Positions 1 to 64,000 of a stretch of DNA of 64,000 nt are shown in pieces (within the stretch, counting starts at the first letter, position 1; every line of letters begins with the position of its first letter). The notes beneath the pieces were generated by a model that made no database searches, had not been told where the DNA came from, and saw nothing but the letters and a program-made list of their open reading frames with translations. The stretch is from Mangrovivirga cuniculi. GTDB lineage: Bacteria; Bacteroidota; Bacteroidia; Cytophagales; Cyclobacteriaceae. The stretch covers positions 2,482,001 to 2,546,000 of the forward strand of contig NZ_CP028923.1 in NCBI RefSeq assembly GCF_005166025.1, read 5' to 3'. Both the position numbers and the translations under genes were made by a program.

Positions 1-265
1 ATGCCTTTTCCAAATCATGCCAATTGTTGTTGTAATGGTCTACTATACTACCATTCCGAATATTTTTGATTGTCGATTGATCATATACATGGGCTATTTC
101 CGCTAGCTTATAAGCGAAATTTTTATGACGATTGGCCTGGTTGTTAAATGTCCTGGCTAGTATTTTATTTTTTTCTTCTCTTGATACAAGGTTGTAGCTC
201 TGGGAAGCATCAATATTTTGCTCGATTATTTCCTTTAGATCGTTAATATATCCAAATGAATCCAT
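1..265 (-). CDS. PA2169/DUF2383-like four-helix-bundle protein, 3' end cut by window edge
   Basis: The frame is open from an ATG at 263-265 to the window edge, giving 88 codons of the N-terminal part. The visible protein is helical and polar, with an N-terminal helix (DLKEIIEQNIDASQSY), a central helix (ARTFNNQANRHKNFAYKLAE) and an N-H-D containing segment (WHDLEKA), an order that resembles the DUF2383/PA2169 family of ferritin-like four-helix bundles whose function is unsettled. The start is supported by a GGAGGT ribosome binding site at 275-280, nine bases from the ATG, which is unusually strong for this phylum. Family assignment rests on pattern resemblance only; the coding call is firmer. 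Confidence 0.6.
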   Translation of the reverse strand, partial: MDSFGYINDLKEIIEQNIDASQSYNLVSREEKNKILARTFNNQANRHKNFAYKLAEIAHVYDQSTIKNIRNGSIVDHYNNNWHDLEKA

Positions 266-437
266 GATGATTTTACCTCCTTTCTTTATAATAACAGAAA
301 GAACTAATGTTTCGGTTCTTCTTAAATTTAAGCAATTTTAAGCATTAATGCAGAGCGTTTTAATGTTGTATCTTAAGGTGTTTAAGCTACTATATTTGTG
401 TAATGATTGATTCATTTGAAAAATGAATTAACATCAT

Positions 438-469
438 GGTAGAGTGAGAATTTTCTCGTGCCCTCTACC
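438..469. repeat. Two-tier hairpin (GGTAGAG/CTCTACC)
   Basis: GGTAGAG (438-444) pairs with CTCTACC (463-469), and inside it GAGAA (446-450) pairs with TTCTC (453-457) around a two-base loop. Neither side carries a long T run, so it is not a standard terminator. It may be RNA structure in the leader of the left-edge gene or a DNA-binding dyad. Function unknown. Confidence 0.4.
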
Positions 470-531
470 CTCTTTGAATTGTTAGGAAGAAACGTACAAT
501 ACTCAAAAAAATTCATCAAGGCTGTTATGGT

Positions 532-586
532 CAAAAATAAAGCGAAGCTATTTCTCAGGTTTTTCTCCTGATCATAACTTCGCTTA
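532..586 (-). terminator. Intrinsic terminator of the 3.6-0.6 kb lipoprotein array
   Basis: AAGCGAAG (540-547) pairs with CTTCGCTT (578-585), with an inner TCAGG/CCTGA stem (555-559, 567-571). On the minus strand it is followed by a TTATTTTTGA tail. It lies 20 bases past the stop of the leftward lipoprotein gene. Confidence 0.7.
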
Positions 587-605
587 AAAAATTGTAAAAT
601 CAATA

Positions 606-1052
606 TTAATTGCCAGGGTTCACGCTAAAGGAACCGTCACCATTAAATTCTACTAAGGTAACCGTTACCGTCCAGTCTCCAGGAGTTCCTGAAGCTGAAA
701 CACCTGATCGTGAATCATCACCCTGTCCAACTACTAAAGTCTCATTTAAGACTTCGACGCCATCGGCATCCTGAATAGTCAGATTAAAGCTTCCTCCTTT
801 TACTGCAGTGATATCCATATTGAATTCAACTGTAGTTCGGGAATTATTCCAGGTATAAACCTCGGTTGTAGATCCTCCATCGCCTACAACATCACCTTCT
901 ATATCAGAACTGGTGTTTTCTATTTCAGTACCTGTCTCAGTGAAGGTAACATGTGCGTATGGCTCATAGTCATCTTTACAACCAACTGTAATTACAAATA
1001 ATAATACAGTGGAAAGGGCAACCTTTAGAATGTTTGAATTGATGTTTTTCAT
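606..1052 (-). CDS. Small lipoprotein, function unknown
   Basis: A 148-residue protein with a lipoprotein signal peptide: a hydrophobic stretch ends in VITVGC at about residues 20-25, so it should be cleaved before Cys25 and anchored by lipid. The mature part is rich in Thr, Gly, Asp and Val and looks like one beta-sandwich; it has a GQGDDSRSGVSASGTPGDW segment near the C-terminus that resembles extracellular C2-like or calcium-binding folds. It is the last gene of a leftward array and is only three bases past the previous stop, so it is almost surely co-transcribed with the PepSY-like lipoprotein. No enzymatic motif is visible. Confidence 0.75.
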   Translation of the reverse strand: MKNINSNILKVALSTVLLFVITVGCKDDYEPYAHVTFTETGTEIENTSSDIEGDVVGDGGSTTEVYTWNNSRTTVEFNMDITAVKGGSFNLTIQDADGVEVLNETLVVGQGDDSRSGVSASGTPGDWTVTVTLVEFNGDGSFSVNPGN

Positions 1053-1055
1053 AAC

Positions 1056-1571
1056 TTATGATTGTATAACTGTACCACTAGTTGCATCAATTCTTACAGA
1101 GAAATCTTCAGAATTCGCATCCATCACTTCGAAAGTATAAACCCATGCATCCAAAGCAACGTCAAATTCCAGCGCCCATCTAAGAACTTCTCCAGGTTGA
1201 GCTTCTAAAGAATCTAATGCAATAGCTTTAGCAGCAGAGAAAAGAATCAATCCCATTCCAGGGTTTACTTCGTATTCAAACGGACCACTATCGCCTTCGA
1301 TTTCTTTTAAAGAACCATCTTCAGTGAAGTATTCAAATTCTATTTTTGCGCCTTCAGTTGTAGTAATATTTACATCATAAAATGTCTGGTTCGTTGTTGT
1401 AGTATCAACATCATTCGATGTTACAGTTCCTTCAGTTCCGGAAAGCGAACTTAGTGCTTTTGTTTCTGCTTGTTGCTCATTGATTGGACCTGCAACTTCT
1501 TCATCATCACCACAGGCAATCATAGCTCCTGCAAATAAAATCATTGTAAAATAACCAAGTAATCTTCTCAT
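1056..1571 (-). CDS. PepSY-like lipoprotein
   Basis: A 171-residue protein with a lipobox (AMIACG, Cys20). The C-terminal half has the PepSY pattern: a helix with KAIALDSLEAQ, then W-x-Y-x-F-x-V (DAWVYTFEV) and a closing strand VRIDATSGTVIQ, where the D-x-x-x-G-x-V turn is typical of the family. PepSY domains are usually inhibitory or substrate-holding modules in envelope proteins. It sits between a beta-barrel protein (16 bases upstream) and another lipoprotein (3 bases downstream), which suggests one transcript and a shared envelope role. The exact partner is unknown. Confidence 0.65.
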   Translation of the reverse strand: MRRLLGYFTMILFAGAMIACGDDEEVAGPINEQQAETKALSSLSGTEGTVTSNDVDTTTTNQTFYDVNITTTEGAKIEFEYFTEDGSLKEIEGDSGPFEYEVNPGMGLILFSAAKAIALDSLEAQPGEVLRWALEFDVALDAWVYTFEVMDANSEDFSVRIDATSGTVIQS

Positions 1572-1587
1572 AATCGTAAAAATTTAA

Positions 1588-2388
1588 TTAATTAAAAAAA
1601 TATGAAATACTTAAATCGATAAAATGCATTTTAAAATCATCCAGCGGATATTGAGGTGCCTCTTGGGCTGCATCACTCGCTCCCAACACTCCGAAAACCT
1701 CATTATTATTCATTGTGTTATCATCAAATAGTGCCGGAGAAGTAGTATTATACATGGATGATCCTGTAAGAGGCAAGTGATACCTGATATGAAGGTCAAA
1801 ATTAGTTCCACCAAGATTGATTGTTTTTCCTGTACCGATCAAAAAGTTTAATCTGCTTTTATTAAAAGAATCCAATTCTCCTATTATACCTTCCTGATCT
1901 ACTGCAGCATTACCTATAAATTCTGTTTCGTTTGATTCAATTTCAGGACTTCCAAAGATATTCCATTCGAAACCTGCATGTACCGATGGTTTATCTTCAC
2001 CAAACGAATAGTGAAGAGTCACTGGAATTGCTATTCTCGAAGAGCTTATCTTAGCTTCAGATATTACTGTAGATTCGATATCGGCAAAATCAATGTTAAT
2101 ATTACTTTGCTGGTAATTGTAAGATAATTCACCGTTTAAAGAAAGGTTAGAGCTTAATTGATAAGACCCAACTACTCCAAGTCCGATGGTTATTCCCGGC
2201 TTATAACTGACATCCCATTGTGTGATCTCCACGTCATTGTTTAACTGGTAGTCAAAGTTATCTTTTAGGTTACCAGAGCTTACCCAGGATGTTCCTACAT
2301 TTAATTTGGCCCCGATTTCGATCTGACTGTAACCTTCGAAGGCAAGAATCACCATAGCCGCTGTAAAAAATATTATTCTGTTTATCAT
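1588..2388 (-). CDS. Outer-membrane beta-barrel protein (PorT/OmpW-like)
   Basis: A 266-residue protein with a signal peptide (residues 1-21, ending GYSQ) followed by alternating amphipathic strands such as IEIGAKLNVGTSWV, GITIGLGVVGSY and LSLNGELSYNYQ, and a C-terminal strand ending in aromatic residues (LSISYFFN). This is the plan of the small outer-membrane barrels with the OMP_b-brl fold, common in Bacteroidota. It lies in the leftward array with two lipoproteins downstream, so a barrel with surface or periplasmic lipoprotein partners is plausible. No transport specificity can be read. Confidence 0.7.
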   Translation of the reverse strand: MINRIIFFTAAMVILAFEGYSQIEIGAKLNVGTSWVSSGNLKDNFDYQLNNDVEITQWDVSYKPGITIGLGVVGSYQLSSNLSLNGELSYNYQQSNINIDFADIESTVISEAKISSSRIAIPVTLHYSFGEDKPSVHAGFEWNIFGSPEIESNETEFIGNAAVDQEGIIGELDSFNKSRLNFLIGTGKTINLGGTNFDLHIRYHLPLTGSSMYNTTSPALFDDNTMNNNEVFGVLGASDAAQEAPQYPLDDFKMHFIDLSISYFFN

Positions 2389-2427
2389 GATTAAAAAATT
2401 AATTTAATTAAAAGTTGACTGTTTTAT

Positions 2428-2511
2428 TTATGCCGGTAAAAAAGACGATGTAAGTTCTTCCTCTTCAACAAAAATTATTGGCTTCTGTACTTCTCTTGTC
2501 TTCATTTTCAT
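2428..2511 (-). CDS. Possible 27-residue small protein
   Basis: An ATG at 2509-2511 opens 27 codons ending in TAA at 2428-2430. The peptide begins MKMKTREVQKPIIFVEEEEL and ends in SSFLPA: a basic start, a hydrophobic PIIFV core and an acidic patch. It fills much of the gap between the repeat lipoprotein and the barrel gene and reads in the array direction. No clear ribosome binding site is visible, but many genes here lack one. I do not recognise it; it could be a leader peptide or chance. Confidence 0.3.
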   Translation of the reverse strand: MKMKTREVQKPIIFVEEEELTSSFLPA

Positions 2512-2560
2512 AGCGCTTAAAAAGTTTAATGGTTAAAAAATTCACCTTTAAATTCTCTAT

Positions 2561-3613
2561 CTATAATTTTTCAAATATTACAGTGGGAATATTCTCATCA
2601 TCGTGATTCTCTAATTCTATATTTACATCTGAATATTCTACTACCTCCCACTCCTCTATTAATAGATTAAGTATTCCTTCTTCGTCTTCGAATTCTATAT
2701 CCAGTTCAAGTGTGCCAGTGTCACCATAACTTTCCCATGACCCGATCATTGAATCGGCATCTTTGGTAGCAATTAAAAGCTCATCATTTCCGAAATTAAA
2801 TATCCAGTTATTGAATAATTCAGTCTGATCGTTTTCATCAAAGAAATAAGTGATTTCCCACTGACCTGATATCAATAATGAATCAATTTCTTCCGTATCA
2901 ACATAATCGTCATTAAAATTCATGTCATCATCTTCGTCACATGTATCCTCAGAATCATCAATTAGCTCTTCTAATTCAATATTGTTATTTACCTCAACAG
3001 TTGAACCATCAGACAGAATCATAGTGAGAGGAAATGCCAGGCTGACGAAATAATCGTCTTCCAGATTGTCTATAAAGAGGTGAAAGTTTTTATCTGTATC
3101 AATTGTGATATTTTCAAGGAATTGATTTTGTGTAGCATAGATTGTTACTTCTAAAGGATATTCAAAATCTATACATTCGATATCATCATCAAACCCTTCT
3201 TCAATACATTCATCAACCAGATCTTCTAATGCTTCTTCATCATTAATAATTATTTCCGAATGATCGCTCAAAATGACAGTTACAGGAAATACTATATTGA
3301 TTTCATCATCATCATCGTCATATCGATCGATAATTTTTTCTACAACTTCATAATCATCTTCAGAATTTACAATGATCTCATTGCCATTTACTATGACAGT
3401 AACAGGCAATTCCAGGGAAATACAACTCCCTCCGGTAATAATGTTATCATCCGATCCATCTTTATAAGTTACCCGTTTAATTTGATTTGCAATTTCAGAT
3501 TTTGAAGTGAAAGCTTCATCATCTGATGGATTCTGAATATCTACAGTCTCCTCCTGGCAGCTATATAATGTTGCTGTGAAAAGTAAAATGATGTGTATAA
3601 ATATTTTCTTCAT
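2561..3613 (-). CDS. Acidic lipoprotein with four tandem repeats and a C-terminal lipocalin-like domain
   Basis: A 350-residue protein with a lipobox (LYSCQ, about Cys19). Residues about 45-235 hold four diverged copies of one unit: an aromatic or Leu plus PVTV/PLEV/PLTM strand, a polar turn (NGNEIIV, SDHSEIII, SDGSTVEV), then an acidic helix (DYEVVEKIID, EEALEDLVDE, IELEELIDD). Acidic linkers such as DDDDDE and CDEDDD join them. The last 110 residues (GQWEITYFF to VIFEKL) look like the small beta-barrel domain found in many Bacteroidota lipoproteins. It is transcribed away from the sigma/FecR/TonB-receptor operon, starting 133 bases from the sigma gene, and may be part of that uptake or signalling unit. 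Function unknown. Confidence 0.75.
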   Translation of the reverse strand: MKKIFIHIILLFTATLYSCQEETVDIQNPSDDEAFTSKSEIANQIKRVTYKDGSDDNIITGGSCISLELPVTVIVNGNEIIVNSEDDYEVVEKIIDRYDDDDDEINIVFPVTVILSDHSEIIINDEEALEDLVDECIEEGFDDDIECIDFEYPLEVTIYATQNQFLENITIDTDKNFHLFIDNLEDDYFVSLAFPLTMILSDGSTVEVNNNIELEELIDDSEDTCDEDDDMNFNDDYVDTEEIDSLLISGQWEITYFFDENDQTELFNNWIFNFGNDELLIATKDADSMIGSWESYGDTGTLELDIEFEDEEGILNLLIEEWEVVEYSDVNIELENHDDENIPTVIFEKL

Positions 3614-3746
3614 TTTTTTTTGCCTTGTGATTATAAAACCGATGACACAGGAAAACTCCTACCTCACTAAGAAAAAAAAATAATATTTCTCTTTAACAAG
3701 TATATTGGCTTACTTTAATAAACACACTATATAAGATTGCCGGTTT

Positions 3747-4262
3747 ATGAATATTGATCTACATGATAATGTCTGTAAAGAAGAGCTCTTCAAGCAATTG
3801 TTTGATGAGCATTCGCCCGATCTTTATAAATTTCTTTACTATAAATATGGATCAGAAAATAATCCTAATGACCTTGTGCAGGAGGCATTTTTGAAATTAT
3901 GGGATAATTGTAAAAAGGTAAAGCCGGCCAAAGCAAGATCTTTTCTTTTTACTGTTGCTAATAATTTAATGCTTAATGAGTTATCCAAGAAAAAGACGCG
4001 GATCAATTATTCTAAAGAAGATCATAAGACCCATTCTGAAGAATCTCCGGAGTACGTTTACCGTGAAAATGAATACATGGAACAATTGCAAAAGGCGTTA
4101 GAAGAACTTACAGAAGAACAAAGGGTGACATTCTTAATGAATCGTGTAGAAGGAAAAAAGCATCAGGAAATAGCTGATATGCTGGGCATTTCCCGTAAGG
4201 CTGTCGAAAAAAGAATATATACTGCCTTGCGTATTTTAAGAGAAAAAGTGGAAGGTCTTTAA
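3747..4262 (+). CDS. ECF-type RNA polymerase sigma factor (FecI-like)
   Basis: A 171-residue sigma-70 family protein of the extracytoplasmic type. Region 2 spans about residues 15-85 (FKQLFDEHSPDLYKFLYYKY, then DLVQEAFLKLWDN with the core-binding helix, then RSFLFTVANNLMLNEL). Region 4 spans about 110-165 with helix-turn-helix GKKHQEIADMLGISRKAVEKR. It directs RNA polymerase to promoters of cell-surface genes and is normally held by the anti-sigma factor encoded 68 bases downstream. Together with that gene and the TonB receptor it forms a classic FecI-FecR-FecA surface signalling set. The targets probably include its own downstream genes and maybe the divergent lipoprotein. Confidence 0.9.
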   Translation: MNIDLHDNVCKEELFKQLFDEHSPDLYKFLYYKYGSENNPNDLVQEAFLKLWDNCKKVKPAKARSFLFTVANNLMLNELSKKKTRINYSKEDHKTHSEESPEYVYRENEYMEQLQKALEELTEEQRVTFLMNRVEGKKHQEIADMLGISRKAVEKRIYTALRILREKVEGL

Positions 4263-4330
4263 AAAAAATGAAACTACCGGTAGGAATTTTAATATTTCAT
4301 CGGTTGTATTAATGATAATAATCTGAAAAT

Positions 4331-5236
4331 ATGTCAGAAAACTATATAGAAAAATGGCTTAATGGTGAACTGAGTGAACAGGAGAAGCTGGAGTTTGAAA
4401 ATAGCCCTGAGTTTGAATCTCTTAAAAAGCTTACTTCCTCAATTGATAAATTTAAAGCCCCTGAATTGAATAAGGAAAAAGAATGGCAACGAATTAAAGG
4501 ATCCATTCAAGAACGTTCTCATCAGGAGACTAAAAAATCTGTTCAATGGTTCCCGACATTTATTAAGGTTGCTGCAGCCATAGCACTTCTTGTCACAGCA
4601 TATATTTACTTTTTCTCCAACAATATTACGACGGTCTCAACCTCCATCGCTGAAAAGAAAACTGTGGTTTTACCTGATTCATCGATTGTAATATTAAATT
4701 CTTTATCGAGTATCTCTTACAACGATAATAACTGGGAAAACCAAAGGGAAGTGAAAATGGAGGGAGAAGCACTATTTACGGTGAGAAAAGGTTCTAAATT
4801 TGAAGTAGAAGCCTCTTCCGGTAAAATCAAAGTCCTGGGTACTCAGTTTAATGTGAGAGAGAGAGAATCTCTTTTTGAAGTGATCTGCTACGAAGGATTA
4901 GTTCAGGTTAACAAAGACGATGAAGAGGTAAAACTTACTCCTAATAAAATATTCAGGTCATTTGGCGGTGATTATTCGTTAGATGAAAAAATTGGGCTGA
5001 CACCTCATTTAGCAACAGATGAAAGTGCATTTTATAGTGTTCCGGTAAAAGAAGTTTTAAATGAATTTGAAAGACAATACGAGGTGAATATTTCAGTAAA
5101 AGATATTAATCTTCAACAGGATTTTACTGGTAAATTCACGCATACGGATATTGATCTTGCGTTAAAATCTATTACTGTTCCTCTTGATATTTCGTATGAA
5201 ATAGAAGGAGAAAAGGTCATTCTGACTAAAAAATGA
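4331..5236 (+). CDS. FecR-family anti-sigma factor
   Basis: A 301-residue protein with a cytoplasmic N-terminal part (about 1-70), one membrane segment (about residues 76-96, FIKVAAAIALLVTAYIYFF) and a periplasmic FecR domain with the family signature VVLPDSSIVILNSLSSISY and the strands REVKMEGEALFTV and KFEVEASSGKIKVLGTQFNV. The C-terminal part (VPVKEVLNEFERQYEVNIS) is the STN-like domain that receives the signal from the receptor. It senses the loaded TonB receptor and releases the sigma factor. The stop codon overlaps the receptor's start (ATGA), so the two are translationally coupled. Confidence 0.9.
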   Translation: MSENYIEKWLNGELSEQEKLEFENSPEFESLKKLTSSIDKFKAPELNKEKEWQRIKGSIQERSHQETKKSVQWFPTFIKVAAAIALLVTAYIYFFSNNITTVSTSIAEKKTVVLPDSSIVILNSLSSISYNDNNWENQREVKMEGEALFTVRKGSKFEVEASSGKIKVLGTQFNVRERESLFEVICYEGLVQVNKDDEEVKLTPNKIFRSFGGDYSLDEKIGLTPHLATDESAFYSVPVKEVLNEFERQYEVNISVKDINLQQDFTGKFTHTDIDLALKSITVPLDISYEIEGEKVILTKK

Positions 5237-7758
5237 TCAATAAGTTAGGATATATTTTCCTGTTATGTTTGTTTGCTTTTGATTCTGATGCCCAGGAATC
5301 AGATCAAAAAATTCTGCTCGAGGAAATTTTACCAACAGTTGAAAAAAAATTCGAGGTTAGTTTTACTTTCGCCGATGAAAATGTAAAAAATATTCGATTA
5401 ATACCACCTTCAGATAGCCTCAACCTTAATGAAACTTTAAAGTACTTTGAAATAAATACCGGTCTTAGTTTTCAAAGATTAAATGATCGGTTTATTGCTA
5501 TAAAAAAGTCTCGTGGTTTTTCTGAAAAACTATCAATCTGTGGCTATGTCAAAGATTCATTTTCAAAAAAAGGAATTGAAAATGTATTGGTGAGAAGTGG
5601 TGAAAAGTTCACTGTCACTAACGATGAGGGTTTTTTCGAACTGGAAAAAGTTAATAGGGATAGTTTAGTCCTTTTTTCATTTATGGGATATGAAACTGTC
5701 CGGAAAACACCTGTCAGCTTTAAATCGTCTGAATGTTTAGATATATTTATCTACCCATCTATTGTTACACTTCCCGAAATTATTATAAGTAATTACCTGA
5801 CCGTTGGAATTAATAAGAAAGCAAATGGCTCATTAGTCGTAGATACAGAAAGGCTTGGGAATCTTCCAGGGTTGATTGAACCAGATGTATTACATATAGC
5901 ACAGGCCCTTCCCGGGGTTCAAAGCATCGATGAATCAGTTTCTGATATTAACGTACGGGGAGGAACGAATGATCAGAACCTGGTTAGATGGAATGATATA
6001 AGAATGTATCAAACTGGTCATTTTTTTGGATTGATCTCTGCATTTAATCCTTATTTAACCGATAAGATCACCATATTTAAAAATGGAACCAGTGCCAATT
6101 ATGGAAGTGGAATTTCAAGTACAATATTAATAGAAAGTGAGGATGAAATCGCAGATGAGGTTTCCGGGTCTGCAGGTATTAATATGATCAGTGCAGATAT
6201 GTACCTAAAAATACCTCTTACATCCAATTCATCAATGCAGGTATCATCGCGAAGATCTATCACGGATCTTCTGGCTACACCAACTTATAATGAATATTTC
6301 AACCGGGTATTTTTAAATACTGAAATAACAGATCCGGCAAACCAGGTCAATACCGTTCTGGCTTCGAATGAAAAATTCTATTTTTATGATATCAGCGCAA
6401 GATATCTTCATAATTTTTCAAATAAAGATAAATTAAGAATTAGTTTTTTAACTGTATATAATGACCTGGAGTACCTTGAAAATGCAGTAGTCAATAATGA
6501 TATCGAATCCAGAACCAGTACCTTGCAACAACATGATGTGGCTGCGGGAATATCTTATATCCACTTTTGGTCTGATAAGGTTAAAACAAGTACCAATCTG
6601 TACCTATCTTCTTATAATTTATCATCGTTAAATTTTGATATCCTGAAGGAACAAAGACTGGATCAGGGTAATGAAGTACTGGATCTGGGGTTATCCTTAA
6701 AAACTCAATGGTTTGTTTCAGAGTCAATTGATTTCCATGCAGGATACCAATTCAATGAAATAGGAATAACAAATTATGACGAAATAAATAATCCATCCTT
6801 TTCCAGAACAATTAAAGAAGTTGGATTAATTCATTCCGGCTATATTGAAGGTAGCTATGTCTCTCCCGACGAAAAGACATACATTATAACTGGCCTGCGT
6901 GTTAATTATTACAATAAAGTTGAGCAGTTAACTTTTGAACCAAGGTTATCTATAAACCAAAAAATACATAAACACTTTAGCCTTGAAATCCTTGGAGAAA
7001 TTAAAAGCCAGACAACTGCCCAGGTGATTGATTTTGAAAACGATTTCCTTGGTGTTGAAAAGAGAAGATGGATATTGTCTAATGGCGAAGACGTGCCGCT
7101 GGTAACTAGTAAACAGGGATCAGTGGGATTGATCTATGATAATAAGGGATTTCTCATAAATTTGGAAGCTTATCATAAACTGGCTGCAGGTATCACTTCA
7201 TCAAGCCAGGGGTTTCAAAACCAATTTCAATTTATAAGGTCTGAAGGAGAGTATACCTCAACTGGTTTTGATCTATTGATTAATAAAAGTGTTGGTGAAA
7301 AATTTAACTCCTGGATTAGCTATTCACTTGCAGAAAATATTTATCGGTTTGACGAATTTGTGCCTTCAGAATTTCCGTCAAATCTTGACATTCGACATAT
7401 ATTTAAGCTCGGTACCAGCTATACCTCAGATCGATTTGAAGCATCAATTGGATTAAACTGGAGAACAGGGAAACCATTCACACCAGCTTTATTGGCATTA
7501 GACGAACTTAGAATTATATACAGAGAGCCAAACAGCCTGAATCTAAACAATTATTTCAGATTAGACGCTTCTTTTAAGTATCACTTTAACCTCAATGATC
7601 GTATAAAAGGTCAATTAGCAACTTCTTTTTGGAATATCACTAATAATAAGAATATCCTAAATACCTATTATCGAGTTAATAGTGAGGATGAATTACAGCT
7701 TGTCGAGGAACTTGCTCTTGGATTTACTCCCAACGTGATGATTCGCTTTAATTTCTAA
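5233..7758 (+). CDS. TonB-dependent receptor with STN signalling domain (FecA-like)
   Basis: An 841-residue outer-membrane transporter. Residues 1-20 are a signal peptide (ending SDAQ). Residues 25-95 form an STN domain (LLEEILPTVEKKFEVSFTFA), which contacts the anti-sigma factor. Residues 100-185 are a carboxypeptidase-regulatory-like domain (CGYVKDSFSKKGIENVLV). The plug begins near 195 and includes PGVQSIDESVSDINVRGG and SANYGSGISSTILIES. The rest is barrel, ending in MIRFNF with terminal Phe. Length fits the family. Placement directly behind sigma factor and FecR shows that the receptor both imports and signals. The substrate cannot be told; the lack of a SusD partner argues against a standard polysaccharide locus. 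Confidence 0.9.
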   Translation: MINKLGYIFLLCLFAFDSDAQESDQKILLEEILPTVEKKFEVSFTFADENVKNIRLIPPSDSLNLNETLKYFEINTGLSFQRLNDRFIAIKKSRGFSEKLSICGYVKDSFSKKGIENVLVRSGEKFTVTNDEGFFELEKVNRDSLVLFSFMGYETVRKTPVSFKSSECLDIFIYPSIVTLPEIIISNYLTVGINKKANGSLVVDTERLGNLPGLIEPDVLHIAQALPGVQSIDESVSDINVRGGTNDQNLVRWNDIRMYQTGHFFGLISAFNPYLTDKITIFKNGTSANYGSGISSTILIESEDEIADEVSGSAGINMISADMYLKIPLTSNSSMQVSSRRSITDLLATPTYNEYFNRVFLNTEITDPANQVNTVLASNEKFYFYDISARYLHNFSNKDKLRISFLTVYNDLEYLENAVVNNDIESRTSTLQQHDVAAGISYIHFWSDKVKTSTNLYLSSYNLSSLNFDILKEQRLDQGNEVLDLGLSLKTQWFVSESIDFHAGYQFNEIGITNYDEINNPSFSRTIKEVGLIHSGYIEGSYVSPDEKTYIITGLRVNYYNKVEQLTFEPRLSINQKIHKHFSLEILGEIKSQTTAQVIDFENDFLGVEKRRWILSNGEDVPLVTSKQGSVGLIYDNKGFLINLEAYHKLAAGITSSSQGFQNQFQFIRSEGEYTSTGFDLLINKSVGEKFNSWISYSLAENIYRFDEFVPSEFPSNLDIRHIFKLGTSYTSDRFEASIGLNWRTGKPFTPALLALDELRIIYREPNSLNLNNYFRLDASFKYHFNLNDRIKGQLATSFWNITNNKNILNTYYRVNSEDELQLVEELALGFTPNVMIRFNF

Positions 7759-7813
7759 AACTATTGAATCATTTCTCAGGATTAAATTTTTTACAAATTG
7801 TAAGGGTAAATGT

Positions 7814-8074
7814 TTAATTAATCTTTTTAATCAAAACCTCATAATTCTTTTTATTTTTCAGCTCCTGAAGTGAAGGCTTCCCTCCCATTGGCCATATTAT
7901 GATGCCATCTTTAGTATTGGTCTGATTTTTATTAGTCACTTTTACAAGGACATCTTTGAATGCTTTTGTAACATCTCCATTGATCGTGATCTGTCCTTTG
8001 GCTAGTTTGGATTCGTCAAATAGTTTCCAATCCAGATCATTATCAATCTTTACTATTGGCTTGCTCTTATTCAT
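7814..8074 (-). CDS. Small conserved-looking protein, function unknown
   Basis: An 86-residue soluble protein without a signal peptide or membrane segment. It has a mix of Lys, Asp and beta-prone stretches (QITINGDVTKAFKDVLVKV, DGIIIWPMGGKPSLQEL). The Trp-Pro-Met-Gly-Gly element is distinctive, but I do not recognise the family. It is convergent with the TonB-receptor gene (55 bases apart) and stands alone, with 170 bases of AT-rich sequence upstream. The coding call rests on composition and on length. Confidence 0.6.
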   Translation of the reverse strand: MNKSKPIVKIDNDLDWKLFDESKLAKGQITINGDVTKAFKDVLVKVTNKNQTNTKDGIIIWPMGGKPSLQELKNKKNYEVLIKKIN

Positions 8075-8192
8075 AACTAACTAGTTGATAGAACTTTAAA
8101 TATAATCAATTAATCTAAAAAAATACTAACAACATAATTATTTAAAAGATGATCAAAATAAATCTACGGGATGTTCTTTATTTAATAGCATT

Positions 8193-8226
8193 AAAAAAGC
8201 ACAGCTCGTATAGAACCGTGCTTTTT
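8193..8226 (-). terminator. Intrinsic terminator after the 9.5-8.2 kb lipoprotein pair
   Basis: AAAAAGCAC (8194-8202) pairs with GTGCTTTTT (8218-8226 region) around a 15-base loop, giving T-rich tails on both strands. It lies 22 bases beyond the stop of the leftward lipoprotein gene. Confidence 0.65.
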
Positions 8227-8247
8227 ATAAATCTTTAGCCTTAAGTT

Positions 8248-8667
8248 TTAATTATCTAACCTATAGTATTTTTGAACTGTTCTAAGCGGCCTGATTGCAA
8301 CGATCTCTTCAATAACTACCATCTTTGGGTCGTTGTGATCTTTATATACTACCCAGGATCCGATAGGTGCTGTAGCAAGAGCTTCATCACAATTTACCGG
8401 AGGCGGTTGCTGCCCGGCAGGTTCTCCCGGATACCATATTCTACAAGAGCCGGGCGGTGGCAAATGACCTTTTTCTATTCCTGTGGAGCTAAAATATAAC
8501 ACGCCGTCATCTTTAACATTGTCATGGTGCTCCGCTTCAGGATAACTGCCACCACCATATACACCTCCGCCAGAGCCGATTGTTCCATTCACCATCACTC
8601 CCAGAGAATTACATGAAGTGAAGATAAATACCACCAATAACAAAAATACCGATATAGAATATTTCAT
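8248..8667 (-). CDS. Lipoprotein with PPPGxCRxWYPGxPxGxQPPPxxC motif
   Basis: A 139-residue protein with a lipobox (FTSCN, Cys19), a Gly-rich linker (IGSGGGVYGGGS) and a compact domain whose core is PPPGSCRIWYPGEPAGQQPP followed by PVNCDEA, with two Cys that may form a disulfide. After it comes GSWVVYKDHNDPKMVVIEEI. The Pro/Cys signature recurs in exported proteins of several Gram-negative groups, but I know no defined function for it. It follows the upstream beta-helix lipoprotein by two bases, so the two are co-transcribed. Confidence 0.7.
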   Translation of the reverse strand: MKYSISVFLLLVVFIFTSCNSLGVMVNGTIGSGGGVYGGGSYPEAEHHDNVKDDGVLYFSSTGIEKGHLPPPGSCRIWYPGEPAGQQPPPVNCDEALATAPIGSWVVYKDHNDPKMVVIEEIVAIRPLRTVQKYYRLDN

Positions 8668-8669
8668 TA

Positions 8670-9476
8670 TTAAGGTAAGTTGTAGTTGTCTAGTAATACC
8701 GCATTTCCACTTGGTACAGTGACATCAGTACCATTAAAAATGTTTCTGATTAGTGAAATGCCATTTCCTGAAATGTTAGCATTATTAAATTCACAGAAAG
8801 AAGCAGAAAACTGGTTTCCATTTGTAGTAGTAAAGCCATTTACTGTAACACCACGCATTCTAACATTTGAGCCATTCACTGTTACATTTCCTGTAATAAT
8901 TGATTGAGATCCTTCTTCCTGATCCCAGTAACCAAAGATAATAACATCCGTAGCTGGTATAGATATATCACCTTCATAAATACCAGGATTCATAAATACA
9001 ATTGAGTTATCCTTAGAAACCGCATTAGTTAATTCAGTAGCATTGTTTACAAAAATAACATCGCCCCCTATTGGGTATCTTACAGGTGGAATTATTTGCA
9101 CAACTCCTGTGTCTGTGTAAGAAACTACAACATCATATAATTCTTTTTCCTGTATTACGTCGAAGCCGGTATTGCCTGTTGGGAATTCTAACGTGTTTGT
9201 TCCTGTTGGTAAACCTTTTATTACCGCCACACCAGTAGAATCTGTCGTTTCATTAGGAGCACCACTTGTTGTTATTAAAACACTGTCACGTTGAGTTGCT
9301 GATTTAATTGTCGTTGTTGATCCCTCATTAATCACTGGGTTAACTATTATGACTGCAGATGTTATCTGGCCAAAATCAGAACCACCTGCATTTGGTGTCT
9401 GACCTTCATCATCGCTGGAACATGAAGTTATAATCAGAATTAATAAAGCAAATAGATAAGTAAACCTTTTCATCAT
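8670..9476 (-). CDS. Lipoprotein with right-handed beta-helix domain
   Basis: A 268-residue protein with a lipobox (ITSCSS; the first two codons are both ATG, either may start). Residues about 25-130 resemble a carboxypeptidase-like or Ig-like beta domain. Residues 145-268 have the short repeating V-x-V-x-G-x-N rhythm of a parallel beta-helix (ITGNVTVNGSNVRMRGVTVN, then NANISGNGISLIRNIFNG), as in pectate-lyase-like proteins. No catalytic triad is visible, so binding or adhesion is as likely as cleavage. First gene of a two-gene leftward unit. Confidence 0.7.
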   Translation of the reverse strand: MMKRFTYLFALLILIITSCSSDDEGQTPNAGGSDFGQITSAVIIVNPVINEGSTTTIKSATQRDSVLITTSGAPNETTDSTGVAVIKGLPTGTNTLEFPTGNTGFDVIQEKELYDVVVSYTDTGVVQIIPPVRYPIGGDVIFVNNATELTNAVSKDNSIVFMNPGIYEGDISIPATDVIIFGYWDQEEGSQSIITGNVTVNGSNVRMRGVTVNGFTTTNGNQFSASFCEFNNANISGNGISLIRNIFNGTDVTVPSGNAVLLDNYNLP

Positions 9477-9610
9477 AAAAAATTAGTATTTTAAATGACA
9501 AACATAAACCTGTTCAAAGGAACAAAACATTTAAAGTTGAACAGGAACTTACAGGAAAAAGAAAGGAGGGCTTGATAAAACCACACGAAAAAATTCAATT
9601 GCATATAAAA

Positions 9611-9646
9611 TAAGCATAATCTGTTCTGATTATGCTTAAATTTTTT
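9611..9646. terminator. Terminator downstream of the arsenic operon
   Basis: TAAGCATAATC (9611-9621) pairs with GATTATGCTTA (9628-9638) around a six-base loop; T-rich tails follow on both strands. It lies just past the acr3 stop codon at 9661 and ends the leftward ars transcript. Confidence 0.75.
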
Positions 9647-9660
9647 ACTATTAAATATCA

Positions 9661-10710
9661 TTATGCCCCAATAGGCTTATCGTAATATTTCTTTTTGAAT
9701 CTGAAAGCTACATTTACCAGGGCGATTAATACCGGTACTTCAACCAATGGACCGATCACACCGGCAAATGCCTGGCCACTGTTTAATCCAAAAACCGCAA
9801 TGGCGACAGCGATGGCCAGTTCGAAGTTATTACCGGCAGCAGTAAATGCAATCGCTGCATTTTCATCATATTTCGCTCCCATAGCCTTACTAACAAAAAA
9901 GCCAATGATAAACATTAATACAAAGTAGATAAGTAATGGTACAGCAATCTTAAACACGTCCATCGGGATCTCAACAATCAGCTCACCTTTTAAGCTAAAC
10001 ATCAATACTATGGTAGCTAGTAATGCGATCAGGGTTATTGGTGATATTTTTGGTATAAAAACAGTATTGTACCATTCCTCACTTTTTAATTTTACCAGGA
10101 TCACCCTACTCAGAATACCGGCTAAAAATGGAATTCCAAGATAAATCATTACACTTTCTGCAATAGTTGCAATAGAAATCTCAATGACCGCTGAGTCAAA
10201 ACCAAAATAAGGTGGAAGTATTGTTATAAATATCCAGGCGTAAAAACTGTAAGCAAATACCTGGAAAATACTATTTAACGCTACTAGACCTGCACCATAT
10301 TCCTTTGATCCTTCCGCCAGATCATTCCATACTAATACCATGGCGATACATCTGGCTAATCCAATGAGAATAACACCAGTCATATACTCCGGACTATCAT
10401 GTAAAAATATAAGCGCCAGGGCAAACATTAAAACAGGACCAACGATCCAGTTCATTATTAGTGATATAGATAATATTTTAACGTTTTTAAATACTTTAGG
10501 AAGCAATTTATAGTTGACCTTGGCTAGCGGAGGATACATCATTAATATAAGCCCTATGGCTAATGGTATATTAGTTGTGCCACTATTCATTGAATTCACA
10601 TTTTCAGCAAATCCGGGAAAATAGTAACCTAATCCAACACCAATCAGCATAGCTGCCAGTATCCAGGTTGTCAGATTTTTATCTAAAAAATTAAGCTTCT
10701 TTTTAGCCAT
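9661..10710 (-). CDS. acr3: Arsenite efflux permease, ACR3 family
   Basis: A 349-residue inner-membrane protein with about ten hydrophobic segments. It carries the ACR3 signatures: the early [10 protein letters not shown] element (about 58-67), the helix with the essential Cys ([19 protein letters not shown], Cys121) and [16 protein letters not shown] with its conserved Glu near the C-terminus. It exports As(III), and perhaps Sb(III), using the proton motive force. It is the last gene of an arsR-arsM-arsC-acr3 operon, eight bases past arsC, so arsenate reduced by ArsC is handed to export. Length is normal for the family. Confidence 0.93.
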
Positions 10711-10718
10711 TGTAATTA

Positions 10719-11363
10719 TTAAAAAAGTTGTACAGGATTTTCTTCTACTCTTGAAAAAATATAAACCATTTCCAATGCTATTTGATCTGACCGCTCGGAA
10801 TAAACTTGTTGTTGACTATCTGTTCCATCGGATATTTTAGGATCCTCATATGTCAGGGCAATTCTACAGGTGGTTCCAGGGATGAACGGGCAGTCATTTT
10901 CTGCTGAACTACAAGTCATTATTGCAGCAAATTCCTCATTTGGATTGTGTTCATCATCGTAAGTTTTACTAAAACACGTTATTGGAGGCTGATCGTCAGA
11001 ATAATACAGTTCATACATTTCAGGCTCCTCATCGCCTTCGGGAATATGATCAACTACAAACCCTTTTTCTTTTAGAGCTTCTATAGCGGCCTTATTGAAT
11101 TCAGTAACCTCCGTACCTCCTGAAAAACAAGGTATGCGGCTGTCCATGTCCCTGTACGCGGCAGCTGTATTCGCCCATACCTGCGCCATTTGGCTTCTGC
11201 GGCTATTATGAGTACAGACAAATAGCAGCTTAGGTTTCATACCGGCTGTTTCGGTATGATTAATATAAGCTGCTATTTTATTTAATGTCTTTTTCCTGTC
11301 TTCACTGATCTCATCAAATCTCGTATTCAGATTAGTGATGTAATCATTGAGTGTCTTATACAT
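10719..11363 (-). CDS. arsC: Arsenate reductase, low-molecular-weight phosphatase type
   Basis: A 214-residue protein with the P-loop C-x5-R-S of the LMW-PTPase fold (Cys50 to Arg56, [16 protein letters not shown]). A second Cys pair, Cys151 and Cys158 ([14 protein letters not shown]), matches the Cys82/Cys89 relay of the thioredoxin-coupled S. aureus ArsC. It reduces As(V) to As(III) in the cytoplasm. About 40 extra N-terminal residues, helical and charged, precede the usual start; they are in frame and begin with the only well-placed ATG. It sits 22 bases after arsM and eight before acr3. Confidence 0.88.
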
Positions 11364-11385
11364 ATAGAGTGTTATTTATTAATAA

Positions 11386-12282
11386 TTAACAGCATGCTGA
11401 GCCTGGTTCACAGCAATCAGAATTTTTTTCACTGAAATCTTCAACAGTTAAATCAGCCAGATTTCTTTTAGTCTTATTCCCTCCTTTTTCACCGTAAACC
11501 GTTATACTATAGATACCCATAGATTTATTAAAGGTTTCAATATTTTCGACCGAAAGATACTTTTCTAGAATGTCTTTAGGAATATTTATGGGTTTTTGTT
11601 TCTGGATCTTAATATTTTTAAACCCTGTTTTTTCTATAAAACCCATATAATCGTCCTTATTTATTGCTCCAGATACACACCCAGCATACATTTCAGCATC
11701 TTGTTTTAGTTCATCAGGAAGATCTCCTTCCAGAACGATATCAGAAATGCTAAAATGTCCGGTATCTTTTAAGACTCTGAAAATCTCTTTAAATACTTTT
11801 TCTTTATCCGGCACCAGGTTAAGTACACAATTGCTCACGATTACATCGGCAACACTATCTGATACCGGCATATCCTCAATATCACCCTGTCTGAATTCAA
11901 CATTATTGAAATTAAGTTTTTCAGCGTTCATCCGGGCTTTAGCAATCATTTTCTCAGTAAAATCGATACCTATTACCTTCCCCATTTCTCCTGTTTCATG
12001 CCTTGCAACAAAACAGTCATTACCAGCTCCGGATCCAAGGTCAATCACTGTATCTCCCTTCTGGATCATGGCAAATTTAGTTGGCAGCCCACATCCGAGT
12101 CCAAGATCAGCATCCTGATTATAACCTCCAACTTCAGTATAATCATCAGTCATGATATTATATACTTCTTTTGATACATCAGTAGCACCGCAGCATGAAG
12201 CTGCATTTAATTCCTGTTCAGTATCAGCAATCTCACTGTATTTCTTTTTAACAATGTTTTTTATTTCTTCAGAGTTTTTCAT
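11386..12282 (-). CDS. arsM: Arsenite S-adenosylmethionine methyltransferase
   Basis: A 298-residue class I methyltransferase. Residues 60-66 (LGLGCGLP) and 80-89 (IDLGSGAGND) are the ArsM-specific and SAM-binding motifs; IGIDFTEKMI follows. The arsenic-binding cysteines Cys64, Cys152 (SNCVLNL) and Cys202 (AGCVSGA) are all in place, and Cys30-Cys31 near the N-terminus probably assist. The tail ends in DCCEPGSACC, a cysteine-rich appendage that could bind As(III). It methylates As(III), giving volatile or exported species. It is the second gene of the operon, 12 bases after arsR. Confidence 0.93.
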   Translation of the reverse strand: MKNSEEIKNIVKKKYSEIADTEQELNAASCCGATDVSKEVYNIMTDDYTEVGGYNQDADLGLGCGLPTKFAMIQKGDTVIDLGSGAGNDCFVARHETGEMGKVIGIDFTEKMIAKARMNAEKLNFNNVEFRQGDIEDMPVSDSVADVIVSNCVLNLVPDKEKVFKEIFRVLKDTGHFSISDIVLEGDLPDELKQDAEMYAGCVSGAINKDDYMGFIEKTGFKNIKIQKQKPINIPKDILEKYLSVENIETFNKSMGIYSITVYGEKGGNKTKRNLADLTVEDFSEKNSDCCEPGSACC

Positions 12283-12294
12283 TGTGAATTTTGT

Positions 12295-12624
12295 TTAGCA
12301 GCACTGATTATTTTCAAAATATTTATTAAAGAAACCGGATAGGGTTTCGCTTACTTCTTTCCATTTTACCGGGTTGATACAGTAATTCATTGAACTCCCT
12401 TCAACCGTTCCCTGGATGATGCCTGCAGATTTTAGTTCTTTAAGGTGTTGACTTATTGATGCCTGCGCCATTCCCAGTTCTTTTACCAGGTCACTATTTA
12501 TACATGCATTGACTTTTAACATGTGTTCTATAATAGCTATACGAGCAGGGTGAGCAAATACTTTAAGCGTATTTGCCAGTTCATTCTGTTTTTCGGTAAA
12601 AAGATCTGTTCTGGTTATACCCAT
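12295..12624 (-). CDS. arsR: ArsR-family arsenic-responsive repressor
   Basis: A 109-residue winged-helix repressor. I start at the ATG at 12622-12624 (MGITRTDLF); a longer frame would need a TTG. The helix-turn-helix is LVKELGMAQASISQHLKELK (about residues 46-65). Cysteines occur in KVNACINSDL, NYCIN and the terminal CC; a Cys pair plus one more Cys would make a trigonal As(III) site. It should repress the operon it heads and release on As(III). The box at 12637-12651, twelve bases upstream of the ATG, is a candidate operator. It is a paralogue of the ArsR gene at 58.8 kb. Confidence 0.9.
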   Translation of the reverse strand: MGITRTDLFTEKQNELANTLKVFAHPARIAIIEHMLKVNACINSDLVKELGMAQASISQHLKELKSAGIIQGTVEGSSMNYCINPVKWKEVSETLSGFFNKYFENNQCC

Positions 12625-12636
12625 AATTAAATTATT

Positions 12637-12651
12637 ATATAACAATATTAC
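12637..12651 (-). promoter_or_regulatory. Candidate ArsR operator
   Basis: On the minus strand this reads GTAATATTGTTATAT. It matches 13 of 15 bases of the element upstream of the second arsR gene (58601-58615, GTAATATTGCAATAT). It also overlaps TAATATTG, one base off the Bacteroidota -7 box TAnnTTTG. Its position right before arsR suits autorepression. Confidence 0.5.
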
Positions 12652-12754
12652 GATATCCTTATCATTAATGTTACCATTGCCTTCATTTTTCTTTAATATT
12701 ATTTTCGTTGTAAGTGTTTGAGTGGAATTAATTATGCTTATTTGTCGTCCGAAT

Positions 12755-12772
12755 TATTCTGCATGCAGAATA
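12755..12772. promoter_or_regulatory. Perfect 18-base palindrome upstream of an outer-membrane protein gene
   Basis: TATTCTGCATGCAGAATA is fully self-complementary with no spacer, as expected for an operator of a dimeric regulator. It ends 32 bases before the ATG of the gene at 12805 and overlaps TATATTTT (12771-12778), a possible -7 box. There is no T run, so a terminator is unlikely. Confidence 0.45.
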
Positions 12773-12804
12773 TATTTTTAATTAATAAACATATCTAGCT
12801 CATT

Positions 12805-13698
12805 ATGAATTTAAAAAACTTAATTACGGGTGCATTTTTATCAGCACTAATGCTTGTTGGGATTTCTACTGCTAACGCTCAGGAAACTTATGTCCGTGTT
12901 GGAGGTGGTTATACTTTTAAAAGCGGAAGCAGTCCTTATAATAATACGGATCCTATCGGCTTGTTAAACTCAGATGTTGAACCATCTATTGGTTTGACTA
13001 GCGATGGAGTTAATACAAATATAGAATCATTAGATGGAACTTTAGGAGTTGGTTTTAAAGGATTTATAGCTGTAGGTTACATGTTTAATGAAAATATAGG
13101 TGTAGATTTTGGTATTAATTATTTCCATGGAGAAAAGACAGAAACCGGATATTTTCAAACACCTATAGAAAATGCAAGTACCTATTCTTATATCCGGGGA
13201 ATAGATGTTGTGCCTTCTCTTGTTCTTTCTTTAGGTAAGGATGGATTAAATCCATATTCGAGAATTGGTTTAATCATTCCAGTAGCTGGTCAAATGAAAG
13301 CTGAAGGAACTAACCTGGATATTGATGATCAGAGATTAACTGAACTTGAAGGAGAAATTAATCCACAGTTCTCTGTCGGATTTTCAGGAGTTTTTGGTGT
13401 TAGTTACCCGGTTTCTGATAAGATGAGATTATTCGTGGAGACTGAAATAAAAGCTCTAAGCTTAAAAAGTAAAGATGCTTCAGTTACAAAATATACTGTA
13501 ACTGATTTAAGTTCTAATCAAGTAATATTTGGTTTAGATGATTTACCTACTGGCGCCAAGGAGTATGAATTTGAGGATGTTGCTCCTAATCCTGAAGAGC
13601 AACTTGAAAGTGATCCTAATACTCCTACAGTATTGCCTACTCAAAAGGTGAATGCTTCAGGGTTTGGATTTAATGCCGGATTGATTTTTACTTTATAA
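12805..13698 (+). CDS. Outer-membrane beta-barrel protein
   Basis: A 297-residue protein with a signal peptide (residues 1-25, ending ANAQ) and amphipathic barrel strands: YVRVGGGYTF at the start, GFIAVGYMFNENIGVDFGIN, VVPSLVLSLG, and a final strand GFNAGLIFTL. This is the OmpA/OmpW-like barrel plan. It is monocistronic: a strong terminator follows 22 bases past the stop. It is divergent from the arsenic operon, but I see no evidence for a role in arsenic handling. The palindrome at 12755-12772 may control it. Confidence 0.8.
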   Translation: MNLKNLITGAFLSALMLVGISTANAQETYVRVGGGYTFKSGSSPYNNTDPIGLLNSDVEPSIGLTSDGVNTNIESLDGTLGVGFKGFIAVGYMFNENIGVDFGINYFHGEKTETGYFQTPIENASTYSYIRGIDVVPSLVLSLGKDGLNPYSRIGLIIPVAGQMKAEGTNLDIDDQRLTELEGEINPQFSVGFSGVFGVSYPVSDKMRLFVETEIKALSLKSKDASVTKYTVTDLSSNQVIFGLDDLPTGAKEYEFEDVAPNPEEQLESDPNTPTVLPTQKVNASGFGFNAGLIFTL

Positions 13699-13720
13699 TA
13701 TTTCTCAAGGTAGGACATAA

Positions 13721-13750
13721 AAAAAGGCTCATCATTTTGATGAGCCTTTT
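13721..13750. terminator. Strong terminator between convergent genes
   Basis: AAAAGGCTCATCA (13722-13734) pairs with TGATGAGCCTTTT (13738-13750) around a three-base loop. A and T runs flank both sides, so it can serve the rightward barrel gene and the leftward lipoprotein gene. Confidence 0.9.
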
Positions 13751-13767
13751 GGTTAAATTACTGGAAT

Positions 13768-14208
13768 TTACATTTCATTAACTTCTTCTTCCATTTCAGC
13801 TTCCATGTTTTCCCAGCCTCTTTCAATATCGGCTAGTAATTCATTTGTGCCTTTTTTAAATTCCTGCCACTCCTCTTCTGTGGCATTTTCAAGGTCTTCA
13901 AGAGATTGGTTAATCTGAGCTCTTTCGTCTCTAAGTTCAGCTAATTCTTCTTCCATATCAGCCTCTGCTTCAGCTGAAGCATTTTCCATTTCAGCTTCCA
14001 TGTGTTCTATTCTCTGATCGATCTTATTCCCCCATTCCTGGAGATTATTTCTCATTTCATTTCTTTCTTCGTCAAATTCAGCCTCTGCTGCACTTACAGC
14101 TTCTTCTGTTTCTTCTTCGACGTTTTCACTAGTGTCTGTGTTCGCATTGCATCCCATTAATAACATACCTGAGATACATAGCATTGACATTGTTCTTAGT
14201 AGTAACAT
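13768..14208 (-). CDS. Acidic coiled-coil lipoprotein
   Basis: A 146-residue protein with a lipobox (LLMGCN, Cys20). The mature part is nearly all Glu, Ala, Met, Asn and Arg in heptad-like order (EMRNNLQEWGNKIDQRIEHM, MEEELAELRDERAQINQSLE), so it is one long coiled coil. It resembles the small helical envelope lipoproteins that link or space the outer membrane, though sequence identity to a named family is not visible. It lies 35 bases past the dps stop and may be co-transcribed with it, which would suggest a stress setting. Confidence 0.7.
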   Translation of the reverse strand: MLLLRTMSMLCISGMLLMGCNANTDTSENVEEETEEAVSAAEAEFDEERNEMRNNLQEWGNKIDQRIEHMEAEMENASAEAEADMEEELAELRDERAQINQSLEDLENATEEEWQEFKKGTNELLADIERGWENMEAEMEEEVNEM

Positions 14209-14243
14209 AGTGCTATTCAGTTAGATTATAATTGTTTCTGTTT

Positions 14244-14735
14244 TTAATTGCTTAAGAAAGCACTCCACATCCAGTGATCTTTTTCAAGATCAGCAACGAA
14301 TGATTTTAACATATCTTCTAATGCAGAGTCTCCTGCTTCTATGGCCGCATCTATTGCGTTATACATGAATCCATCAAGAATTTCCATATCCTTTTTGATC
14401 TCCATTACCATATCATGAGCTTTTAGATCCGTTCCAGTTTCTTTAATTTCACTCATTTCGAGAAATTCTTTCATAGTAGAAACAGGGATTTCTCCGTAAA
14501 CTCTTACTCTCTCAGCAATTTCATCGATATTTTCTTTTGCCTTATTATATTGAGCTTCGAACTTTTCATGAATATCAAAGAAGTCTCCACCTTTAACATT
14601 CCAGTGATAGTTTCTCAGCTTTTGATAATGCACATGATAATTTGCTGATAAAATATTCAATGCTTCAACTAATGGTTTAACATCAGCTTCTTTAAATCCG
14701 AGATTTTTATATTCTTTAGTTTTTGTAGTTTCCAT
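14244..14735 (-). CDS. dps: DNA-protecting ferritin-like protein Dps
   Basis: A 163-residue four-helix-bundle protein. The ferroxidase ligands are present with Dps spacing: His44 (RNYHWNVKG), His56 (FFDIHEKFE), then Asp71 and Glu75 (NIDEIAERV). The helix YHVHYQKLRNYHWN is the family signature. Dps forms a 12-mer that oxidises and stores iron using H2O2 and can coat DNA. The N-terminal tail has several Lys (TTKTKEYK), which fits DNA binding. It is transcribed alone or with the coiled-coil lipoprotein downstream. No OxyR or PerR site was identified. Confidence 0.93.
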   Translation of the reverse strand: METTKTKEYKNLGFKEADVKPLVEALNILSANYHVHYQKLRNYHWNVKGGDFFDIHEKFEAQYNKAKENIDEIAERVRVYGEIPVSTMKEFLEMSEIKETGTDLKAHDMVMEIKKDMEILDGFMYNAIDAAIEAGDSALEDMLKSFVADLEKDHWMWSAFLSN

Positions 14736-14761
14736 GCCTATACACTAGCAAAAAATATGAC

Positions 14762-14792
14762 AAAAGCCTTAGAGCTAATTCTAAGGCTTTTT
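14762..14792 (-). terminator. Terminator of the DoxX gene
   Basis: AAAAGCCTTAGA (14762-14773) pairs with TCTAAGGCTTTTT (14780-14792) around a six-base loop. On the minus strand the tail is TTTTGTCATATTTTTT, a good terminator after the DoxX-family gene. Confidence 0.85.
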
Positions 14793-14823
14793 ATAGTCTT
14801 TTTATTCTAATAATGTGGAATAT

Positions 14824-14845
14824 GTTCTACGAATTTGTGTAGAAC
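14824..14845. repeat. Inverted repeat just past the DoxX stop
   Basis: GTTCTAC (14824-14830) pairs with GTAGAAC (14839-14845) around an eight-base loop, between the DoxX stop codon at 14857 and the terminator at 14762-14792. There is no T tail; it may be a 3'-end stabilising hairpin. Confidence 0.4.
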
Positions 14846-14856
14846 CTATGACTATT

Positions 14857-15366
14857 TTATGCGTGTGTGTGAACTTGTTTCTTGCGTTTACTTATTTTCT
14901 TATCCTTCATTTTATGCCTGATATAATCAACAGAATATTTACCTGATCCGATAAACAAGAATATTAGCAAGAGTACAAGGGTGATAACGCTTAATTCGAG
15001 CTCACTTGAATTTCCAAAAAGATCATTTCTGTGTGGACTGTTTACAAAGAAGACAGCTCCCAGAAGAATTGGGATTTGGATAAGGGCCATAAATCTCGTG
15101 TAAAGACCAAAGGCTAATAAAGGCCCTCCCAATAGGTGAGCGAAGACAATGTAATGAGCAAGTGTAACTCCGGCAAAACTCAGATCCAGGCTATTTGTAA
15201 GATGCTGTAGCTGGTCTATGTTAGCCATAAATTGGAATCCTTTATAAGTAATAAATATACCTAATAAAGCACGAATGAATGAAAGCCAGGATGGGCGGTG
15301 ATCATCTGCCCATCTCTCAAGTTTTTGTAGTGTAGTCATGGCAGAATGGTTTTGTGGTTCTACCAT
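14857..15366 (-). CDS. DoxX-family membrane protein
   Basis: A 169-residue protein with about four hydrophobic segments: SFIRALLGIFITYKGFQF, AHYIVFAHLLGGPLLAFGLY, ALIQIPILLGAVFFV and VITLVLLLIFLFIGSG. The GGPLLAFGLYTR element is typical of DoxX/SURF4-like proteins. The C-terminus is short and basic. DoxX proteins are implicated in thiol or oxidative-stress tolerance in some species, but the reaction here is not known. The gene is 26 bases beyond the galactokinase stop, so they may share a transcript; a functional link is not evident. Confidence 0.75.
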   Translation of the reverse strand: MVEPQNHSAMTTLQKLERWADDHRPSWLSFIRALLGIFITYKGFQFMANIDQLQHLTNSLDLSFAGVTLAHYIVFAHLLGGPLLAFGLYTRFMALIQIPILLGAVFFVNSPHRNDLFGNSSELELSVITLVLLLIFLFIGSGKYSVDYIRHKMKDKKISKRKKQVHTHA

Positions 15367-15392
15367 TATATACGATGTTGATTTTCAAAAGG

Positions 15393-16550
15393 TTAAGCTA
15401 TCAGAGAAGTGCTGTTGGATATTCGTGCCTTATAAGCGATAAGTTTCTTGCCAAATTTCTTCTTATAAGCTTTCTTTACATCGTTGATCATCTCTTCAAC
15501 GTTACTCATTTTGACTAATGCAATTACGCAGCCGCCAAAACCCGTTCCCATCAATCTGGCACCTTTTATATTGTCATAATTTTTACTTTTCTCAACAAGA
15601 AAATCCAGTTCAGGACAGCTTACCTTGTATTTGTCTCTTAATCCATCATGTGAAGCATACATTTTTCTGCCAAATGCATCCCAGTCTTTTCTTCTTACAT
15701 CCCTGGCTGCTTCTTCTACTCTTTTTATTTCATCAACAATAAATGATGTTTTCTCATATAATGGAGGATACATCTTATTTTTAATCTTGTCCAGAGCTTC
15801 CGGAGTAAGGTCTCTTAGTGTTTTAACCTGAGGAATATATTTTTGAACTGTTTCAACAGCATCATCGCAAGCTTGTCTTCTGGCATTATATTCTGAACTG
15901 TTCAGATCGAGCTTAATCTGGGTATCGAACAGTACAAACCTGAAAGAAGACATTTCTAATTCCAGGTGTTCATGATATAAGTTTTTGCAATCCAGGTAAA
16001 TTATATGGTTTGCTACACTAAATAAGTTAGCAAACTGATCCATATAGGTTCTGTTAAGTCCCATAAATTCTTTATCGGCTTTATGGGTAATAGAAAGATG
16101 ATCTCTTTTACTTAAACCTAATTCAAAAATCCGGTCTAATCCGAATGACAGGCCACATTCCAGGGCAGTACTGGAGGATAATCCTGCACAAGCAGGCAAG
16201 TCGCCACCAAAAACAAGATCAAATCCCCCGATTTTCTCACCATTTCTTTTGAATTGATCTATCACTCCTAATAGAAAGTTGGCCCATTCCTTTTTATGGT
16301 TTTTTTCTATTTTATTTATATTAAATGTAATGCGTTCATTTCTATCTGCAGCAAGGATATTTACCTCATCAGTATTGTTTTTACCAATGCCAAAAGTAAT
16401 ACCAAAATCTATTGCTGCTGGCATTACCAACCCTGCGTTGTAATCAGTATGATCTCCTAATAAGTTGATTCTTCCCGGAGAATATAAAAAAGTAGCTTTT
16501 GATTCAAACTGCTGGTAATATAAGTTTCTGATTCTAGATAAATCTGCCAT
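15393..16550 (-). CDS. galK: Galactokinase
   Basis: A 385-residue GHMP kinase. The galactose-binding signature GRINLLGDHTDYN is at 26-38, the ATP loop GDLPACAGLSSSTALECG at about 115-132, and the third motif GARLMGTGFGGCVIALV at about 330-346. It phosphorylates alpha-D-galactose at C1 in the Leloir pathway. Normal length. No galT or galE lies nearby, so the pathway is dispersed here. The only neighbour that reads the same way is DoxX. Confidence 0.95.
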   Translation of the reverse strand: MADLSRIRNLYYQQFESKATFLYSPGRINLLGDHTDYNAGLVMPAAIDFGITFGIGKNNTDEVNILAADRNERITFNINKIEKNHKKEWANFLLGVIDQFKRNGEKIGGFDLVFGGDLPACAGLSSSTALECGLSFGLDRIFELGLSKRDHLSITHKADKEFMGLNRTYMDQFANLFSVANHIIYLDCKNLYHEHLELEMSSFRFVLFDTQIKLDLNSSEYNARRQACDDAVETVQKYIPQVKTLRDLTPEALDKIKNKMYPPLYEKTSFIVDEIKRVEEAARDVRRKDWDAFGRKMYASHDGLRDKYKVSCPELDFLVEKSKNYDNIKGARLMGTGFGGCVIALVKMSNVEEMINDVKKAYKKKFGKKLIAYKARISNSTSLIA

Positions 16551-16598
16551 TACATACTATTTTTAAAAAGAGCACTAATATAATTTAGACAATGCAAT

Positions 16599-16635
16599 AA
16601 AAAAAGGGTGACGATTGATCGTCACCCTTTTTTTA
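16599..16635 (-). terminator. Strong terminator of the gyrA-TPR unit
   Basis: GGGTGACGAT (16606-16615) pairs with ATCGTCACCC (16618-16627) around a two-base loop; runs of seven or more A and T flank both sides. It follows the stop of the leftward TPR gene by 14 bases. Confidence 0.92.
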
Positions 16636-16648
16636 TTTTGCCATCAAA

Positions 16649-17779
16649 TTATTGAAGGCTGTCTATTTTATTCTGAATTTTTTCAGCTTTTTCATTCTCT
16701 CCGATTCTAACATAAATTGTTTTTAATGTTTCGAGAGTTGTAAGTTCTTCAGGATCTAATTCAATTACCTTCTCAAAATAAGGAGCAGCTTTTTTGAATT
16801 CCTCTTTTGCCTGAGCTTCTACTTTAGCACCCTCTTTTTGATAAGTTTTGATATCCATTTTGTTTGCTTCATTTAGTAAAGCAACGGCATCATTGTAGAA
16901 TAAAACTCCTGCATTGTAATAACCTTCGGTAAATTCCGGATTTACTTCAACAGCTTTTTCATAAGCAGCTATAGCTTTTTCTTTTTCACCTTCTTTATCA
17001 TATATATCACCTAAAACATAGTGAAGGATATAATTGTCAGGTTCTTTTTCAATCGCTTTTATCAAACTAGCTTTAGCTTCTTCAGTTTTACCCATTTTCT
17101 TGTAAACATCGATCTGCGTTTTAAGCAGGTCAAGGTTTTCCGGATATTGCTCAAGACCTTTATTGATAACAGTCATTGCTGCTTCATTATTCTCTTTGTT
17201 GGTCATATTTAAGTTTGCAGCATAAATATAGACATCAGGTTGTGCATGGCCTGTTTCGATCAGATCGGAATATGCTTCAAGTGCTTCATCAAATTTCTGA
17301 CTGTTCTGAGCTGCATAGCCAGAATAAAGAAGAGCTAAAGTATCACCGGGATTAACCATTTCTGCTGTAGAAAAGTTAATGTAGGCTGAATCGTAATTGT
17401 TTGATTCGAAATTTTTGATTCCTTTATTAATATAGTCACCATACAAAGCCTGAAGCTTTTGTTGAGCCACGAAATAATTCGGGTCGTTTTCTTTTTCTAC
17501 TTCAAATACTTTGTTGAATGATTCAAGAGCTTCGTCAAAAGCCGGGCTGCTAACACCACCTTCTGCCTTAGCTATTGCTAAATAAATATTACCTCTTGTG
17601 AACCAGGTCTCACCCATATCTTTTGTCTTATCATCGGTGATTGCCTGGTTGATCAACGTTTTTGCTTCGGAAAGATTGCCATCTTCAAGAGCTGACTCAG
17701 CTTTTCTGATGTTTTTTTTCTGTGCAAAACCCAATGAAGTTATTAGGGCGAAAGAAATTAAGAATATTACTTTTTTCAT
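16649..17779 (-). CDS. Exported tetratricopeptide-repeat protein
   Basis: A 376-residue protein; I choose the ATG at 17777-17779 over an in-frame GTG just before it. Residues 1-20 are a signal peptide (LITSLGFAQ). The rest is a TPR superhelix of about eight repeats, e.g. GEKEKAIAAYEKAVEVNPEF and AAPYFEKVIELDPEELTTLE. It should act as a periplasmic scaffold. The gene starts 34 bases after the gyrA stop and ends at a strong terminator, so gyrA and the TPR gene probably form one transcript. Partner unknown. Confidence 0.85.
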   Translation of the reverse strand: MKKVIFLISFALITSLGFAQKKNIRKAESALEDGNLSEAKTLINQAITDDKTKDMGETWFTRGNIYLAIAKAEGGVSSPAFDEALESFNKVFEVEKENDPNYFVAQQKLQALYGDYINKGIKNFESNNYDSAYINFSTAEMVNPGDTLALLYSGYAAQNSQKFDEALEAYSDLIETGHAQPDVYIYAANLNMTNKENNEAAMTVINKGLEQYPENLDLLKTQIDVYKKMGKTEEAKASLIKAIEKEPDNYILHYVLGDIYDKEGEKEKAIAAYEKAVEVNPEFTEGYYNAGVLFYNDAVALLNEANKMDIKTYQKEGAKVEAQAKEEFKKAAPYFEKVIELDPEELTTLETLKTIYVRIGENEKAEKIQNKIDSLQ

Positions 17780-17813
17780 CACGTTTATTTTTTTACTCTT
17801 TTAATCTATTCTA

Positions 17814-20381
17814 TTAATCGTTATTTTCTTCTTCAGATTCATCGTTACTCTCTGCAGAATCAGTTGAATTTGCTTCTGAATCTTCAGACTCATTAACTAT
17901 CTCCGCGTCTTCAACATCATCCTCTTCACCTTCGATATGCTCAATCTTCTCTACAGAAGATATTTCGTCATTATCATTTAATCTGATCAGTTTTACGCCT
18001 TGTGTAGCCCGTCCCATTACCCGGAGATCTTCAACTGCAAGCCTGATCGTAATGCCTGACCTATTTATAATCATTAGGTCATCAGAATCGATCACTTCTT
18101 TTATTGCTACCAGCGATCCTGTTTTTTCAGTAACATTTAAGGTTTTTACCCCTTTACCACCTCGTTTGGTGATACGATACTCATCGATCGACGAACGCTT
18201 CCCGTACCCTTTTTCTGAAACTACGAGCAGGTTGCTATCGGGTCTATTTACACAAACCATGCCAACTACGTGATCATTAGTTTTGGAATCAAGAGTAATT
18301 GCCTTCACCCCAGCAGCTGTTCTACCCATACTACGAACATTACTTTCGTGGAAATGGATAGCTCTACCACTTTGCGATGCGATGATTATATGATCATCGC
18401 CACTAGTCATTTTTACTTCGAGTAATCTGTCTCCTTCATTAACAGTGATCGCATTGATACCGTTTTGTCTCGGTCTTGAATAAGCCTCCAATGCGGTTTT
18501 CTTAATCATTCCCCTTTCCGTACAGAAAATAAGGAATTGATTATTAATATAGTCTTCGTCAGTTAATGTTTTTGCATTAATTACAGCCCTAACAGAATCG
18601 TCAGGAGAAATCTGTATCAGGTTTTGTATAGCACGGCCTCTGGAATTTTTACTTCCTTCAGGGATTTCATATACTTTTACCCAGAATACTTTACCTTCTT
18701 TTGTGAATATCAGTAAATAATTATGAGTACTGGCAATGAATAAGTGCTCAGTGAAATCTTGATCTTTAGAAATGGCACCTCTGGAACCAACTCCTCCCCT
18801 GCTTTGAGTACGATATTCAGTAAGTGGAGTCCTTTTTATGTATCCCTGGTGAGAAATAGTAATTACCATTTCTTCATCAGGAATCATATCTTCTACAGTC
18901 AGGTCTCCTGCTGCATGAATAATTTCGGTTCTTCTCTCATCTCCATAGCGCTCTTTAAGTCCGATTGCTTCTTCTTTGATGAGCTCCATTCTTTTCTCTT
19001 CACTTGCTAGTAATGTCTGCAATTCTTCAATTGTAGCCATTACCTCCTTGTATTCAGCTTCCAGCTTTTCTCTTTCAAGACCTGTCAGACGCTGAAGTCT
19101 CATTTCTAAAATAGCCTTGGCCTGGATGTCTGAAAGTTCGAATCTTTCGATCAGTTTGCCTTTGGCAATTTCCGGATCTCTTGAGCCTCTGATAATTTCA
19201 ATGATCTCATCGATATTATCAAGGGCAATAAGGTATCCTTCAAGGATGTGAGCTCTTCTCTGGGCTTCTTTAAGTTCGTATTCTGCTCTTCTTATAACAA
19301 CCTCATGTCTGTGCTCGACATAGTATTTTATAAGTTCCTTAAGATTAAGCGTATGAGGGCGGCCTTTTACAAGAGCGACATTATTAATACCAAAGCTGCT
19401 TTGAAGCTGGGTATATTTATAAAGATTATTTAATACTATATTCGGAATAGCATCTTTCTTGAGATCATAAACGATACGCAGACCATTTCTGTCTGATTCG
19501 TCTCTTAGATCAGCAATACCTTCGATTTTCTTTTCATTAACCAACTGAGCGGTTTTTTCAATCATCGAGGCCTTATTGACCATGTACGGGATCTCGGTTA
19601 CTATAATTTGCTCTCTACCGGTTTTTGAAGTTTCAAATGATGCTTTCGCTCTCATTATCACTCTTCCTCTTCCGGTTTCATAGGCAGTCATTACACCTTG
19701 ATAGCCATAAATAAGTCCACCTGTAGGGAAATCCGGAGCAGTGATATGTTGCATCAACTCGCTTATTTCAATATCATTATTATCGATATAAGCACAGACC
19801 CCATCGATTACTTCCGATAAATTATGTGGAGCCATGTTTGTGGCCATACCCACAGCGATACCTGAGGCACCGTTTAAAAGAAGATTAGGTAACTTAGCCG
19901 GTAAAACGATCGGTTCCTTTAGTGAATCATCAAAGTTCGGAGCAAAATCTACTGTATCCTTATTCAGGTCGTTAAGTAATTCTTCCGAAATTCTTTTAAG
20001 GCGAGCCTCTGTATAACGCATCGCTGCGGGAGAGTCACCGTCTATTGATCCAAAGTTACCCTGACCATCGACCAGTGGATATCTTAGTGACCATGGTTGA
20101 GCCATCCTTACCATGGTGTCATACACAGAAGAGTCTCCGTGAGGGTGATACTTACCAAGTACCTCACCGACAATCCTGGCCGACTTTTTATAAGATTTAT
20201 TGTATGTAACTCCTAATTCCTGCATTCCATAGAGTACCCTTCTGTGTACCGGCTTGAGACCGTCTCTAACATCGGGTAACGCACGGCTGATGATTACCGA
20301 CATCGAATAATCGATGTAGGCACCGCGCATTTCCTCTTCAATGGTTACAGGTATGATTTGCTCATTAGCACCTTCTGCCAT
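17814..20381 (-). CDS. gyrA: DNA gyrase subunit A
   Basis: An 855-residue type IIA topoisomerase subunit, which cuts and rejoins DNA with GyrB to introduce negative supercoils. The catalytic Tyr is Tyr123 ([10 protein letters not shown]). The quinolone-resistance region [17 protein letters not shown] has Ser84 and Asp88, i.e. the sensitive residues at the positions of E. coli Ser83 and Asp87. The C-terminal beta-pinwheel blades and the GyrA-box ([10 protein letters not shown], about residues 540-549) are present, which separates it from ParC. A tail of about 35 almost wholly acidic and Ser residues ends the protein. Full length. Confidence 0.97.
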
Positions 20382-20514
20382 AAATATTACAATTCAATGC
20401 TTTTAAAACTGTTGCGCAAGATAAGTAAAATATTCATTAAATGATACCTATTTAACCATTATGAATAATGATTTGTATTGATGAGGTTATCAATGAAAAC
20501 TAACTTGTTAATTA

Positions 20515-21555
20515 TCAGTTTTTTTGCAGTCTTTTTTTGTTCTTTTTCTTTAATCTGGTCGGCTTCCTGTGATTCTGACCATAATTTGGATTCTGGTATT
20601 TGTAGAAAGGATGACGATTACTTCTGTACTCAACACCATTCAGGATGTGGTTGATCTGAACATGATCTGCCTTCATTGGCGACTTTTTCAGTTCAGGTAT
20701 ACGGTAACTTATTCCTATTGTAGCATATAAGCCATGTTGATTAACCCGGATGTCATTTCCGTTAATCGCCATTTTGTAACTTTTAAAATCAATCTGTGGT
20801 CTCAAAATCACCTTGAAATACTCAGATAAATTACGTTCAATGTTGAATCCAACGTTGACGAAGAATTTACCTTTAGCATAATTTTTGTCAATTATTTTAC
20901 CCCTGTTTAGTATTCCAAGTCGTAAACTAGCCGCCCAGGTATAATCCAGGAATTCTTTAAAGGCATATTCTCCTGAGATATAGAATCTCTTGTAAAAGCT
21001 CGATTTCTTTTCTGATTGATAAAGCCAGATATCATCATCTGAGAATTTAGGTCTCATTTCAGGAAAGAAATGTAAGCCAAGATCAGCTCCAAGCCCTAAA
21101 CGAAGTCTTTTCCAGTTATAATGGAGGGTAATAGACATTGGTATTGCACTTCCCACTCCTCGGTATTTCAGGTCAGCAGTATCGCCAGAAACAGTTTGGG
21201 TAGCACTACCACCAAAGGTCGGTGTTGTCATCCACGTGCCAATTGCTCCAACTGTATCTTCAGGGCTGGTTGAAGTAATAAACGGTCCTGCGGATGAAGC
21301 AGATAAAGAATATCCATCTAATGGATTTTTATAGATATCCACACCATACCCTAATGAGAAACCAAATGAAAATTTACTTATGAATTTCCTGAAGCCTGTT
21401 GCACTACTTTTTATTTCGTCCTTACTGTATTTCCTGTAAAGTTGAGCTTCTGGTGGCTCATTTGTGGATACAGAGTCAGATTGCCCGTAAGAAACAGTTG
21501 ATGCAATAATAGCAAACAGAAAAATGAATAATACTTTGTTTGGCATGCCTGGCAT
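20515..21555 (-). CDS. Outer-membrane beta-barrel protein, function unknown
   Basis: A 346-residue protein with a signal peptide (about 1-24, ending VSYGQ; Met4 could be the true start). It has strands with alternating polarity (FGFSLGYGVDIYKN, MSITLHYNWKRLRLGLGADL, KFFVNVGFNIERN, LYATIGISYRIPEL) that point to an outer-membrane barrel. The last 15 residues are very basic (RLKKKNKKRLQKN), which is odd for such proteins, where an aromatic end residue is normal. It follows an unknown cytosolic gene by 33 bases. Confidence 0.7.
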   Translation of the reverse strand: MPGMPNKVLFIFLFAIIASTVSYGQSDSVSTNEPPEAQLYRKYSKDEIKSSATGFRKFISKFSFGFSLGYGVDIYKNPLDGYSLSASSAGPFITSTSPEDTVGAIGTWMTTPTFGGSATQTVSGDTADLKYRGVGSAIPMSITLHYNWKRLRLGLGADLGLHFFPEMRPKFSDDDIWLYQSEKKSSFYKRFYISGEYAFKEFLDYTWAASLRLGILNRGKIIDKNYAKGKFFVNVGFNIERNLSEYFKVILRPQIDFKSYKMAINGNDIRVNQHGLYATIGISYRIPELKKSPMKADHVQINHILNGVEYRSNRHPFYKYQNPNYGQNHRKPTRLKKKNKKRLQKN

Positions 21556-21588
21556 TTACTTAATAACCCCGAAAAGTTGCAATTTATT

Positions 21589-22179
21589 TTATTCTTTTAA
21601 CTTATAAGTATTTAAAAATAGTTTTACCGGATGTAGGTAAGATAATCCTGTTTTTTCAATTATTAATTTAACTTTTTCAAGCTCTTTTTTACTTATTTCC
21701 TTTTCCTCTCCTACAATTTCTCCTTCATTAATAAAAAATGTTTCTATTACTAACGCGAGATCATGGGGAGAATTGTTAAATGCTTCAATTACATTAGATG
21801 ATTTATTATCAATCTTGTCATGATCAATCTTGATATCAATAATATATTTTAGATGTTCGTAAAAATGATCCTCCCATTTATCGATATTATCTAAAAAATA
21901 TTTTATAGCATGTGCTACAGGATCAGTCTGTATAAAAAAATCTCCTTTTGAAAGTTTCCTTGCCTTAGCATTTATTGATACTTCTTCAAAAATATTTACA
22001 TCTTGATAAGAGTTAGCAATGGCGATAGCTGGTGAAATAAAAACCAATGCAAGAAAGTCGTGATCACTGATATCTAACATTGGAGCTACATCATCTTTGA
22101 AAGATTTTTTTAATTCTTTCGTTGCATTTCTTATCTCTGAGTCATTTAAAATACTTGCAATGTGATCTTCTTCAAGCAT
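21589..22179 (-). CDS. Cytosolic protein of unknown function
   Basis: A 196-residue soluble protein. The first start codon of the frame is TTG at 22180-22182; I prefer the ATG that follows. The sequence is mostly alpha-helical with mixed charge (ATKELKKSFKDDVAPMLDIS, IDKWEDHFYEHLKYIIDIKI). There is no signal peptide, membrane segment or known motif. It sits between a terminator upstream (22234-22266) and the barrel gene downstream and is probably co-transcribed with the latter. I do not recognise it. Confidence 0.65.
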   Translation of the reverse strand: MLEEDHIASILNDSEIRNATKELKKSFKDDVAPMLDISDHDFLALVFISPAIAIANSYQDVNIFEEVSINAKARKLSKGDFFIQTDPVAHAIKYFLDNIDKWEDHFYEHLKYIIDIKIDHDKIDNKSSNVIEAFNNSPHDLALVIETFFINEGEIVGEEKEISKKELEKVKLIIEKTGLSYLHPVKLFLNTYKLKE

Positions 22180-22233
22180 CAAATACCTGTTTTAAATTGA
22201 AATGTTGGCAAAATAATTATTTCGGAACAGAAT

Positions 22234-22266
22234 AAAAAAAAGGGAACGAAAATGTTCCCTTTTTTA
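22234..22266 (-). terminator. Terminator downstream of a small exported protein gene
   Basis: AAAAAAGGGAAC (22235-22246) pairs with GTTCCCTTTTTT (22254-22265) around a seven-base loop. It follows the leftward gene ending at 22287 by about 20 bases and lies before the next leftward gene. Confidence 0.88.
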
Positions 22267-22286
22267 AATATCGTTAATTGATGATA

Positions 22287-22790
22287 TTAGTTTGAAGAAG
22301 TTGGTTCAGCCGCTTCATCTGCATTTTGTGCATTTTCGATTTTAGCAACAATAGCTTCGTATTCTGCTTTTACAGCATCATCACCTTTTATTGCAGCTTT
22401 TACAGCCTTGTATTTTTTACCACGGTCGCCCATCATCTTCGTAGCAAGAATCTGATTAACCTTTTTGATAGCATCAATTCTTTCAGCTTTTTCCTCTTCG
22501 ATTACTTCGATAAATTTAATTTCAAAGTCTTTAGCTCCTATTTCAGCTAATTTCGCCTCGTCTCCATAAGCACCTGCCAGCTCTTTGTATCTTTTTCCGT
22601 CTACGCCTTCCTGGTTTTTGATCATACCGTTGATGACATCGCTAATCTCAGCTTTCATTTGATCAACAGTAACATTTAAAAGTGCGTACTGGTAAAGATC
22701 CTCAGTTGTCACTTCATCATCCTGAGCAACTGCACCAAAGCTAAAAAATAACATTAGCATTCCAACCGATAAGAAAGTTCTTAAATTCAT
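22287..22790 (-). CDS. Exported helical protein, function unknown
   Basis: A 167-residue protein with a signal peptide (about residues 1-22, SFGAVAQ). The mature part is helical and charged (EDLYQYALLNVTVDQMKAEI, EEEKAERIDAIKKVNQILAT, AVKAEYEAIVAKIENAQ) and ends in a low-complexity tail. No Cys follows the signal, so it should be soluble in the periplasm. It is monocistronic, bounded by its own terminator. The pattern resembles periplasmic helical adaptor proteins but I cannot name a family. Confidence 0.7.
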   Translation of the reverse strand: MNLRTFLSVGMLMLFFSFGAVAQDDEVTTEDLYQYALLNVTVDQMKAEISDVINGMIKNQEGVDGKRYKELAGAYGDEAKLAEIGAKDFEIKFIEVIEEEKAERIDAIKKVNQILATKMMGDRGKKYKAVKAAIKGDDAVKAEYEAIVAKIENAQNADEAAEPTSSN

Positions 22791-22889
22791 AATATTTAAC
22801 AGTTAATTAATTTTTACAAGTCTTAAATTTAAGCATATTTTTTTGCGAATATAAAGAAAAAGTAAGTTTAAATAGTTAAAAAATACAAA

Positions 22890-23255
22890 ATGCAGTTTAC
22901 AAAGGTATATTATCTGGGTACATGTGATACCTGTAAAAGAATTTTTCGTGAATTGAATCTCGATAAAAGCTCAGGCAATATCATCGATTTGAAAAAACAA
23001 ATGCCCGATAACGACGAAATATCCAATTGGTTTGATAAATCTGAATCAGATCCAATTGATTTTATCAATAAGAGGTCAAGGCAACTTAAAAGAAAAGACC
23101 TAGATTATAGCAACATGGAGAAAAGTGAAATAGTTGATCTTCTTCTATCCCACTACTCTATTATTGCACGACCTGTCTTTGTTTTTGAAGACGATGTTAT
23201 CCCTGGAAATTCTAAAAAATCAGTTGAAAAAGTCAGAAAAAAATTAACCAGTTAA
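22890..23255 (+). CDS. ArsC/Spx-family thioredoxin-fold protein
   Basis: A 121-residue protein with a CDTC redox pair (Cys12, Cys15) in YYLGTCDTCKRIFREL, then the family's Arg-Pro turn (IIARPVFVFEDDVIPG). This matches the glutaredoxin-linked ArsC, Spx and YffB group. A true ArsC keeps one Cys and three Arg; the CxxC here is closer to Spx-like proteins, so arsenate reduction is possible but not certain. It is 10 kb from the ars operon and transcribed alone, so I would not assume a role in arsenic detoxification. Confidence 0.8.
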   Translation: MQFTKVYYLGTCDTCKRIFRELNLDKSSGNIIDLKKQMPDNDEISNWFDKSESDPIDFINKRSRQLKRKDLDYSNMEKSEIVDLLLSHYSIIARPVFVFEDDVIPGNSKKSVEKVRKKLTS

Positions 23256-23278
23256 AAAAATATCTGATAGAAATCTGA

Positions 23279-23416
23279 TTATTCCTCTGCGTGAACCGCT
23301 CTTAGGGATTCATTGAATTTCTTTAAATAGTTTAATTTGCAAACTTCACTAATATTAGTTGGAGAAGTTTTTGGCAAAGTAAAACTTTTATTATTCCACA
23401 CTTTAGGTTTATACAT
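23279..23416 (-). CDS. Possible 45-residue small protein
   Basis: ATG at 23414-23416 opens 45 codons ending in TAA at 23279-23281. A GGGAG ribosome-binding-like sequence lies six bases upstream. The peptide starts MYKPKVWNNKSFTLPKTS and ends FNESLRAVHAEE; it is basic in the first half with one Cys and has a helical C-terminal half. It lies in a 455-base gap between convergent genes, after a terminator, so it would need its own promoter, which I could not place. I do not recognise the family. Confidence 0.5.
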   Translation of the reverse strand: MYKPKVWNNKSFTLPKTSPTNISEVCKLNYLKKFNESLRAVHAEE

Positions 23417-23483
23417 GGCTACTCCCTTTTTTTATTAAACTCACTTATTAGACCCACCCACACTTAAAAAGGTTGTAATTGAT

Positions 23484-23516
23484 TAAAAAAAAGTCTCGCC
23501 TGAGGAAGGCGAGACT
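23484..23516 (-). terminator. Terminator of the 29-23.7 kb operon or of a small RNA
   Basis: AGTCTCGCC pairs with GGCGAGACT (23492-23500 and 23508-23516) around a seven-base loop. On the minus strand it is followed by eight T. There is no T tail on the plus strand, so it acts leftward. Confidence 0.88.
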
Positions 23517-23592
23517 AATCTATCAACCAAAACCAATCTGTTGTTGGTAGTAAGGCACCACCCTTACTTCTGCAATGATAGTACAGATTTGG
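23484..23592 (-). ncRNA. Candidate structured RNA or structured 3' UTR
   Basis: Read on the minus strand, CCAAATCTGT (23592-23583) pairs with ACAGATTGG (23541-23533) with one bulged base; inside it GTAAGG (23567-23562) pairs with CCTTAC (23555-23550). An intrinsic terminator (23484-23516) closes the element. The gene upstream on the same strand, a TonB receptor, ends at 23711, so this may be its 3' UTR or a separate small RNA of about 110 bases. It does not match an RNA family I know. Confidence 0.4.
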
Positions 23593-23710
23593 ATTCTATG
23601 AAAATCTTTGGATAAGAATTTGCTTCCGATGTAATAAAAATGATGATTTTACAATTAAAAGTAACGTAAAATCTGAAAAATACCTTATCGTATTGGTTTA
23701 GTCCAATTTA

Positions 23711-26053
23711 TTAGCCGTCAATATTTAATGACACAGATAGGTTTACAATCCTACCGGGAAGGTTTTCCGGAACTCCTATATATGACCGGTCTACCTGCTG
23801 AACCCATTGGTAATTTATTGTGTTCTGCCTGCCAAACAGGTTAATTATTTCAAGCATCACCTGCCATGTTTTTTTGTCTGTATCAGATTTGCTATAAAAT
23901 TCTTTGCCGATGCCAACATCTGTTCGTATAAAATAATCTCCGGTAAAAGCCTGTGTAGCAAACGGGTCACCCGGAGGCCGGAATGGTAGTCCTGTGGTGA
24001 AATTTCCTTTTACAGCAATCTTGAATGATTTATCAAACGGCATGTGGTCTTCCAGGTAAAAGGCCATATTAAATCGTTGATCGGTAGCTCTGCGTTTATA
24101 TTCTCCTTCTGATCCTTTCGGCTTTTCCCGGGTACTTAATATACTTAAGCTTAACCAGGATTCTGTTCCGGGTATGAATTCTCCACTAATCCTGGTTTCA
24201 ACGCCGGTTGAAAATCCCTCACTTACTCTATCTGCATCATATAACAATCGTATATCATCTATGACAAACGGAGTTAATTTTGGCAGATGTTTATAGAAAA
24301 TTTCGTTTTTTAGTTTAAAGAGTTTCTCTCCAATAACCAACCGGTGATTTGATCCTAAAATAAAATGCCAGGATTCCTGAGCGATTACATTTGTTCCGAC
24401 AGCTCCTTCCGGGTTAAAATAAGCTCTGTATGAAGGTGGTTGTATATATCTACCTGTATTGAAAAACAGGCTGGTGCTATTATTTAAACTATATGAAAAT
24501 TGCGCCCTGGGCATAATGAAATATTCATTACCAAAGTCCCAGTAAAGCCCACGTAATCCAAAAGTATAAGAGAGTTTCCCTGTTCCGGATCTTAAATCAG
24601 CATAAACAGCAGTTTTAGAATCACCGATACTCACATCATTAATTACTGTATTGATATTGTTAACGTATCCGGCTGAATCCAGAAAAGAATATTCACTGGT
24701 TTTTCCTTCATAGCTTTCTTTTTTATATGAAGCACCGAATTTTATATATAAATCCCCTTTATTGTAAAGGTGATTTGTTGTAAATCTTACTTTATCGTAT
24801 ATAAGTTTATTTCTTGCATATTCAAACTCGGTTCCTAGTCCCCTGATAGCTGTACATTGATTAAATGAGCTGCTTACCGGATTATTATCAATATCACATA
24901 GTCTGTATCCACTCTCAAGATTGATTAGTTCCTGTTCTCCTGAATATTGTCCTTCTGCTGTAATATCGTGGTACCAATAATCTTTGTTCACGGACATTCG
25001 ATAGCCCAGTCCGGCAGAAGACGCTTCATATTCTGATTTGCCATCAAATGCCACATCAAATCGTACAGGATTATTGAATGTTCCAAATTCAACTTGTTTT
25101 TGTTCAGGGACTGATTCAAAGCTATTATTATAAATGTAAGGGAAAAGTGTGATCCGGAATATGTTATCATTTGAGTTCCACTTGTAATCAATTGAAGTTT
25201 GCCAGTCGATGCTATTGGCCGTGAAATCCCCGCTCGTTCCGAATCCATTTAAAACCGGAGTATTATTCTTATATCTGAAACCTGATCGAATTCCGAGTTT
25301 ATCTTTGATTATTTCTCGACTGACAGCTCCTGAGAATCCAAGTAGTGATATATCCCCTTTAATAAATTCAGATTCAAATGGATCATATCTTGCAATTAGT
25401 AAACTACTTAATTTGTCACCATATCGTGCATTCCATCCTCCCGTACTAAAATCTACTTGCGAAAGAAGCTGTTGGTTTATTACTCCCAGACCTTCTTGTT
25501 GACCCTGTCTGGTAATCTGGGGACGTACGATTTCAAAATCATTAACGAAAATTAAATTTTCATCAAAGTTACCCCCTCTGACAGCATATTGATTTGAAAG
25601 ATCATTATTTACAATTACTCCGGGAATGGTTTGTAAAAACTGACTGAATGATTGGTTAATCATAGTGAATTGACTACCTGCAGTAGTGGAAAGCTTTTCG
25701 AGAGACTGGTCCTCCCTTTCCTTTTCTGCTCTCAATTCAAATTCCTTTAATTCTTTGTTTTTAACATTGATGTAAACAACAGAATCCGGAACTGAAGTAA
25801 AATAATATGGATCGATCAGGAGATGTTTTAAGTAAACAGTATTCTCCTTTTTGAACCAATTTCGCTTAACATTGAGTAGGCCCTTTTCATTAGAAATAGC
25901 CAGTGGTACATCATTAACAATAAGGACAGCTCCAGATATTGGCAAGCTGTCCTCTTTTAATAATAATTTTATGACCAGGCGTTCATCCTGTCCAAAGACG
26001 GAGCTATTAATTATTAGTAAAAAATATAGTAATATGCCAGATTTTAAACTCAA
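23711..26053 (-). CDS. TonB-dependent receptor
   Basis: A 780-residue outer-membrane receptor with a signal peptide (LLIINSSVFGQ), a short carboxypeptidase-regulatory-like domain (residues about 25-95), a plug (FSQFLQTIPGVIVNNDLSNQ, then AVRGGNFDENLIFVNDFEI, and STGGWNARYGDKLSSLL) and a long barrel. No STN domain, so it does not signal through FecR. The only start that gives a proper signal peptide is TTG at 26051-26053, overlapping the rpe stop as TTGA, which suggests translational coupling. It is the last gene of lipoprotein - protease - rpe - receptor. Substrate unknown. Confidence 0.85.
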   Translation of the reverse strand: MSLKSGILLYFLLIINSSVFGQDERLVIKLLLKEDSLPISGAVLIVNDVPLAISNEKGLLNVKRNWFKKENTVYLKHLLIDPYYFTSVPDSVVYINVKNKELKEFELRAEKEREDQSLEKLSTTAGSQFTMINQSFSQFLQTIPGVIVNNDLSNQYAVRGGNFDENLIFVNDFEIVRPQITRQGQQEGLGVINQQLLSQVDFSTGGWNARYGDKLSSLLIARYDPFESEFIKGDISLLGFSGAVSREIIKDKLGIRSGFRYKNNTPVLNGFGTSGDFTANSIDWQTSIDYKWNSNDNIFRITLFPYIYNNSFESVPEQKQVEFGTFNNPVRFDVAFDGKSEYEASSAGLGYRMSVNKDYWYHDITAEGQYSGEQELINLESGYRLCDIDNNPVSSSFNQCTAIRGLGTEFEYARNKLIYDKVRFTTNHLYNKGDLYIKFGASYKKESYEGKTSEYSFLDSAGYVNNINTVINDVSIGDSKTAVYADLRSGTGKLSYTFGLRGLYWDFGNEYFIMPRAQFSYSLNNSTSLFFNTGRYIQPPSYRAYFNPEGAVGTNVIAQESWHFILGSNHRLVIGEKLFKLKNEIFYKHLPKLTPFVIDDIRLLYDADRVSEGFSTGVETRISGEFIPGTESWLSLSILSTREKPKGSEGEYKRRATDQRFNMAFYLEDHMPFDKSFKIAVKGNFTTGLPFRPPGDPFATQAFTGDYFIRTDVGIGKEFYSKSDTDKKTWQVMLEIINLFGRQNTINYQWVQQVDRSYIGVPENLPGRIVNLSVSLNIDG

Positions 26054-26721
26054 GAAACGAGGGTCTTGTTAATTGATTTTAAATTTTTTATGGTGTTTTC
26101 AGGGTTTTGAGAATTGAAAACAAATGAACCGGCTACTAATACATCTGCTCCTGCTTTTATTAATTTGGGTGCATTATCCATGTTTACACCACCATCTATT
26201 TCTATTAGAGCGTTACTGTTTGATTCTTTAATCAGTGCAGATAATTTTTCAATTTTGGTATAGGTATTTTCTATAAATTTTTGTCCTCCAAACCCCGGAT
26301 TTACAGACATCACACATACCAGATCAATATCCTGAATGACATCTTCCAGTACGCTAACCGGTGTATGCGGGTTTAAAGCTACTCCTGCTTTACATCCTAA
26401 TTCTTTTATTTGACCGATCGTTCTATGAAGGTGTGTACATGCCTCGTAATGTACAGTTAAGGTTTCTGCACCCGCATTTTTAAAGTCTTCGAGATATTTT
26501 TCCGGTTCTACAATCATCAGGTGAACATCAAGGGGTTTTTGAGCATGTTTATTTATTGCTGCAGTAACAGGTATTCCAAATGAGATATTTGGAACAAATC
26601 TGCCGTCCATGATGTCGATGTGGAACCAATCTGCTTCACTTCTGTTTAGCATTTTAGACTCAGACTCAAGGTTAGCAAAGTCTGATGCAAGTATTGATGG
26701 GGCTATTATTGTATTTTTCAT
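26050..26721 (-). CDS. rpe: Ribulose-phosphate 3-epimerase
   Basis: A 223-residue TIM barrel that interconverts ribulose 5-phosphate and xylulose 5-phosphate in the pentose phosphate pathway. Motifs: APSILASDFANLESE at the start with the catalytic Ser, the metal ligands in WFHIDIMDGRFVPNISFG and VHLMIVEP, MSVNPGFGGQKFI near residue 140, and IEIDGGVN with the second catalytic Asp. Length and order are normal. It is set between a T9SS protease (39 bases upstream) and a TonB receptor (overlap), an unusual place for a core enzyme; co-transcription is likely. Confidence 0.96.
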   Translation of the reverse strand: MKNTIIAPSILASDFANLESESKMLNRSEADWFHIDIMDGRFVPNISFGIPVTAAINKHAQKPLDVHLMIVEPEKYLEDFKNAGAETLTVHYEACTHLHRTIGQIKELGCKAGVALNPHTPVSVLEDVIQDIDLVCVMSVNPGFGGQKFIENTYTKIEKLSALIKESNSNALIEIDGGVNMDNAPKLIKAGADVLVAGSFVFNSQNPENTIKNLKSINKTLVS

Positions 26722-26760
26722 TTTACAAAGATAAGGTAATCGAACAATTTCACTTAAGTA

Positions 26761-28398
26761 TTAATCGGTAAGAATTACTTTTCCTGTCAAATCGCCCTGA
26801 TTTGTCCTGACAATTACTACATAATTACCTGGAGAAACCCCGGTTAGGTCAATAATTCCCTCTCCATTAATTAATATAAGTGCAGAACTAATAATCTCTC
26901 CTCCCACGTTATTATATACCTTGATTTCCACATTGGGATGGATATTTTCGTTAAATACCTTCAATTTAAGCAAACCTGGATTTGCTGGATTTGGGTAAAG
27001 TTTAAAAATATCAGATTTTTTCTCTTCGGGAATCGAAAGTACCTCTCCTAACATCACCATCAGGTCCGGAATACCGTATCCGATCAATCTGTTTGGAATT
27101 TCTGCTTGTGATCCGGACTCATGAAAAGCTGTTTTTAGTTGGGAAGGTGTTAATTCCGGGAAAGTTTCCAGGGTCAGAGCTGCTATACCTGTAGCAATAG
27201 GAGCACTAAAAGAAGTGCCATTTGAAGTGATTACATTTCCTGAAGAGTTGATGACAACAACCTGGGATCCAGGGGTTGATATATCCGGTTTAATATACTC
27301 CTGCTCCGGATAACCAATGCTGCTGAACCCTGACTTATTGCCTGTATTATTTACTGCTCCGACTGTTAAAGCTCCATCTGTATCAGCGGGGAAGGCAGTA
27401 TAAGGCCAGGAAGAGCTATTTCCACTATTTCCTGCAGATATAACAGTGAAGATGCCTTTTTCAACCGCTATCTTAGCTCCCATGCTTGAAATAGAAATAT
27501 TTTGCCCAATATCGGTAATTTCGTAATCCATTGTGGCATCTTCAAAAGTATTATACCCCAGGGAACTATTTATGATGTCAACACCAACACTATCGGCTCT
27601 TTCAGCTGCAATGACCCAATAATATTCTTCAATTCTATATTCATTACTAAAAGGATAATCCTCGGTGACGTAAAGGCAAATTTCCGCATCATAAGCAAGT
27701 CCGAGGTAAATTCCTGGGGAAAATGCAGAGATCAGTGACAGTACTTTTGTTCCATGATCGTTGTTATGATGATAAGGATTGATTTCATTTTCTATAAAAT
27801 CAAATTGATCGATCAGTTTATTAGAACCATATAGATGATCAAAGGCCGTAATTTGATTGACATTTTTAAACCCGCCATCAAATACAGCAATTAGAATTCC
27901 ATTACCACGCTGTTCTATGCTCTCTTTATTATAGTTAATGAGATTATTTTGATTAGCCTGGCTTAAATTATTTGAATTATCAACATTGACAGGGTTCTCA
28001 TCAAATGGATAAGTATTTTGTGAGGTAGTAAGTCTGAAACCCGGGGCTGCAAAAACAACTGTGTCAACGTAATTTTTTAAACTAAGTGCTTCTGCTACAT
28101 TTTCCTCGACCTGAATTATGGCACCATTAAGCCATTTAGAGGTGTAAAAAACATGTATATTTTCCTTATGCAGACTGTCGATATAAGCATTACTTACCGG
28201 CAAGTCGAGGCTGTCATATTCTATTCCAAACCTGTTTCTTCTTTCAATTGCCCTGTCTGACAAAAATTGTCCGGGATTATTGAGGGAATAAGATGTGTGT
28301 TTTTTGTCCTTGAATTGAACAAAATACCGGTTTTTCTGCCCAAAAACATTAATTGCAGGGATTATTAAAATTAAATAAATTATAAAAAGTCTATTCAT
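26761..28398 (-). CDS. Secreted S8 subtilisin-like protease with T9SS sorting domain
   Basis: A 545-residue protein; the ATG at 28396-28398 overlaps the upstream stop by eight bases. A signal peptide (1-20, NVFGQ) precedes an inhibitor-like propeptide (about 25-120). The catalytic triad is Asp174 (IAVFDGGF), His215 (NNDHGTKVLSL) and Ser396 (NGTSFSAPIATG), with Asn324 (SAGNSGN) for the oxyanion hole. The last 75 residues (LYPNPANPGLLKLKV to VILTD) are a type A sorting domain for the type IX secretion system, so it goes to the cell surface or medium. It should digest proteins outside the cell. Confidence 0.93.
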   Translation of the reverse strand: MNRLFIIYLILIIPAINVFGQKNRYFVQFKDKKHTSYSLNNPGQFLSDRAIERRNRFGIEYDSLDLPVSNAYIDSLHKENIHVFYTSKWLNGAIIQVEENVAEALSLKNYVDTVVFAAPGFRLTTSQNTYPFDENPVNVDNSNNLSQANQNNLINYNKESIEQRGNGILIAVFDGGFKNVNQITAFDHLYGSNKLIDQFDFIENEINPYHHNNDHGTKVLSLISAFSPGIYLGLAYDAEICLYVTEDYPFSNEYRIEEYYWVIAAERADSVGVDIINSSLGYNTFEDATMDYEITDIGQNISISSMGAKIAVEKGIFTVISAGNSGNSSSWPYTAFPADTDGALTVGAVNNTGNKSGFSSIGYPEQEYIKPDISTPGSQVVVINSSGNVITSNGTSFSAPIATGIAALTLETFPELTPSQLKTAFHESGSQAEIPNRLIGYGIPDLMVMLGEVLSIPEEKKSDIFKLYPNPANPGLLKLKVFNENIHPNVEIKVYNNVGGEIISSALILINGEGIIDLTGVSPGNYVVIVRTNQGDLTGKVILTD

Positions 28399-29083
28399 AA
28401 TCACTTATAACCAGAACTTGTTCAAATATAACTCCCTGTGAAATTATCTGTTCACCTAAATCAGCTCCTTGTTTGTAATCGATGTTTTCAACGTATTTGC
28501 TGACCATGCCAATACCCGGAGAATACACTTCATAACTAATATTATTTCCAATTATCGGATCTGTGATATTTTCAAGTTCCACAATAGCAACCTGGGAATA
28601 ATTATTATCTGATATTACCGTATCTGCCGTGATATCTATATAACTACTGATCATTTCTTCTCTTATATTATACTTATTTCTATCCCACGATGTTTGTTCA
28701 GAAACAGGAGAGGCTATTTTAACTAATGGTATGTTGTTTTGATAAAGTACAACATTTGTAGGATTGTATAGAATATTCCAGATCGAATCTAATGCCCATT
28801 CATTCCCTTGAAACCGATATCGCTCTAATACCTGGTAGGTTTCTTCTGCAGAAGTTCGTACAGAAACTTTTTCTTTCAACCGATACCTGGAAGTGTCTCG
28901 TTCCCCGTTTGCTTTGTAATCGATTTGTTGAATTTCATAAATTCTAAATAAGCCCTCATCATCAGGAAAGTAAATTTTTCTTTCATCTGCTTCGTTCGGA
29001 TCGATTGTTCCTGTGGAGCAGCCATAAATTATTGGCATTAAAAGTAGCCCGATGATTTTAAAATAGTTTATTTTGAAATTCAT
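28391..29083 (-). CDS. Lipoprotein co-transcribed with the S8 protease
   Basis: A 230-residue protein with a lipobox (IIYGCST, Cys22). The mature part is beta-rich (IYFPDDEGLFRIYEIQQIDY, YQVLERYRFQGNEWALDSIW, YSQVAIVELENI) with no known motif. The stop codon lies inside the start of the protease gene (ATGAATAG), so the two are coupled. It is the first gene of the leftward operon. A role as surface partner or chaperone for the protease is possible but unproven. Confidence 0.75.
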   Translation of the reverse strand: MNFKINYFKIIGLLLMPIIYGCSTGTIDPNEADERKIYFPDDEGLFRIYEIQQIDYKANGERDTSRYRLKEKVSVRTSAEETYQVLERYRFQGNEWALDSIWNILYNPTNVVLYQNNIPLVKIASPVSEQTSWDRNKYNIREEMISSYIDITADTVISDNNYSQVAIVELENITDPIIGNNISYEVYSPGIGMVSKYVENIDYKQGADLGEQIISQGVIFEQVLVISDYE

Positions 29084-29129
29084 TAATTACTAATATAATC
29101 TAATTTTAATAATACTTAATATAAAAAGG

Positions 29130-29741
29130 ATGGCATTACGATGTAAAGTTATCGTACGAAATGTTTCAAACCTAAGTGATGCAAGGTATTGTGCAGGTAT
29201 GGGGGTTGATTATTATGGTTTTTTCACGGATACCAATATTGAAGAGCACCTTTCTTCAGAAAGTTTTAAAGAGATAAATGAATGGTTAAGTGGGATCGAA
29301 CCGGTGGCAGAACCTGGAAACCAATCGATAGATTCTGTGAGTGCTGATTACGGTATTGAAAAGTTTCTCCTCTCAGAACCCGGACCTGATGAACTTAAAT
29401 CTCTTAAAGAAAAAGAGTTCTTTTTAATAGTCAATGAAGATTCAGATATGAATTATTTGTTAACAGCAATTGATATTGAGGGACTTAATGACAATTTGTT
29501 GGGTGTAATAGTAGAGTCCGGGGAAGAATACCTGGAATCAGTACTGAATAATAATGGTATAAAAAGAGCCGAAATAGATGTTTACTACGGAGGTCAGATC
29601 GAGCAGGAATCAATTAATGATTTTTTAGATAAAATACCTGTCGCTGGCATAAGTATGAAAGGTTCACAGGAAATAAGGCCGGGATATAAAGATTATGATC
29701 ACCTTGCCGATATTTTAGAAGAAATAGAAGTTGAAGGATAA
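29130..29741 (+). CDS. Degenerate TrpF-like TIM-barrel protein
   Basis: A 203-residue protein that resembles phosphoribosylanthranilate isomerase: VIVRNVSNLSDARYCAGMGV lines up with the TrpF start K-I-C-G-I-T-N-L-x-D-A, followed by DYYGFF, and the end VAGISMKGSQEIRPGYKDYD resembles the phosphate-binding C-terminus with its SGxE and KD elements. The catalytic Cys is replaced (Arg in my alignment), so normal TrpF activity is doubtful. No trp genes are near. It is divergent from the lipoprotein-protease operon and ends in a shared terminator with an FKBP gene. Confidence 0.6.
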   Translation: MALRCKVIVRNVSNLSDARYCAGMGVDYYGFFTDTNIEEHLSSESFKEINEWLSGIEPVAEPGNQSIDSVSADYGIEKFLLSEPGPDELKSLKEKEFFLIVNEDSDMNYLLTAIDIEGLNDNLLGVIVESGEEYLESVLNNNGIKRAEIDVYYGGQIEQESINDFLDKIPVAGISMKGSQEIRPGYKDYDHLADILEEIEVEG

Positions 29742-29773
29742 AAAAAACCGCCTCTCAGGGCGGTTTTTTATTT
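29741..29773. terminator. Bidirectional terminator between convergent genes
   Basis: AAAAAACCGCC pairs with GGCGGTTTTTT around a six-base loop, within 29742-29770. A and T runs on both sides serve the TrpF-like gene and the FKBP gene. Confidence 0.93.
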
Positions 29774-29789
29774 TTAAGCTTTTATTGGA

Positions 29790-30221
29790 TTACTCATCGA
29801 TACCAACAACCTCAACATCAAAAACAAGAGTTTTTCCTGCAAGAGGGTGGTTAGCGTCAACAGTAATTTCTTCTTCAGATACATTGGTAACTACAACAGG
29901 AATAACTTGTCCTGTAGATGTTTGAGACTGAAGTTGCTGACCTTCGTGTGGGTTCAGATCTTCTGGTAACTGAGATTTTGGTACAGATTGTATAAGGTCG
30001 TCACGACGATCGCCATAAGCATCTTCAGATTCGATAGTTATAGTTTTCTTTTCGTTTAATTCCATTCCCAAAACACCTTTTTCAAAACCTGGAATCATTT
30101 GACCCGCTCCTACAGTAAAGCTAAGCGGCTCTCTACCCTCAGAAGAATCGAAAACTTCTCCGCTTTCTAATTTTCCAGTGTAATGAACTTTTACTTTGTT
30201 GTTTTGTTCTACTTTTTTCAT
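29790..30221 (-). CDS. FKBP-type peptidyl-prolyl isomerase, SlyD-like
   Basis: A 143-residue protein starting at the ATG at 30219-30221 (MKKVEQNNKV); a longer frame needs TTG. It has the FKBP core VKVHYTGKLESGEVFDSSEG and VGAGQMIPGFEKGVLGM, then an inserted flap domain (about residues 70-120, DLNPHEGQQLQSQTSTGQ), and returns to the core with DANHPLAGKTLVFDVEVV. This split is the SlyD plan of chaperone plus isomerase; the metal-binding His-rich tail of E. coli SlyD is missing. It catalyses cis-trans turnover at proline and acts in the cytoplasm. Confidence 0.92.
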   Translation of the reverse strand: MKKVEQNNKVKVHYTGKLESGEVFDSSEGREPLSFTVGAGQMIPGFEKGVLGMELNEKKTITIESEDAYGDRRDDLIQSVPKSQLPEDLNPHEGQQLQSQTSTGQVIPVVVTNVSEEEITVDANHPLAGKTLVFDVEVVGIDE

Positions 30222-30306
30222 CAGTTTAATTTTGTTTTGAGCAATCAGCTCATCCAATTCAACAAGATGTCAAGGCATACTGCTAGCCTCAACAATTTAA
30301 TTTCTG

Positions 30307-30314
30307 CAAAGTTA
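30307..30314 (-). promoter_or_regulatory. Candidate -7 box of the FKBP gene
   Basis: The minus strand reads TAACTTTG, a full match to the Bacteroidota -7 consensus TAnnTTTG, 85 bases upstream of the FKBP ATG. The nearest TTTG (30329-30332) is only 14 bases away instead of 19, so the -33 part is not canonical. Confidence 0.4.
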
Positions 30315-30487
30315 CGCATAAAATGAGGCAAAGCCTTGGAAAAACAATAACATTTAGGATTGTAGTATTTTTCAGGGTAAATATAAATTTTCTAAGATGA
30401 AACGTTTTTTTTTACCTTTAATCTAACATGAATAGTAATTGAACCGGAAAAAATAATAACTTTAGACTGTTGTTAATATTTTTTGAT

Positions 30488-32488
30488 ATGAGAATGACAA
30501 TTAAGCGGAAGTTACTTTTTATTATTCTGGGTATATTTTTACTGGCCTTCGTTGGAAGTATAACCTATATTATAGCGACCCTAAGGACTGAAACTGTTAA
30601 GGAAGCTAAAAATCTGGCCCGAAGTTATACTAATCAAAATGCAAATGAAATCCAGGCAATTTTTAACCAGGATCTCGGAGCTACCCGCGCAGCGGCGAAA
30701 ACATTAGAAAAATTTTCAGCTCAGGATCTTAGCTATTTACCCGAAGTCAGAGATAATTCATTACTAGCAGTAGTTGGATCTGACCCTAGATACTATAGTG
30801 CATGGGTAAGTTTTGAATTGTCCCACTACGATACTGCCTATTATAAAGACTTTGGCAGAGCACGAAGAACTGCATACCAGGTTGGCGGGTGGAAAACTGA
30901 TACGTTAAACCTCGATGGTGACGATGAAGATGGTTTGTATTATCAGTTGAAAGTTTCTGGTAAAGATGAAATAACGAACCCATACTTTGATGCTGATGAA
31001 GGTTTACTTTTAACTTCTGTGTGTGTACCGCTTAAAAATTCATCTAATAGGTTTATTGGCCTTGCCGGGATAGATGTTATTTTATCAGACCTTCAGTTTG
31101 TGGCTGAACTGAAGCCATATGACGACGCAAAAACAATCTTATTTTCAAATGATGGAACTATTGTTGCGCATGAAAATATTGAGATGGTAGGTCAGAATGT
31201 GGATACACTTTTTGGAGAGTGGTTTAAAAAAGGAAAGATTTTAGATCAAATCGGAAATGAATCTAATAAATCATATGAGAAACATTTAAGCAGCTTTGAT
31301 GAAGATGTGCTTATCAATTTTCAAAAGATCAATTTCGGAAATTCTGACTCACCCTGGTTTATGGCTACATTAATTCCGAGATCTGTAATTATAAAAGAAA
31401 TAAATGTTGCTACCAGAAACGGTATTATCATAGCCCTCCTAGGGTTTATTATATTAGCAGTAGTTTTATACTACCTTTCAGACAGGATTTCATCATCTCT
31501 TAAAAAAGCTTCAGATACATTGGATGACCTTTCAAAAGGAAAAGTTTCTGAAAACGATAAACTTCAGATAAAAACCAATGATGAGCTTAATGAGATGTCA
31601 AATAGTATCAATACTTTAATTGATAATCTCGGGGAGAAATCTGAATATGCACGAGCGATTGGTGAAGGGAATCTTGATTATGAATTAAATAATCTTGATG
31701 AAAATGATGTGCTTGGAAAGGCCCTGGTTGAAATGAAATTCAATCTTAGGAAATCCAGAGAAGAAGAAGAAAAGAGAAACTGGGTAACAAAAGGACAAGC
31801 CCACTTTTCTGATATGCTAAGAATAAAGAGTGGCACTGATTTGAAAGAATTTTTTGCCAGGCTGTTAAAAGATTTTGTGGATTATGTTGAGGTAAATCAA
31901 GCTGGGATATTTCTTTTAAATGATGATGATCCAGACAATTTATTTCTCGAATTGGTTAGTGCTTATGCCTTCGATAGAAGAAAATATTTAAATAAAAATA
32001 TTCAAATCGGTGAAGGTCTGGTTGGTCAAAGTTACCTGGAAAAGAAACCTATATACCTAACCGATGTACCTGATGAATATGTAAATATAAAAAGTGGTCT
32101 GGGCGATGCAACACCTAGATGTGTTTACATAATGCCACTCGTGGAAAACGAAATGGTTTTAGGAGTATTGGAAATAGCAAGCTTTAAAGTTTTACCAGAT
32201 CATCATTTAGAGCTTATTGAAAAGCTTGGAGAAAGCCTTGCGGCTACAATCGGAGCCCTTAAAATGAATGAAAGGACAAAACAACTTCTTGAGCAAACTA
32301 AAGAACAGGCAGAGATGATGAGATCTCAGGAAGAGGAAATGAGACAAAACATGGAAGAGCTTCAGGCTACTCAGGAGGAAATGGGAAGAAGACAGAAGGA
32401 ATCTGACAAGCAAAATGAAGAATTAAAACTTAAATTAGCTGAAAAGGAAAAAGAATTAGCTTCTTTAAAGTCAAAAATAAATGATTGA
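30488..32488 (+). CDS. Membrane sensor with Cache, HAMP and GAF domains
   Basis: A 666-residue protein starting at ATG 30488 (MRMTIKRKLL). Transmembrane helix 1 at about 8-30, a periplasmic dCache-type ligand domain (about 35-300, e.g. DPRYYSAWVSFELSHYD and GLAGIDVILSDLQFV), helix 2 (about 310-330, GIIIALLGFIILAVVLYYL), HAMP (about 331-390), GAF (about 450-590) and a long coiled coil rich in Glu, Gln and Met to the end. There is no histidine kinase, cyclase or methyl-accepting hairpin domain, so output must pass through the coiled coil to a partner. Its stop overlaps the next gene (ATGATTGA). Confidence 0.85.
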   Translation: MRMTIKRKLLFIILGIFLLAFVGSITYIIATLRTETVKEAKNLARSYTNQNANEIQAIFNQDLGATRAAAKTLEKFSAQDLSYLPEVRDNSLLAVVGSDPRYYSAWVSFELSHYDTAYYKDFGRARRTAYQVGGWKTDTLNLDGDDEDGLYYQLKVSGKDEITNPYFDADEGLLLTSVCVPLKNSSNRFIGLAGIDVILSDLQFVAELKPYDDAKTILFSNDGTIVAHENIEMVGQNVDTLFGEWFKKGKILDQIGNESNKSYEKHLSSFDEDVLINFQKINFGNSDSPWFMATLIPRSVIIKEINVATRNGIIIALLGFIILAVVLYYLSDRISSSLKKASDTLDDLSKGKVSENDKLQIKTNDELNEMSNSINTLIDNLGEKSEYARAIGEGNLDYELNNLDENDVLGKALVEMKFNLRKSREEEEKRNWVTKGQAHFSDMLRIKSGTDLKEFFARLLKDFVDYVEVNQAGIFLLNDDDPDNLFLELVSAYAFDRRKYLNKNIQIGEGLVGQSYLEKKPIYLTDVPDEYVNIKSGLGDATPRCVYIMPLVENEMVLGVLEIASFKVLPDHHLELIEKLGESLAATIGALKMNERTKQLLEQTKEQAEMMRSQEEEMRQNMEELQATQEEMGRRQKESDKQNEELKLKLAEKEKELASLKSKIND

Positions 32489-33575
32489 TTTCAATAACAA
32501 GCGAATAATTTTAACCCTGATATTAACGATCGGGGTTAATTTTTTATATGCTCAACCTGATCGGAAAATAGAAATACCTATTGACTGGAATTACATTGCA
32601 ACCCCATTTACCGAAGCATCGATAAGAGGTATTGATATAACTGCCGAAGGAATATTATGGGTTTCAGGAACAGATAATCTGGTTGCTAAATATGATTCAG
32701 TTTCAGGTAGCTGGAAAGTATTTCGTCCCGGGAAAGAAATTAATAAATACGATTTCAGGGATATCGAGATCATTGGTGAAAATGAAATAATAATCATGGC
32801 TGCAGGAGAGAATACTTCTTCAGCCATTTTTCGTTCTGAGAATGGCGGTGAATCCTGGAGTAAAGTTTTTGATAATCCGGATAAGAATGGCTTTTTTGAT
32901 GCAATCGATTTTTACGATTCAAAGAATGGAATTTTGGTTGGTGACCCAATCAATGGCCGATTTGCCGTTGCATTAACAAATGATGGAGGAAAAACATGGA
33001 CACCGCTTGATTTTGAAAACCGTCCGGCCACACAAAAAGGTGAATATCAATTTGCAGCCAGTGGTACGCAGTTACGTGGATATAAGGGAGGGCAAACGAT
33101 AATTGTTTCCGGTGGAATGTTTGCGCGAGCATTTTTATCTGAAGACTATGGTGTAACATGGAAATCATATCCTACTCCTGCTTTGCAGGGAATTGAATCC
33201 AGTGGACTATTTAGTGTTGCAAAATTAGATAATGGTAGTTTCGTTGCAGTCGGTGGTGATTATACTCAGCCTTTTTATTCAGAAAACAATGTTATTGTTA
33301 GTGAAGAAGGTAAATCCTGGAAGGTTGTCCCTCATAGGAAGTTTCCTGGGTATTTATCAGCAATTCAACATATAGATGAGTATCTTATCGCTGTTGGTGC
33401 AGTAAATTCTTATATTTCATTAACAAATAAAATTTCATTCAAACTATTTAGCAATGATGGCTTTCACTGCCTTGCCGTTGGAGATGATCGAATTTACGCG
33501 GCTGGAAGTGACGGACTCGTTGCCTTTATTACTTTAAAACAAGTCAAAAATGCAGTACAGGGAGCGAAGAAATAA
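32481..33575 (+). CDS. Exported YCF48/BNR-type beta-propeller protein
   Basis: A 364-residue protein with a signal peptide (about 1-25, NFLYAQ). It has repeated Asp-box motifs S/T-x-D/N-x-G-x-x-W: SENGGESWSKVF, TNDGGKTWTPLD, SEDYGVTWKSY and SEEGKSWKVV, as in the YCF48-like seven-bladed propellers and in sialidase-type BNR repeats. In cyanobacteria YCF48 helps photosystem II assembly, but in Bacteroidota these proteins are of unknown role. It overlaps the sensor gene by eight bases and the aminopeptidase gene by 26 bases. Confidence 0.82.
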   Translation: MIDFNNKRIILTLILTIGVNFLYAQPDRKIEIPIDWNYIATPFTEASIRGIDITAEGILWVSGTDNLVAKYDSVSGSWKVFRPGKEINKYDFRDIEIIGENEIIIMAAGENTSSAIFRSENGGESWSKVFDNPDKNGFFDAIDFYDSKNGILVGDPINGRFAVALTNDGGKTWTPLDFENRPATQKGEYQFAASGTQLRGYKGGQTIIVSGGMFARAFLSEDYGVTWKSYPTPALQGIESSGLFSVAKLDNGSFVAVGGDYTQPFYSENNVIVSEEGKSWKVVPHRKFPGYLSAIQHIDEYLIAVGAVNSYISLTNKISFKLFSNDGFHCLAVGDDRIYAAGSDGLVAFITLKQVKNAVQGAKK

Positions 33576-34911
33576 ATTAGCTGAAAAAATCGGTGAAGGA
33601 TTAATATTGATCACGGGAAATGATGAAGCCCCGATGAATTATAAAGATAATTATTATCCTTTCAGACAAGACAGTACCTTCCTTTACCTATGTGGTATAT
33701 CTCAACCTGGTCTTGCTTTAATTATTGATGCAAGTACTGGTAATACGATCCTTTTCGGTGAAGAAATGACCACGGATGACATGGTATGGACCGGGCCACA
33801 ACCTTCTCTAAGAGAACTTGCTGATAAAGCCTTGATTGATGATGTAAGGCCCTATAGTACGATCAGGGAATTCTTACACAACCAGCAAAAAGAAGTTTGT
33901 TTTCTTCCTCCATATCGTGGAGATAATGTTCTTAAAATTGCCAATTGGATCGGTATCAGGTCAGCGGAAGTATTAAATGGAGCATCAGAAAGACTGGTTG
34001 AAGCAGTTGTGTCTCTTCGTGAGATCAAGGATGAGGATGAGATCAATGAAATGGAAGATGCAGTTAATATTTCTGCTGAAATGCATATTGAAGCAATGAA
34101 AGTTGCTAAAGAAGGTATGACTGAGGCAGAGGTTATGGCTCATATTAAAAAAATTGCCCTGGCAAAAGGAAAAGGGACTGCCTACCCTCCTATTGTTACA
34201 AGGAACGGCGAAATTCTGCATAATCATCATTACGATTCTGTTCTCAAAAAAGGTGATCTGCTACTGATTGACTCAGGTGCTCAAAATAAAAATTTTTATG
34301 CAGGAGATATAACAAGGACTTTTCCAATAGCGGATGAATTCACTGATAAACAAAAAGAAATATATTCGATTGTCCTAAAAGCGGAAAAAGAATGTATTAG
34401 TGCAGCAAAAGAAGGTGTATCAAATCTATCATTGCATTTAAAGAGTGCTAGAATTATTGTTGAAGGGCTTTCATCACTTGGTATTATGAAAGGAGATCCG
34501 GATGAAGCCGTAGCTTCGGGTGCACATGCATTGTTTATGCCTCATGGACTTGGACATCAGATTGGAATAGATGTACATGACATGGAAGATCTGGGGGAAG
34601 ATCTGGTTGGATATGATAAAGAAATAAAACGAAGTAAACAATTTGGTTTAAAATCATTGCGATTAGGGAAAAAACTAATAGCTGGAATGGTCATTACTGT
34701 TGAGCCTGGAATTTATTTTATCCCTGGTTTAATAGAGATCTGGAAAAACGATCAAATGTTTACAGAGTTTATTAATTATGATAAACTAGAAGAGTATTTA
34801 GACTTTGGTGGAATCAGGATTGAAGATAATGTTCTGATCGAAAAAAATGGTCAGAGAATCCTTGGTAAGCCCATACCTAAAGAAATAAAAGACATTGAAA
34901 AACTTCGATAG
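33550..34911 (+). CDS. pepP: Xaa-Pro aminopeptidase, M24 family
   Basis: A 453-residue pita-bread metallopeptidase that removes N-terminal residues before proline. An N-terminal AMP_N domain (1-130, RQDSTFLYLCGISQPGLAL) precedes the catalytic domain. The five metal ligands are present: Asp in LLIDSGAQ, Asp in GDITRTFP, His in MPHGLGHQIGIDVHD, Glu in VEPGIYF and Glu in GIRIEDNVLI. The start overlaps the propeller gene by 26 bases, so the three genes from 30.5 kb form one operon. The cytosolic location follows from the absence of a signal peptide. Confidence 0.94.
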   Translation: MQYRERRNKLAEKIGEGLILITGNDEAPMNYKDNYYPFRQDSTFLYLCGISQPGLALIIDASTGNTILFGEEMTTDDMVWTGPQPSLRELADKALIDDVRPYSTIREFLHNQQKEVCFLPPYRGDNVLKIANWIGIRSAEVLNGASERLVEAVVSLREIKDEDEINEMEDAVNISAEMHIEAMKVAKEGMTEAEVMAHIKKIALAKGKGTAYPPIVTRNGEILHNHHYDSVLKKGDLLLIDSGAQNKNFYAGDITRTFPIADEFTDKQKEIYSIVLKAEKECISAAKEGVSNLSLHLKSARIIVEGLSSLGIMKGDPDEAVASGAHALFMPHGLGHQIGIDVHDMEDLGEDLVGYDKEIKRSKQFGLKSLRLGKKLIAGMVITVEPGIYFIPGLIEIWKNDQMFTEFINYDKLEEYLDFGGIRIEDNVLIEKNGQRILGKPIPKEIKDIEKLR

Positions 34912-34973
34912 ATAATTTGACGTTTATAGATTGAATATTCATTCAACTGAATGATTTAACTGTTATGCCCTTG

Positions 34974-35020
34974 TATGTGATTAAAATCACTTTAAACAAG
35001 GGCTTTTTGTTTGACCTTTG
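34974..35020 (+). promoter_or_regulatory. Crp-type activator site and -7 box of the YeeE/YedE operon
   Basis: The dyad GTGATT-AA-AATCAC (34977-34990) is a near-consensus CRP-class site. Its centre (34983.5) lies 36.5 bases upstream of the last G of GACCTTTG (35013-35020), a -7 box with one mismatch. There is no TTTG at the -33 position (34990-34993). The same geometry is found at the crp and rhodanese promoters. The start of transcription would fall near 35024, 25 bases before the ATG. Confidence 0.65.
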
Positions 35021-35048
35021 CAATAGTTATGAACAAGACAAATTAATT

Positions 35049-35627
35049 ATGAACGAGTTAATTGATTTTATCAGGCAACCATGGCCATGGTATGTGGCAG
35101 GTCCATTGATTGGGCTGACAGTTCCTGCCTTATTGATTTTGGGAAATAAATCTTTTGGAATATCCTCATCATTGAGGCATACATGTGCAGCTTGCTTTCC
35201 AGCAGATATTCCATTTTTCAAATATAATTGGAAAAAGGAAATGTGGAATATGTTTTTTGTATTGGGAATTCTAATTGGAGGTTTTATAGCAGCCATGTTT
35301 TTATCGAATCCCGAACAAATACGAATTGCTGAAAGCACACAAGCTGATCTTGCTGCATTGGGAATTACTGATTACAGTAGTTTATTACCTTCTCAAATAT
35401 TTACCTGGGATAATCTTTTCACAGGAAAAGGACTTGTCTTCTTCGTAATAGGAGGCTTTATGGTCGGATTTGGCACAAGGTATGCCGGAGGATGTACTTC
35501 TGGTCATGCAATCATGGGAATCAGTAATTTACAATGGCCTTCTTTACTGGCTACTATATTCTTTATGATTGGGGGAATAGTCTCGACACATTTCTTACTA
35601 CCAGCAATATTTGATTTATTCTTTTAA
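35049..35627 (+). CDS. YeeE/YedE-family sulfur transporter, first subunit
   Basis: A 192-residue membrane protein with about five hydrophobic segments. I start at ATG 35049 (MNELIDFIRQ); the longer frame from 34965 would run through the Crp site. The conserved sulfur-transport signature FGTRYAGGCTSGHAIMGIS is near residues 140-158, and an RHTCAACF pair lies at Cys46/Cys49. In TsuA, the studied homologue, conserved Cys pass thiosulfate across the membrane. Here the full-length transporter is split in two: the next gene is the other half, ten bases downstream. Co-regulation with persulfide oxidation genes supports a sulfur role. Confidence 0.88.
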   Translation: MNELIDFIRQPWPWYVAGPLIGLTVPALLILGNKSFGISSSLRHTCAACFPADIPFFKYNWKKEMWNMFFVLGILIGGFIAAMFLSNPEQIRIAESTQADLAALGITDYSSLLPSQIFTWDNLFTGKGLVFFVIGGFMVGFGTRYAGGCTSGHAIMGISNLQWPSLLATIFFMIGGIVSTHFLLPAIFDLFF

Positions 35628-35636
35628 TAAGTAGAC

Positions 35637-36140
35637 ATGGAAAAGTTTTTAGATAAAGATATAGAAGTAAAAGTAGACAAACCCGAAGAGTGCGAAGCTC
35701 CAAATAATCAGGAAACCTCAGATCGGTTTATCGGATTAATTAAGTACCTGATTGTAGGTGTTTTATTCGGGATAGTCTTTGTGAAAGCAGAAATTATCTC
35801 CTGGTTTAGAATTCAGGAAATGTTCAGGTTTCAATCCTTCTTCATGTATGGAGTAATTGGGTCAGCAATAATAGTAGGTATTATTTCAATCCAGCTTATT
35901 AAAAGGCTGGATATAAAAACACTTAAAGGCGAAAAGATAAAAATTGCTGATAAGGAATTCAGAAAAGGTCAAATATTCGGTGGGTTTATATTTGGTCTTG
36001 GCTGGGCAATTACCGGAGCCTGCCCTGGACCCTTGTTCGCTCAGATTGGTTCTGGATTTACAGTGGTAATTGTCACCTTGTTAAGTGCGATTCTTGGAAC
36101 CTGGGTATATGGTAAATTTTCAGACAAGCTGCCAAAATAG
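35637..36140 (+). CDS. YeeE/YedE-family sulfur transporter, second subunit (DUF6691-like)
   Basis: A 167-residue membrane protein with about four hydrophobic segments after an acidic cytoplasmic N-terminus (about 1-38). The signature FGGFIFGLGWAITGACPGPL (about residues 115-134) holds the conserved Cys of the sulfur transport domain. It pairs with the upstream half to make the transporter. The end is followed by a terminator at 36168-36200, so the two genes form a closed operon. Confidence 0.88.
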   Translation: MEKFLDKDIEVKVDKPEECEAPNNQETSDRFIGLIKYLIVGVLFGIVFVKAEIISWFRIQEMFRFQSFFMYGVIGSAIIVGIISIQLIKRLDIKTLKGEKIKIADKEFRKGQIFGGFIFGLGWAITGACPGPLFAQIGSGFTVVIVTLLSAILGTWVYGKFSDKLPK

Positions 36141-36167
36141 GCTAACGATAGTTTTAGCTAAAAGTCG

Positions 36168-36200
36168 AAGCTTTTCTCTTATTGGGAAAAGCTTTTTTTA
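36168..36200 (+). terminator. Terminator of the YeeE/YedE operon
   Basis: AAGCTTTTC (36168-36176) pairs with GAAAAGCTT (36186-36194) around a nine-base loop, and a T run follows on the plus strand. Confidence 0.85.
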
Positions 36201-36262
36201 TTTTGATTAATTTAGACTCTAAAGGAAATTGATGTTATCTTAATTAAAATAATTTATTGAAA

Positions 36263-36706
36263 ATGAATTCAGAAAAAGTTAAAAAGATCGCTTTGGTAGC
36301 GCATGATCATAAAAAAGAAGACCTGATAGATTGGTCTATTGAAAATAAGGGGCTATTAACTGAGCATAAGCTTTTTGCTACAGGCACTACAGGTAGATTA
36401 TTGGAAAAACGTCTTGGCTTGCCAGTTAATAAATTTCTTTCCGGGCCATTAGGTGGTGATCAGCAAATTGGTGCATCAATAGCTACGGGAGAAATAGATA
36501 TGTTAATTTTCTTCTGGGATCCACTCGAACCGCAACCTCACGATCCTGATGTCAAAGCTCTATTAAGATTAGCAGCGGTATGGAATATTCCTGTAGCCTG
36601 TAATGAAGCTACTGCTGATTATATATTTACCTCTCCTTTATTAAATAAAGAATATGACAGGAAGGTAGAAAGTTACTCTTCACATACTACCAGGAAGATT
36701 AAATAA
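36263..36706 (+). CDS. mgsA: Methylglyoxal synthase
   Basis: A 147-residue protein starting at ATG 36263; the frame also has a TTG six bases earlier. It turns dihydroxyacetone phosphate into methylglyoxal and phosphate, bypassing lower glycolysis. Motifs: [16 protein letters not shown] with the substrate His, [12 protein letters not shown] for phosphate, [11 protein letters not shown] with the catalytic Asp, and [20 protein letters not shown] with the second Asp and His. Full length. The next gene follows 33 bases later, but a link is not obvious. Confidence 0.95.
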
Positions 36707-36739
36707 TAAAAAAATAGGTTCTCACCCATACAATTACCA

Positions 36740-37642
36740 ATGAAAAAATCAACCATAATTATATTGATCTTCTTTTTATTAATTAGTTGCGATAAGAATA
36801 AACCGGCTGAGTCATTCGATACCCAGGGACACAGAGGATTCAGAGGGAAGTATCCGGAAAACACCATTCATGGATTTTTAAAAGCGATAGATGCAGGAGT
36901 AAAAACGCTTGAGATGGATGTGGTTGTCACTAAAGATAATTACCTCGTGGTTTCTCATGAGCCTTATATTTCAAATGAAATTTGTACCAATATGGGTGAG
37001 GATTACATTATAGATTACTCCAAGGAGAACTACAACATATATAATATGTATTATAGTCAGGTGCAAACTTTTGATTGTGGATCCAAAGTACATGCCAGAT
37101 TTCCTGAGCAAGAAAAAGTGATAGCAACTAAACCCGCATTGGAGGAAGTAATTGATGCCGCTGAAGTTTATGCTGAAAAGAATTATGATAAGCAGATGTA
37201 TTACAACATTGAAATTAAATCAACTCCCGAGGGAGATTCTATTTTTCATCCGGCTCCCAAAGAATTTGCAGACCTCCTGGTAAAGAAAATAAAAGAGCTT
37301 GGTGTTGAAGAAAGGACTTATATTCAATCTTTTGATAAAAGAGCCTTGCAGGCAGTAAATCAATTAGATGAAAATATTAAAACAGTATTATTAGTAGAGA
37401 ATACTAAGGGATATATGTCGAATATTAACGAATTAGGTTTTGAACCGGATGTGTATAGTCCCGCACATAAACTCTTGACACGAAGAATGATTGAAGATCT
37501 TCATGAACGAGAGATTAAAGTAATACCATGGACAGTAAATGATTCTTCAGATATGAAACAGCTAATTAGTATGGGAGTTGACGGAATTATTTCTGATTAT
37601 CCAGACAGGTTAATGAAAATTGTAAATAATCAAAAAAAATAA
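36740..37642 (+). CDS. glpQ: Glycerophosphodiester phosphodiesterase, lipoprotein
   Basis: A 300-residue TIM-barrel enzyme with a lipobox (LLISCDK, Cys17). The GDPD motif is complete: GHRGFRGKYPENT (His, Arg, then Glu-Asn), followed by LEMDVVVTKDNYLVVSHEP with Glu, Asp and the general-acid His. It cleaves glycerophosphodiesters to glycerol 3-phosphate and an alcohol, in the periplasm or at the outer membrane. It is 33 bases from mgsA and may be co-transcribed; glycerol 3-phosphate feeds dihydroxyacetone phosphate, the MgsA substrate, which would make a loose metabolic link. Confidence 0.9.
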   Translation: MKKSTIIILIFFLLISCDKNKPAESFDTQGHRGFRGKYPENTIHGFLKAIDAGVKTLEMDVVVTKDNYLVVSHEPYISNEICTNMGEDYIIDYSKENYNIYNMYYSQVQTFDCGSKVHARFPEQEKVIATKPALEEVIDAAEVYAEKNYDKQMYYNIEIKSTPEGDSIFHPAPKEFADLLVKKIKELGVEERTYIQSFDKRALQAVNQLDENIKTVLLVENTKGYMSNINELGFEPDVYSPAHKLLTRRMIEDLHEREIKVIPWTVNDSSDMKQLISMGVDGIISDYPDRLMKIVNNQKK

Positions 37643-37663
37643 AGCCGCCGAGGCAGCCTTAAT

Positions 37664-38125
37664 TTATATTGTTTTTTCTTTTAATGGTTCTAACTCAAAA
37701 TCCGCGGCTTTTGGAAGGCTCTTAAAGTTTTGAGCCAGATCTTCCGGTAAAGCCGTTAGCTTTCTTTTTAATATATCGATCCATGCACCATCTACCACCA
37801 CTATAGCTGCTTTTTGTCCGTCTTCCCTGAAAATAACATGCTTTATTGACCATCTGGAAGCATCTTCTCTCATCTTTATCATTGATGTCTCTACAGTAAT
37901 ATGCTCTCCAAAAGGAACTTCTTTGAGATATTTTAATTCTTCTCTGAATAAAATTGGTCCGATATGCAACTCTTTGAATTTGTTAAAAGTCAGACCTGCT
38001 TCTCCTAAAAATCGTAGACGAGCCTGGGCACAAAAGTCGGCATACGCAGAATGTCGTAAGTGAATATTAGCATCAATATCTGACCACCTAACTTCAAAGG
38101 TGTTTTTTAAGGAATTATTTTGCAT
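37664..38125 (-). CDS. Acyl-CoA thioesterase, 4HBT hotdog fold
   Basis: A 153-residue protein starting at ATG 38123-38125 (MQNNSLKNTF); the longer frame would overlap the dehydrogenase gene. The hotdog start VRWSDIDANIHLRHSAYADF holds the catalytic Asp of the 4-hydroxybenzoyl-CoA thioesterase group. It hydrolyses an acyl-CoA; the chain length cannot be read. It lies eight bases behind the Fe-dependent alcohol dehydrogenase, so both are co-transcribed. Confidence 0.85.
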   Translation of the reverse strand: MQNNSLKNTFEVRWSDIDANIHLRHSAYADFCAQARLRFLGEAGLTFNKFKELHIGPILFREELKYLKEVPFGEHITVETSMIKMREDASRWSIKHVIFREDGQKAAIVVVDGAWIDILKRKLTALPEDLAQNFKSLPKAADFELEPLKEKTI

Positions 38126-38133
38126 AATTAATG

Positions 38134-39294
38134 TTATTGCAATTGTAAGTTTAAAATATTTCTGATCGTTGGCAGATCCGCTAATTGTCTGTCTCCAAGC
38201 GCAGTCCAACCTCTATTTTCAAAGCGTTCGATTATTGCATCGATTGTATCCGAACCAACATTATAATCTTTCATCTTGGTTTTAATTCCCAAAGATTCAA
38301 AAAATGATTCAGTTGAGTTAATAGCCTGGTCAATTTTTTCACTATCACTACCTTCATTTATTCCCCAAATTCGCTCAGCATACTGCACTAACTTGTCTTT
38401 CTTTTCATCTTTTAAGACCCTCCAGACACCTGGAAGTACAATAGCTAATGTTCTTGCATGATCAATTTCATGTAGTGCCGTTAATTCATGTCCTATACCA
38501 TGAGTAGCCCAATCGACAGGTACTCCGGTTCTGATAAGTCCGTTTAGAGCCATAGTTGCGCACCACATTAAATTAGCCATGGCATCGTAATCAGCTGGGT
38601 CTTTATAGGCTTTAGGACCTTCTTCAATTAATGTTTTTAGGATTGATTCAGCCAATCTGTCCTGTAAAGGAGCATTGACTTTATATGTCATATATTGTTC
38701 TACCACATGACTAAATGCATCAACAATGCCATTCGCAACCTGCCTTTTTGGTAGTGTTGATGCTACTGATGGATCAAGAATGCTAAACTGAGGAAAGGTG
38801 AAGGGGGAACTAAATGCAAATTTCTCTTTGGAATCTTCTTTTGTTATTACAGAACCGGAATTCATCTCAGAACCGGTAGCAGGTAGAGTAAGAACAGTAC
38901 CAAATGAAATAGCAGATTTAACTGACTTCTTTTCACTTAAAATTGTCCAGGGTTCACCTCTTTGAAATGGAATCGCTGCTGCTATGAATTTTGTTGCATC
39001 AATTACTGAACCACCTCCTACTGCAAGTAAAAAATCAATTTGGTTTTCTCTGGCCAGTTCAACTGCTTTCATGGAAGTTTCATATCTTGGATTGGGTTCG
39101 ATTCCACCAAACTCAATCATAAAATGGTCATTAAGTGATTTTTTCACCTGTTCATAAACTCCATTTTCTTTTATTGAGCCACCTCCATAAATTATCATGA
39201 CCTTCGATGTAGAAGGAATCAATTTTGATAGTTGCTGTATTTGGTCTTTACCAAAAATTATTTTAACCGGATTATAGTATTCGAAATTGTTCAT
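38134..39294 (-). CDS. Iron-containing alcohol dehydrogenase (BdhA/YqhD type)
   Basis: A 386-residue type III dehydrogenase. The NAD(P)-binding GGGS elements are MIIYGGGSIKENG and LLAVGGGSVIDATKF. The metal ligands are Asp and His in NGIVDAFSHVVEQY and two His in GIGHELTALHEIDHARTLAI. In this group, E. coli YqhD reduces short aldehydes with NADPH as a detoxification step. A link to the methylglyoxal synthase 2 kb away is tempting but unproven. First gene of a two-gene operon with the thioesterase. Confidence 0.92.
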   Translation of the reverse strand: MNNFEYYNPVKIIFGKDQIQQLSKLIPSTSKVMIIYGGGSIKENGVYEQVKKSLNDHFMIEFGGIEPNPRYETSMKAVELARENQIDFLLAVGGGSVIDATKFIAAAIPFQRGEPWTILSEKKSVKSAISFGTVLTLPATGSEMNSGSVITKEDSKEKFAFSSPFTFPQFSILDPSVASTLPKRQVANGIVDAFSHVVEQYMTYKVNAPLQDRLAESILKTLIEEGPKAYKDPADYDAMANLMWCATMALNGLIRTGVPVDWATHGIGHELTALHEIDHARTLAIVLPGVWRVLKDEKKDKLVQYAERIWGINEGSDSEKIDQAINSTESFFESLGIKTKMKDYNVGSDTIDAIIERFENRGWTALGDRQLADLPTIRNILNLQLQ

Positions 39295-39424
39295 TTTATT
39301 ATATCTAATTCTTATAAAACGGCCGCTAATTTAATTATGTTGTCAATATTTGATAAATTACTGTTGCAACAATTGTTTGCTTGGTTATCTGGTTTAAATC
39401 TATTATTTCTATAGCAAAACGTTA

Positions 39425-40600
39425 ATGATCCTTAAGAAATGTTTAATATTTTTTCTGAATCTGACTCTTTCATTTCTTCCGACTGGAATTAAGGCTCAGG
39501 ATGCATGTATTGAAGCAAGAACCAATTTTACAAATAAAAATTATTCAGTAGCTCTTGAAAAATCAGATGAATGTCTTTCAAAATCTCCTCGAAATGTGGA
39601 AATCAGATTAATTAGAGCACAGATTTACGAAAAATTTAAGCAAGGAGCTAATGCTGTTTCCGACTATGCGGTTTTAATGGAATTAGAAGTTAATAACCCT
39701 TTTGTTTTAGTAAAAGCAGGTATAGCAGCATATAATGAAAAACAATATCGGATGGCTGTAATGGCTTTTAATGAAGCTAATATCATTTCTGATACTTCAA
39801 TTCAAAATACAGAAATCCTTTTTACTCTCGATGAAGAAGGATTTGTTAAAAGCGTGAAGGATTTCAGGTATTTACCTGATATAATTGATTATTATCAAAC
39901 ACTGACCAATTTTCATCAAAATGGAGACACTTCATTATTAAAAGAAATACATGATGGAAATCAGTTTCATACAGCATCAATTGTTGATCAATACGTATTT
40001 AATAGTGACTTCCATGAAAGTATTGATGATTCTTTATTGTCCAAATTAAATGATGAAATCCTGGGTATGAGAATAAATGAATGGCTGAATATTTTGACCG
40101 AACATAATCGGATTACTCCTGCTATTTCACTTATGCAGGAATTATCAGACCGGGGTGTTCAGATAAATAATTATTCAGATAAATTAGTTTACTTATTGCT
40201 CAATAATAATATTCCAATCCCTGATAGTATTGACTTGGAAAATATGTCAATTAAAAAAACTGAACAGTTTTATAATATTGGTCTGGTCCAGGAAAAACAA
40301 GGACAATTGGATAAAGCAGATTTAATATATAAAATAGTTATTGACGAAAATCCTCAATATGTAAAAGCTATCATGGGAAGAGGAAATATTGCATTTAAAA
40401 GAGAAAAATATAATCAGGCTATCGAATGGTATTCTCTTGCAATTCGAAATGATTCCAATCATATCAATGCATATCACAACAGGGCTATGGCTTATTTTTC
40501 TATTGATAAAAAAGACCTGGGGTGTCAGGATCTTGAATATTTGATTGATCTTGATGAAAACCTTGCTAAGGATTTATTAAATGAATATTGTTTTGATTGA
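39425..40600 (+). CDS. Exported tetratricopeptide-repeat protein
   Basis: A 391-residue protein with a signal peptide (about 1-25, TGIKAQ). The N-terminal part (26-120) and C-terminal part (285-385) carry TPR repeats, e.g. NYSVALEKSDECLSKSPRN, GQLDKADLIYKIVIDENPQY and EKYNQAIEWYSLAIRNDSNH. The middle (130-280) is helical but without clear repeats. There are Cys pairs at C28/C46 and near the end. It is monocistronic between the dehydrogenase (divergent) and the tricorn gene. A scaffold in the periplasm is likely; partner unknown. Confidence 0.8.
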   Translation: MILKKCLIFFLNLTLSFLPTGIKAQDACIEARTNFTNKNYSVALEKSDECLSKSPRNVEIRLIRAQIYEKFKQGANAVSDYAVLMELEVNNPFVLVKAGIAAYNEKQYRMAVMAFNEANIISDTSIQNTEILFTLDEEGFVKSVKDFRYLPDIIDYYQTLTNFHQNGDTSLLKEIHDGNQFHTASIVDQYVFNSDFHESIDDSLLSKLNDEILGMRINEWLNILTEHNRITPAISLMQELSDRGVQINNYSDKLVYLLLNNNIPIPDSIDLENMSIKKTEQFYNIGLVQEKQGQLDKADLIYKIVIDENPQYVKAIMGRGNIAFKREKYNQAIEWYSLAIRNDSNHINAYHNRAMAYFSIDKKDLGCQDLEYLIDLDENLAKDLLNEYCFD

Positions 40601-40672
40601 GCTGAACAGTTTTGATTTTCAACTGTTAATATAAATTGAGTTTAACCCTAATCCTTTAATATACTTATAACG

Positions 40673-43600
40673 ATGAAACACCGATTTTTATTTATTACAG
40701 GAATTTTTCTATTAGTTTTTGGTGTAAGTGCACAACAATCCCCTTTAGTATTATATCCGGATGCTAGTGAAGACGGATCTATGATATCTTTTTCATACCA
40801 GGGAGACATTTGGCTGGCTCCATTTGAAGGAGGTGATGCTCGCAGGTTAACGATTCACGAAGGATATGACGGAATGCCGAAATTTAGCCCTGATGGCAAA
40901 TATATTGCCTTTTATAGTGAACGTTTCGGTAATGCAGATGCATACATTATTAACACTGAAGGAGGATCAGCTAAGCAACTCACCTATCATTCTGCCGGTG
41001 ACCTTCCGACGAGTTGGATTGGAAATGATGAAATTTTAATTGAAACAAGAAGGGTTTTTGCCCAGGTAGAAAGAACGAGGGAGATTCATTCGGTTAATGT
41101 TTCAGGTGGTACTCCGGAAAGATTTTTAAATGCTCTTGGGTTTCATGCAGTAGCTTCTCCTAATGGGAAATTTATCGCTTTCGAAAGAGGATCTTGCAGA
41201 AGAGAACGAGAAGCTTATCGAGGTTCTGCCAACAGAAATATTTGGATATATGATATTGAAAACGATAAATACAATCAAATCACGACTGACAACGGGCAAG
41301 ATATTTTTCCTCGTTGGGCAAATAATGAGACCTTATTTTTTTTAAGTGCAAGATCAGGGAAATATAATGTCCATGAAGTGGTAATTGGGAGTGATGGGAA
41401 GAGCAGCTCTTCACCTGAGCAAGTTTCTGATTTTTCTGATTTCGGGATTTTATATTATGATTATTCTCCGGGAAATAGCTCATTCGTATTCACCAGAAAG
41501 GATAAACTTTATAGATCAAATAAAGATTTTACAGAGGTTAATGATATCAAACTAAATGTTTATTCTGATTTTAAGTTTGATCCTGTAGAGTATAAAAATG
41601 TCTCAGGGGATATTTCAGATTTTAGTATTTCTCCAAATGGAAAATATACTGTATTTTCTACTAATGGAGAGATCTTTATAAAGAAAAACGATAAGGAGAT
41701 AAAAAGAACTGTAAGAGTGACAAAAGGAGCTTTTAGAGACCAGGAACCTAAATGGCTCAATGATTCAACAATTTTATTTATATCCGATAAGGATGGACAT
41801 TTTGAAATATATAAAGCTATTTCAGATGATCCGTCAACGACTAATTTATTTGCCTCAATAAAGTTTAAAATTGAAAAGTTATTTAATTCAGACGATGATG
41901 TGAATTTTTTCACTGTTGCTCCAAATGGTGAACACATAGCATATGTAGTTGGAAGAGGTGATCTTAATACTGCAGTAGTAAATGAAAATGGAATTTCAGA
42001 TAAAAAAGATCTGTTAGACGGTTGGGCAACTCCCCGCAGTCTTTCATTCAGTCCGGATAGCAGATGGCTGGCCTATTCTCTCGATGACCTGAACTTTAAC
42101 GAAGAAGTATATATTCATGCGGCTGATAATAGTAAAGATCCAGTTAATATTTCCATGCATCCTAAAGGAGACTATTCACCAGTGTGGAGTAAGGATGGAA
42201 GTAAGCTTGCTTTTTTATCAGGAAGAAATAATGGTGATAATGACGTTTGGTTTTTATGGTTAAAAAAATCTGACTGGGAAAAAACAAGACAAGACTGGCA
42301 GGAAATAAAAGCACTAAAATCTGATGACCAGGAAAAGAAAAACGGTAATGGCAGTAAGAATGGTGAAACAGATGTGGAACCTATTACCATTGATTTTGAA
42401 GACATCTACGAAAGGTTGTCGCAGGTTACTTCACTACCCGGAAATGAGTCGGGATTGCAAGTTTCTAACGATGGTGAAGAAATGTATTTTACTACCAATA
42501 ACGATGGAAGACAATCTTACGATGCTGATATCGATATTTACAAAGTAAATTGGGATGGAACAGAAATGAAGTCTCTGACCTCAGGAAATGAAGAAGCTCG
42601 TGGACTGACTTTGGAACCTTCAGGGAAGCACCTTTACTATGTAAAGAACGGAGGTCGATTAATGAAGATTTCTACTGATGGCAAAAAAGAATCGCAGCCA
42701 TTTTCTGCATCAATGGAAGTCGATTACGAAGCTGTTACACAGCAAATGTTTAATGAAGCAACCCGAATTCTGGGAAGAAGATTTTACGACCCTAATTTCC
42801 ATGGTGAAAACTGGGAGACATTGGTTGAAACTTATAAGCCGTGGATAATGAAAGCTTCTAATAAAGTTGACTTCAGATATATGTTTAATAATATGCTGGG
42901 CCAGCTTAATGCAAGTCATATGGGGCTTTATGGGGGTTCAAGAGCTGAAACTCAAAATATCAGAACCGGTTTACTGGGAGTTGAAACAAAATATACAAAT
43001 AAAGGCCTGGAGGTAGTAAAAGTAGTTAAGGAATCTCCTGCTGACAGAACTGATTCTAAAATCAATGTTGGGGATGTTATTATTTCAATAGATGGTAATG
43101 AAGTCAATGATGAAGTCAGTATGTATGCCTATTTGATTAATAAAGCCGGTGAAAGAGTCCTTATGAGGGTTCAATCAGGTAAAGATGATAAAGATATTAT
43201 TATAAGACCTTCAGCATCATTAAGAAATGAATTGTACGATGAATGGGTAGATGAAAGAAGGGAATTAACTAAGAAGTATTCAGATGGCAAACTTGGTTAT
43301 CTTCACATAAGAGGAATGAACTGGACCAGTTTTGAAAGATTCGAGCGCGAATTAATGGCAGCAGGAAATGGTAAAGAGGGTATTGTCATTGATGTGCGAT
43401 TTAATGGAGGAGGTTGGACAACAGATTACCTTATGGCTGTTTTAAATGTAAAACAACATGCTTATACTATTCCACGCGGTGCAACTGATGATCTTAAAGA
43501 GAAAAATGTAGAATTTAAGAACAACTATCCTTTTGGAGAAAGGCTTCCATTGTCATCATGGACTAAACCTTCTATTGCTTTATGTAATCAAAATAGTTAT

Positions 43601-43891
43601 TCAAATGCAGAGATTTTTTCTCATGCATACAAACAACTGGATATTGGTACACTTGTAGGAACCCCGACTTTTGGTGCAGTTATTTCAACTGGTGGTACAA
43701 GATTAGTAGATGGTTCTTATTTAAGACTTCCATTCAGAGCGTGGTATGTATACGAAACCGGAAAAAATATGGAGTTAAATGGAGCGATTCCTGATATCAT
43801 AGTTGAGAACGATCCGGACAGTAAAGCTAATGGTGAAGATGAACAATTAGAAAAGGCAGTTGATGAATTGGTAAGTCAATTAAGTAAATAG
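40673..43891 (+). CDS. Tricorn-type S41 serine protease
   Basis: A 1072-residue exported protease with a signal peptide (1-20, GVSAQ). Two WD40/TolB-like propellers cover about residues 25-330 and 335-680 (FSPDGKYIAFYSERFGNADA, WSKDGSKLAFLSGRNNGDND). A core helical domain has the catalytic His (QLNASHMGLY), a PDZ domain (GLEVVKVVKESPADRTDSKI) and the S41 core with the nucleophile Ser (CNQNSYSNAEIF) and the oxyanion GGGW loop (DVRFNGGGWTTDYLM). It cuts peptides to short fragments in the periplasm. It has its own terminator. Length fits the family. Confidence 0.93.
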   Translation: MKHRFLFITGIFLLVFGVSAQQSPLVLYPDASEDGSMISFSYQGDIWLAPFEGGDARRLTIHEGYDGMPKFSPDGKYIAFYSERFGNADAYIINTEGGSAKQLTYHSAGDLPTSWIGNDEILIETRRVFAQVERTREIHSVNVSGGTPERFLNALGFHAVASPNGKFIAFERGSCRREREAYRGSANRNIWIYDIENDKYNQITTDNGQDIFPRWANNETLFFLSARSGKYNVHEVVIGSDGKSSSSPEQVSDFSDFGILYYDYSPGNSSFVFTRKDKLYRSNKDFTEVNDIKLNVYSDFKFDPVEYKNVSGDISDFSISPNGKYTVFSTNGEIFIKKNDKEIKRTVRVTKGAFRDQEPKWLNDSTILFISDKDGHFEIYKAISDDPSTTNLFASIKFKIEKLFNSDDDVNFFTVAPNGEHIAYVVGRGDLNTAVVNENGISDKKDLLDGWATPRSLSFSPDSRWLAYSLDDLNFNEEVYIHAADNSKDPVNISMHPKGDYSPVWSKDGSKLAFLSGRNNGDNDVWFLWLKKSDWEKTRQDWQEIKALKSDDQEKKNGNGSKNGETDVEPITIDFEDIYERLSQVTSLPGNESGLQVSNDGEEMYFTTNNDGRQSYDADIDIYKVNWDGTEMKSLTSGNEEARGLTLEPSGKHLYYVKNGGRLMKISTDGKKESQPFSASMEVDYEAVTQQMFNEATRILGRRFYDPNFHGENWETLVETYKPWIMKASNKVDFRYMFNNMLGQLNASHMGLYGGSRAETQNIRTGLLGVETKYTNKGLEVVKVVKESPADRTDSKINVGDVIISIDGNEVNDEVSMYAYLINKAGERVLMRVQSGKDDKDIIIRPSASLRNELYDEWVDERRELTKKYSDGKLGYLHIRGMNWTSFERFERELMAAGNGKEGIVIDVRFNGGGWTTDYLMAVLNVKQHAYTIPRGATDDLKEKNVEFKNNYPFGERLPLSSWTKPSIALCNQNSYSNAEIFSHAYKQLDIGTLVGTPTFGAVISTGGTRLVDGSYLRLPFRAWYVYETGKNMELNGAIPDIIVENDPDSKANGEDEQLEKAVDELVSQLSK

Positions 43892-43910
43892 CTTAAAAAT
43901 TAATTAAAGT

Positions 43911-43952
43911 AGAGGTCAAATAGTTATTTATGCTTTTGACCTCTCTTTTTTT
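43911..43952 (+). terminator. Terminator of the tricorn gene
   Basis: AGAGGTCAAA (43911-43920) pairs with TTTGACCTCT (43935-43944) around a 14-base loop; seven T follow on the plus strand. Confidence 0.85.
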
Positions 43953-44010
43953 ATTAAAACTGATACTTACAATTAATTAAACTGTTTTAATTTCGTTATT
44001 ATTATACTTA

Positions 44011-47000
44011 ATGCTTGAGATAAAAAATAAACTGGCCAAAATCATTAGAAAGTTCGTAGGTTTTATACTTAAGTTCTTTGCTATACTTATTGGTTTATTT
44101 TTAACCATCTCAATTTACATACAGCTCCCTCCTGTTCAAAAATTTCTTATTAACAAAGTAGAAAGCATTGCTTCAAAACAGTTGAACACTGAAGTTACCA
44201 TCGATAAAATAGGTCTTACTTTTTCACCAGGTGTTTATCTTAATGGCTTAAGGGTTAAGGATCAACAAAATAAAAAGCTACTCGAATTATCTGAATTAAA
44301 AGCAAGTATTAATTTATCCTCATTGTTAAATAAAAACATAAGAGCCAGTAATATTGAGGTACACGACCTTCATTTTAATGTATATCTAATTGATAGTACA
44401 AAGACGAATATTGATTTCATTTCTCAATCAGAAACTGACAGTACTACTGAGAAACAGACTAATACAAGTACCAGTTCCTGGGAAATTAGTGGTGCGGACA
44501 GGGTTATTTTGTCTAACATCAGCGGCAGCTATGAAATGACAGGCATGCAGTTTGATCTTGATCTGAACGAAATCAATATTGGAAATACAGATCTTCGGTT
44601 GGATAGCATGCATTTTGACGTTGAAAAGTTTTTAATTGATGGATTAGATTATAAAATGAGATCTGCTTTTGCCTATACTGATTCCGATACTACCTCTTCT
44701 TCTTCAGTTTTACCCTCATTCAAGGTTAAAGATTTTCAGTTAAAGGATATAACTTATAACTGGGAAGACACCTCTTTAAGGCAGGATTACCTGGTTCAAA
44801 TTGATTTATTTGATGCTGAAAAAGCCCAGGTCTTATTAACAAATAATATTCTAACTGCAAATTCGATCGAATTACAGATGGGTAAATCAGATTTGAAATT
44901 ATTGCCAACTGTAGGTTCATCAGAAGAAGACAGTGTTGCAACTGAAAATGATACCGATGAAATTCCCTTTGCCTTTGGGTTTTCAATTGATATTGGTAAA
45001 CTGGATATTAAAATACCCGATTTGATTTTGCAGATGCAGGAAGAAGTTACTGATAGTTTAAAGTTTAATCCCGAATATTTTCACTTTAAAGACTGGTCAC
45101 TGTCAGTGGACAACCCGGTTGTCATAAACGATACTGTAGCAATACTTTCAGGCAGCGAGATCTCAGGTACAATTAATAAAAACGGAATATTAAAACAAGC
45201 TAAAATTGACGTTAAAGCCGATGAGGATATAGTAAACTGGAGCCTCTCTCCTATCATATGGCGTAATTCTGTTTTTGAATCAAAGGGTGAGTTATCCTAT
45301 CCAAGTTTATTGCAGGAGACAATCGATTTGATTCATTTAAATTATGATGTAAGCATGGATTGGGAATTATATCCTTCAGACTTTGAGTTTTTTCTGCCAG
45401 ATTCGACTTATAATTCACTTGCTTCTACTATTAATATGACAAACCCGATATCTGGAAACCTTGGCTCTAATGGTACGGAGTTGATGTTTGATATTGATAC
45501 TTTTATGGTTAAATATCAAACAGCATATGTTTCAGCCGGAGGAGTTTTCTATAAAGAGATAAATTCCAGAAAAGAGTCTGATGTTAATCTAAAAATCTTT
45601 CTGCCGGAATCGATGGCGAAAAACTACTTTAATTTGAGTCCTCAAATCAGGAACTTGCTTTCAGATCTGACAGTTAATGCAGGATTAAGGTCCGTTGCAG
45701 GGCATTTAAGTCTTGATTTATCCGTAGATTCAAAATATGCCGGACTAACAGGTGAAGGATATTATGAGTATTTCGAGCATAGGAAAGATTCTGCTAACTT
45801 TATCCTGCAAGACTTATATGTAGACTTGACCAGGCTTGATACGATATACCCATATGTTAAAGATGCAAGAGCTTCAGTTTACTGGACTTCCTTAAAAGAA
45901 AACGATATTTATAAAGGAGATTTTAAATTAAAGGATTTTAAATACAACACATGTCAATCTGATTCATTATTTGCCGAACTTTTTCCAAGTAAGGATTTTA
46001 AAGATCTGAATTGGCATTTTTCTGCCGATTTTAGTGATTGCGGTTCTATTTATGGAAGAGGAAAAACTAATAGTGAGTTTTCTGATATCCATATAGATTC
46101 ATTACAATTTATACAGTTATATGTTGGAGCATTTGCTGAAAAACTACCGCTGATTCTTTACGGTAATTTTAATGGTGACTTTTCATCAGATCCTTATTTA
46201 AAATGGGATATTGGATTTGATAATTTCAGAGTCAGCCAGAAAGATTCCTTAGTAATTTATGATTACGGAGATTGGACCTCAAATGGAGTTATTTCGGATA
46301 CCTCACATAATATTGTTTTAAAAAGTGACTTTTTAGCTATCAACTCTGAAAGTGATAAAGGGTTCGATTACTGGAATCAATATTTTCTGAGTACAAGAGC
46401 ATTATCTGACAGTATATTTGAAGATAATAATTTAAGTACAAGAATTTCCGGGACTAACATAAGTGCACTCATACATCCATTTTATCCAGCAATTGAAAGT
46501 CTGGATAGTTTTAATGTTCATGTGGAGGTTAGACATGATTCCTTAAAGGAGTTAGATGCCTATATTCCTTCTGTGGTTACTACCAGTTGGGAAATAGATA
46601 GTTTAAAACTGGATCTTATCAAAAATAAGGAAGAGGGATTAGTACTTGATTTTGGATTAAAGGAATTTAGCGCTGGTGAGATATCATTAAGCAATTTGTA
46701 TATTAACTCTGACCTGGTAAATAATGAAAGAATTTTATTGTCTATCAGGCAATATGAAATAAAAGACAGTTTAAAATATAAGATTGAATCTTATATGAAT
46801 TTTAGTCAGTCTGGAGAAACCAGTATAACCCCATCAGATAATAAGTGGATACTAAATTATACCGAATTCGATCAAAATAAAGACGGTGAAATGGTGTTTT
46901 CATCTGAGGGATTTATGATCAATGATTTTGCTTTAAGTAATGGGGATCAAAGATTAGAGGCAAATAAGTCTACCGAAAGACTAAATATCACATTAAATGA

Positions 47001-49044
47001 GTTTGATATCGAAAACTTTCTCGGTTTGATTACTTACAGAGATTCACTTGATCTTCTACAGGGAAATCTTAACGGAAATGTTGGCGGTGCTATAAATTCA
47101 CAAAATCAGTTTACAGGAGATGGTGAAATAGTATTAAACGAAATGAAATTGGCAGAAATAACTGCCGGAGACCTCGATACTAAATTTGATTTTAGTGCTT
47201 CTGAAATAATCACAAATATAAATTGGTCAGACGCTGGTGAAAATACACTTAATTTAGATGCTGATATCAATAGAGAAGATTCAGATATTGATTATGAAGT
47301 AGTGCTTGAAACTCATAATTTGACAAAATATAATGATCTGCTTCCTTCCAATTATGTAAAAATAAACTCATTTGATTCTAAAACAGATATTAAAGGCCAA
47401 ATTAAATCAAGCGGTTTTGAAGTAGATGGAAGCATGGATATACAAAAAGCAGACCTTGTTGCACCTTTTACCGGAACAAAAATATTGATAGATAACGAAA
47501 AATTGATTTTTAATCAGGATGAGGTTGATTTTCAAAACTTCACTATAAAGGATGGAAACAATAATAAACTCAATATTGCAGGTAAGATAGACTTTCCGGC
47601 GGGTTATGGTAATCCGGTTGTAGATCTGGATCTGACAGCAGATGGGGTGAAATTACTAGACAATAAGCGGGAAGACTTTAAAACAATATACGGCCAGGTC
47701 TGGACTTCATTTGATCTGGAAGTTACAGGGCTTGTAAGTACACCACAGATCGATGGTGATATTAAGGTTCTAGGAAAAACGGACATTACCTACGAATTAC
47801 CAGGTGAAACACTTGAACTGATTTCTGATGAAGGGATCGTAAAGTTTGTAGATGAATCTAAGCCCAGAGATTCTGTTCAATTTGAGATAGAGGAACCAAG
47901 TGTTCTCGACTCAATTAAAGGGCAATTAGGTGCGTTTTCTGCTAATTTAAATATAAGCATTGATCCCGAGGCCAGGACAAGTCTGGTAATAGATCCCAAT
48001 TCTGGAGATAGACTAACAGTGCAGGGTGAAACAGACCTGGATTTGACTATCCAGGATGAGGAAATTCTGATTAATGGTATTTATACTGTAAATGATGGTC
48101 AGTATAATCTCAATTATTATGGACTGGTTAAAAAACAGTTCAGATTTGCTGAGGGCAGTAGGATTATATGGAAAGGTGATCCCCTTCAGGGTGAAATTCA
48201 ATTTAAAGCATACAATTCAATAAAAACGAGGAGTACGAATCTCTTTGCTAGTGGGGCAGAAACGGTTGCCGGAGGAGGAGGATTTGATGAATTGAATGAA
48301 AGAATCACTTATAGAGTGGGGATTTCGATAGATGGAAATATCGCAGAGCCTGAGATTCAATTTATTTTGGGTCTGGCTCCCGAATTAAGGGGGAATTACC
48401 CAACTATCGAACAGAAATTATCGCAATTGTCTACAGAAGAATATGAACAGGAAAGAAATAAACAAGTTTTTGCTCTATTAGTAACAGGAGGATTTATAAG
48501 TGAAAGTCCCTCACAAGGAGGAGGTAATTTTGCATCCTCTGCAGCCAGAAATTCTATAAACGGAATTCTGACTCAACAATTGAATAATTTTGGTAGTAAG
48601 TTTGTCCAGGGTGTGGATATTAATTTTGATATGAGTTCATATAACAATCCTCAATCTGGTAATACAACTACTGAATTAGATGTGAGTGTTTCTAAGAAAT
48701 TTGTTAACGAGCGTCTTGAGGTCCAGGTAGGTAGTTCAGTTGGATTAGAAGAGGGAAATGAAAGAACCACGAGTACAATCGGGGCAGCGGAATTTGTTGT
48801 TGCTTACGAATTAACCAAACAGGGCAATTTGAAAATTAAAGCTTTCAGGGAAAACCAGTTTGATATGGTCGATGGAGAGATTCAAAATACAGGACTAGCT
48901 CTGATTTTTGTAAAGGACTTTGATACTTTTGACCAGCTTTTTAAGAAGCAAAGTAAAGAAGAGGATAATGGGGAAAAAGAGAGAGAAAATACTAACCAAA
49001 ATCAAAATAAGGAAGCGGTAATTGAAGAAAATGAAAATGAATAG
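44011..49044 (+). CDS. tamB: TamB/AsmA-like translocation and assembly module protein
   Basis: A 1677-residue inner-membrane-anchored protein. A transmembrane segment (about 15-37, FVGFILKFFAILIGLFLTI) is followed by an AsmA-like start (VEKFLINKVESIASKQLNTE pattern, near 45-120), a long beta-taco region and the C-terminal DUF490/TamB domain (about 1250-1640), with markers such as LDLTIQDEEILINGIYTVND and FVQGVDINFDMSSY. It spans the periplasm and works with an Omp85 protein in outer-membrane biogenesis or lipid transport. The tail is low-complexity Glu/Asn. The partner follows at once, overlapping by 14 bases. Confidence 0.92.
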   Translation: MLEIKNKLAKIIRKFVGFILKFFAILIGLFLTISIYIQLPPVQKFLINKVESIASKQLNTEVTIDKIGLTFSPGVYLNGLRVKDQQNKKLLELSELKASINLSSLLNKNIRASNIEVHDLHFNVYLIDSTKTNIDFISQSETDSTTEKQTNTSTSSWEISGADRVILSNISGSYEMTGMQFDLDLNEINIGNTDLRLDSMHFDVEKFLIDGLDYKMRSAFAYTDSDTTSSSSVLPSFKVKDFQLKDITYNWEDTSLRQDYLVQIDLFDAEKAQVLLTNNILTANSIELQMGKSDLKLLPTVGSSEEDSVATENDTDEIPFAFGFSIDIGKLDIKIPDLILQMQEEVTDSLKFNPEYFHFKDWSLSVDNPVVINDTVAILSGSEISGTINKNGILKQAKIDVKADEDIVNWSLSPIIWRNSVFESKGELSYPSLLQETIDLIHLNYDVSMDWELYPSDFEFFLPDSTYNSLASTINMTNPISGNLGSNGTELMFDIDTFMVKYQTAYVSAGGVFYKEINSRKESDVNLKIFLPESMAKNYFNLSPQIRNLLSDLTVNAGLRSVAGHLSLDLSVDSKYAGLTGEGYYEYFEHRKDSANFILQDLYVDLTRLDTIYPYVKDARASVYWTSLKENDIYKGDFKLKDFKYNTCQSDSLFAELFPSKDFKDLNWHFSADFSDCGSIYGRGKTNSEFSDIHIDSLQFIQLYVGAFAEKLPLILYGNFNGDFSSDPYLKWDIGFDNFRVSQKDSLVIYDYGDWTSNGVISDTSHNIVLKSDFLAINSESDKGFDYWNQYFLSTRALSDSIFEDNNLSTRISGTNISALIHPFYPAIESLDSFNVHVEVRHDSLKELDAYIPSVVTTSWEIDSLKLDLIKNKEEGLVLDFGLKEFSAGEISLSNLYINSDLVNNERILLSIRQYEIKDSLKYKIESYMNFSQSGETSITPSDNKWILNYTEFDQNKDGEMVFSSEGFMINDFALSNGDQRLEANKSTERLNITLNEFDIENFLGLITYRDSLDLLQGNLNGNVGGAINSQNQFTGDGEIVLNEMKLAEITAGDLDTKFDFSASEIITNINWSDAGENTLNLDADINREDSDIDYEVVLETHNLTKYNDLLPSNYVKINSFDSKTDIKGQIKSSGFEVDGSMDIQKADLVAPFTGTKILIDNEKLIFNQDEVDFQNFTIKDGNNNKLNIAGKIDFPAGYGNPVVDLDLTADGVKLLDNKREDFKTIYGQVWTSFDLEVTGLVSTPQIDGDIKVLGKTDITYELPGETLELISDEGIVKFVDESKPRDSVQFEIEEPSVLDSIKGQLGAFSANLNISIDPEARTSLVIDPNSGDRLTVQGETDLDLTIQDEEILINGIYTVNDGQYNLNYYGLVKKQFRFAEGSRIIWKGDPLQGEIQFKAYNSIKTRSTNLFASGAETVAGGGGFDELNERITYRVGISIDGNIAEPEIQFILGLAPELRGNYPTIEQKLSQLSTEEYEQERNKQVFALLVTGGFISESPSQGGGNFASSAARNSINGILTQQLNNFGSKFVQGVDINFDMSSYNNPQSGNTTTELDVSVSKKFVNERLEVQVGSSVGLEEGNERTTSTIGAAEFVVAYELTKQGNLKIKAFRENQFDMVDGEIQNTGLALIFVKDFDTFDQLFKKQSKEEDNGEKERENTNQNQNKEAVIEENENE

Positions 49045-51343
49045 AAAGAAACTATTATATGTTTTCATATCAATTTTTTGGTGTATTACCGGATGCACTG
49101 GGATGAAATATGTACCAGATGATGATAGGTTGATTACTGAAGTAGATGTAGACTACATTGATAAGAGCAAGCTTTATAATAGTCAGACAGTTAAACAAAC
49201 AGTTCATTCTTTAATTGAGCCTAAACCTAATAACAAATTTTTATGGATGCGTACAGGGGTCGTTATCAATGGACTCACTCCCGATAAAGAAAAGGGCGTT
49301 TTCTATTTTATCGGGAATCAGATAGGTGGTCCTCCTGCCCTGCTTTCTAATCTTAAACAGGATGAATTAATTCGGGTCATCAATAATCGTCTTTTCCACC
49401 TGGGATACTTCAATGCAGAAACCATAGTTGAAATTGATACCAGCAAGGCAAAAAAGGCCGAAGTGAAGTTTTTAATTGAAACCGGTAAACCATACTTTAT
49501 TGATACCCTGGTGAGTGAAATAACTTCGCAAACTGATACCCTTAATAAGATCTTTGAAAGTTCTCTAAAGGAAACAAAGATTGATTCAGGTACTTATTAC
49601 CAACTTGAGAGGCTTGAAAGGGCAAGACGATATATAGCAGATTATGTTAATAACAGGGGATATTATTATTTTAGTGAGGAAGATATTGAGTTTTATGCAG
49701 ATTCAACAAAGCTCGATTCATTAAACGGAGTCAAATTATCACTTAATTTAAAGCCTAATCGAAAAAAAAGAACTCTAACTTACTACACCCTGGATTCGGT
49801 AGTAGTGAGAGAGGATCTTCCTTTGGAGTTAGAAGATACTATTAATATAAAGAAAGATAGTATTGAAGATGGCATTTATCTGGCTGAGAGAAAAGAAGTC
49901 CCACGCTATAAACCTAAACACATTAGTAAAGGTATCTTCTTTACTCCGGGTAAGGCCTATGAAAAGATTGAAAGACAGAAAACATATCGATACTTAACTG
50001 GTATGGGAGCATTCAACTATGTTGATATTCAACTTCAGCCTATTACAAATGAAAATAAACTTAGACCAGTTATAGGCTTATATAGCCTTCCTAAAATGTC
50101 TTTTTCTGCGGAGATCGGTGTAAATGCAAAAAGTAATAATTTTGTTGGCCCGGGTGTAAAACTCACATGGTTGAATAGAAATTTTCTGCATGGATCAGAG
50201 CAATTAACAGTTTCCTTAAATGGTAACATCGAACGGCAGTTTGGAGGTCCTCGCGAGCAAAGACAAAATAGCTTGTCCTATGAATTTGGTATTGAAACGA
50301 GGCTCAGAGTACCAAGGATCTGGCCTCCTTTTATAAAAATTAACATCACAGATTATATTTCTTACACAGAATTTTCTATTCAAGCCAATCAATTTAAGCG
50401 TGCCGGATTATATGGTTTACGAACGATGAAGATTACCGAAGGATATACCTGGAAAGGATCACAAACAGAAGATTTTTATTTCTATCCTTTCGAGGTGAAT
50501 TATTCTGCTTTATTTGATCAGAGTAGTGATTTTGAAGATTTTCTCGAAGAGAATCCCTTTGTCAGGCAAACGTTTTCTCAGCAATTTATTTTAGGCTTAA
50601 ATTTGGGTTATTCTAATAATCAGTTGGAAGAAAGACTGGATAGAGAAAGATTTTATTATTCCGCAGACTTTCAAAGTGCGGGAAATCTGGTTTCTTTATT
50701 TGATAGTAATAAAGATGAAACAGGTGATGAATTTCTGGCTGTTCCCTATGCACAGTTTTTGAAGCTAACACAGGAATACAGAAAGTATTTTTCTGTTGGA
50801 CCTTCAGGGAATGATATTGCTACGAGAGTTTTAGTGGGGGTAGGATTTCCATATGGAAATAGTCTTAGTTTACCTTATATCAGACAATATTTTATTGGAG
50901 GGCCGAACAGTTTAAGAGGATTCAGGGCTCGAACAGTTGGTCCGGGAACCTATTTAAATGAATCCGAACAGCTCATTTATGTAGACCAGACGGGAGATAT
51001 TCGATTTGAAATAAATGCAGAATACCGTAAAAAGCTTAATCAATATTTTGAGACTGCATTTTTTATCGACGCAGGAAATATTTGGCTTTTTAATGATGAT
51101 CCTGACCGACCAGGTGCTAGTTTCGAATTTAAAGATTTCTATAAGGAACTTGCTGTATCAACAGGTGTTGGGTTACGAATAGATGTGTCAGTAATAGTCA
51201 TACGATTCGACCTGGGTTTTCCAATAAGAAAGCCTTTACCCGAAACAGGATTTGAATGGGTTTTTAGTGATATAAATCCATTTGATAGTGATTGGAGAAG
51301 TAATAACCTGATATTGAACTTTTCAATCGGTTACCCATTCTAA
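49031..51343 (+). CDS. Omp85-family outer-membrane assembly lipoprotein (TamA-like)
   Basis: A 770-residue protein starting at ATG 49031 (an ATG at 49037 is also possible; the earlier frame start is TTG). A lipobox (CITGCTG) shows it is a lipoprotein, a feature of the Bacteroidota TamL type. POTRA-like domains span about 25-330 (VKFLIETGKPYFIDTLV). The Omp85 barrel follows, with the motif IRQYFIGGPNSLRGFRART (about residues 620-640), whose RGF is the family's signature. It inserts or folds outer-membrane proteins together with TamB. Overlap with tamB shows one operon; it converges on the agmatinase gene with only four bases between stops. Confidence 0.92.
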   Translation: MKMNRKKLLYVFISIFWCITGCTGMKYVPDDDRLITEVDVDYIDKSKLYNSQTVKQTVHSLIEPKPNNKFLWMRTGVVINGLTPDKEKGVFYFIGNQIGGPPALLSNLKQDELIRVINNRLFHLGYFNAETIVEIDTSKAKKAEVKFLIETGKPYFIDTLVSEITSQTDTLNKIFESSLKETKIDSGTYYQLERLERARRYIADYVNNRGYYYFSEEDIEFYADSTKLDSLNGVKLSLNLKPNRKKRTLTYYTLDSVVVREDLPLELEDTINIKKDSIEDGIYLAERKEVPRYKPKHISKGIFFTPGKAYEKIERQKTYRYLTGMGAFNYVDIQLQPITNENKLRPVIGLYSLPKMSFSAEIGVNAKSNNFVGPGVKLTWLNRNFLHGSEQLTVSLNGNIERQFGGPREQRQNSLSYEFGIETRLRVPRIWPPFIKINITDYISYTEFSIQANQFKRAGLYGLRTMKITEGYTWKGSQTEDFYFYPFEVNYSALFDQSSDFEDFLEENPFVRQTFSQQFILGLNLGYSNNQLEERLDRERFYYSADFQSAGNLVSLFDSNKDETGDEFLAVPYAQFLKLTQEYRKYFSVGPSGNDIATRVLVGVGFPYGNSLSLPYIRQYFIGGPNSLRGFRARTVGPGTYLNESEQLIYVDQTGDIRFEINAEYRKKLNQYFETAFFIDAGNIWLFNDDPDRPGASFEFKDFYKELAVSTGVGLRIDVSVIVIRFDLGFPIRKPLPETGFEWVFSDINPFDSDWRSNNLILNFSIGYPF

Positions 51344-51347
51344 AAAT

Positions 51348-52403
51348 TTATATTCCGTTTGATTCTGCTGTAAGATTCGATAACCTGTATAACAGCCTTG
51401 CTGCAACGTTGCCATCCCATTCGTTGCCTTCACCGGCTGCTTCAGAAAGATCGAAACCAATTATTTGTTTATTTTGTCTAATTATTTCTACCAGAAGATA
51501 ATTAGCTTCTTCAAATTTTAATCCACCAGGAACCGGGGTGCCGGTATTTGGGCATAGATCGGGATTCAAGCCATCAATGTCAAAGCTGATATAAATCTTT
51601 TCAGGTAGACCGGAAACAATCTCCTTGCAGATTTCAGCAAAATTTTTGCCATTCATCATCTGGTCTTTTATTTCATGGTCAAAATATGTTTGACATCTTT
51701 CACCCAGAGAATTAGCAAATTCTACTTCTTCATCGCAATAATCCCGAATACCTACTTGTGTTATTTTGGAAACAGATGGGATATACTTCATTACATTGTA
51801 AAATATTGAAGCATGAGAAAGATTAAATCCTTCATATGCTTTTCTGAAATCCATATGGGCATCTATTTGTAGTATTCCAAAATCAGAATGTTTTTCAGAT
51901 AATGCTTCAAGGTAACCAAGTGGAACAGAATGCTCCCCACCTACAACTCCTACGATCTTATTTTCACCTAAAAATTTTTTTGTTTGTTCATAGACCCATT
52001 TTCTTAATGAATCACTAGCATCGTTGATCATAGATAAAACATCAGCCTGAATAGGGTTTTCTTCAATTTTACCTCCGGCTTCAAGAAAATCAATGTAGCT
52101 TTTGGCTGCATCTCTCAGGTGTTCACTCTGATGAAGCCAATGCTCATTAGACGGCACCATATAGATTCCCTTTTTCCAGGCGTCTTTAACATAAGGATCA
52201 AAGAGGTCCAGTTGGGTCGAAGCTTCCAGAATGTTACTCGGTCCGGTTGATGTGCCGGCTGAATATGAGACAGTTACATCCCAGGGGACAGAAAGTAATA
52301 TTATATTTGAGTTTTCCTCATCAAATGGTAATCCTATAAAATGACCGTTTTTTAAACCAACCCCATTCGGATCAAAATTTTCTATCAGATTTTTTATACT
52401 CAT
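51348..52403 (-). CDS. speB: Agmatinase/arginase-family ureohydrolase
   Basis: A 351-residue dinuclear manganese hydrolase. Metal ligands: His in VGGEHSVPLG, Asp-x-His-x-Asp in LQIDAHMDFR, and Asp-x-Asp in SFDIDGLNPDLCPNTG, followed by PVPGG. The family includes agmatinase, arginase and formiminoglutamase. The divergent pair of carboxyspermidine genes 75 bases away argues for agmatinase, which gives putrescine from agmatine and thus supplies that pathway. No hut or arginine catabolic genes are near. An N-terminal extension of about 50 residues before SVPWDVTVSYSAG is normal for this subgroup. Confidence 0.85.
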   Translation of the reverse strand: MSIKNLIENFDPNGVGLKNGHFIGLPFDEENSNIILLSVPWDVTVSYSAGTSTGPSNILEASTQLDLFDPYVKDAWKKGIYMVPSNEHWLHQSEHLRDAAKSYIDFLEAGGKIEENPIQADVLSMINDASDSLRKWVYEQTKKFLGENKIVGVVGGEHSVPLGYLEALSEKHSDFGILQIDAHMDFRKAYEGFNLSHASIFYNVMKYIPSVSKITQVGIRDYCDEEVEFANSLGERCQTYFDHEIKDQMMNGKNFAEICKEIVSGLPEKIYISFDIDGLNPDLCPNTGTPVPGGLKFEEANYLLVEIIRQNKQIIGFDLSEAAGEGNEWDGNVAARLLYRLSNLTAESNGI

Positions 52404-52478
52404 TTTAAAATTATAAGTTTTACAGGCAATTTTAATTTATTAATATTGAAGCGAAAATCTAAATAATCACTTTATTAA

Positions 52479-53672
52479 ATGGCTAAAGTACTTATTATTG
52501 GTGCCGGCGGAGTTGGAAGAGTTGTTGTACAGAAATGTGCATCTCTTCCTGATGTATTTTCTGAAATATTACTCGCCAGCAGAACAAAATCAAAATGTGA
52601 TGTTATTGCAGAAGAAGTTGGTCAGGGCCGGGTAAAAACAGCTCAACTCGATGCTGATAATGTTAGCGAAACTGTCGCATTGATCAATGAATTTAAACCT
52701 TTTATGGTGATCAATGTAGCCCTTCCTTACCAGGATCTTGCTATTATGGATGCATGTCTTGAAACGGGCGTTCATTACCTTGATACTGCAAACTACGAGC
52801 CTAAAGACGAAGCTAAGTTCGAATATAAATGGCAATGGGCATATCAGGATAGATTTAAGGAAAAAGGATTGATGGCTGTACTGGGATGTGGATTTGATCC
52901 CGGAGTGACTAGTATTTTTACTGCTCGAGCAGCAAAACATCACTTTGATGAGATCCAGTATCTTGATATAGTCGATTGTAATGCCGGTGACCATGGTAAA
53001 GCTTTCGCAACCAACTTCAATCCTGAAATAAATATTCGTGAGATCACTCAAAAAGGTAAATACTATGAGGATGGTAAATGGATCGAAACTGAACCTCATG
53101 AAATTCATAAGGATCTGAACTATCCGAATATAGGTCCAAAGCGATCATACCTAATCTATCATGAAGAGTTAGAGTCACTGGTTAAAAACTTCCCTTCTAT
53201 CAAGCGAGCTAGATTCTGGATGACATTTGGAGAAGAATACCTTACTCACCTTCGAGTGATTCAAAATATAGGAATGGCCAGGATCGATCCTGTTAAGTTT
53301 AAAGGTGTAGATATAGTTCCTTTAGAATTTTTAAAGGCTGTTTTACCAGATCCGGGTGAACTTGGTGAAAACTATTCAGGAGAAACCTCCATTGGATGCC
53401 GTATAAGAGGTATTAAAGATGGTAAGGAACAGACATATTATATCTGGAACAATTGTAAGCATGAAGAAGCTTACAAAGAAACAGGTGCTCAGGGGGTTTC
53501 TTATACTACAGGAGTTCCTGCTATGATCGGGGCAAAAATGATGATCGAAGGAAAGTGGAATGGTGAAGGAGTTTTCAATGTGGAAGAATTCGATCCGGAT
53601 CCATTTTTAAATGATCTTGAAAAATTCGGTTTGCCCTGGCATGAAAAAGTAAATGCTGAAATTGAATTATAG
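52479..53672 (+). CDS. Carboxynorspermidine/carboxyspermidine dehydrogenase
   Basis: A 397-residue saccharopine-dehydrogenase-like enzyme with a Rossmann loop at the start (VLIIGAGGVGRVVVQKC) and the family features GCGFDPGVTSIFTARAAK (about 135-155) and GVPAMIGAKMMIEG (about 344-357). It condenses putrescine or diaminopropane with aspartate semialdehyde using NADPH to give carboxyspermidine or carboxynorspermidine. The decarboxylase gene follows. With the agmatinase this gives a route to spermidine that does not need S-adenosylmethionine decarboxylase. A terminator-like hairpin separates it from nspC. Confidence 0.93.
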   Translation: MAKVLIIGAGGVGRVVVQKCASLPDVFSEILLASRTKSKCDVIAEEVGQGRVKTAQLDADNVSETVALINEFKPFMVINVALPYQDLAIMDACLETGVHYLDTANYEPKDEAKFEYKWQWAYQDRFKEKGLMAVLGCGFDPGVTSIFTARAAKHHFDEIQYLDIVDCNAGDHGKAFATNFNPEINIREITQKGKYYEDGKWIETEPHEIHKDLNYPNIGPKRSYLIYHEELESLVKNFPSIKRARFWMTFGEEYLTHLRVIQNIGMARIDPVKFKGVDIVPLEFLKAVLPDPGELGENYSGETSIGCRIRGIKDGKEQTYYIWNNCKHEEAYKETGAQGVSYTTGVPAMIGAKMMIEGKWNGEGVFNVEEFDPDPFLNDLEKFGLPWHEKVNAEIEL

Positions 53673-53692
53673 AATTAACTGATGAAATATAT

Positions 53693-53722
53693 GAAAGAGG
53701 CTAATTCAGCCTCTTTCTTTCG
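53693..53722 (+). terminator. Terminator-like hairpin between the two polyamine genes
   Basis: GAAAGAGGCT (53693-53702) pairs fully with AGCCTCTTTC (53708-53717) around a five-base loop and is followed by TTTCGTT. It lies 20 bases past the dehydrogenase stop and 21 bases before the nspC ATG. The T tail is imperfect, so it may be a leaky terminator or attenuator. Confidence 0.6.
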
Positions 53723-53738
53723 TTATAACCAAATATTG

Positions 53739-54881
53739 ATGTCCATAAATTATAACAATATTCCGTCGCCTTGTTTTGTTTTGGAAGAATCCAGACTAAG
53801 GTCTAATCTTGAATTAATGTCACGAGTTCAAAACGAGTCCGGTGCAAATATAATCCTGGCATTTAAAGGATTTGCAATGTGGAGTGCTTTTCCACTCGTA
53901 AGACAATATCTTCGAGGAGCTACAGCAAGTTCATTAAGTGAGGTTAAGCTCTGCTTTGAGGAAATGAAAACTAAAGCCCATACCTATTCACCAGCATATT
54001 TACCGGAAGAATTTGATGAAATATTAAGTTATTCAAGCCACATAACATTTAATTCCCTCTTTCAGGCAGAAACGTTCAAAGATAAAGTTCTTGATTCCCC
54101 GGACAAGGTCTCTATTGGTTTAAGAGTAAACCCCGGATGGTCAGATGTAGAAACCATGTTATATAATCCGAGTGCACCCGGATCTCGATTGGGAGTGTCT
54201 GATGAAGAATTGACCTATGGTCTTCCGGATTATATTGAAGGTCTTCATTTTCATGTTTTGTGTGAATCTTCAGCTGAAAGCCTGGTAAAGGTTCTTGAGT
54301 CTTTTGAGAAATTATATGGAAGGTTTCTTCCCGATTTGAAGTGGGTAAACTTTGGGGGTGGACATCTAATGACTCGAAAGGGATATGATGTAGCGCTTTT
54401 GATTGAAACGATCCAAAAGTTTAAAGCTAAATATCCTCATTTAGAGGTTATCCTTGAGCCCGGTAGTGCGGTTGCCTGGGATACAGGAGTACTTGTTTCA
54501 AGAGTTCTGGATATTGTTGAAAGAAAAGGAGTGAAAACTGCTATACTGGATGTATCATTTACCGCTCATATGCCTGATACATTAGAAATGCCATATCGCC
54601 CGAGAATCATTGGAGCAGGTGATCCGGTAAAAGGAAAACCCACTTATAAGTTAGGTGGAATAAGTTGCCTTGCTGGTGATTACATGAGTGAATATAGCTT
54701 TGAGAAGGAATTGCAAATTGGCGATCGAATCATATTTGAAGATATGATTCATTATACGATGGTGAAAACAACAACCTTTAATGGTATTACTCACCCTTCA
54801 ATTGGAATTTGGCACGAAAATGACGAATTAGAAATTGTTAGGGAGTTTGGATATGAAGATTTTAAGCACAGGCTTTCTTAA
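53739..54881 (+). CDS. nspC: Carboxynorspermidine/carboxyspermidine decarboxylase
   Basis: A 380-residue PLP enzyme of the alanine-racemase-fold decarboxylases. I start at ATG 53739 (MSINYNNIPS); the longer frame from 53682 would code through the terminator-like hairpin. The Schiff-base Lys is Lys43 (LAFKGFAMWS). GLHFHVLCES (about residue 163) and KWVNFGGGHLMTRKGYD supply phosphate binding; LEPGSAVAWDTG is the family marker; the catalytic Cys region is GGISCLAGDYMSE. It releases CO2 from carboxyspermidine to give spermidine. A terminator follows at 54972. Confidence 0.94.
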   Translation: MSINYNNIPSPCFVLEESRLRSNLELMSRVQNESGANIILAFKGFAMWSAFPLVRQYLRGATASSLSEVKLCFEEMKTKAHTYSPAYLPEEFDEILSYSSHITFNSLFQAETFKDKVLDSPDKVSIGLRVNPGWSDVETMLYNPSAPGSRLGVSDEELTYGLPDYIEGLHFHVLCESSAESLVKVLESFEKLYGRFLPDLKWVNFGGGHLMTRKGYDVALLIETIQKFKAKYPHLEVILEPGSAVAWDTGVLVSRVLDIVERKGVKTAILDVSFTAHMPDTLEMPYRPRIIGAGDPVKGKPTYKLGGISCLAGDYMSEYSFEKELQIGDRIIFEDMIHYTMVKTTTFNGITHPSIGIWHENDELEIVREFGYEDFKHRLS

Positions 54882-54971
54882 CCATTTGTTAACATTGCTA
54901 ATGATCGATATTTATAATTATTATAATAACTTATATAATAATTAAAAGCATAAGTGCTACATATAAAAAAT

Positions 54972-55000
54972 AAGAAAGGGAGTTAATCCCTTTCTTTTTC
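54972..55000 (+). terminator. Terminator of nspC
   Basis: AGAAAGGGA (54973-54981) pairs with TCCCTTTCT (54987-54995) around a five-base loop, followed by TTTTC. It lies about 90 bases past the nspC stop, in a very AT-rich spacer that shows no other feature. Confidence 0.8.
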
Positions 55001-55123
55001 AGTATATTAGTTTGGTTAATGAGAAAATAATTATACTTATCCAGAGTCATTCCTTAAGCTTAATGATATTATTTAGCTAAAGTCAATTGAGAATTAAAAA
55101 TTTGTTAAGTTCAATTAATAAAA

Positions 55124-55153
55124 TTGTGATTTATTTTAAAATTATGATCTTTG
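55124..55153 (+). promoter_or_regulatory. Bacteroidota-type promoter
   Basis: TTG at 55124-55126, a 19-base spacer, then GATCTTTG at 55146-55153. This fits TTTG-N19-TAnnTTTG with one mismatch in each box. The ATG at 55172 lies 18 bases past the -7 box. It is a useful contrast with the three Crp-type promoters, which lack the -33 TTG. Confidence 0.55.
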
Positions 55154-55171
55154 ATCGCAAAATCGATGTGA

Positions 55172-55897
55172 ATGGAGATCAGGGTAATTGAAAATAGATT
55201 AAGAAATAAGATCAGGCATGATTCTTTTACTGCCTGGCACGATTATTTACCATCTTTTAAGAATCAGGGTTCTTTAGCAATGGTCTATAAGGAACTCTTA
55301 TGGCCCGGGGCAAAATATCAAACTAAACACAGCCACGAATTTACGATTGTTCAATGTAGTTTTTCCGGAAATAAATCCTTGCGAAATTCTTATTGGGAAG
55401 CCAATGTCAATTCGGTCAATTCAGTTATTCATAAGTTATACCCTGATAAGCCTATTGATAGTATGAATCTCGAAGATACCACGCCATATTTTGGTTATCA
55501 GTTTTGGTTTAACTCTATGAGTACCGATAAGGATACAGCCAATGTCTCTTTTGAAGCTGAAAATTTGAATCCGGGAGAATTAAAAAGAATATATGAGGCG
55601 AAAGACGAAAAGAATGAAAATTTTGTGTCTCTTAAATATGGCAGGTTGGATAAGGGAGAAAATTTTGAATACAAATCCAGGAATATTAAGAGTAAAATTT
55701 ACATTCACGTGGTTTCGGGAGGATTCGAATTTTCCTCGAATGATGGCATTATAATGTTGAATAATGAAGATTCCGTCGAAATTTCAGATATAATTGATAT
55801 AAACCTGAAGTTCATTAAAGATTCACAGATTTTATTATCGAAAATTACCACGTTTAAGATATCAATCTCAGATAACAATAATCAAATATTTTTGTGA
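55172..55897 (+). CDS. Uncharacterised protein with a cupin/pirin-like C-terminus
   Basis: A 241-residue soluble protein. The first half has Trp, His and Tyr in a mixed pattern (DSFTAWHDYLPSFKNQGSLA, AKYQTKHSHEFTIVQCSF). The second half reads VVSGGFEFSSNDGIIMLNN followed by EDSVEISDIIDINLKF, resembling the small beta-barrel of pirin-like cupins, but the metal-binding His/Glu set is not evident. Its stop codon lies inside the Crp box of the next gene. It has its own promoter. Function unknown. Confidence 0.65.
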   Translation: MEIRVIENRLRNKIRHDSFTAWHDYLPSFKNQGSLAMVYKELLWPGAKYQTKHSHEFTIVQCSFSGNKSLRNSYWEANVNSVNSVIHKLYPDKPIDSMNLEDTTPYFGYQFWFNSMSTDKDTANVSFEAENLNPGELKRIYEAKDEKNENFVSLKYGRLDKGENFEYKSRNIKSKIYIHVVSGGFEFSSNDGIIMLNNEDSVEISDIIDINLKFIKDSQILLSKITTFKISISDNNNQIFL

Positions 55898-55937
55898 TAA
55901 AAATCACAAAGCAGCACTCACCTAAAAAGTAATTTTG
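55891..55937 (+). promoter_or_regulatory. Palindromic Crp-type site and -7 box upstream of the crp-like gene
   Basis: TTTGTGATAAAAATCACAAA (55891-55910) is a perfect 20-base dyad with the CRP half site TGTGA. Its centre (55900.5) is 36.5 bases before the last G of TAATTTTG (55930-55937), a full match to TAnnTTTG. No TTTG is at the -33 position (55907-55910 reads CAAA). The ATG at 55941 is four bases beyond the -7 box, so the transcript may be leaderless. Confidence 0.75.
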
Positions 55938-55940
55938 GGT

Positions 55941-56597
55941 ATGGTAGAAGATAGATTAATAAGACAATATTTACCTCAGTTTAATGATAATGATCTAATT
56001 GAGGAACTTTCAAACAATGCGAATTATGTTGAGCTGAAAGCCGGAGATATTTTGATCGAACCGGGCCAGTATATTAAAATGATCCCTATAATCCTTGACG
56101 GAGCTATTAAAGTAATGCGAACCGACGACCAGGGACATGAATTGTTTCTTTATTATCTGGAACCAAAGGAAACCTGTGCAGTGAGTTTGACATGTTGCAG
56201 AGCACAGCGCAGTAGTGAGATTAAGGCAGTGGCTGAAACAGATGTGAAAATGCTCACTGTCTCTTCCAGTTTACATGAGGAATTAGGAGATAAATACCGT
56301 CAATGGAAAGAGTACATCGCAGGGACATATCAGTCTCGGTTTGAAGAAGTATTAAAAGTTATTGATGATATTGCTTTTAAGCGAATGGACGAGAGATTAT
56401 TAAATTATCTCCTGGTAAAAAGAAAGCAACTCCATTCTAATGAAATAGCCACCACTCACCAGGCAATAGCCAATGAACTCGGCACTTCCCGCGAAGTTGT
56501 TTCCAGGTTGCTTAAAACCCTGGAAAAGAAAAAATGGATAGAACTGACGAGGAATAAAATATTTATAAGAGACAATATTGAAGACTTAATAGTTTAA
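55941..56597 (+). CDS. Crp/Fnr-family transcription regulator, probable sulfur or redox sensor
   Basis: A 218-residue protein starting at ATG 55941 (the earlier start is TTG). A cyclic-nucleotide-binding-like sensor domain (about 15-120) has a Cys cluster ETCAVSLTCCRAQ with Cys79, Cys85 and Cys86, absent from E. coli CRP. A long dimer helix follows, then the winged helix-turn-helix (about 165-200, HQAIANELGTSREVVSRLLK). The recognition helix SREVVSR keeps Arg, Glu and Arg at the places of CRP Arg180, Glu181 and Arg185, which read GTGA. It probably activates its own gene, the YeeE/YedE pair and rhodanese-cstB. Confidence 0.9.
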   Translation: MVEDRLIRQYLPQFNDNDLIEELSNNANYVELKAGDILIEPGQYIKMIPIILDGAIKVMRTDDQGHELFLYYLEPKETCAVSLTCCRAQRSSEIKAVAETDVKMLTVSSSLHEELGDKYRQWKEYIAGTYQSRFEEVLKVIDDIAFKRMDERLLNYLLVKRKQLHSNEIATTHQAIANELGTSREVVSRLLKTLEKKKWIELTRNKIFIRDNIEDLIV

Positions 56598-56624
56598 AGG
56601 AGCCCCGAAAGGGGTTTTTTTTAT
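56597..56624 (+). terminator. Terminator of the crp-like gene
   Basis: CCCC (56603-56606) pairs with GGGG (56611-56614) in a GAAA tetraloop; the stem extends by an A-T and a G-T pair, and eight T follow. It separates the regulator from the rhodanese gene, which then needs its own promoter. Confidence 0.8.
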
Positions 56625-56635
56625 TATATGCTAAA

Positions 56636-56679
56636 GTGACAATTAGCACAGAAATAAGGAGTTAGCAGATTTACTTTTG
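56636..56679 (+). promoter_or_regulatory. Crp-type site and -7 box of the rhodanese-cstB operon
   Basis: The degenerate dyad GTGACA-AT-TAGCAC (56636-56649) has its centre at 56642.5, again 36.5 bases before the last G of TACTTTTG (56672-56679), a full TAnnTTTG match. The -33 position (56649-56652) has no TTTG. The start of transcription would fall about 17 bases before the ATG at 56700. Confidence 0.6.
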
Positions 56680-56699
56680 TAAAAAATAATTATTGAAAA

Positions 56700-57020
56700 A
56701 TGTTTAATCTGTTTAACACTAATACAAAATACAAAGATATTCCGGCACCTAAGTTTAGGGAGCTCATGGATAAAGAAAATACAGTTTTGATTGATGTCAG
56801 AACTAAAAGAGAGTTTGATAATGGAGCTATTCCAAATGCAATCAATTATGACTTGTTAAGTGGTGAGTTTTCCGAGAAAATCGCTGACCTCGACAAAGAC
56901 AAAACATACTTAATCTATTGCAGAAGTGGAGCAAGAAGTGCTAACGCCTGCGATATGCTGGCTAAGCATGGCTTTGAAAAGCTTTATAATTTACAAGGTG
57001 GAATAATGTCATATAATTAA
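56700..57020 (+). CDS. Single-domain rhodanese (sulfurtransferase)
   Basis: A 106-residue protein with one rhodanese domain: VLIDVRTKREFDNGAIPNA (about 29-47) and the active loop YCRSGARS with the nucleophile Cys74. It carries sulfane sulfur as a Cys persulfide. It resembles the GlpE-type cytosolic rhodaneses. The next gene, 17 bases later, encodes a persulfide dioxygenase-rhodanese fusion, so the two probably pass sulfur between them. Its promoter carries a Crp-type site. Confidence 0.93.
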   Translation: MFNLFNTNTKYKDIPAPKFRELMDKENTVLIDVRTKREFDNGAIPNAINYDLLSGEFSEKIADLDKDKTYLIYCRSGARSANACDMLAKHGFEKLYNLQGGIMSYN

Positions 57021-57037
57021 GAATAAAAATTAAAATC

Positions 57038-58459
57038 ATGGAAAATAACAATCAATTAATCGAACAAATTTACACGGGGTGTCTGGCTCAGGGAGCATAT
57101 TATATCGAATCAAATGGTGAAGCTGCAGTGATCGATCCACTTAGAGACGTGGATAGCTATATCGCTAAAGCTGAATCAAGAGGGGCAAAAATTAAGTATA
57201 TTTTTGAAACACACTTCCATGCTGATTTCGTTTCCGGGCACATTGACCTGGCTAAGAAAACAGGTGCGCCTATAGTATTTGGGCCTAACGCAAAACCTAC
57301 ATTTGATGCTGTAATTGCTGAAGACGGACAGGTATTTAAGGTTGGAGATCTGGAAATCAAAGTTCTTCATACTCCTGGTCATACAATGGAATCATCATGT
57401 TTCTTATTGATTGATGATAATAAGCCTCAATCTGTATTTACAGGAGATACATTATTCATCGGTGATGTGGGCCGTCCTGATCTTGCGCAAAAAGCAGGTG
57501 AATTAACAATGGAGGATCTGGCAGGGTACCTGTACGACAGTCTAAGGAATAAGATTATGACACTTCCTGAAGACGTTATTGTTTATCCTGGTCACGGTGC
57601 CGGATCAGCATGTGGTAAAAACATGAGTAAGGAAACCGTAAGTACAATTGGCGAGCAATTAGAGTCTAATTATGCTCTAAGAAAAGATATGACAAAAGAA
57701 GAATTCATCAAAGAGGTGACAGAAGGATTGAAAACGCCTCCTGCCTACTTCCCAATGAATGTGAAGATGAATAAGGAAGGATATGATAATATTGATGAGG
57801 TAGTCAATCATGGTATGAAGGAATTAAATGCTGAAGAATTTGAAGCTGTAGCAAATGCGAGTGGAGCAATAATACTTGATACCCGTGATCCTCAGGAATT
57901 TGCGAAAGGCTTTATTCCAAATAGTATTAATATTGGTTTAGACGGACAGTTTGCTCCATGGGTAGGTGCACTTATTCCGATTGATCAGGAGCTATTGATC
58001 GTTGCTGAAGAAGGTCGCGAAGAAGAAACTGTAACCAGATTGGCACGAGTGGGTTATGACAAAGCACTCGGACATTTAAAAGGTGGTTTTAATACCTGGT
58101 TAAATTCAGGGAATGAAATCGATAAGGTAGAATCAATCACTGCATCAGATTTTGCAGATAGAATTAAAAACGACAAAGATGAGATTGTTGTTGATGTTAG
58201 AAGATCATCTGAATATCAGTCTGAGCATGTAATTGATGCATTGAACATCGAACTCGACTACATTAATGATCATATGGCTGAATTTCCAAAAGACAAGCAT
58301 TTCTTTGTACACTGTAAAGGAGGTTATCGATCAATGATTGCAAGTTCGATTTTAAAGTCAAGAGGATACGATAATTTCACTGACGTAGATGGAGGTTTTG
58401 ATGAAATAGCTAAACAAGACGTAGATAAGACTGATTATGTATGCCCAAGTACACTATAA
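57038..58459 (+). CDS. cstB: CstB-like persulfide dioxygenase fused to pseudo-rhodanese and rhodanese domains
   Basis: A 473-residue protein with three domains. Residues 1-250 are a metallo-beta-lactamase-fold persulfide dioxygenase: ETHFHADFVSGH (His59, His61, Asp63), HTPGHTMESS (His115), FTGDTLFIGDVGRPDL (Asp137) and YPGHGAGSACG (His186). Residues about 265-360 are a rhodanese fold whose loop reads VAEEGREEE and has no Cys, i.e. a pseudo-rhodanese. Residues 370-470 are an active rhodanese with Cys426 (FVHCKGGYRS). This is the S. aureus CstB plan. It oxidises low-molecular-weight persulfides, giving thiosulfate or sulfite. Closed by its own terminator. Confidence 0.92.
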   Translation: MENNNQLIEQIYTGCLAQGAYYIESNGEAAVIDPLRDVDSYIAKAESRGAKIKYIFETHFHADFVSGHIDLAKKTGAPIVFGPNAKPTFDAVIAEDGQVFKVGDLEIKVLHTPGHTMESSCFLLIDDNKPQSVFTGDTLFIGDVGRPDLAQKAGELTMEDLAGYLYDSLRNKIMTLPEDVIVYPGHGAGSACGKNMSKETVSTIGEQLESNYALRKDMTKEEFIKEVTEGLKTPPAYFPMNVKMNKEGYDNIDEVVNHGMKELNAEEFEAVANASGAIILDTRDPQEFAKGFIPNSINIGLDGQFAPWVGALIPIDQELLIVAEEGREEETVTRLARVGYDKALGHLKGGFNTWLNSGNEIDKVESITASDFADRIKNDKDEIVVDVRRSSEYQSEHVIDALNIELDYINDHMAEFPKDKHFFVHCKGGYRSMIASSILKSRGYDNFTDVDGGFDEIAKQDVDKTDYVCPSTL

Positions 58460-58483
58460 TCCTAAATTGATCAAATCGATTTT

Positions 58484-58516
58484 GGGAGGCTCCGTAAAGG
58501 AAGCCTCTCTTTTTTA
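58484..58516 (+). terminator. Terminator of the rhodanese-cstB operon
   Basis: GAGGCT (58486-58491) pairs with AGCCTC (58502-58507) around a ten-base loop, followed by six T. Confidence 0.85.
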
Positions 58517-58755
58517 TATTTATTCTAAACCGTTCATGTAAAAGAATAAGTATTTTTAGTAATACTATTGAACTATTTAAGGAGTTATCAGGTGAATTTG
58601 GTAATATTGCAATATAGCTGTATGGTCACTATTGACAGTCATTGGTCCTGATTGGGAAAAGGACTAAGTTTTTAATTAAGCTTGTTAGTAGTGTTTAAAA
58701 TTTTAAGTTTAATCAATCTTTCAAAACCAATTAAATACCAAGCATCTCTTATATT
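58517..58755. other. Regulatory spacer between cstB and the second arsR
   Basis: About 240 bases without an open frame. It holds the ArsR-like box at 58601-58615, roughly 140 bases before the ArsR start. I could not place a TAnnTTTG promoter box next to the gene, so the real start site is unclear; a long leader is possible. Confidence 0.4.
58601..58615 (+). promoter_or_regulatory. ArsR-like operator
   Basis: GTAATATTGCAATAT matches 13 of 15 bases of the box before the first arsR gene (minus strand 12651-12637). Its core ATATTGCAATAT (58604-58615) is a perfect 12-base palindrome. Confidence 0.5.
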
Positions 58756-59070
58756 ATGGGGGTAAGTAAATTAGATAGTTACACAAAATCGGAGTTAAAA
58801 ATTGCCGATTTATCCAAAGCACTGGGCCATCCGGCCAGAATAGCAATCTTAAAGCATTTGCTAAAGGTTAAACAGTGTATAAATGGTGAATTAGTTAGTG
58901 AACTTAAGTTGGCTCAGGCTACTGTTTCCCAGCATTTAAGTGAATTAAAGAAAGCCGGGATAATCAATGCAAAAGTCAAGGGAACATCTATGATCTACTC
59001 CATTGATAAAAAGTCCTGGATAGGGATGGAAAATATTTTTAACGATTTCTTTTCAGAATATACCGGGTAA
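58756..59070 (+). CDS. ArsR-family transcription regulator, second copy
   Basis: A 104-residue winged-helix repressor, clearly paralogous to the arsR at 12.3 kb: ALGHPARIAILKHLLKVKQC against FAHPARIAIIEHMLKVNAC, and LAQATVSQHLSELKKAGII. Only one Cys remains (KQCINGEL); the C-terminal CC and the second internal Cys are missing, so an arsenite site is unlikely and the signal may be another metal, redox or a thiol. It lies between the persulfide operon and the Fur-family regulator. The box at 58601-58615 suggests self-control. Confidence 0.88.
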   Translation: MGVSKLDSYTKSELKIADLSKALGHPARIAILKHLLKVKQCINGELVSELKLAQATVSQHLSELKKAGIINAKVKGTSMIYSIDKKSWIGMENIFNDFFSEYTG

Positions 59071-59100
59071 CATTTTTTCTTAAATGCAATCTTGCAATTG

Positions 59101-59143
59101 TTGTAACAATGTTGCAATAAAGTGCCTTTCTATATTATCTTTG
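59101..59143 (+). promoter_or_regulatory. Fur-family box and promoter of the fur-like gene
   Basis: TTGTAAC-AAT-GTTGCAA (59101-59117) is a 7-3-7 dyad with one mismatch. A full -7 box TATCTTTG (59136-59143) lies 18 bases further, and the TTG at 59112-59114 can serve as -33 (spacer 21). A protein on the box would block the -33 region, as for a repressor. The same box is found at 62021-62037. Confidence 0.6.
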
Positions 59144-59167
59144 GGTTAGAAATAATTGATTCTACTT

Positions 59168-59584
59168 ATGAACAGAGATGATATCAAATCTTTATTGCAT
59201 AAAAATGATCTTCGGGCTACTCCTGTCAGATATGAAGTTTTAGAGGTTTTTTCTAAAAAGGAAGAAGCACTATCAAACAGGGATCTCGAAGACAGACTGC
59301 CGGATTTTGACAGGGTAACGCTATATCGGACTTTGCAATCATTTATCGATAAGAGCATTATACATAAAATACCGGGAGATTCCGGTAACGCGCTTTATGC
59401 ATTTAGTTTTGATGAAAAAACGGTCTATAAAGAAGATAGTCATATTCATTTTCAATGTATCAATTGTGGTAAACTTGAATGTCTTCCGGGTTTTGAAATT
59501 CCCATTCCTGAACTTCCTTCAGGTTATTCAATGAGCGAAATTAATATGATTGTCAAAGGTAAGTGCGAAAAGTGCAATGCTTAA
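59168..59584 (+). CDS. Fur-family metalloregulator (Fur/Zur/PerR type)
   Basis: A 138-residue protein starting at ATG 59168 (MNRDDIKSLL; the earlier start is TTG). The winged helix has the family pattern NDLRATPVRYEVLEVFSKKE and DFDRVTLYRTLQSFIDKSII. The metal region has HIHFQCINCGKLECLPG and a terminal CEKCNA, giving two CxxC pairs for a structural zinc. Which metal it senses cannot be decided; the TonB receptor and lipoprotein downstream argue for metal uptake, and zinc is the most common for this arrangement. The gene overlaps the receptor start by eight bases, so they are coupled. Confidence 0.9.
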   Translation: MNRDDIKSLLHKNDLRATPVRYEVLEVFSKKEEALSNRDLEDRLPDFDRVTLYRTLQSFIDKSIIHKIPGDSGNALYAFSFDEKTVYKEDSHIHFQCINCGKLECLPGFEIPIPELPSGYSMSEINMIVKGKCEKCNA

Positions 59585-62002
59585 AAAATTGAGATCCTTA
59601 GTTTTTCTTATCTTAATATTTTCTTGTTTCACTCCTATTTCAGGACAGGACCAAAAATGTGATTTTTTGTAGAGGGAACGGTCTATGATCTGAATTCGGG
59701 AGAACCCCTACCCTATGCTACAGTAACAATTAAAGAAACTCAAAAAGGTACTGTAGCCAATGAAAAAGGAGAGTTTTTAATTAATAACCTATGTGAAGAA
59801 GAATTCGATCTGATTATTTCTCATGTCGGTTATAAAACGTTAATTCACCACCATGATGCTTATCACGAAACACCGGACATCTATTTAGCTGTTGAGTCAG
59901 AATATCTTGAAGGAGTTACTGTTGAAGGACAAAAAACTGTAGGAGCTTATCAAACACAAACCGTAGAATTTGTAGAGAAATCGGTAATTGATCAAACAGT
60001 CGGAACTACGCTGGGTAAATTATCAAGTTCGCTTCCGGGAGTTTCGATGATTTCAACAGGAAGCAATATCACCAAACCGATGATCCATGGATTACACGGA
60101 AATAGAATCCTGATATTAAATGATGGAGTGAGACATGCATTTCAAAATTGGGGTAAAGACCATGCTCCTGAAATAGATCTTAGTGCTGTGGATAATATAA
60201 CCGTTGTTAAAGGAGCTTCCTCGGTAAGATATGGTTCCCAGGCGATGGGCGGAGTAATCTTAATCGAGAGCGATCAGCCAGAGCTTCATGAAAAATTAAA
60301 AGGAGAAGTTACCCTGAAAGGAGAAACCAATGGCAAAGGTTATGGTGGTGAATTTGAATTATCTTCCGGAGGACACCGGTTTGCAGCAAATATATCAGGT
60401 AATTATTATCGAAGAGGAGATTTAAAAGCGCCTGATTATAACCTTACCAATTCTGGAATGGAAGAAATTGGAGGGAAAGCGATGGTCAGGTATCATAAAG
60501 AAAGATTCAATGCCAATGGTATTATATCATATGTTAATCAAACATCAGGTATTTTAAGAGGATCTGTGGTAGGAAATCTCGAAGATCTGCAAAATGCAAT
60601 GACCATCGAACCTCCGGAAGGAACAACTGATTTTAGTTATAATATCAATACTCCCCGACAGGAAGGAAATCATTTTTTGACCAAAATACAGGCATCGCAA
60701 AATTTTTCTGATAACCTGATTACCGGATTTTATTCATACCAGTTAAATAAAAGAAAAGAGTTTGATATTCGTAGAGGAACTAATAATAACATTCCTTCTA
60801 TTGATCTGGAATTAAATACTCACCAGCTGGAAGTGAATTTACTTCATGAAAAGTTTATTGGGCTCGAAGGGAATGTCGGAATGCAATGGATCTATCAGGA
60901 TAATAATAATATAGAAGGTACGAATACAACCCCTTTTGTACCTAATTATCAGAATACTTCCTTTGGAGTTTATCTAACGGAATCTAAATCTTTTGAGAAT
61001 AATTCAATGTTTGAATTTGGACTCAGATACGATTATTCATTTCTTTCAGTTTTAGGTAGGGATGTAAATCAGAATATTTTCTCCGGAGAAATTGAGCTGA
61101 ATAATTTTTCGTTAAATGTCGGATATCAAAAAGATATCAAAGACTTTAGTGTTAAATTCAATGCCGGAACTGCCTGGAGACCTCCAAACGTGGCAGAGCT
61201 TTATTCTTTTGGAAAGCATCAAACTTCAGTTATTACCTATGGATTATTGAGATACACGCTTGATGAAAATTTCTTTCCTGTTACAGATAGGGTGCTTGAT
61301 CCATCAGATAAAAATATCGGAGCTGAAAAGGCTTATACATTCAATACCTCTCTAAAATACGCAATAAAAAACTGGAAAATCGATCTGAATTTATTTGCTA
61401 ATTACATTACAGATTATATTTATGAAAAACCGGCAGGCATAACCGAAACAGTGCGGGGAGCTTTTCCTATTTATATTTATTCCCGAACAGATGCTATTAT
61501 TCCGGGCATTAACGGTAGAGCTAATGTCGATTTTGGTAATACCGGGAATGCTACCATACGAATGGATTATACTTATGGACGAAACTTAGATGATGGTAGT
61601 TCTTTTATTGATATTCCGCCTTTTAAATTGAACTTTTCTTATAATAGAGAGATAGAAGATGTTTGGATCTTCAATAAAATTACACCTTCTGTGGGCCTAG
61701 AACATGTTTTCAGGCAAAACAATGCACCCCGAACGATTACTCCCCAAGAGTTTATAGATGCTGAAAATAATAACTCAGACATATTTAATGGTGATTTTAC
61801 CATCTTTGATTTTAAAGATTCTCCAAAAGCTTACACGCTATTGAATTTTGACGTTTTAGCAACCATAAAATCGCAATTCTTTTTCCGTTTTTCCGTTGAA
61901 AACATATTGAATGCCGGTTACAGGATCTATACAGATCGAATCAGGTATTATGCTGACCAGCCGGGGATAAATTTCAAGGCATCAGTTAATTACAAATTTT
62001 AA
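59577..62002 (+). CDS. TonB-dependent receptor, reading frame broken near the N-terminus
   Basis: A signal peptide starts at ATG 59577 (MLKKLRSLVFLILIFSC to GQDQKCDF) but stops at TAG 59670-59672. The missing frame goes on at once as VEGTVYDLNSGEPLPYATVT, a carboxypeptidase-regulatory-like domain, then a plug (GKLSSSLPGVSMISTG, SSVRYGSQAMGGVIL) and barrel, ending in VNYKF. The longest intact frame begins only at ATG 60047. The break is a one-base shift in a T6 run (59663-59668). Corrected length would be 808 residues. A His-rich stretch (HHHDAYHETPD) lies in the first domain. It may be a metal receptor controlled by the Fur-family protein. Confidence 0.85.
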
Positions 62003-62017
62003 AAATAAACAGGCAAC

Positions 62018-62057
62018 CATTTGCAACTTTGTTGCAAATGTTATAATGTTGCATTAA
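62018..62057 (+). promoter_or_regulatory. Fur-family box upstream of the lipoprotein gene
   Basis: CATTTGCAAC and GTTGCAAATG form a perfect 10-3-10 dyad (62018-62040), of the 23-base size usual for Fur and Zur sites. The core TTGCAAC-TTT-GTTGCAA matches the fur-like gene's box. A further TAATGTTGCATTA dyad follows (62044-62056). No T run, so not a terminator. Confidence 0.6.
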
Positions 62058-62079
62058 CAACAATTAATAATTATAATCA

Positions 62080-62661
62080 ATGGAAAAATTCAAGATTCTA
62101 GCACTTGCACTTTTAGTGACTTTAGCATTTCAATCATGTTCAGAGGACGAACCACCGGCTCCGGAAAATGAAGAAGAAGTTATTGATCAGGTAACCCTGA
62201 CATTTACTCCTGATGGTGGAGGAGATGTTGTAACGGTTGTTGCTTCAGACCCGGATGGTGAAGGTTCAGCTCCTTTTGAAACTCCTGACATTACTTTAGC
62301 AGCTTCAACTAATTACACACTTGGTGTTGGTTTTTTCAATACCGCAACAAATGAAAGCATTACAGAAGAAGTTTCTGCTGAGGGTGCGGAGCACATGATT
62401 TTTTACGGATGGACAGAAGGATTATTTTCAGATCCTACAGGCAATGGAAACATTGACGTGAGAGACGATGATGTTAATTATCTGGATTACGATAGTAATA
62501 GTCTTCCAATAGGATTATCTACTACATGGACAACAGGAACTGCGACAACTGGTGATTTCAGATTAGTTCTTAAACATCAGCCAGATTTAAAGACAGCTAT
62601 TTCAACAGTAGAAACCGGTGAGTCAGATGTAGATCTTACTTTCAATCTGATTGTGGAATAA
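62080..62661 (+). CDS. Lipoprotein of the Fur-family locus, function unknown
   Basis: A 193-residue protein with a lipobox (FQSCSE, Cys20), an acidic linker (EPPAPENEEEVI), and a domain with V-x-L-T-F-T-P-D-G-G-G, LGVGFFNTATNESITEEVSA and GDFRLVLKHQPDL. It resembles the lipoproteins found beside metal-linked TonB receptors in Bacteroidota, but I know no defined function. It lies 77 bases after the receptor, with a Fur-family box between them, so it may have a separate metal-repressed promoter. Confidence 0.75.
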   Translation: MEKFKILALALLVTLAFQSCSEDEPPAPENEEEVIDQVTLTFTPDGGGDVVTVVASDPDGEGSAPFETPDITLAASTNYTLGVGFFNTATNESITEEVSAEGAEHMIFYGWTEGLFSDPTGNGNIDVRDDDVNYLDYDSNSLPIGLSTTWTTGTATTGDFRLVLKHQPDLKTAISTVETGESDVDLTFNLIVE

Positions 62662-62678
62662 AATATTAAGGTTAAAGA

Positions 62679-62954
62679 TTAAAGGCCTGCTGATTCTTCA
62701 GCAGGCTTTTTTTTAATTCTTGATATTGAGTTGGATACTTTCTTCTTGGATTTTTTAACCGGAGTAGTCCCTTTATTAATCAGGTTAATAAAAAGAAAAA
62801 CGACAGCGCCCAGGCTACAAAAGAAAAAAATGAAATTAGGGTTTCCTGTAATTTCGTAATAAGTAATTCCCGGGATAAGTAAAATAGCAGCTCCTGCTAA
62901 AGCAGATAGAAAGAGAGATAAATAAAATTGATTTCGTTGCTTTTTACTTGCCAT
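62679..62954 (-). CDS. Small membrane protein, function unknown
   Basis: A 91-residue protein with two membrane segments (about 11-31, LSLFLSALAGAAILLIPGI, and 39-58, NFIFFFCSLGAVVFLFINLI) and a strongly basic C-terminal tail (VKKSKKKVSNSISRIKKKP), so the tail should lie in the cytoplasm. No family recognised. It converges on the lipoprotein gene; its final codons form the terminator hairpin of that gene. Confidence 0.65.
   Translation of the reverse strand: MASKKQRNQFYLSLFLSALAGAAILLIPGITYYEITGNPNFIFFFCSLGAVVFLFINLINKGTTPVKKSKKKVSNSISRIKKKPAEESAGL
62685..62714 (+). terminator. Terminator overlapping the end of the facing gene
   Basis: GCCTGCTGA (62685-62693) pairs with TCAGCAGGC (62698-62706) around a four-base loop, followed by eight T. 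It serves the lipoprotein gene and codes the last residues (AEESAGL) of the small membrane protein on the other strand. Confidence 0.9.
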
Positions 62955-63053
62955 GATAATTTCAAACCTATTTCGAAATTATAAAATTTAATTAACATTC
63001 ACATAACATAAAGCATAAATCATTTTTACCAATCTGTTTTATCGTATTGATAA

Positions 63054-64000
63054 TCAAAATGATCTTCCCGATTTAAAGATTTTTACCGATTCAGTAGAAT
63101 TTTTATTTTTTATTTGAACAACATAAACACCATTTCTCCAGGATTTCGTATTCAATAATACATTTTTTACCCGTTGAGTTTTATTTTTCCGGGTCTTTAG
63201 TTTTTTCATACTTTGATCATAAATCGAAATTGAGCTTTTAGGAGGTACCTCAAGCGTTAGCATATCATTAAATGGTACCGGATATGCAAGGCTCTCAGTA
63301 TTTACTATATTGATATACACAGCAATAATATCATGGATTTCAAAACGACCATCCAGATCTACTTGCTTTAATCTATAGTAATATCTATCGGCTTGGCTAT
63401 TAAATTGTTTATCCTGATATACATAATGGTTTACACCGTTTTCAATTCTTTCTTTCTCTGATACCCATTCAATATCGATCCAGGTTTCTGCATTTGTGGA
63501 TCTTTGGATCATAAATCCATCATGGTTTTTTTCATCAATGGTGGTCCAATTCAATTCTATGTAATTCTCATAAATATCACTGACAAATAAACCGTCAAAC
63601 GATAATAATTCAACAGGTAGAAGTTGCATTTGGGCCCTGACCCAATGGTATAGATGAGGATCATTCATTTCACATTCTGTTGCTGAGCCTTGATTACCTA
63701 CATTACTATTGCTATAGCCATATACATAAGATATTCCAGTTGCTCCTTCAAGAGTATTATCAATTCCATCGAAGTTACCGGTAATAACAATTTTTCCTTT
63801 ATTACTTAATTTTGAGTTTGCTGCAAGGCCATTACCGTTTATTATAATAACTCCTTCATTTAACATATAACTATCAAGGAAATTAACACTTCCCTGAATT
63901 ACTAATGTATCATTTTTATGAATGTACATAGAGGTATTAGTAATGTCTAAATCTGTATTTAAAGTAATTTTGCCTCTAATGTTAACACTGTCGTCTTCCA
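63054..64000 (-). CDS. Secreted protein with T9SS sorting domain, 5' end cut by window edge
   Basis: The frame is open to the window edge; an ATG at 63927-63929 is internal, because the coding continues upstream (NIRGKITLNTDLDITN). Repeated short strands (GVIIINGNGLAANSKLSNKG, KIVITGNFDGI) are typical of the beta-helix or G8-like repeats of surface proteins. A fibronectin-type part follows (LLSFDGLFVSDIYENYIELN). The last 75 residues (LAYPVPFNDMLTLEV to FKSGRSF) are a type A T9SS sorting domain. It is exported to the cell surface; role unknown. Confidence 0.8.
   Translation of the reverse strand, partial: EDDSVNIRGKITLNTDLDITNTSMYIHKNDTLVIQGSVNFLDSYMLNEGVIIINGNGLAANSKLSNKGKIVITGNFDGIDNTLEGATGISYVYGYSNSNVGNQGSATECEMNDPHLYHWVRAQMQLLPVELLSFDGLFVSDIYENYIELNWTTIDEKNHDGFMIQRSTNAETWIDIEWVSEKERIENGVNHYVYQDKQFNSQADRYYYRLKQVDLDGRFEIHDIIAVYINIVNTESLAYPVPFNDMLTLEVPPKSSISIYDQSMKKLKTRKNKTQRVKNVLLNTKSWRNGVYVVQIKNKNSTESVKIFKSGRSF

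What the first reader, a model, noticed from the sequence alone, without database searches (positions are those of the whole stretch)
55891..56679. Three promoters share a Crp dyad at exactly the same distance from the -7 box
At the crp-like gene (dyad centre 55900.5, -7 end 55937), the YeeE/YedE operon (34983.5, 35020) and the rhodanese-cstB operon (56642.5, 56679), the centre-to-box distance is 36.5 bases each time. All three lack the -33 TTTG. This is what class II activation needs, with the activator replacing the -33 contact. It joins genes 21 kb apart in one sulfur regulon. Two sites have two intact half sites; the rhodanese site is degenerate and rests mainly on the spacing.
Basis: partly seen in the sequence, partly recalled or inferred. 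Interest (0 to 1): 0.88.

Follow-up and report, generated by a model that had tools for sequence, protein, structure and literature searches.

The report
Crp-type activator of sulfide-oxidation genes
The three matching switch sequences are real, and they belong to a set of switches, conserved in many members of one bacterial phylum, through which one regulator protein appears to turn on the genes that detoxify hydrogen sulfide and its reactive products.

Summary
All three dyads lie exactly 36.5 bases from a -7 box. The yeeE box is imperfect (GACCTTTG) and the rhodanese dyad has one mismatch. Simulated sequence of the window's composition gave no such hit in 2.56 Mb. A matrix trained only on regulator promoters of other genera ranks the three sites 1, 2 and 3 in the window.

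In the whole genome 7 sites match with at most one mismatch: one precedes the regulator, six precede sulfur or thiol operons. In 80 named Bacteroidota loci, chosen for the regulator, the spacing peaks sharply at 36.5, and 71 of 82 sites precede sulfur genes (57) or the regulator (14).

TAnnTTTG spans -12 to -5 in a flavobacterial start-site map (PMC9723704), so the dyad centre is -41.5, the class II position.

The regulator is Crp-type but lacks the cAMP cassette; Cys79 (81/81) and Cys85 (78/81) sit there. Best reading: a persulfide-responsive class II activator, doing in Bacteroidota what FisR, BigR and CstR do elsewhere. The regulon is well supported by sequence; the signal is inferred. Ten literature searches found no description.

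The parts
55894..55907 (.). Regulator-binding dyad GTGATAAAAATCAC before the regulator gene (predicted centre -41.5); its first half overlaps the stop codon of the upstream pirin-like gene
   Evidence: top matrix hit in the window, 23.9; identical in a same-genus genome
55930..55937 (+). -7 box TAATTTTG of the regulator promoter
   Evidence: last base 36.5 from the dyad centre
55941..56597 (+). Crp-family regulator (218 aa): HTH_Crp, cNMP-like beta-roll, Cys79/Cys85/Cys86 where cAMP-CRP has its phosphate-binding cassette, recognition helix SREVVSR; mRNA predicted leaderless or nearly so
56602..56622 (+). Terminator-like hairpin (CCCC-GAAA-GGGG, then T8) after the regulator gene, so rhodanese-cstB probably has its own promoter
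   Evidence: Read from sequence; not folded
56636..56649 (.). Degenerate dyad GTGACAATTAGCAC before rhodanese-cstB
   Evidence: dyad and spacing conserved in a same-genus genome
56672..56679 (+). -7 box TACTTTTG of the rhodanese-cstB promoter
56700..57020 (+). Single-domain rhodanese (106 aa)
   Evidence: PF00581
57038..58459 (+). CstB-like persulfide dioxygenase-rhodanese (metallo-beta-lactamase domain plus two rhodanese stretches, 473 aa)
   Evidence: PF00753 and PF00581
34977..34990 (.). Dyad GTGATTAAAATCAC before yeeE
   Evidence: matrix score 16.8, second in the window; palindrome kept in a same-genus genome
35013..35020 (+). -7 box GACCTTTG (one base off TAnnTTTG) of the yeeE promoter
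   Evidence: same in a same-genus genome
34967..35008 (+). Hairpin with arms GCCCTTGT and ACAAGGGC, then T5, that encloses the yeeE dyad; possibly the terminator of the upstream M24 peptidase gene (ends 34911)
   Evidence: RNA fold -17.2 kcal/mol, z -3.56; arms conserved in a same-genus genome; the simple terminator scan, limited to loops of 3-8, did not call it
35049..35627 (+). YeeE-type sulfur transport subunit 1
   Evidence: PF04143
35637..36140 (+). YeeE/YedE-type sulfur transport subunit 2
   Evidence: PF04143 and DUF6691

Best explanation
A dedicated Crp-family regulator (55941-56597) binds TGTGAY-N4-RTCAC centred at -41.5 and works as a class II activator of the Bacteroidota housekeeping promoter, standing where a -33 contact would be. 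It activates itself and an H2S/persulfide-oxidation regulon: persulfide dioxygenase-rhodanese, rhodaneses, TauE exporter, YeeE transporters, SoxA/TsdA-type cytochrome c, thioredoxin, YgaP-like membrane protein, and probably SQR (dyad present, box unclear in this genome). Shown by sequence: the sites, their rigid spacing, their conservation and the sulfur gene content. Inferred: that this protein rather than another Crp-family member binds; that binding activates; and that the signal is persulfide or polysulfide reacting with Cys79 and Cys85 at the place of the lost cAMP cassette.
For: Three window sites against 0 in 2.56 Mb simulated. A matrix trained outside the genus ranks them 1-3. The 7 own-genome sites with at most one mismatch precede the regulator and six sulfur or thiol operons; 5 of the 7 recur with at most one mismatch in a same-genus genome. 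Spacing peak at 36.5 in 80 named loci and in 36 family genomes (22 of 48 hits at 36.5 among 25 allowed spacings; reversed control 7 hits in all). 71 of 82 sites before sulfur genes or the regulator. All 20 cstB/yeeE regions taken from genomes with the regulator carry sites, against 1 of 8 yeeE regions from genomes without a close homologue. Of 4 HTH_Crp_2 proteins in this genome only this one has the Crp-type R-E-x-x-x-R recognition helix. -7 box at -12 to -5 (PMC9723704), giving -41.5. Cys79 81/81, Cys85 78/81. A comparable gene set (SQR, PDO, TauE; yeeE-yedE-pdo2) is under FisR and BigR in Acinetobacter (PMC7315123, passages).
Against: No binding, transcript or ligand data. 12 of 30 family regulator loci lack a dyad with a good box at 36.5-37.5 before the regulator gene, so autoregulation is not universal. 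A further cstB copy of this genome (G000:C1:3896282) has no site (best score 7.5); SQR and another cstB copy have dyads but no clear box. With 1.5-kb flanks only 18 of 30 yeeE loci showed a site, against 29 of 30 cstB loci (many yeeE genes lie deeper in the operon). Of the 9 own-genome sites with two mismatches, the four whose surroundings I saw show no evident sulfur gene. In the phylum-wide strict scan 10 of 30 sites examined were labelled sulfur-type or regulator. Cys86 is not essential (69/81) and Cys85 is lost in 3 of 81. The 80 named loci were chosen for the regulator and many are close relatives; the no-regulator loci are few and partly short contigs.
Confidence: 0.8

Rival explanations
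1. The regulator and regulon are real, but the signal is not persulfide: the protein senses another oxidant, nitrosative stress, a metal or an Fe-S cluster through its cysteines, or a small ligand in the beta-roll pocket.
For: Only sequence supports the sensor step; Crp/Fnr proteins sense very different signals (recalled). Some phylum-wide strict sites precede peroxiredoxin-like and OsmC-like genes (named by eye).
Against: Gene content is chiefly sulfide and persulfide handling. Members with only two cysteines (L294, L302) make a four-cysteine cluster per subunit impossible.
Confidence: 0.3
2. Another Crp/Fnr-family protein of the cell binds these dyads and the neighbouring regulator does something else.
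For: The same strict motif and spacing occur before non-sulfur genes elsewhere in the phylum; this genome has three further HTH_Crp_2 proteins.
Against: Those three lack the R-E-x-x-x-R helix (SRQTVTT, STESVIR, RVETVIR). Sites go with the presence of this regulator, the site precedes the regulator gene in 18 of 30 family loci, and 46 of 80 named regulator loci hold at least one of cstB, TauE, yeeE or SQR.
Confidence: 0.1
3. The yeeE dyad is only the upper stem of a transcription terminator, and its match to the other two is coincidence.
For: It lies inside a hairpin with 8-base arms followed by T5, z -3.56.
Against: In a same-genus genome the palindrome is kept while the T run is broken; yeeE genes elsewhere have the dyad 36.5 from a TAnnTTTG box (L256, L113). 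The simple terminator scan did not call it. Both roles can coexist.
Confidence: 0.07
4. Chance: palindromes and boxes picked by eye.
For: The rhodanese dyad alone is at background level.
Confidence: 0.01

Closest known systems
E. coli CRP class II promoters (recalled)
   Same: Crp fold, TGTGA-N6-TCACA, recognition helix R-E-x-x-x-R, dyad centre at -41.5
   Different: Bacteroidota -7 box instead of -10; cAMP cassette lost (Glu72 aligns with invariant Ala80; cysteines there instead); sulfur regulon
FisR (sigma54 activator), BigR/SqrR and CstR, the H2S/persulfide-responsive regulators
   Same: Controls SQR, PDO, TauE and yeeE-yedE type genes (PMC7315123, passages); conserved cysteines
   Different: Different protein folds; BigR, SqrR and CstR repress and FisR acts with sigma54 (PMC8148161, passages), while this is predicted to activate the housekeeping polymerase
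Bacteroides Crp BT4338
   Same: Bacteroidota Crp-family regulator with predicted autoregulation (PMC3878776, passages)
   Different: Sugar-use regulon and a TATGTT-type palindrome
PDB 3dv8 (Eubacterium rectale Crp/Fnr protein)
   Same: Closest solved sequence, E 2.1e-26, with a C-x5-C aligned at Cys79/Cys85
   Different: Ile in place of the second Cys of the CC pair; the record seen names no function

Membership tests
Crp/Fnr superfamily | cNMP-like beta-roll plus Crp-type HTH | tested here: met
   PF00027 and PF13545 above cut-offs; AlphaFold model (mean pLDDT 94.1) matches Crp/Fnr structures
cAMP-CRP (equivalog) | NCBIfam CRP model and cAMP-contact residues | tested here: not met
   53.4 bits against cut-off 266; Glu72 aligns with invariant Ala80 and the Arg82/Ser83 columns (90, 91) vary; CRP residue numbers recalled
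FNR (4Fe-4S) | Four cluster cysteines, three of them N-terminal (recalled) | tested here: not met
   The window protein has three cysteines only, 79/85/86; some relatives have two
BigR/SqrR, CstR, FisR | ArsR, CsoR or sigma54-AAA fold | tested here: not met
   The protein is Crp-type
Persulfide-sensing regulators by function | Conserved cysteine pair and an H2S/persulfide regulon | tested here: met
   Cys79 81/81, Cys85 78/81; gene content
Persulfide-sensing regulators by function | Reaction of the cysteines with persulfide that changes DNA binding | not testable with these tools
   Needs protein chemistry
Class II activator-dependent promoter | Activator site centred at about -41.5, overlapping the upstream promoter element | tested here: met
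   36.5 from the last base of a box that spans -12 to -5; start sites not mapped in this organism
Bacteroidota sigmaA promoter | TAnnTTTG -7 box | tested here: met
   Two of three window promoters exact, yeeE one base off

The most novel reading that the evidence does not exclude
A new family of persulfide-sensing activators within the Crp superfamily: the cyclic-nucleotide phosphate cassette was replaced by a C-x5-C(C) thiol switch, and the protein commands the H2S-oxidation regulon of much of Bacteroidota through class II activation at -41.5 of the phylum's own promoter type.
Probability: 0.55. Interest if true: 0.82.

Novelty: new variant of a known kind. Interest (0 to 1): 0.74.

Why it matters
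The bacterial H2S/persulfide regulators I met are of other families: ArsR (BigR/SqrR), CsoR (CstR) and sigma54 (FisR) in passages read, MarR and Fur-type PerR in search listings. A Crp-type activator for the same pathway would fill the gap for Bacteroidota, supply a set of inducible promoters with a rigid -41.5 geometry, and give a direct way to test how class II activation works on a promoter type that lacks the -10/-35 layout of Proteobacteria.

Tried and rejected
Chance: rejected. Terminator only for yeeE: the hairpin folds well, but the dyad stays palindromic in a sister species while the T run is broken, and the simple terminator scan did not call it. The ArsR protein at 58756 as regulator: it hits the BigR model far below its cut-off (36.6 against 155 bits), has a single cysteine, and no site before it is among the window's eight best. 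Absence of -33 as evidence: not discriminating. The 36.5 rule as a mark of sulfur genes alone: not kept. The phylum-wide strict scan found 34 sites in 26 of 296 genomes (reversed control 1); 30 had loci and were examined, 10 of them labelled Trx, TauE, cstB, DUF2892, rhodanese, SulP or regulator, two of these more than 250 bases away. A looser own-genome pattern (reversed control 0) gave the regulator site and two others whose dyads score under 9.

Literature: ten searches listed no paper that I recognised as describing a Crp-type sulfide or persulfide regulon in Bacteroidota; I saw titles and abstract starts of the listed papers only (at most 20 per search), and the library holds open-licence PubMed Central papers only. 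PMC5823870 was seen in outline and abstract, PMC11582611 in passages. Families unlisted in the structural second look are not excluded by it.

Rows dropped: of 36 genomes with the regulator, 20 were taken for the cstB/yeeE regions; of 12 genomes without a close homologue, 4 had no yeeE hit and 8 were taken; one search aligned 58 of 81 regulators for the model.

Full report
What is there. The window lies in a 4.66 Mb one-contig genome. Named relatives that encode the regulator at 51-60% identity include Algoriphagus, Cyclobacterium, Echinicola, Cecembia and Lunatimonas, so a Cytophagales origin is likely (inference; family names recalled). The yeeE box is GACCTTTG, one base off consensus. The regulator dyad overlaps the stop codon of the pirin-like gene upstream, and the start codon begins at the fourth base after the box, so the mRNA should be leaderless or nearly so (inference from the box at -12 to -5; PMC9723704, outline and part 1 of section 15 read). 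A terminator-like hairpin separates the regulator from rhodanese-cstB. The yeeE dyad sits in a longer hairpin.

More than chance. I trained a 20-base matrix on 18 promoters of orthologous regulators from other genera. In the window it ranks the three sites first, second and third at 23.9, 16.8 and 11.5, the next being 9.4; 0.85 sites of 11 or more are expected per 64 kb, and none of 16 or more appeared in 20 simulated windows. The rhodanese dyad alone is thus weak. Dyad plus box at exactly 36.5 with at most one mismatch in all occurs three times in the window and never in 2.56 Mb of simulated sequence.

Own-genome screen. GTGAYN4RTCAC-N22-TAnnTTTG with up to two mismatches gave 16 sites (reversed control 6). 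Seven have at most one mismatch. They precede the regulator, yeeE, rhodanese-cstB, a TauE/SafE exporter, a SoxA/TsdA-type cytochrome c, thioredoxin and a YgaP-like membrane protein; the class 'sulfur or thiol' was named after seeing them. A same-genus genome has five of them with at most one mismatch (regulator, rhodanese, yeeE, cytochrome, TauE) and YgaP with two; no thioredoxin site was listed there. Of the 9 sites with two mismatches I saw the surroundings of four: two lie inside genes (95190, 2673011), and 2397662 and 68820 precede genes with no evident sulfur role; five were not looked at. An SQR gene and a second cstB-like gene have dyads but no clear box; another cstB copy has none. Of the eleven exact GTGATN4ATCAC in the genome (reversed control 4), two are the window sites; of the other nine, six lie inside open frames.

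Spacing. In 36 genomes of the family, own included, the dyad followed by TAnnTTTG at any of 25 spacings gave 48 hits: 22 at 36.5, 9 at 35.5, 7 at 37.5, 1 at 34.5 and 9 elsewhere; the reversed pattern gave 7 (counted by me from the printed ranges). In 80 named loci (1.416 Mb) exact dyads gave 13 at 36.5 and 1 at each of six other distances; one-mismatch dyads gave 35 at 36.5, 12 at 37.5 and 1 at each of seven others; the reversed control gave 1. In 20 cstB/yeeE regions 39 sites fall at 36.5, 9 at 37.5, 1 at 35.5, and 0-2 at each of 13 other distances tested. The 48 distinct exact-spacing promoters carry strong information only over the dyad (with a T before it in 90%) and the -7 box, which were the selection.

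What the sites control. Of 82 sites at 35.5-37.5 in the 80 named loci, the first gene downstream is TauE 22, cstB 16, regulator 14, rhodanese 8, SQR 5, yeeE 2, DUF2892 2, cytochrome 1, porin 1, unlabelled 11. Beyond Cytophagales, labelled sites occur in Flavobacterium, Maribacter, Aquimarina, Lacibacter and Salibacter. These loci were chosen for the regulator and include near relatives. In one family genome SQR, regulator, TauE, thioredoxin, cstB, porin and yeeE form a single cluster with three sites (L115). A strict scan of 296 phylum genomes, not chosen for the regulator, found 34 sites in 26 genomes against 1 reversed control; 30 were examined, 10 labelled sulfur-type or regulator, the rest being, by eye, reductases, peroxiredoxin-like, OsmC-like and unrelated genes. 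So the geometry is probably shared by several Crp-type activators of the phylum.

Regulator and sites go together. All 20 cstB/yeeE regions taken from 36 genomes with the regulator have sites (49 sites in 251.6 kb). Of 12 genomes without a homologue better than E 4e-7, 8 have a yeeE hit, and 1 of these 8 regions has a site (1 in 78.8 kb). With 1.5-kb flanks, sites were seen at 29 of 30 cstB loci and 18 of 30 yeeE loci with the regulator. In the family, 18 of 30 regulator loci, own genus included, show the dyad with a box of at least 5/6 at 36.5-37.5 before the gene itself; two have a dyad without such a box and ten show no clear dyad. Of the four HTH_Crp_2 proteins of this genome only this one has the Crp-type recognition helix.

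The protein. 218 residues, Crp HTH and cNMP-like beta-roll. Over 81 regulators (this one and the 80 named) Cys79 is kept in 81, Cys85 in 78, Cys86 in 69; L294 and L302 have only Cys79 and Cys85. Against E. coli CRP they fall at the phosphate-binding cassette, where Glu72 aligns with invariant Ala80. The AlphaFold model (58 sequences, mean pLDDT 94.1) puts a helix at 80-88, so Cys79 lies just before it and Cys85/86 inside it. Closest by sequence and first by Foldseek E-value is 3dv8; VIA-align puts 4ev0 first (Z 17.7, rmsd 3.4, 207 aligned).

Mechanism. Shown: sites, spacing, conservation and gene content. From published promoter anatomy: centre at -41.5, hence class II. Inferred: the regulator binds as a dimer, contacts the polymerase in place of a -33 contact, and is switched by persulfidation of Cys79/Cys85, with itself in the loop. 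In Acinetobacter, FisR controls SQR, PDO and TauE, and BigR controls yeeE-yedE-pdo2 (PMC7315123, passages); the same paper reports a persulfidated, uncharacterised Crp-like protein (passages). [quoted passage not shown] another mentions Crp only in its reference list (PMC9774590). A predicted Bacteroides Crp regulon concerns sugars (PMC3878776, passages).

Verdict. Observation confirmed, interpretation supported and enlarged: not three promoters but a regulon of a Bacteroidota Crp-type sulfur activator. The sensor step is the open and most interesting part.

Noticed in passing
window 59580-62002: The TonB-dependent-receptor-like gene (named by eye) has its signal-peptide part and its remainder in different frames, with the break near 59.66 kb: a true break, slippage or a sequencing fault.
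   Followed up: partly
window 55941: The regulator start codon begins at the fourth base after the -7 box, so the mRNA should be leaderless in this genus, while many relatives have the gene start some 15-20 bases after the box.
   Followed up: partly
L102:5606-7466 and L112:4934-6798: A SulP permease gene followed by a beta-carbonic-anhydrase gene lies next to the regulator in several relatives and has the dyad with a near box at 36.5: a possible bicarbonate or sulfate branch of the regulon.
   Followed up: no
L173 (own genome, 3818584): The SQR promoter has a perfect dyad but TTAATTGT at the -7 position, near the SM5-type box TAnnTTGY of PMC9723704: perhaps another sigma factor.
   Followed up: no
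L110:8399 and 8468: One relative has two dyads before the regulator gene, 69 bases apart.
   Followed up: no
L317, L321, L324: Strict sites in three genera of two other families precede a ferredoxin-NADP or thioredoxin-reductase-like gene (named by eye), 17 bases after the box each time: possibly another Crp-type regulon.
   Followed up: no
window 58756-59584: An ArsR-type gene with a single cysteine and a Fur-like gene (named by eye) follow cstB.
   Followed up: no
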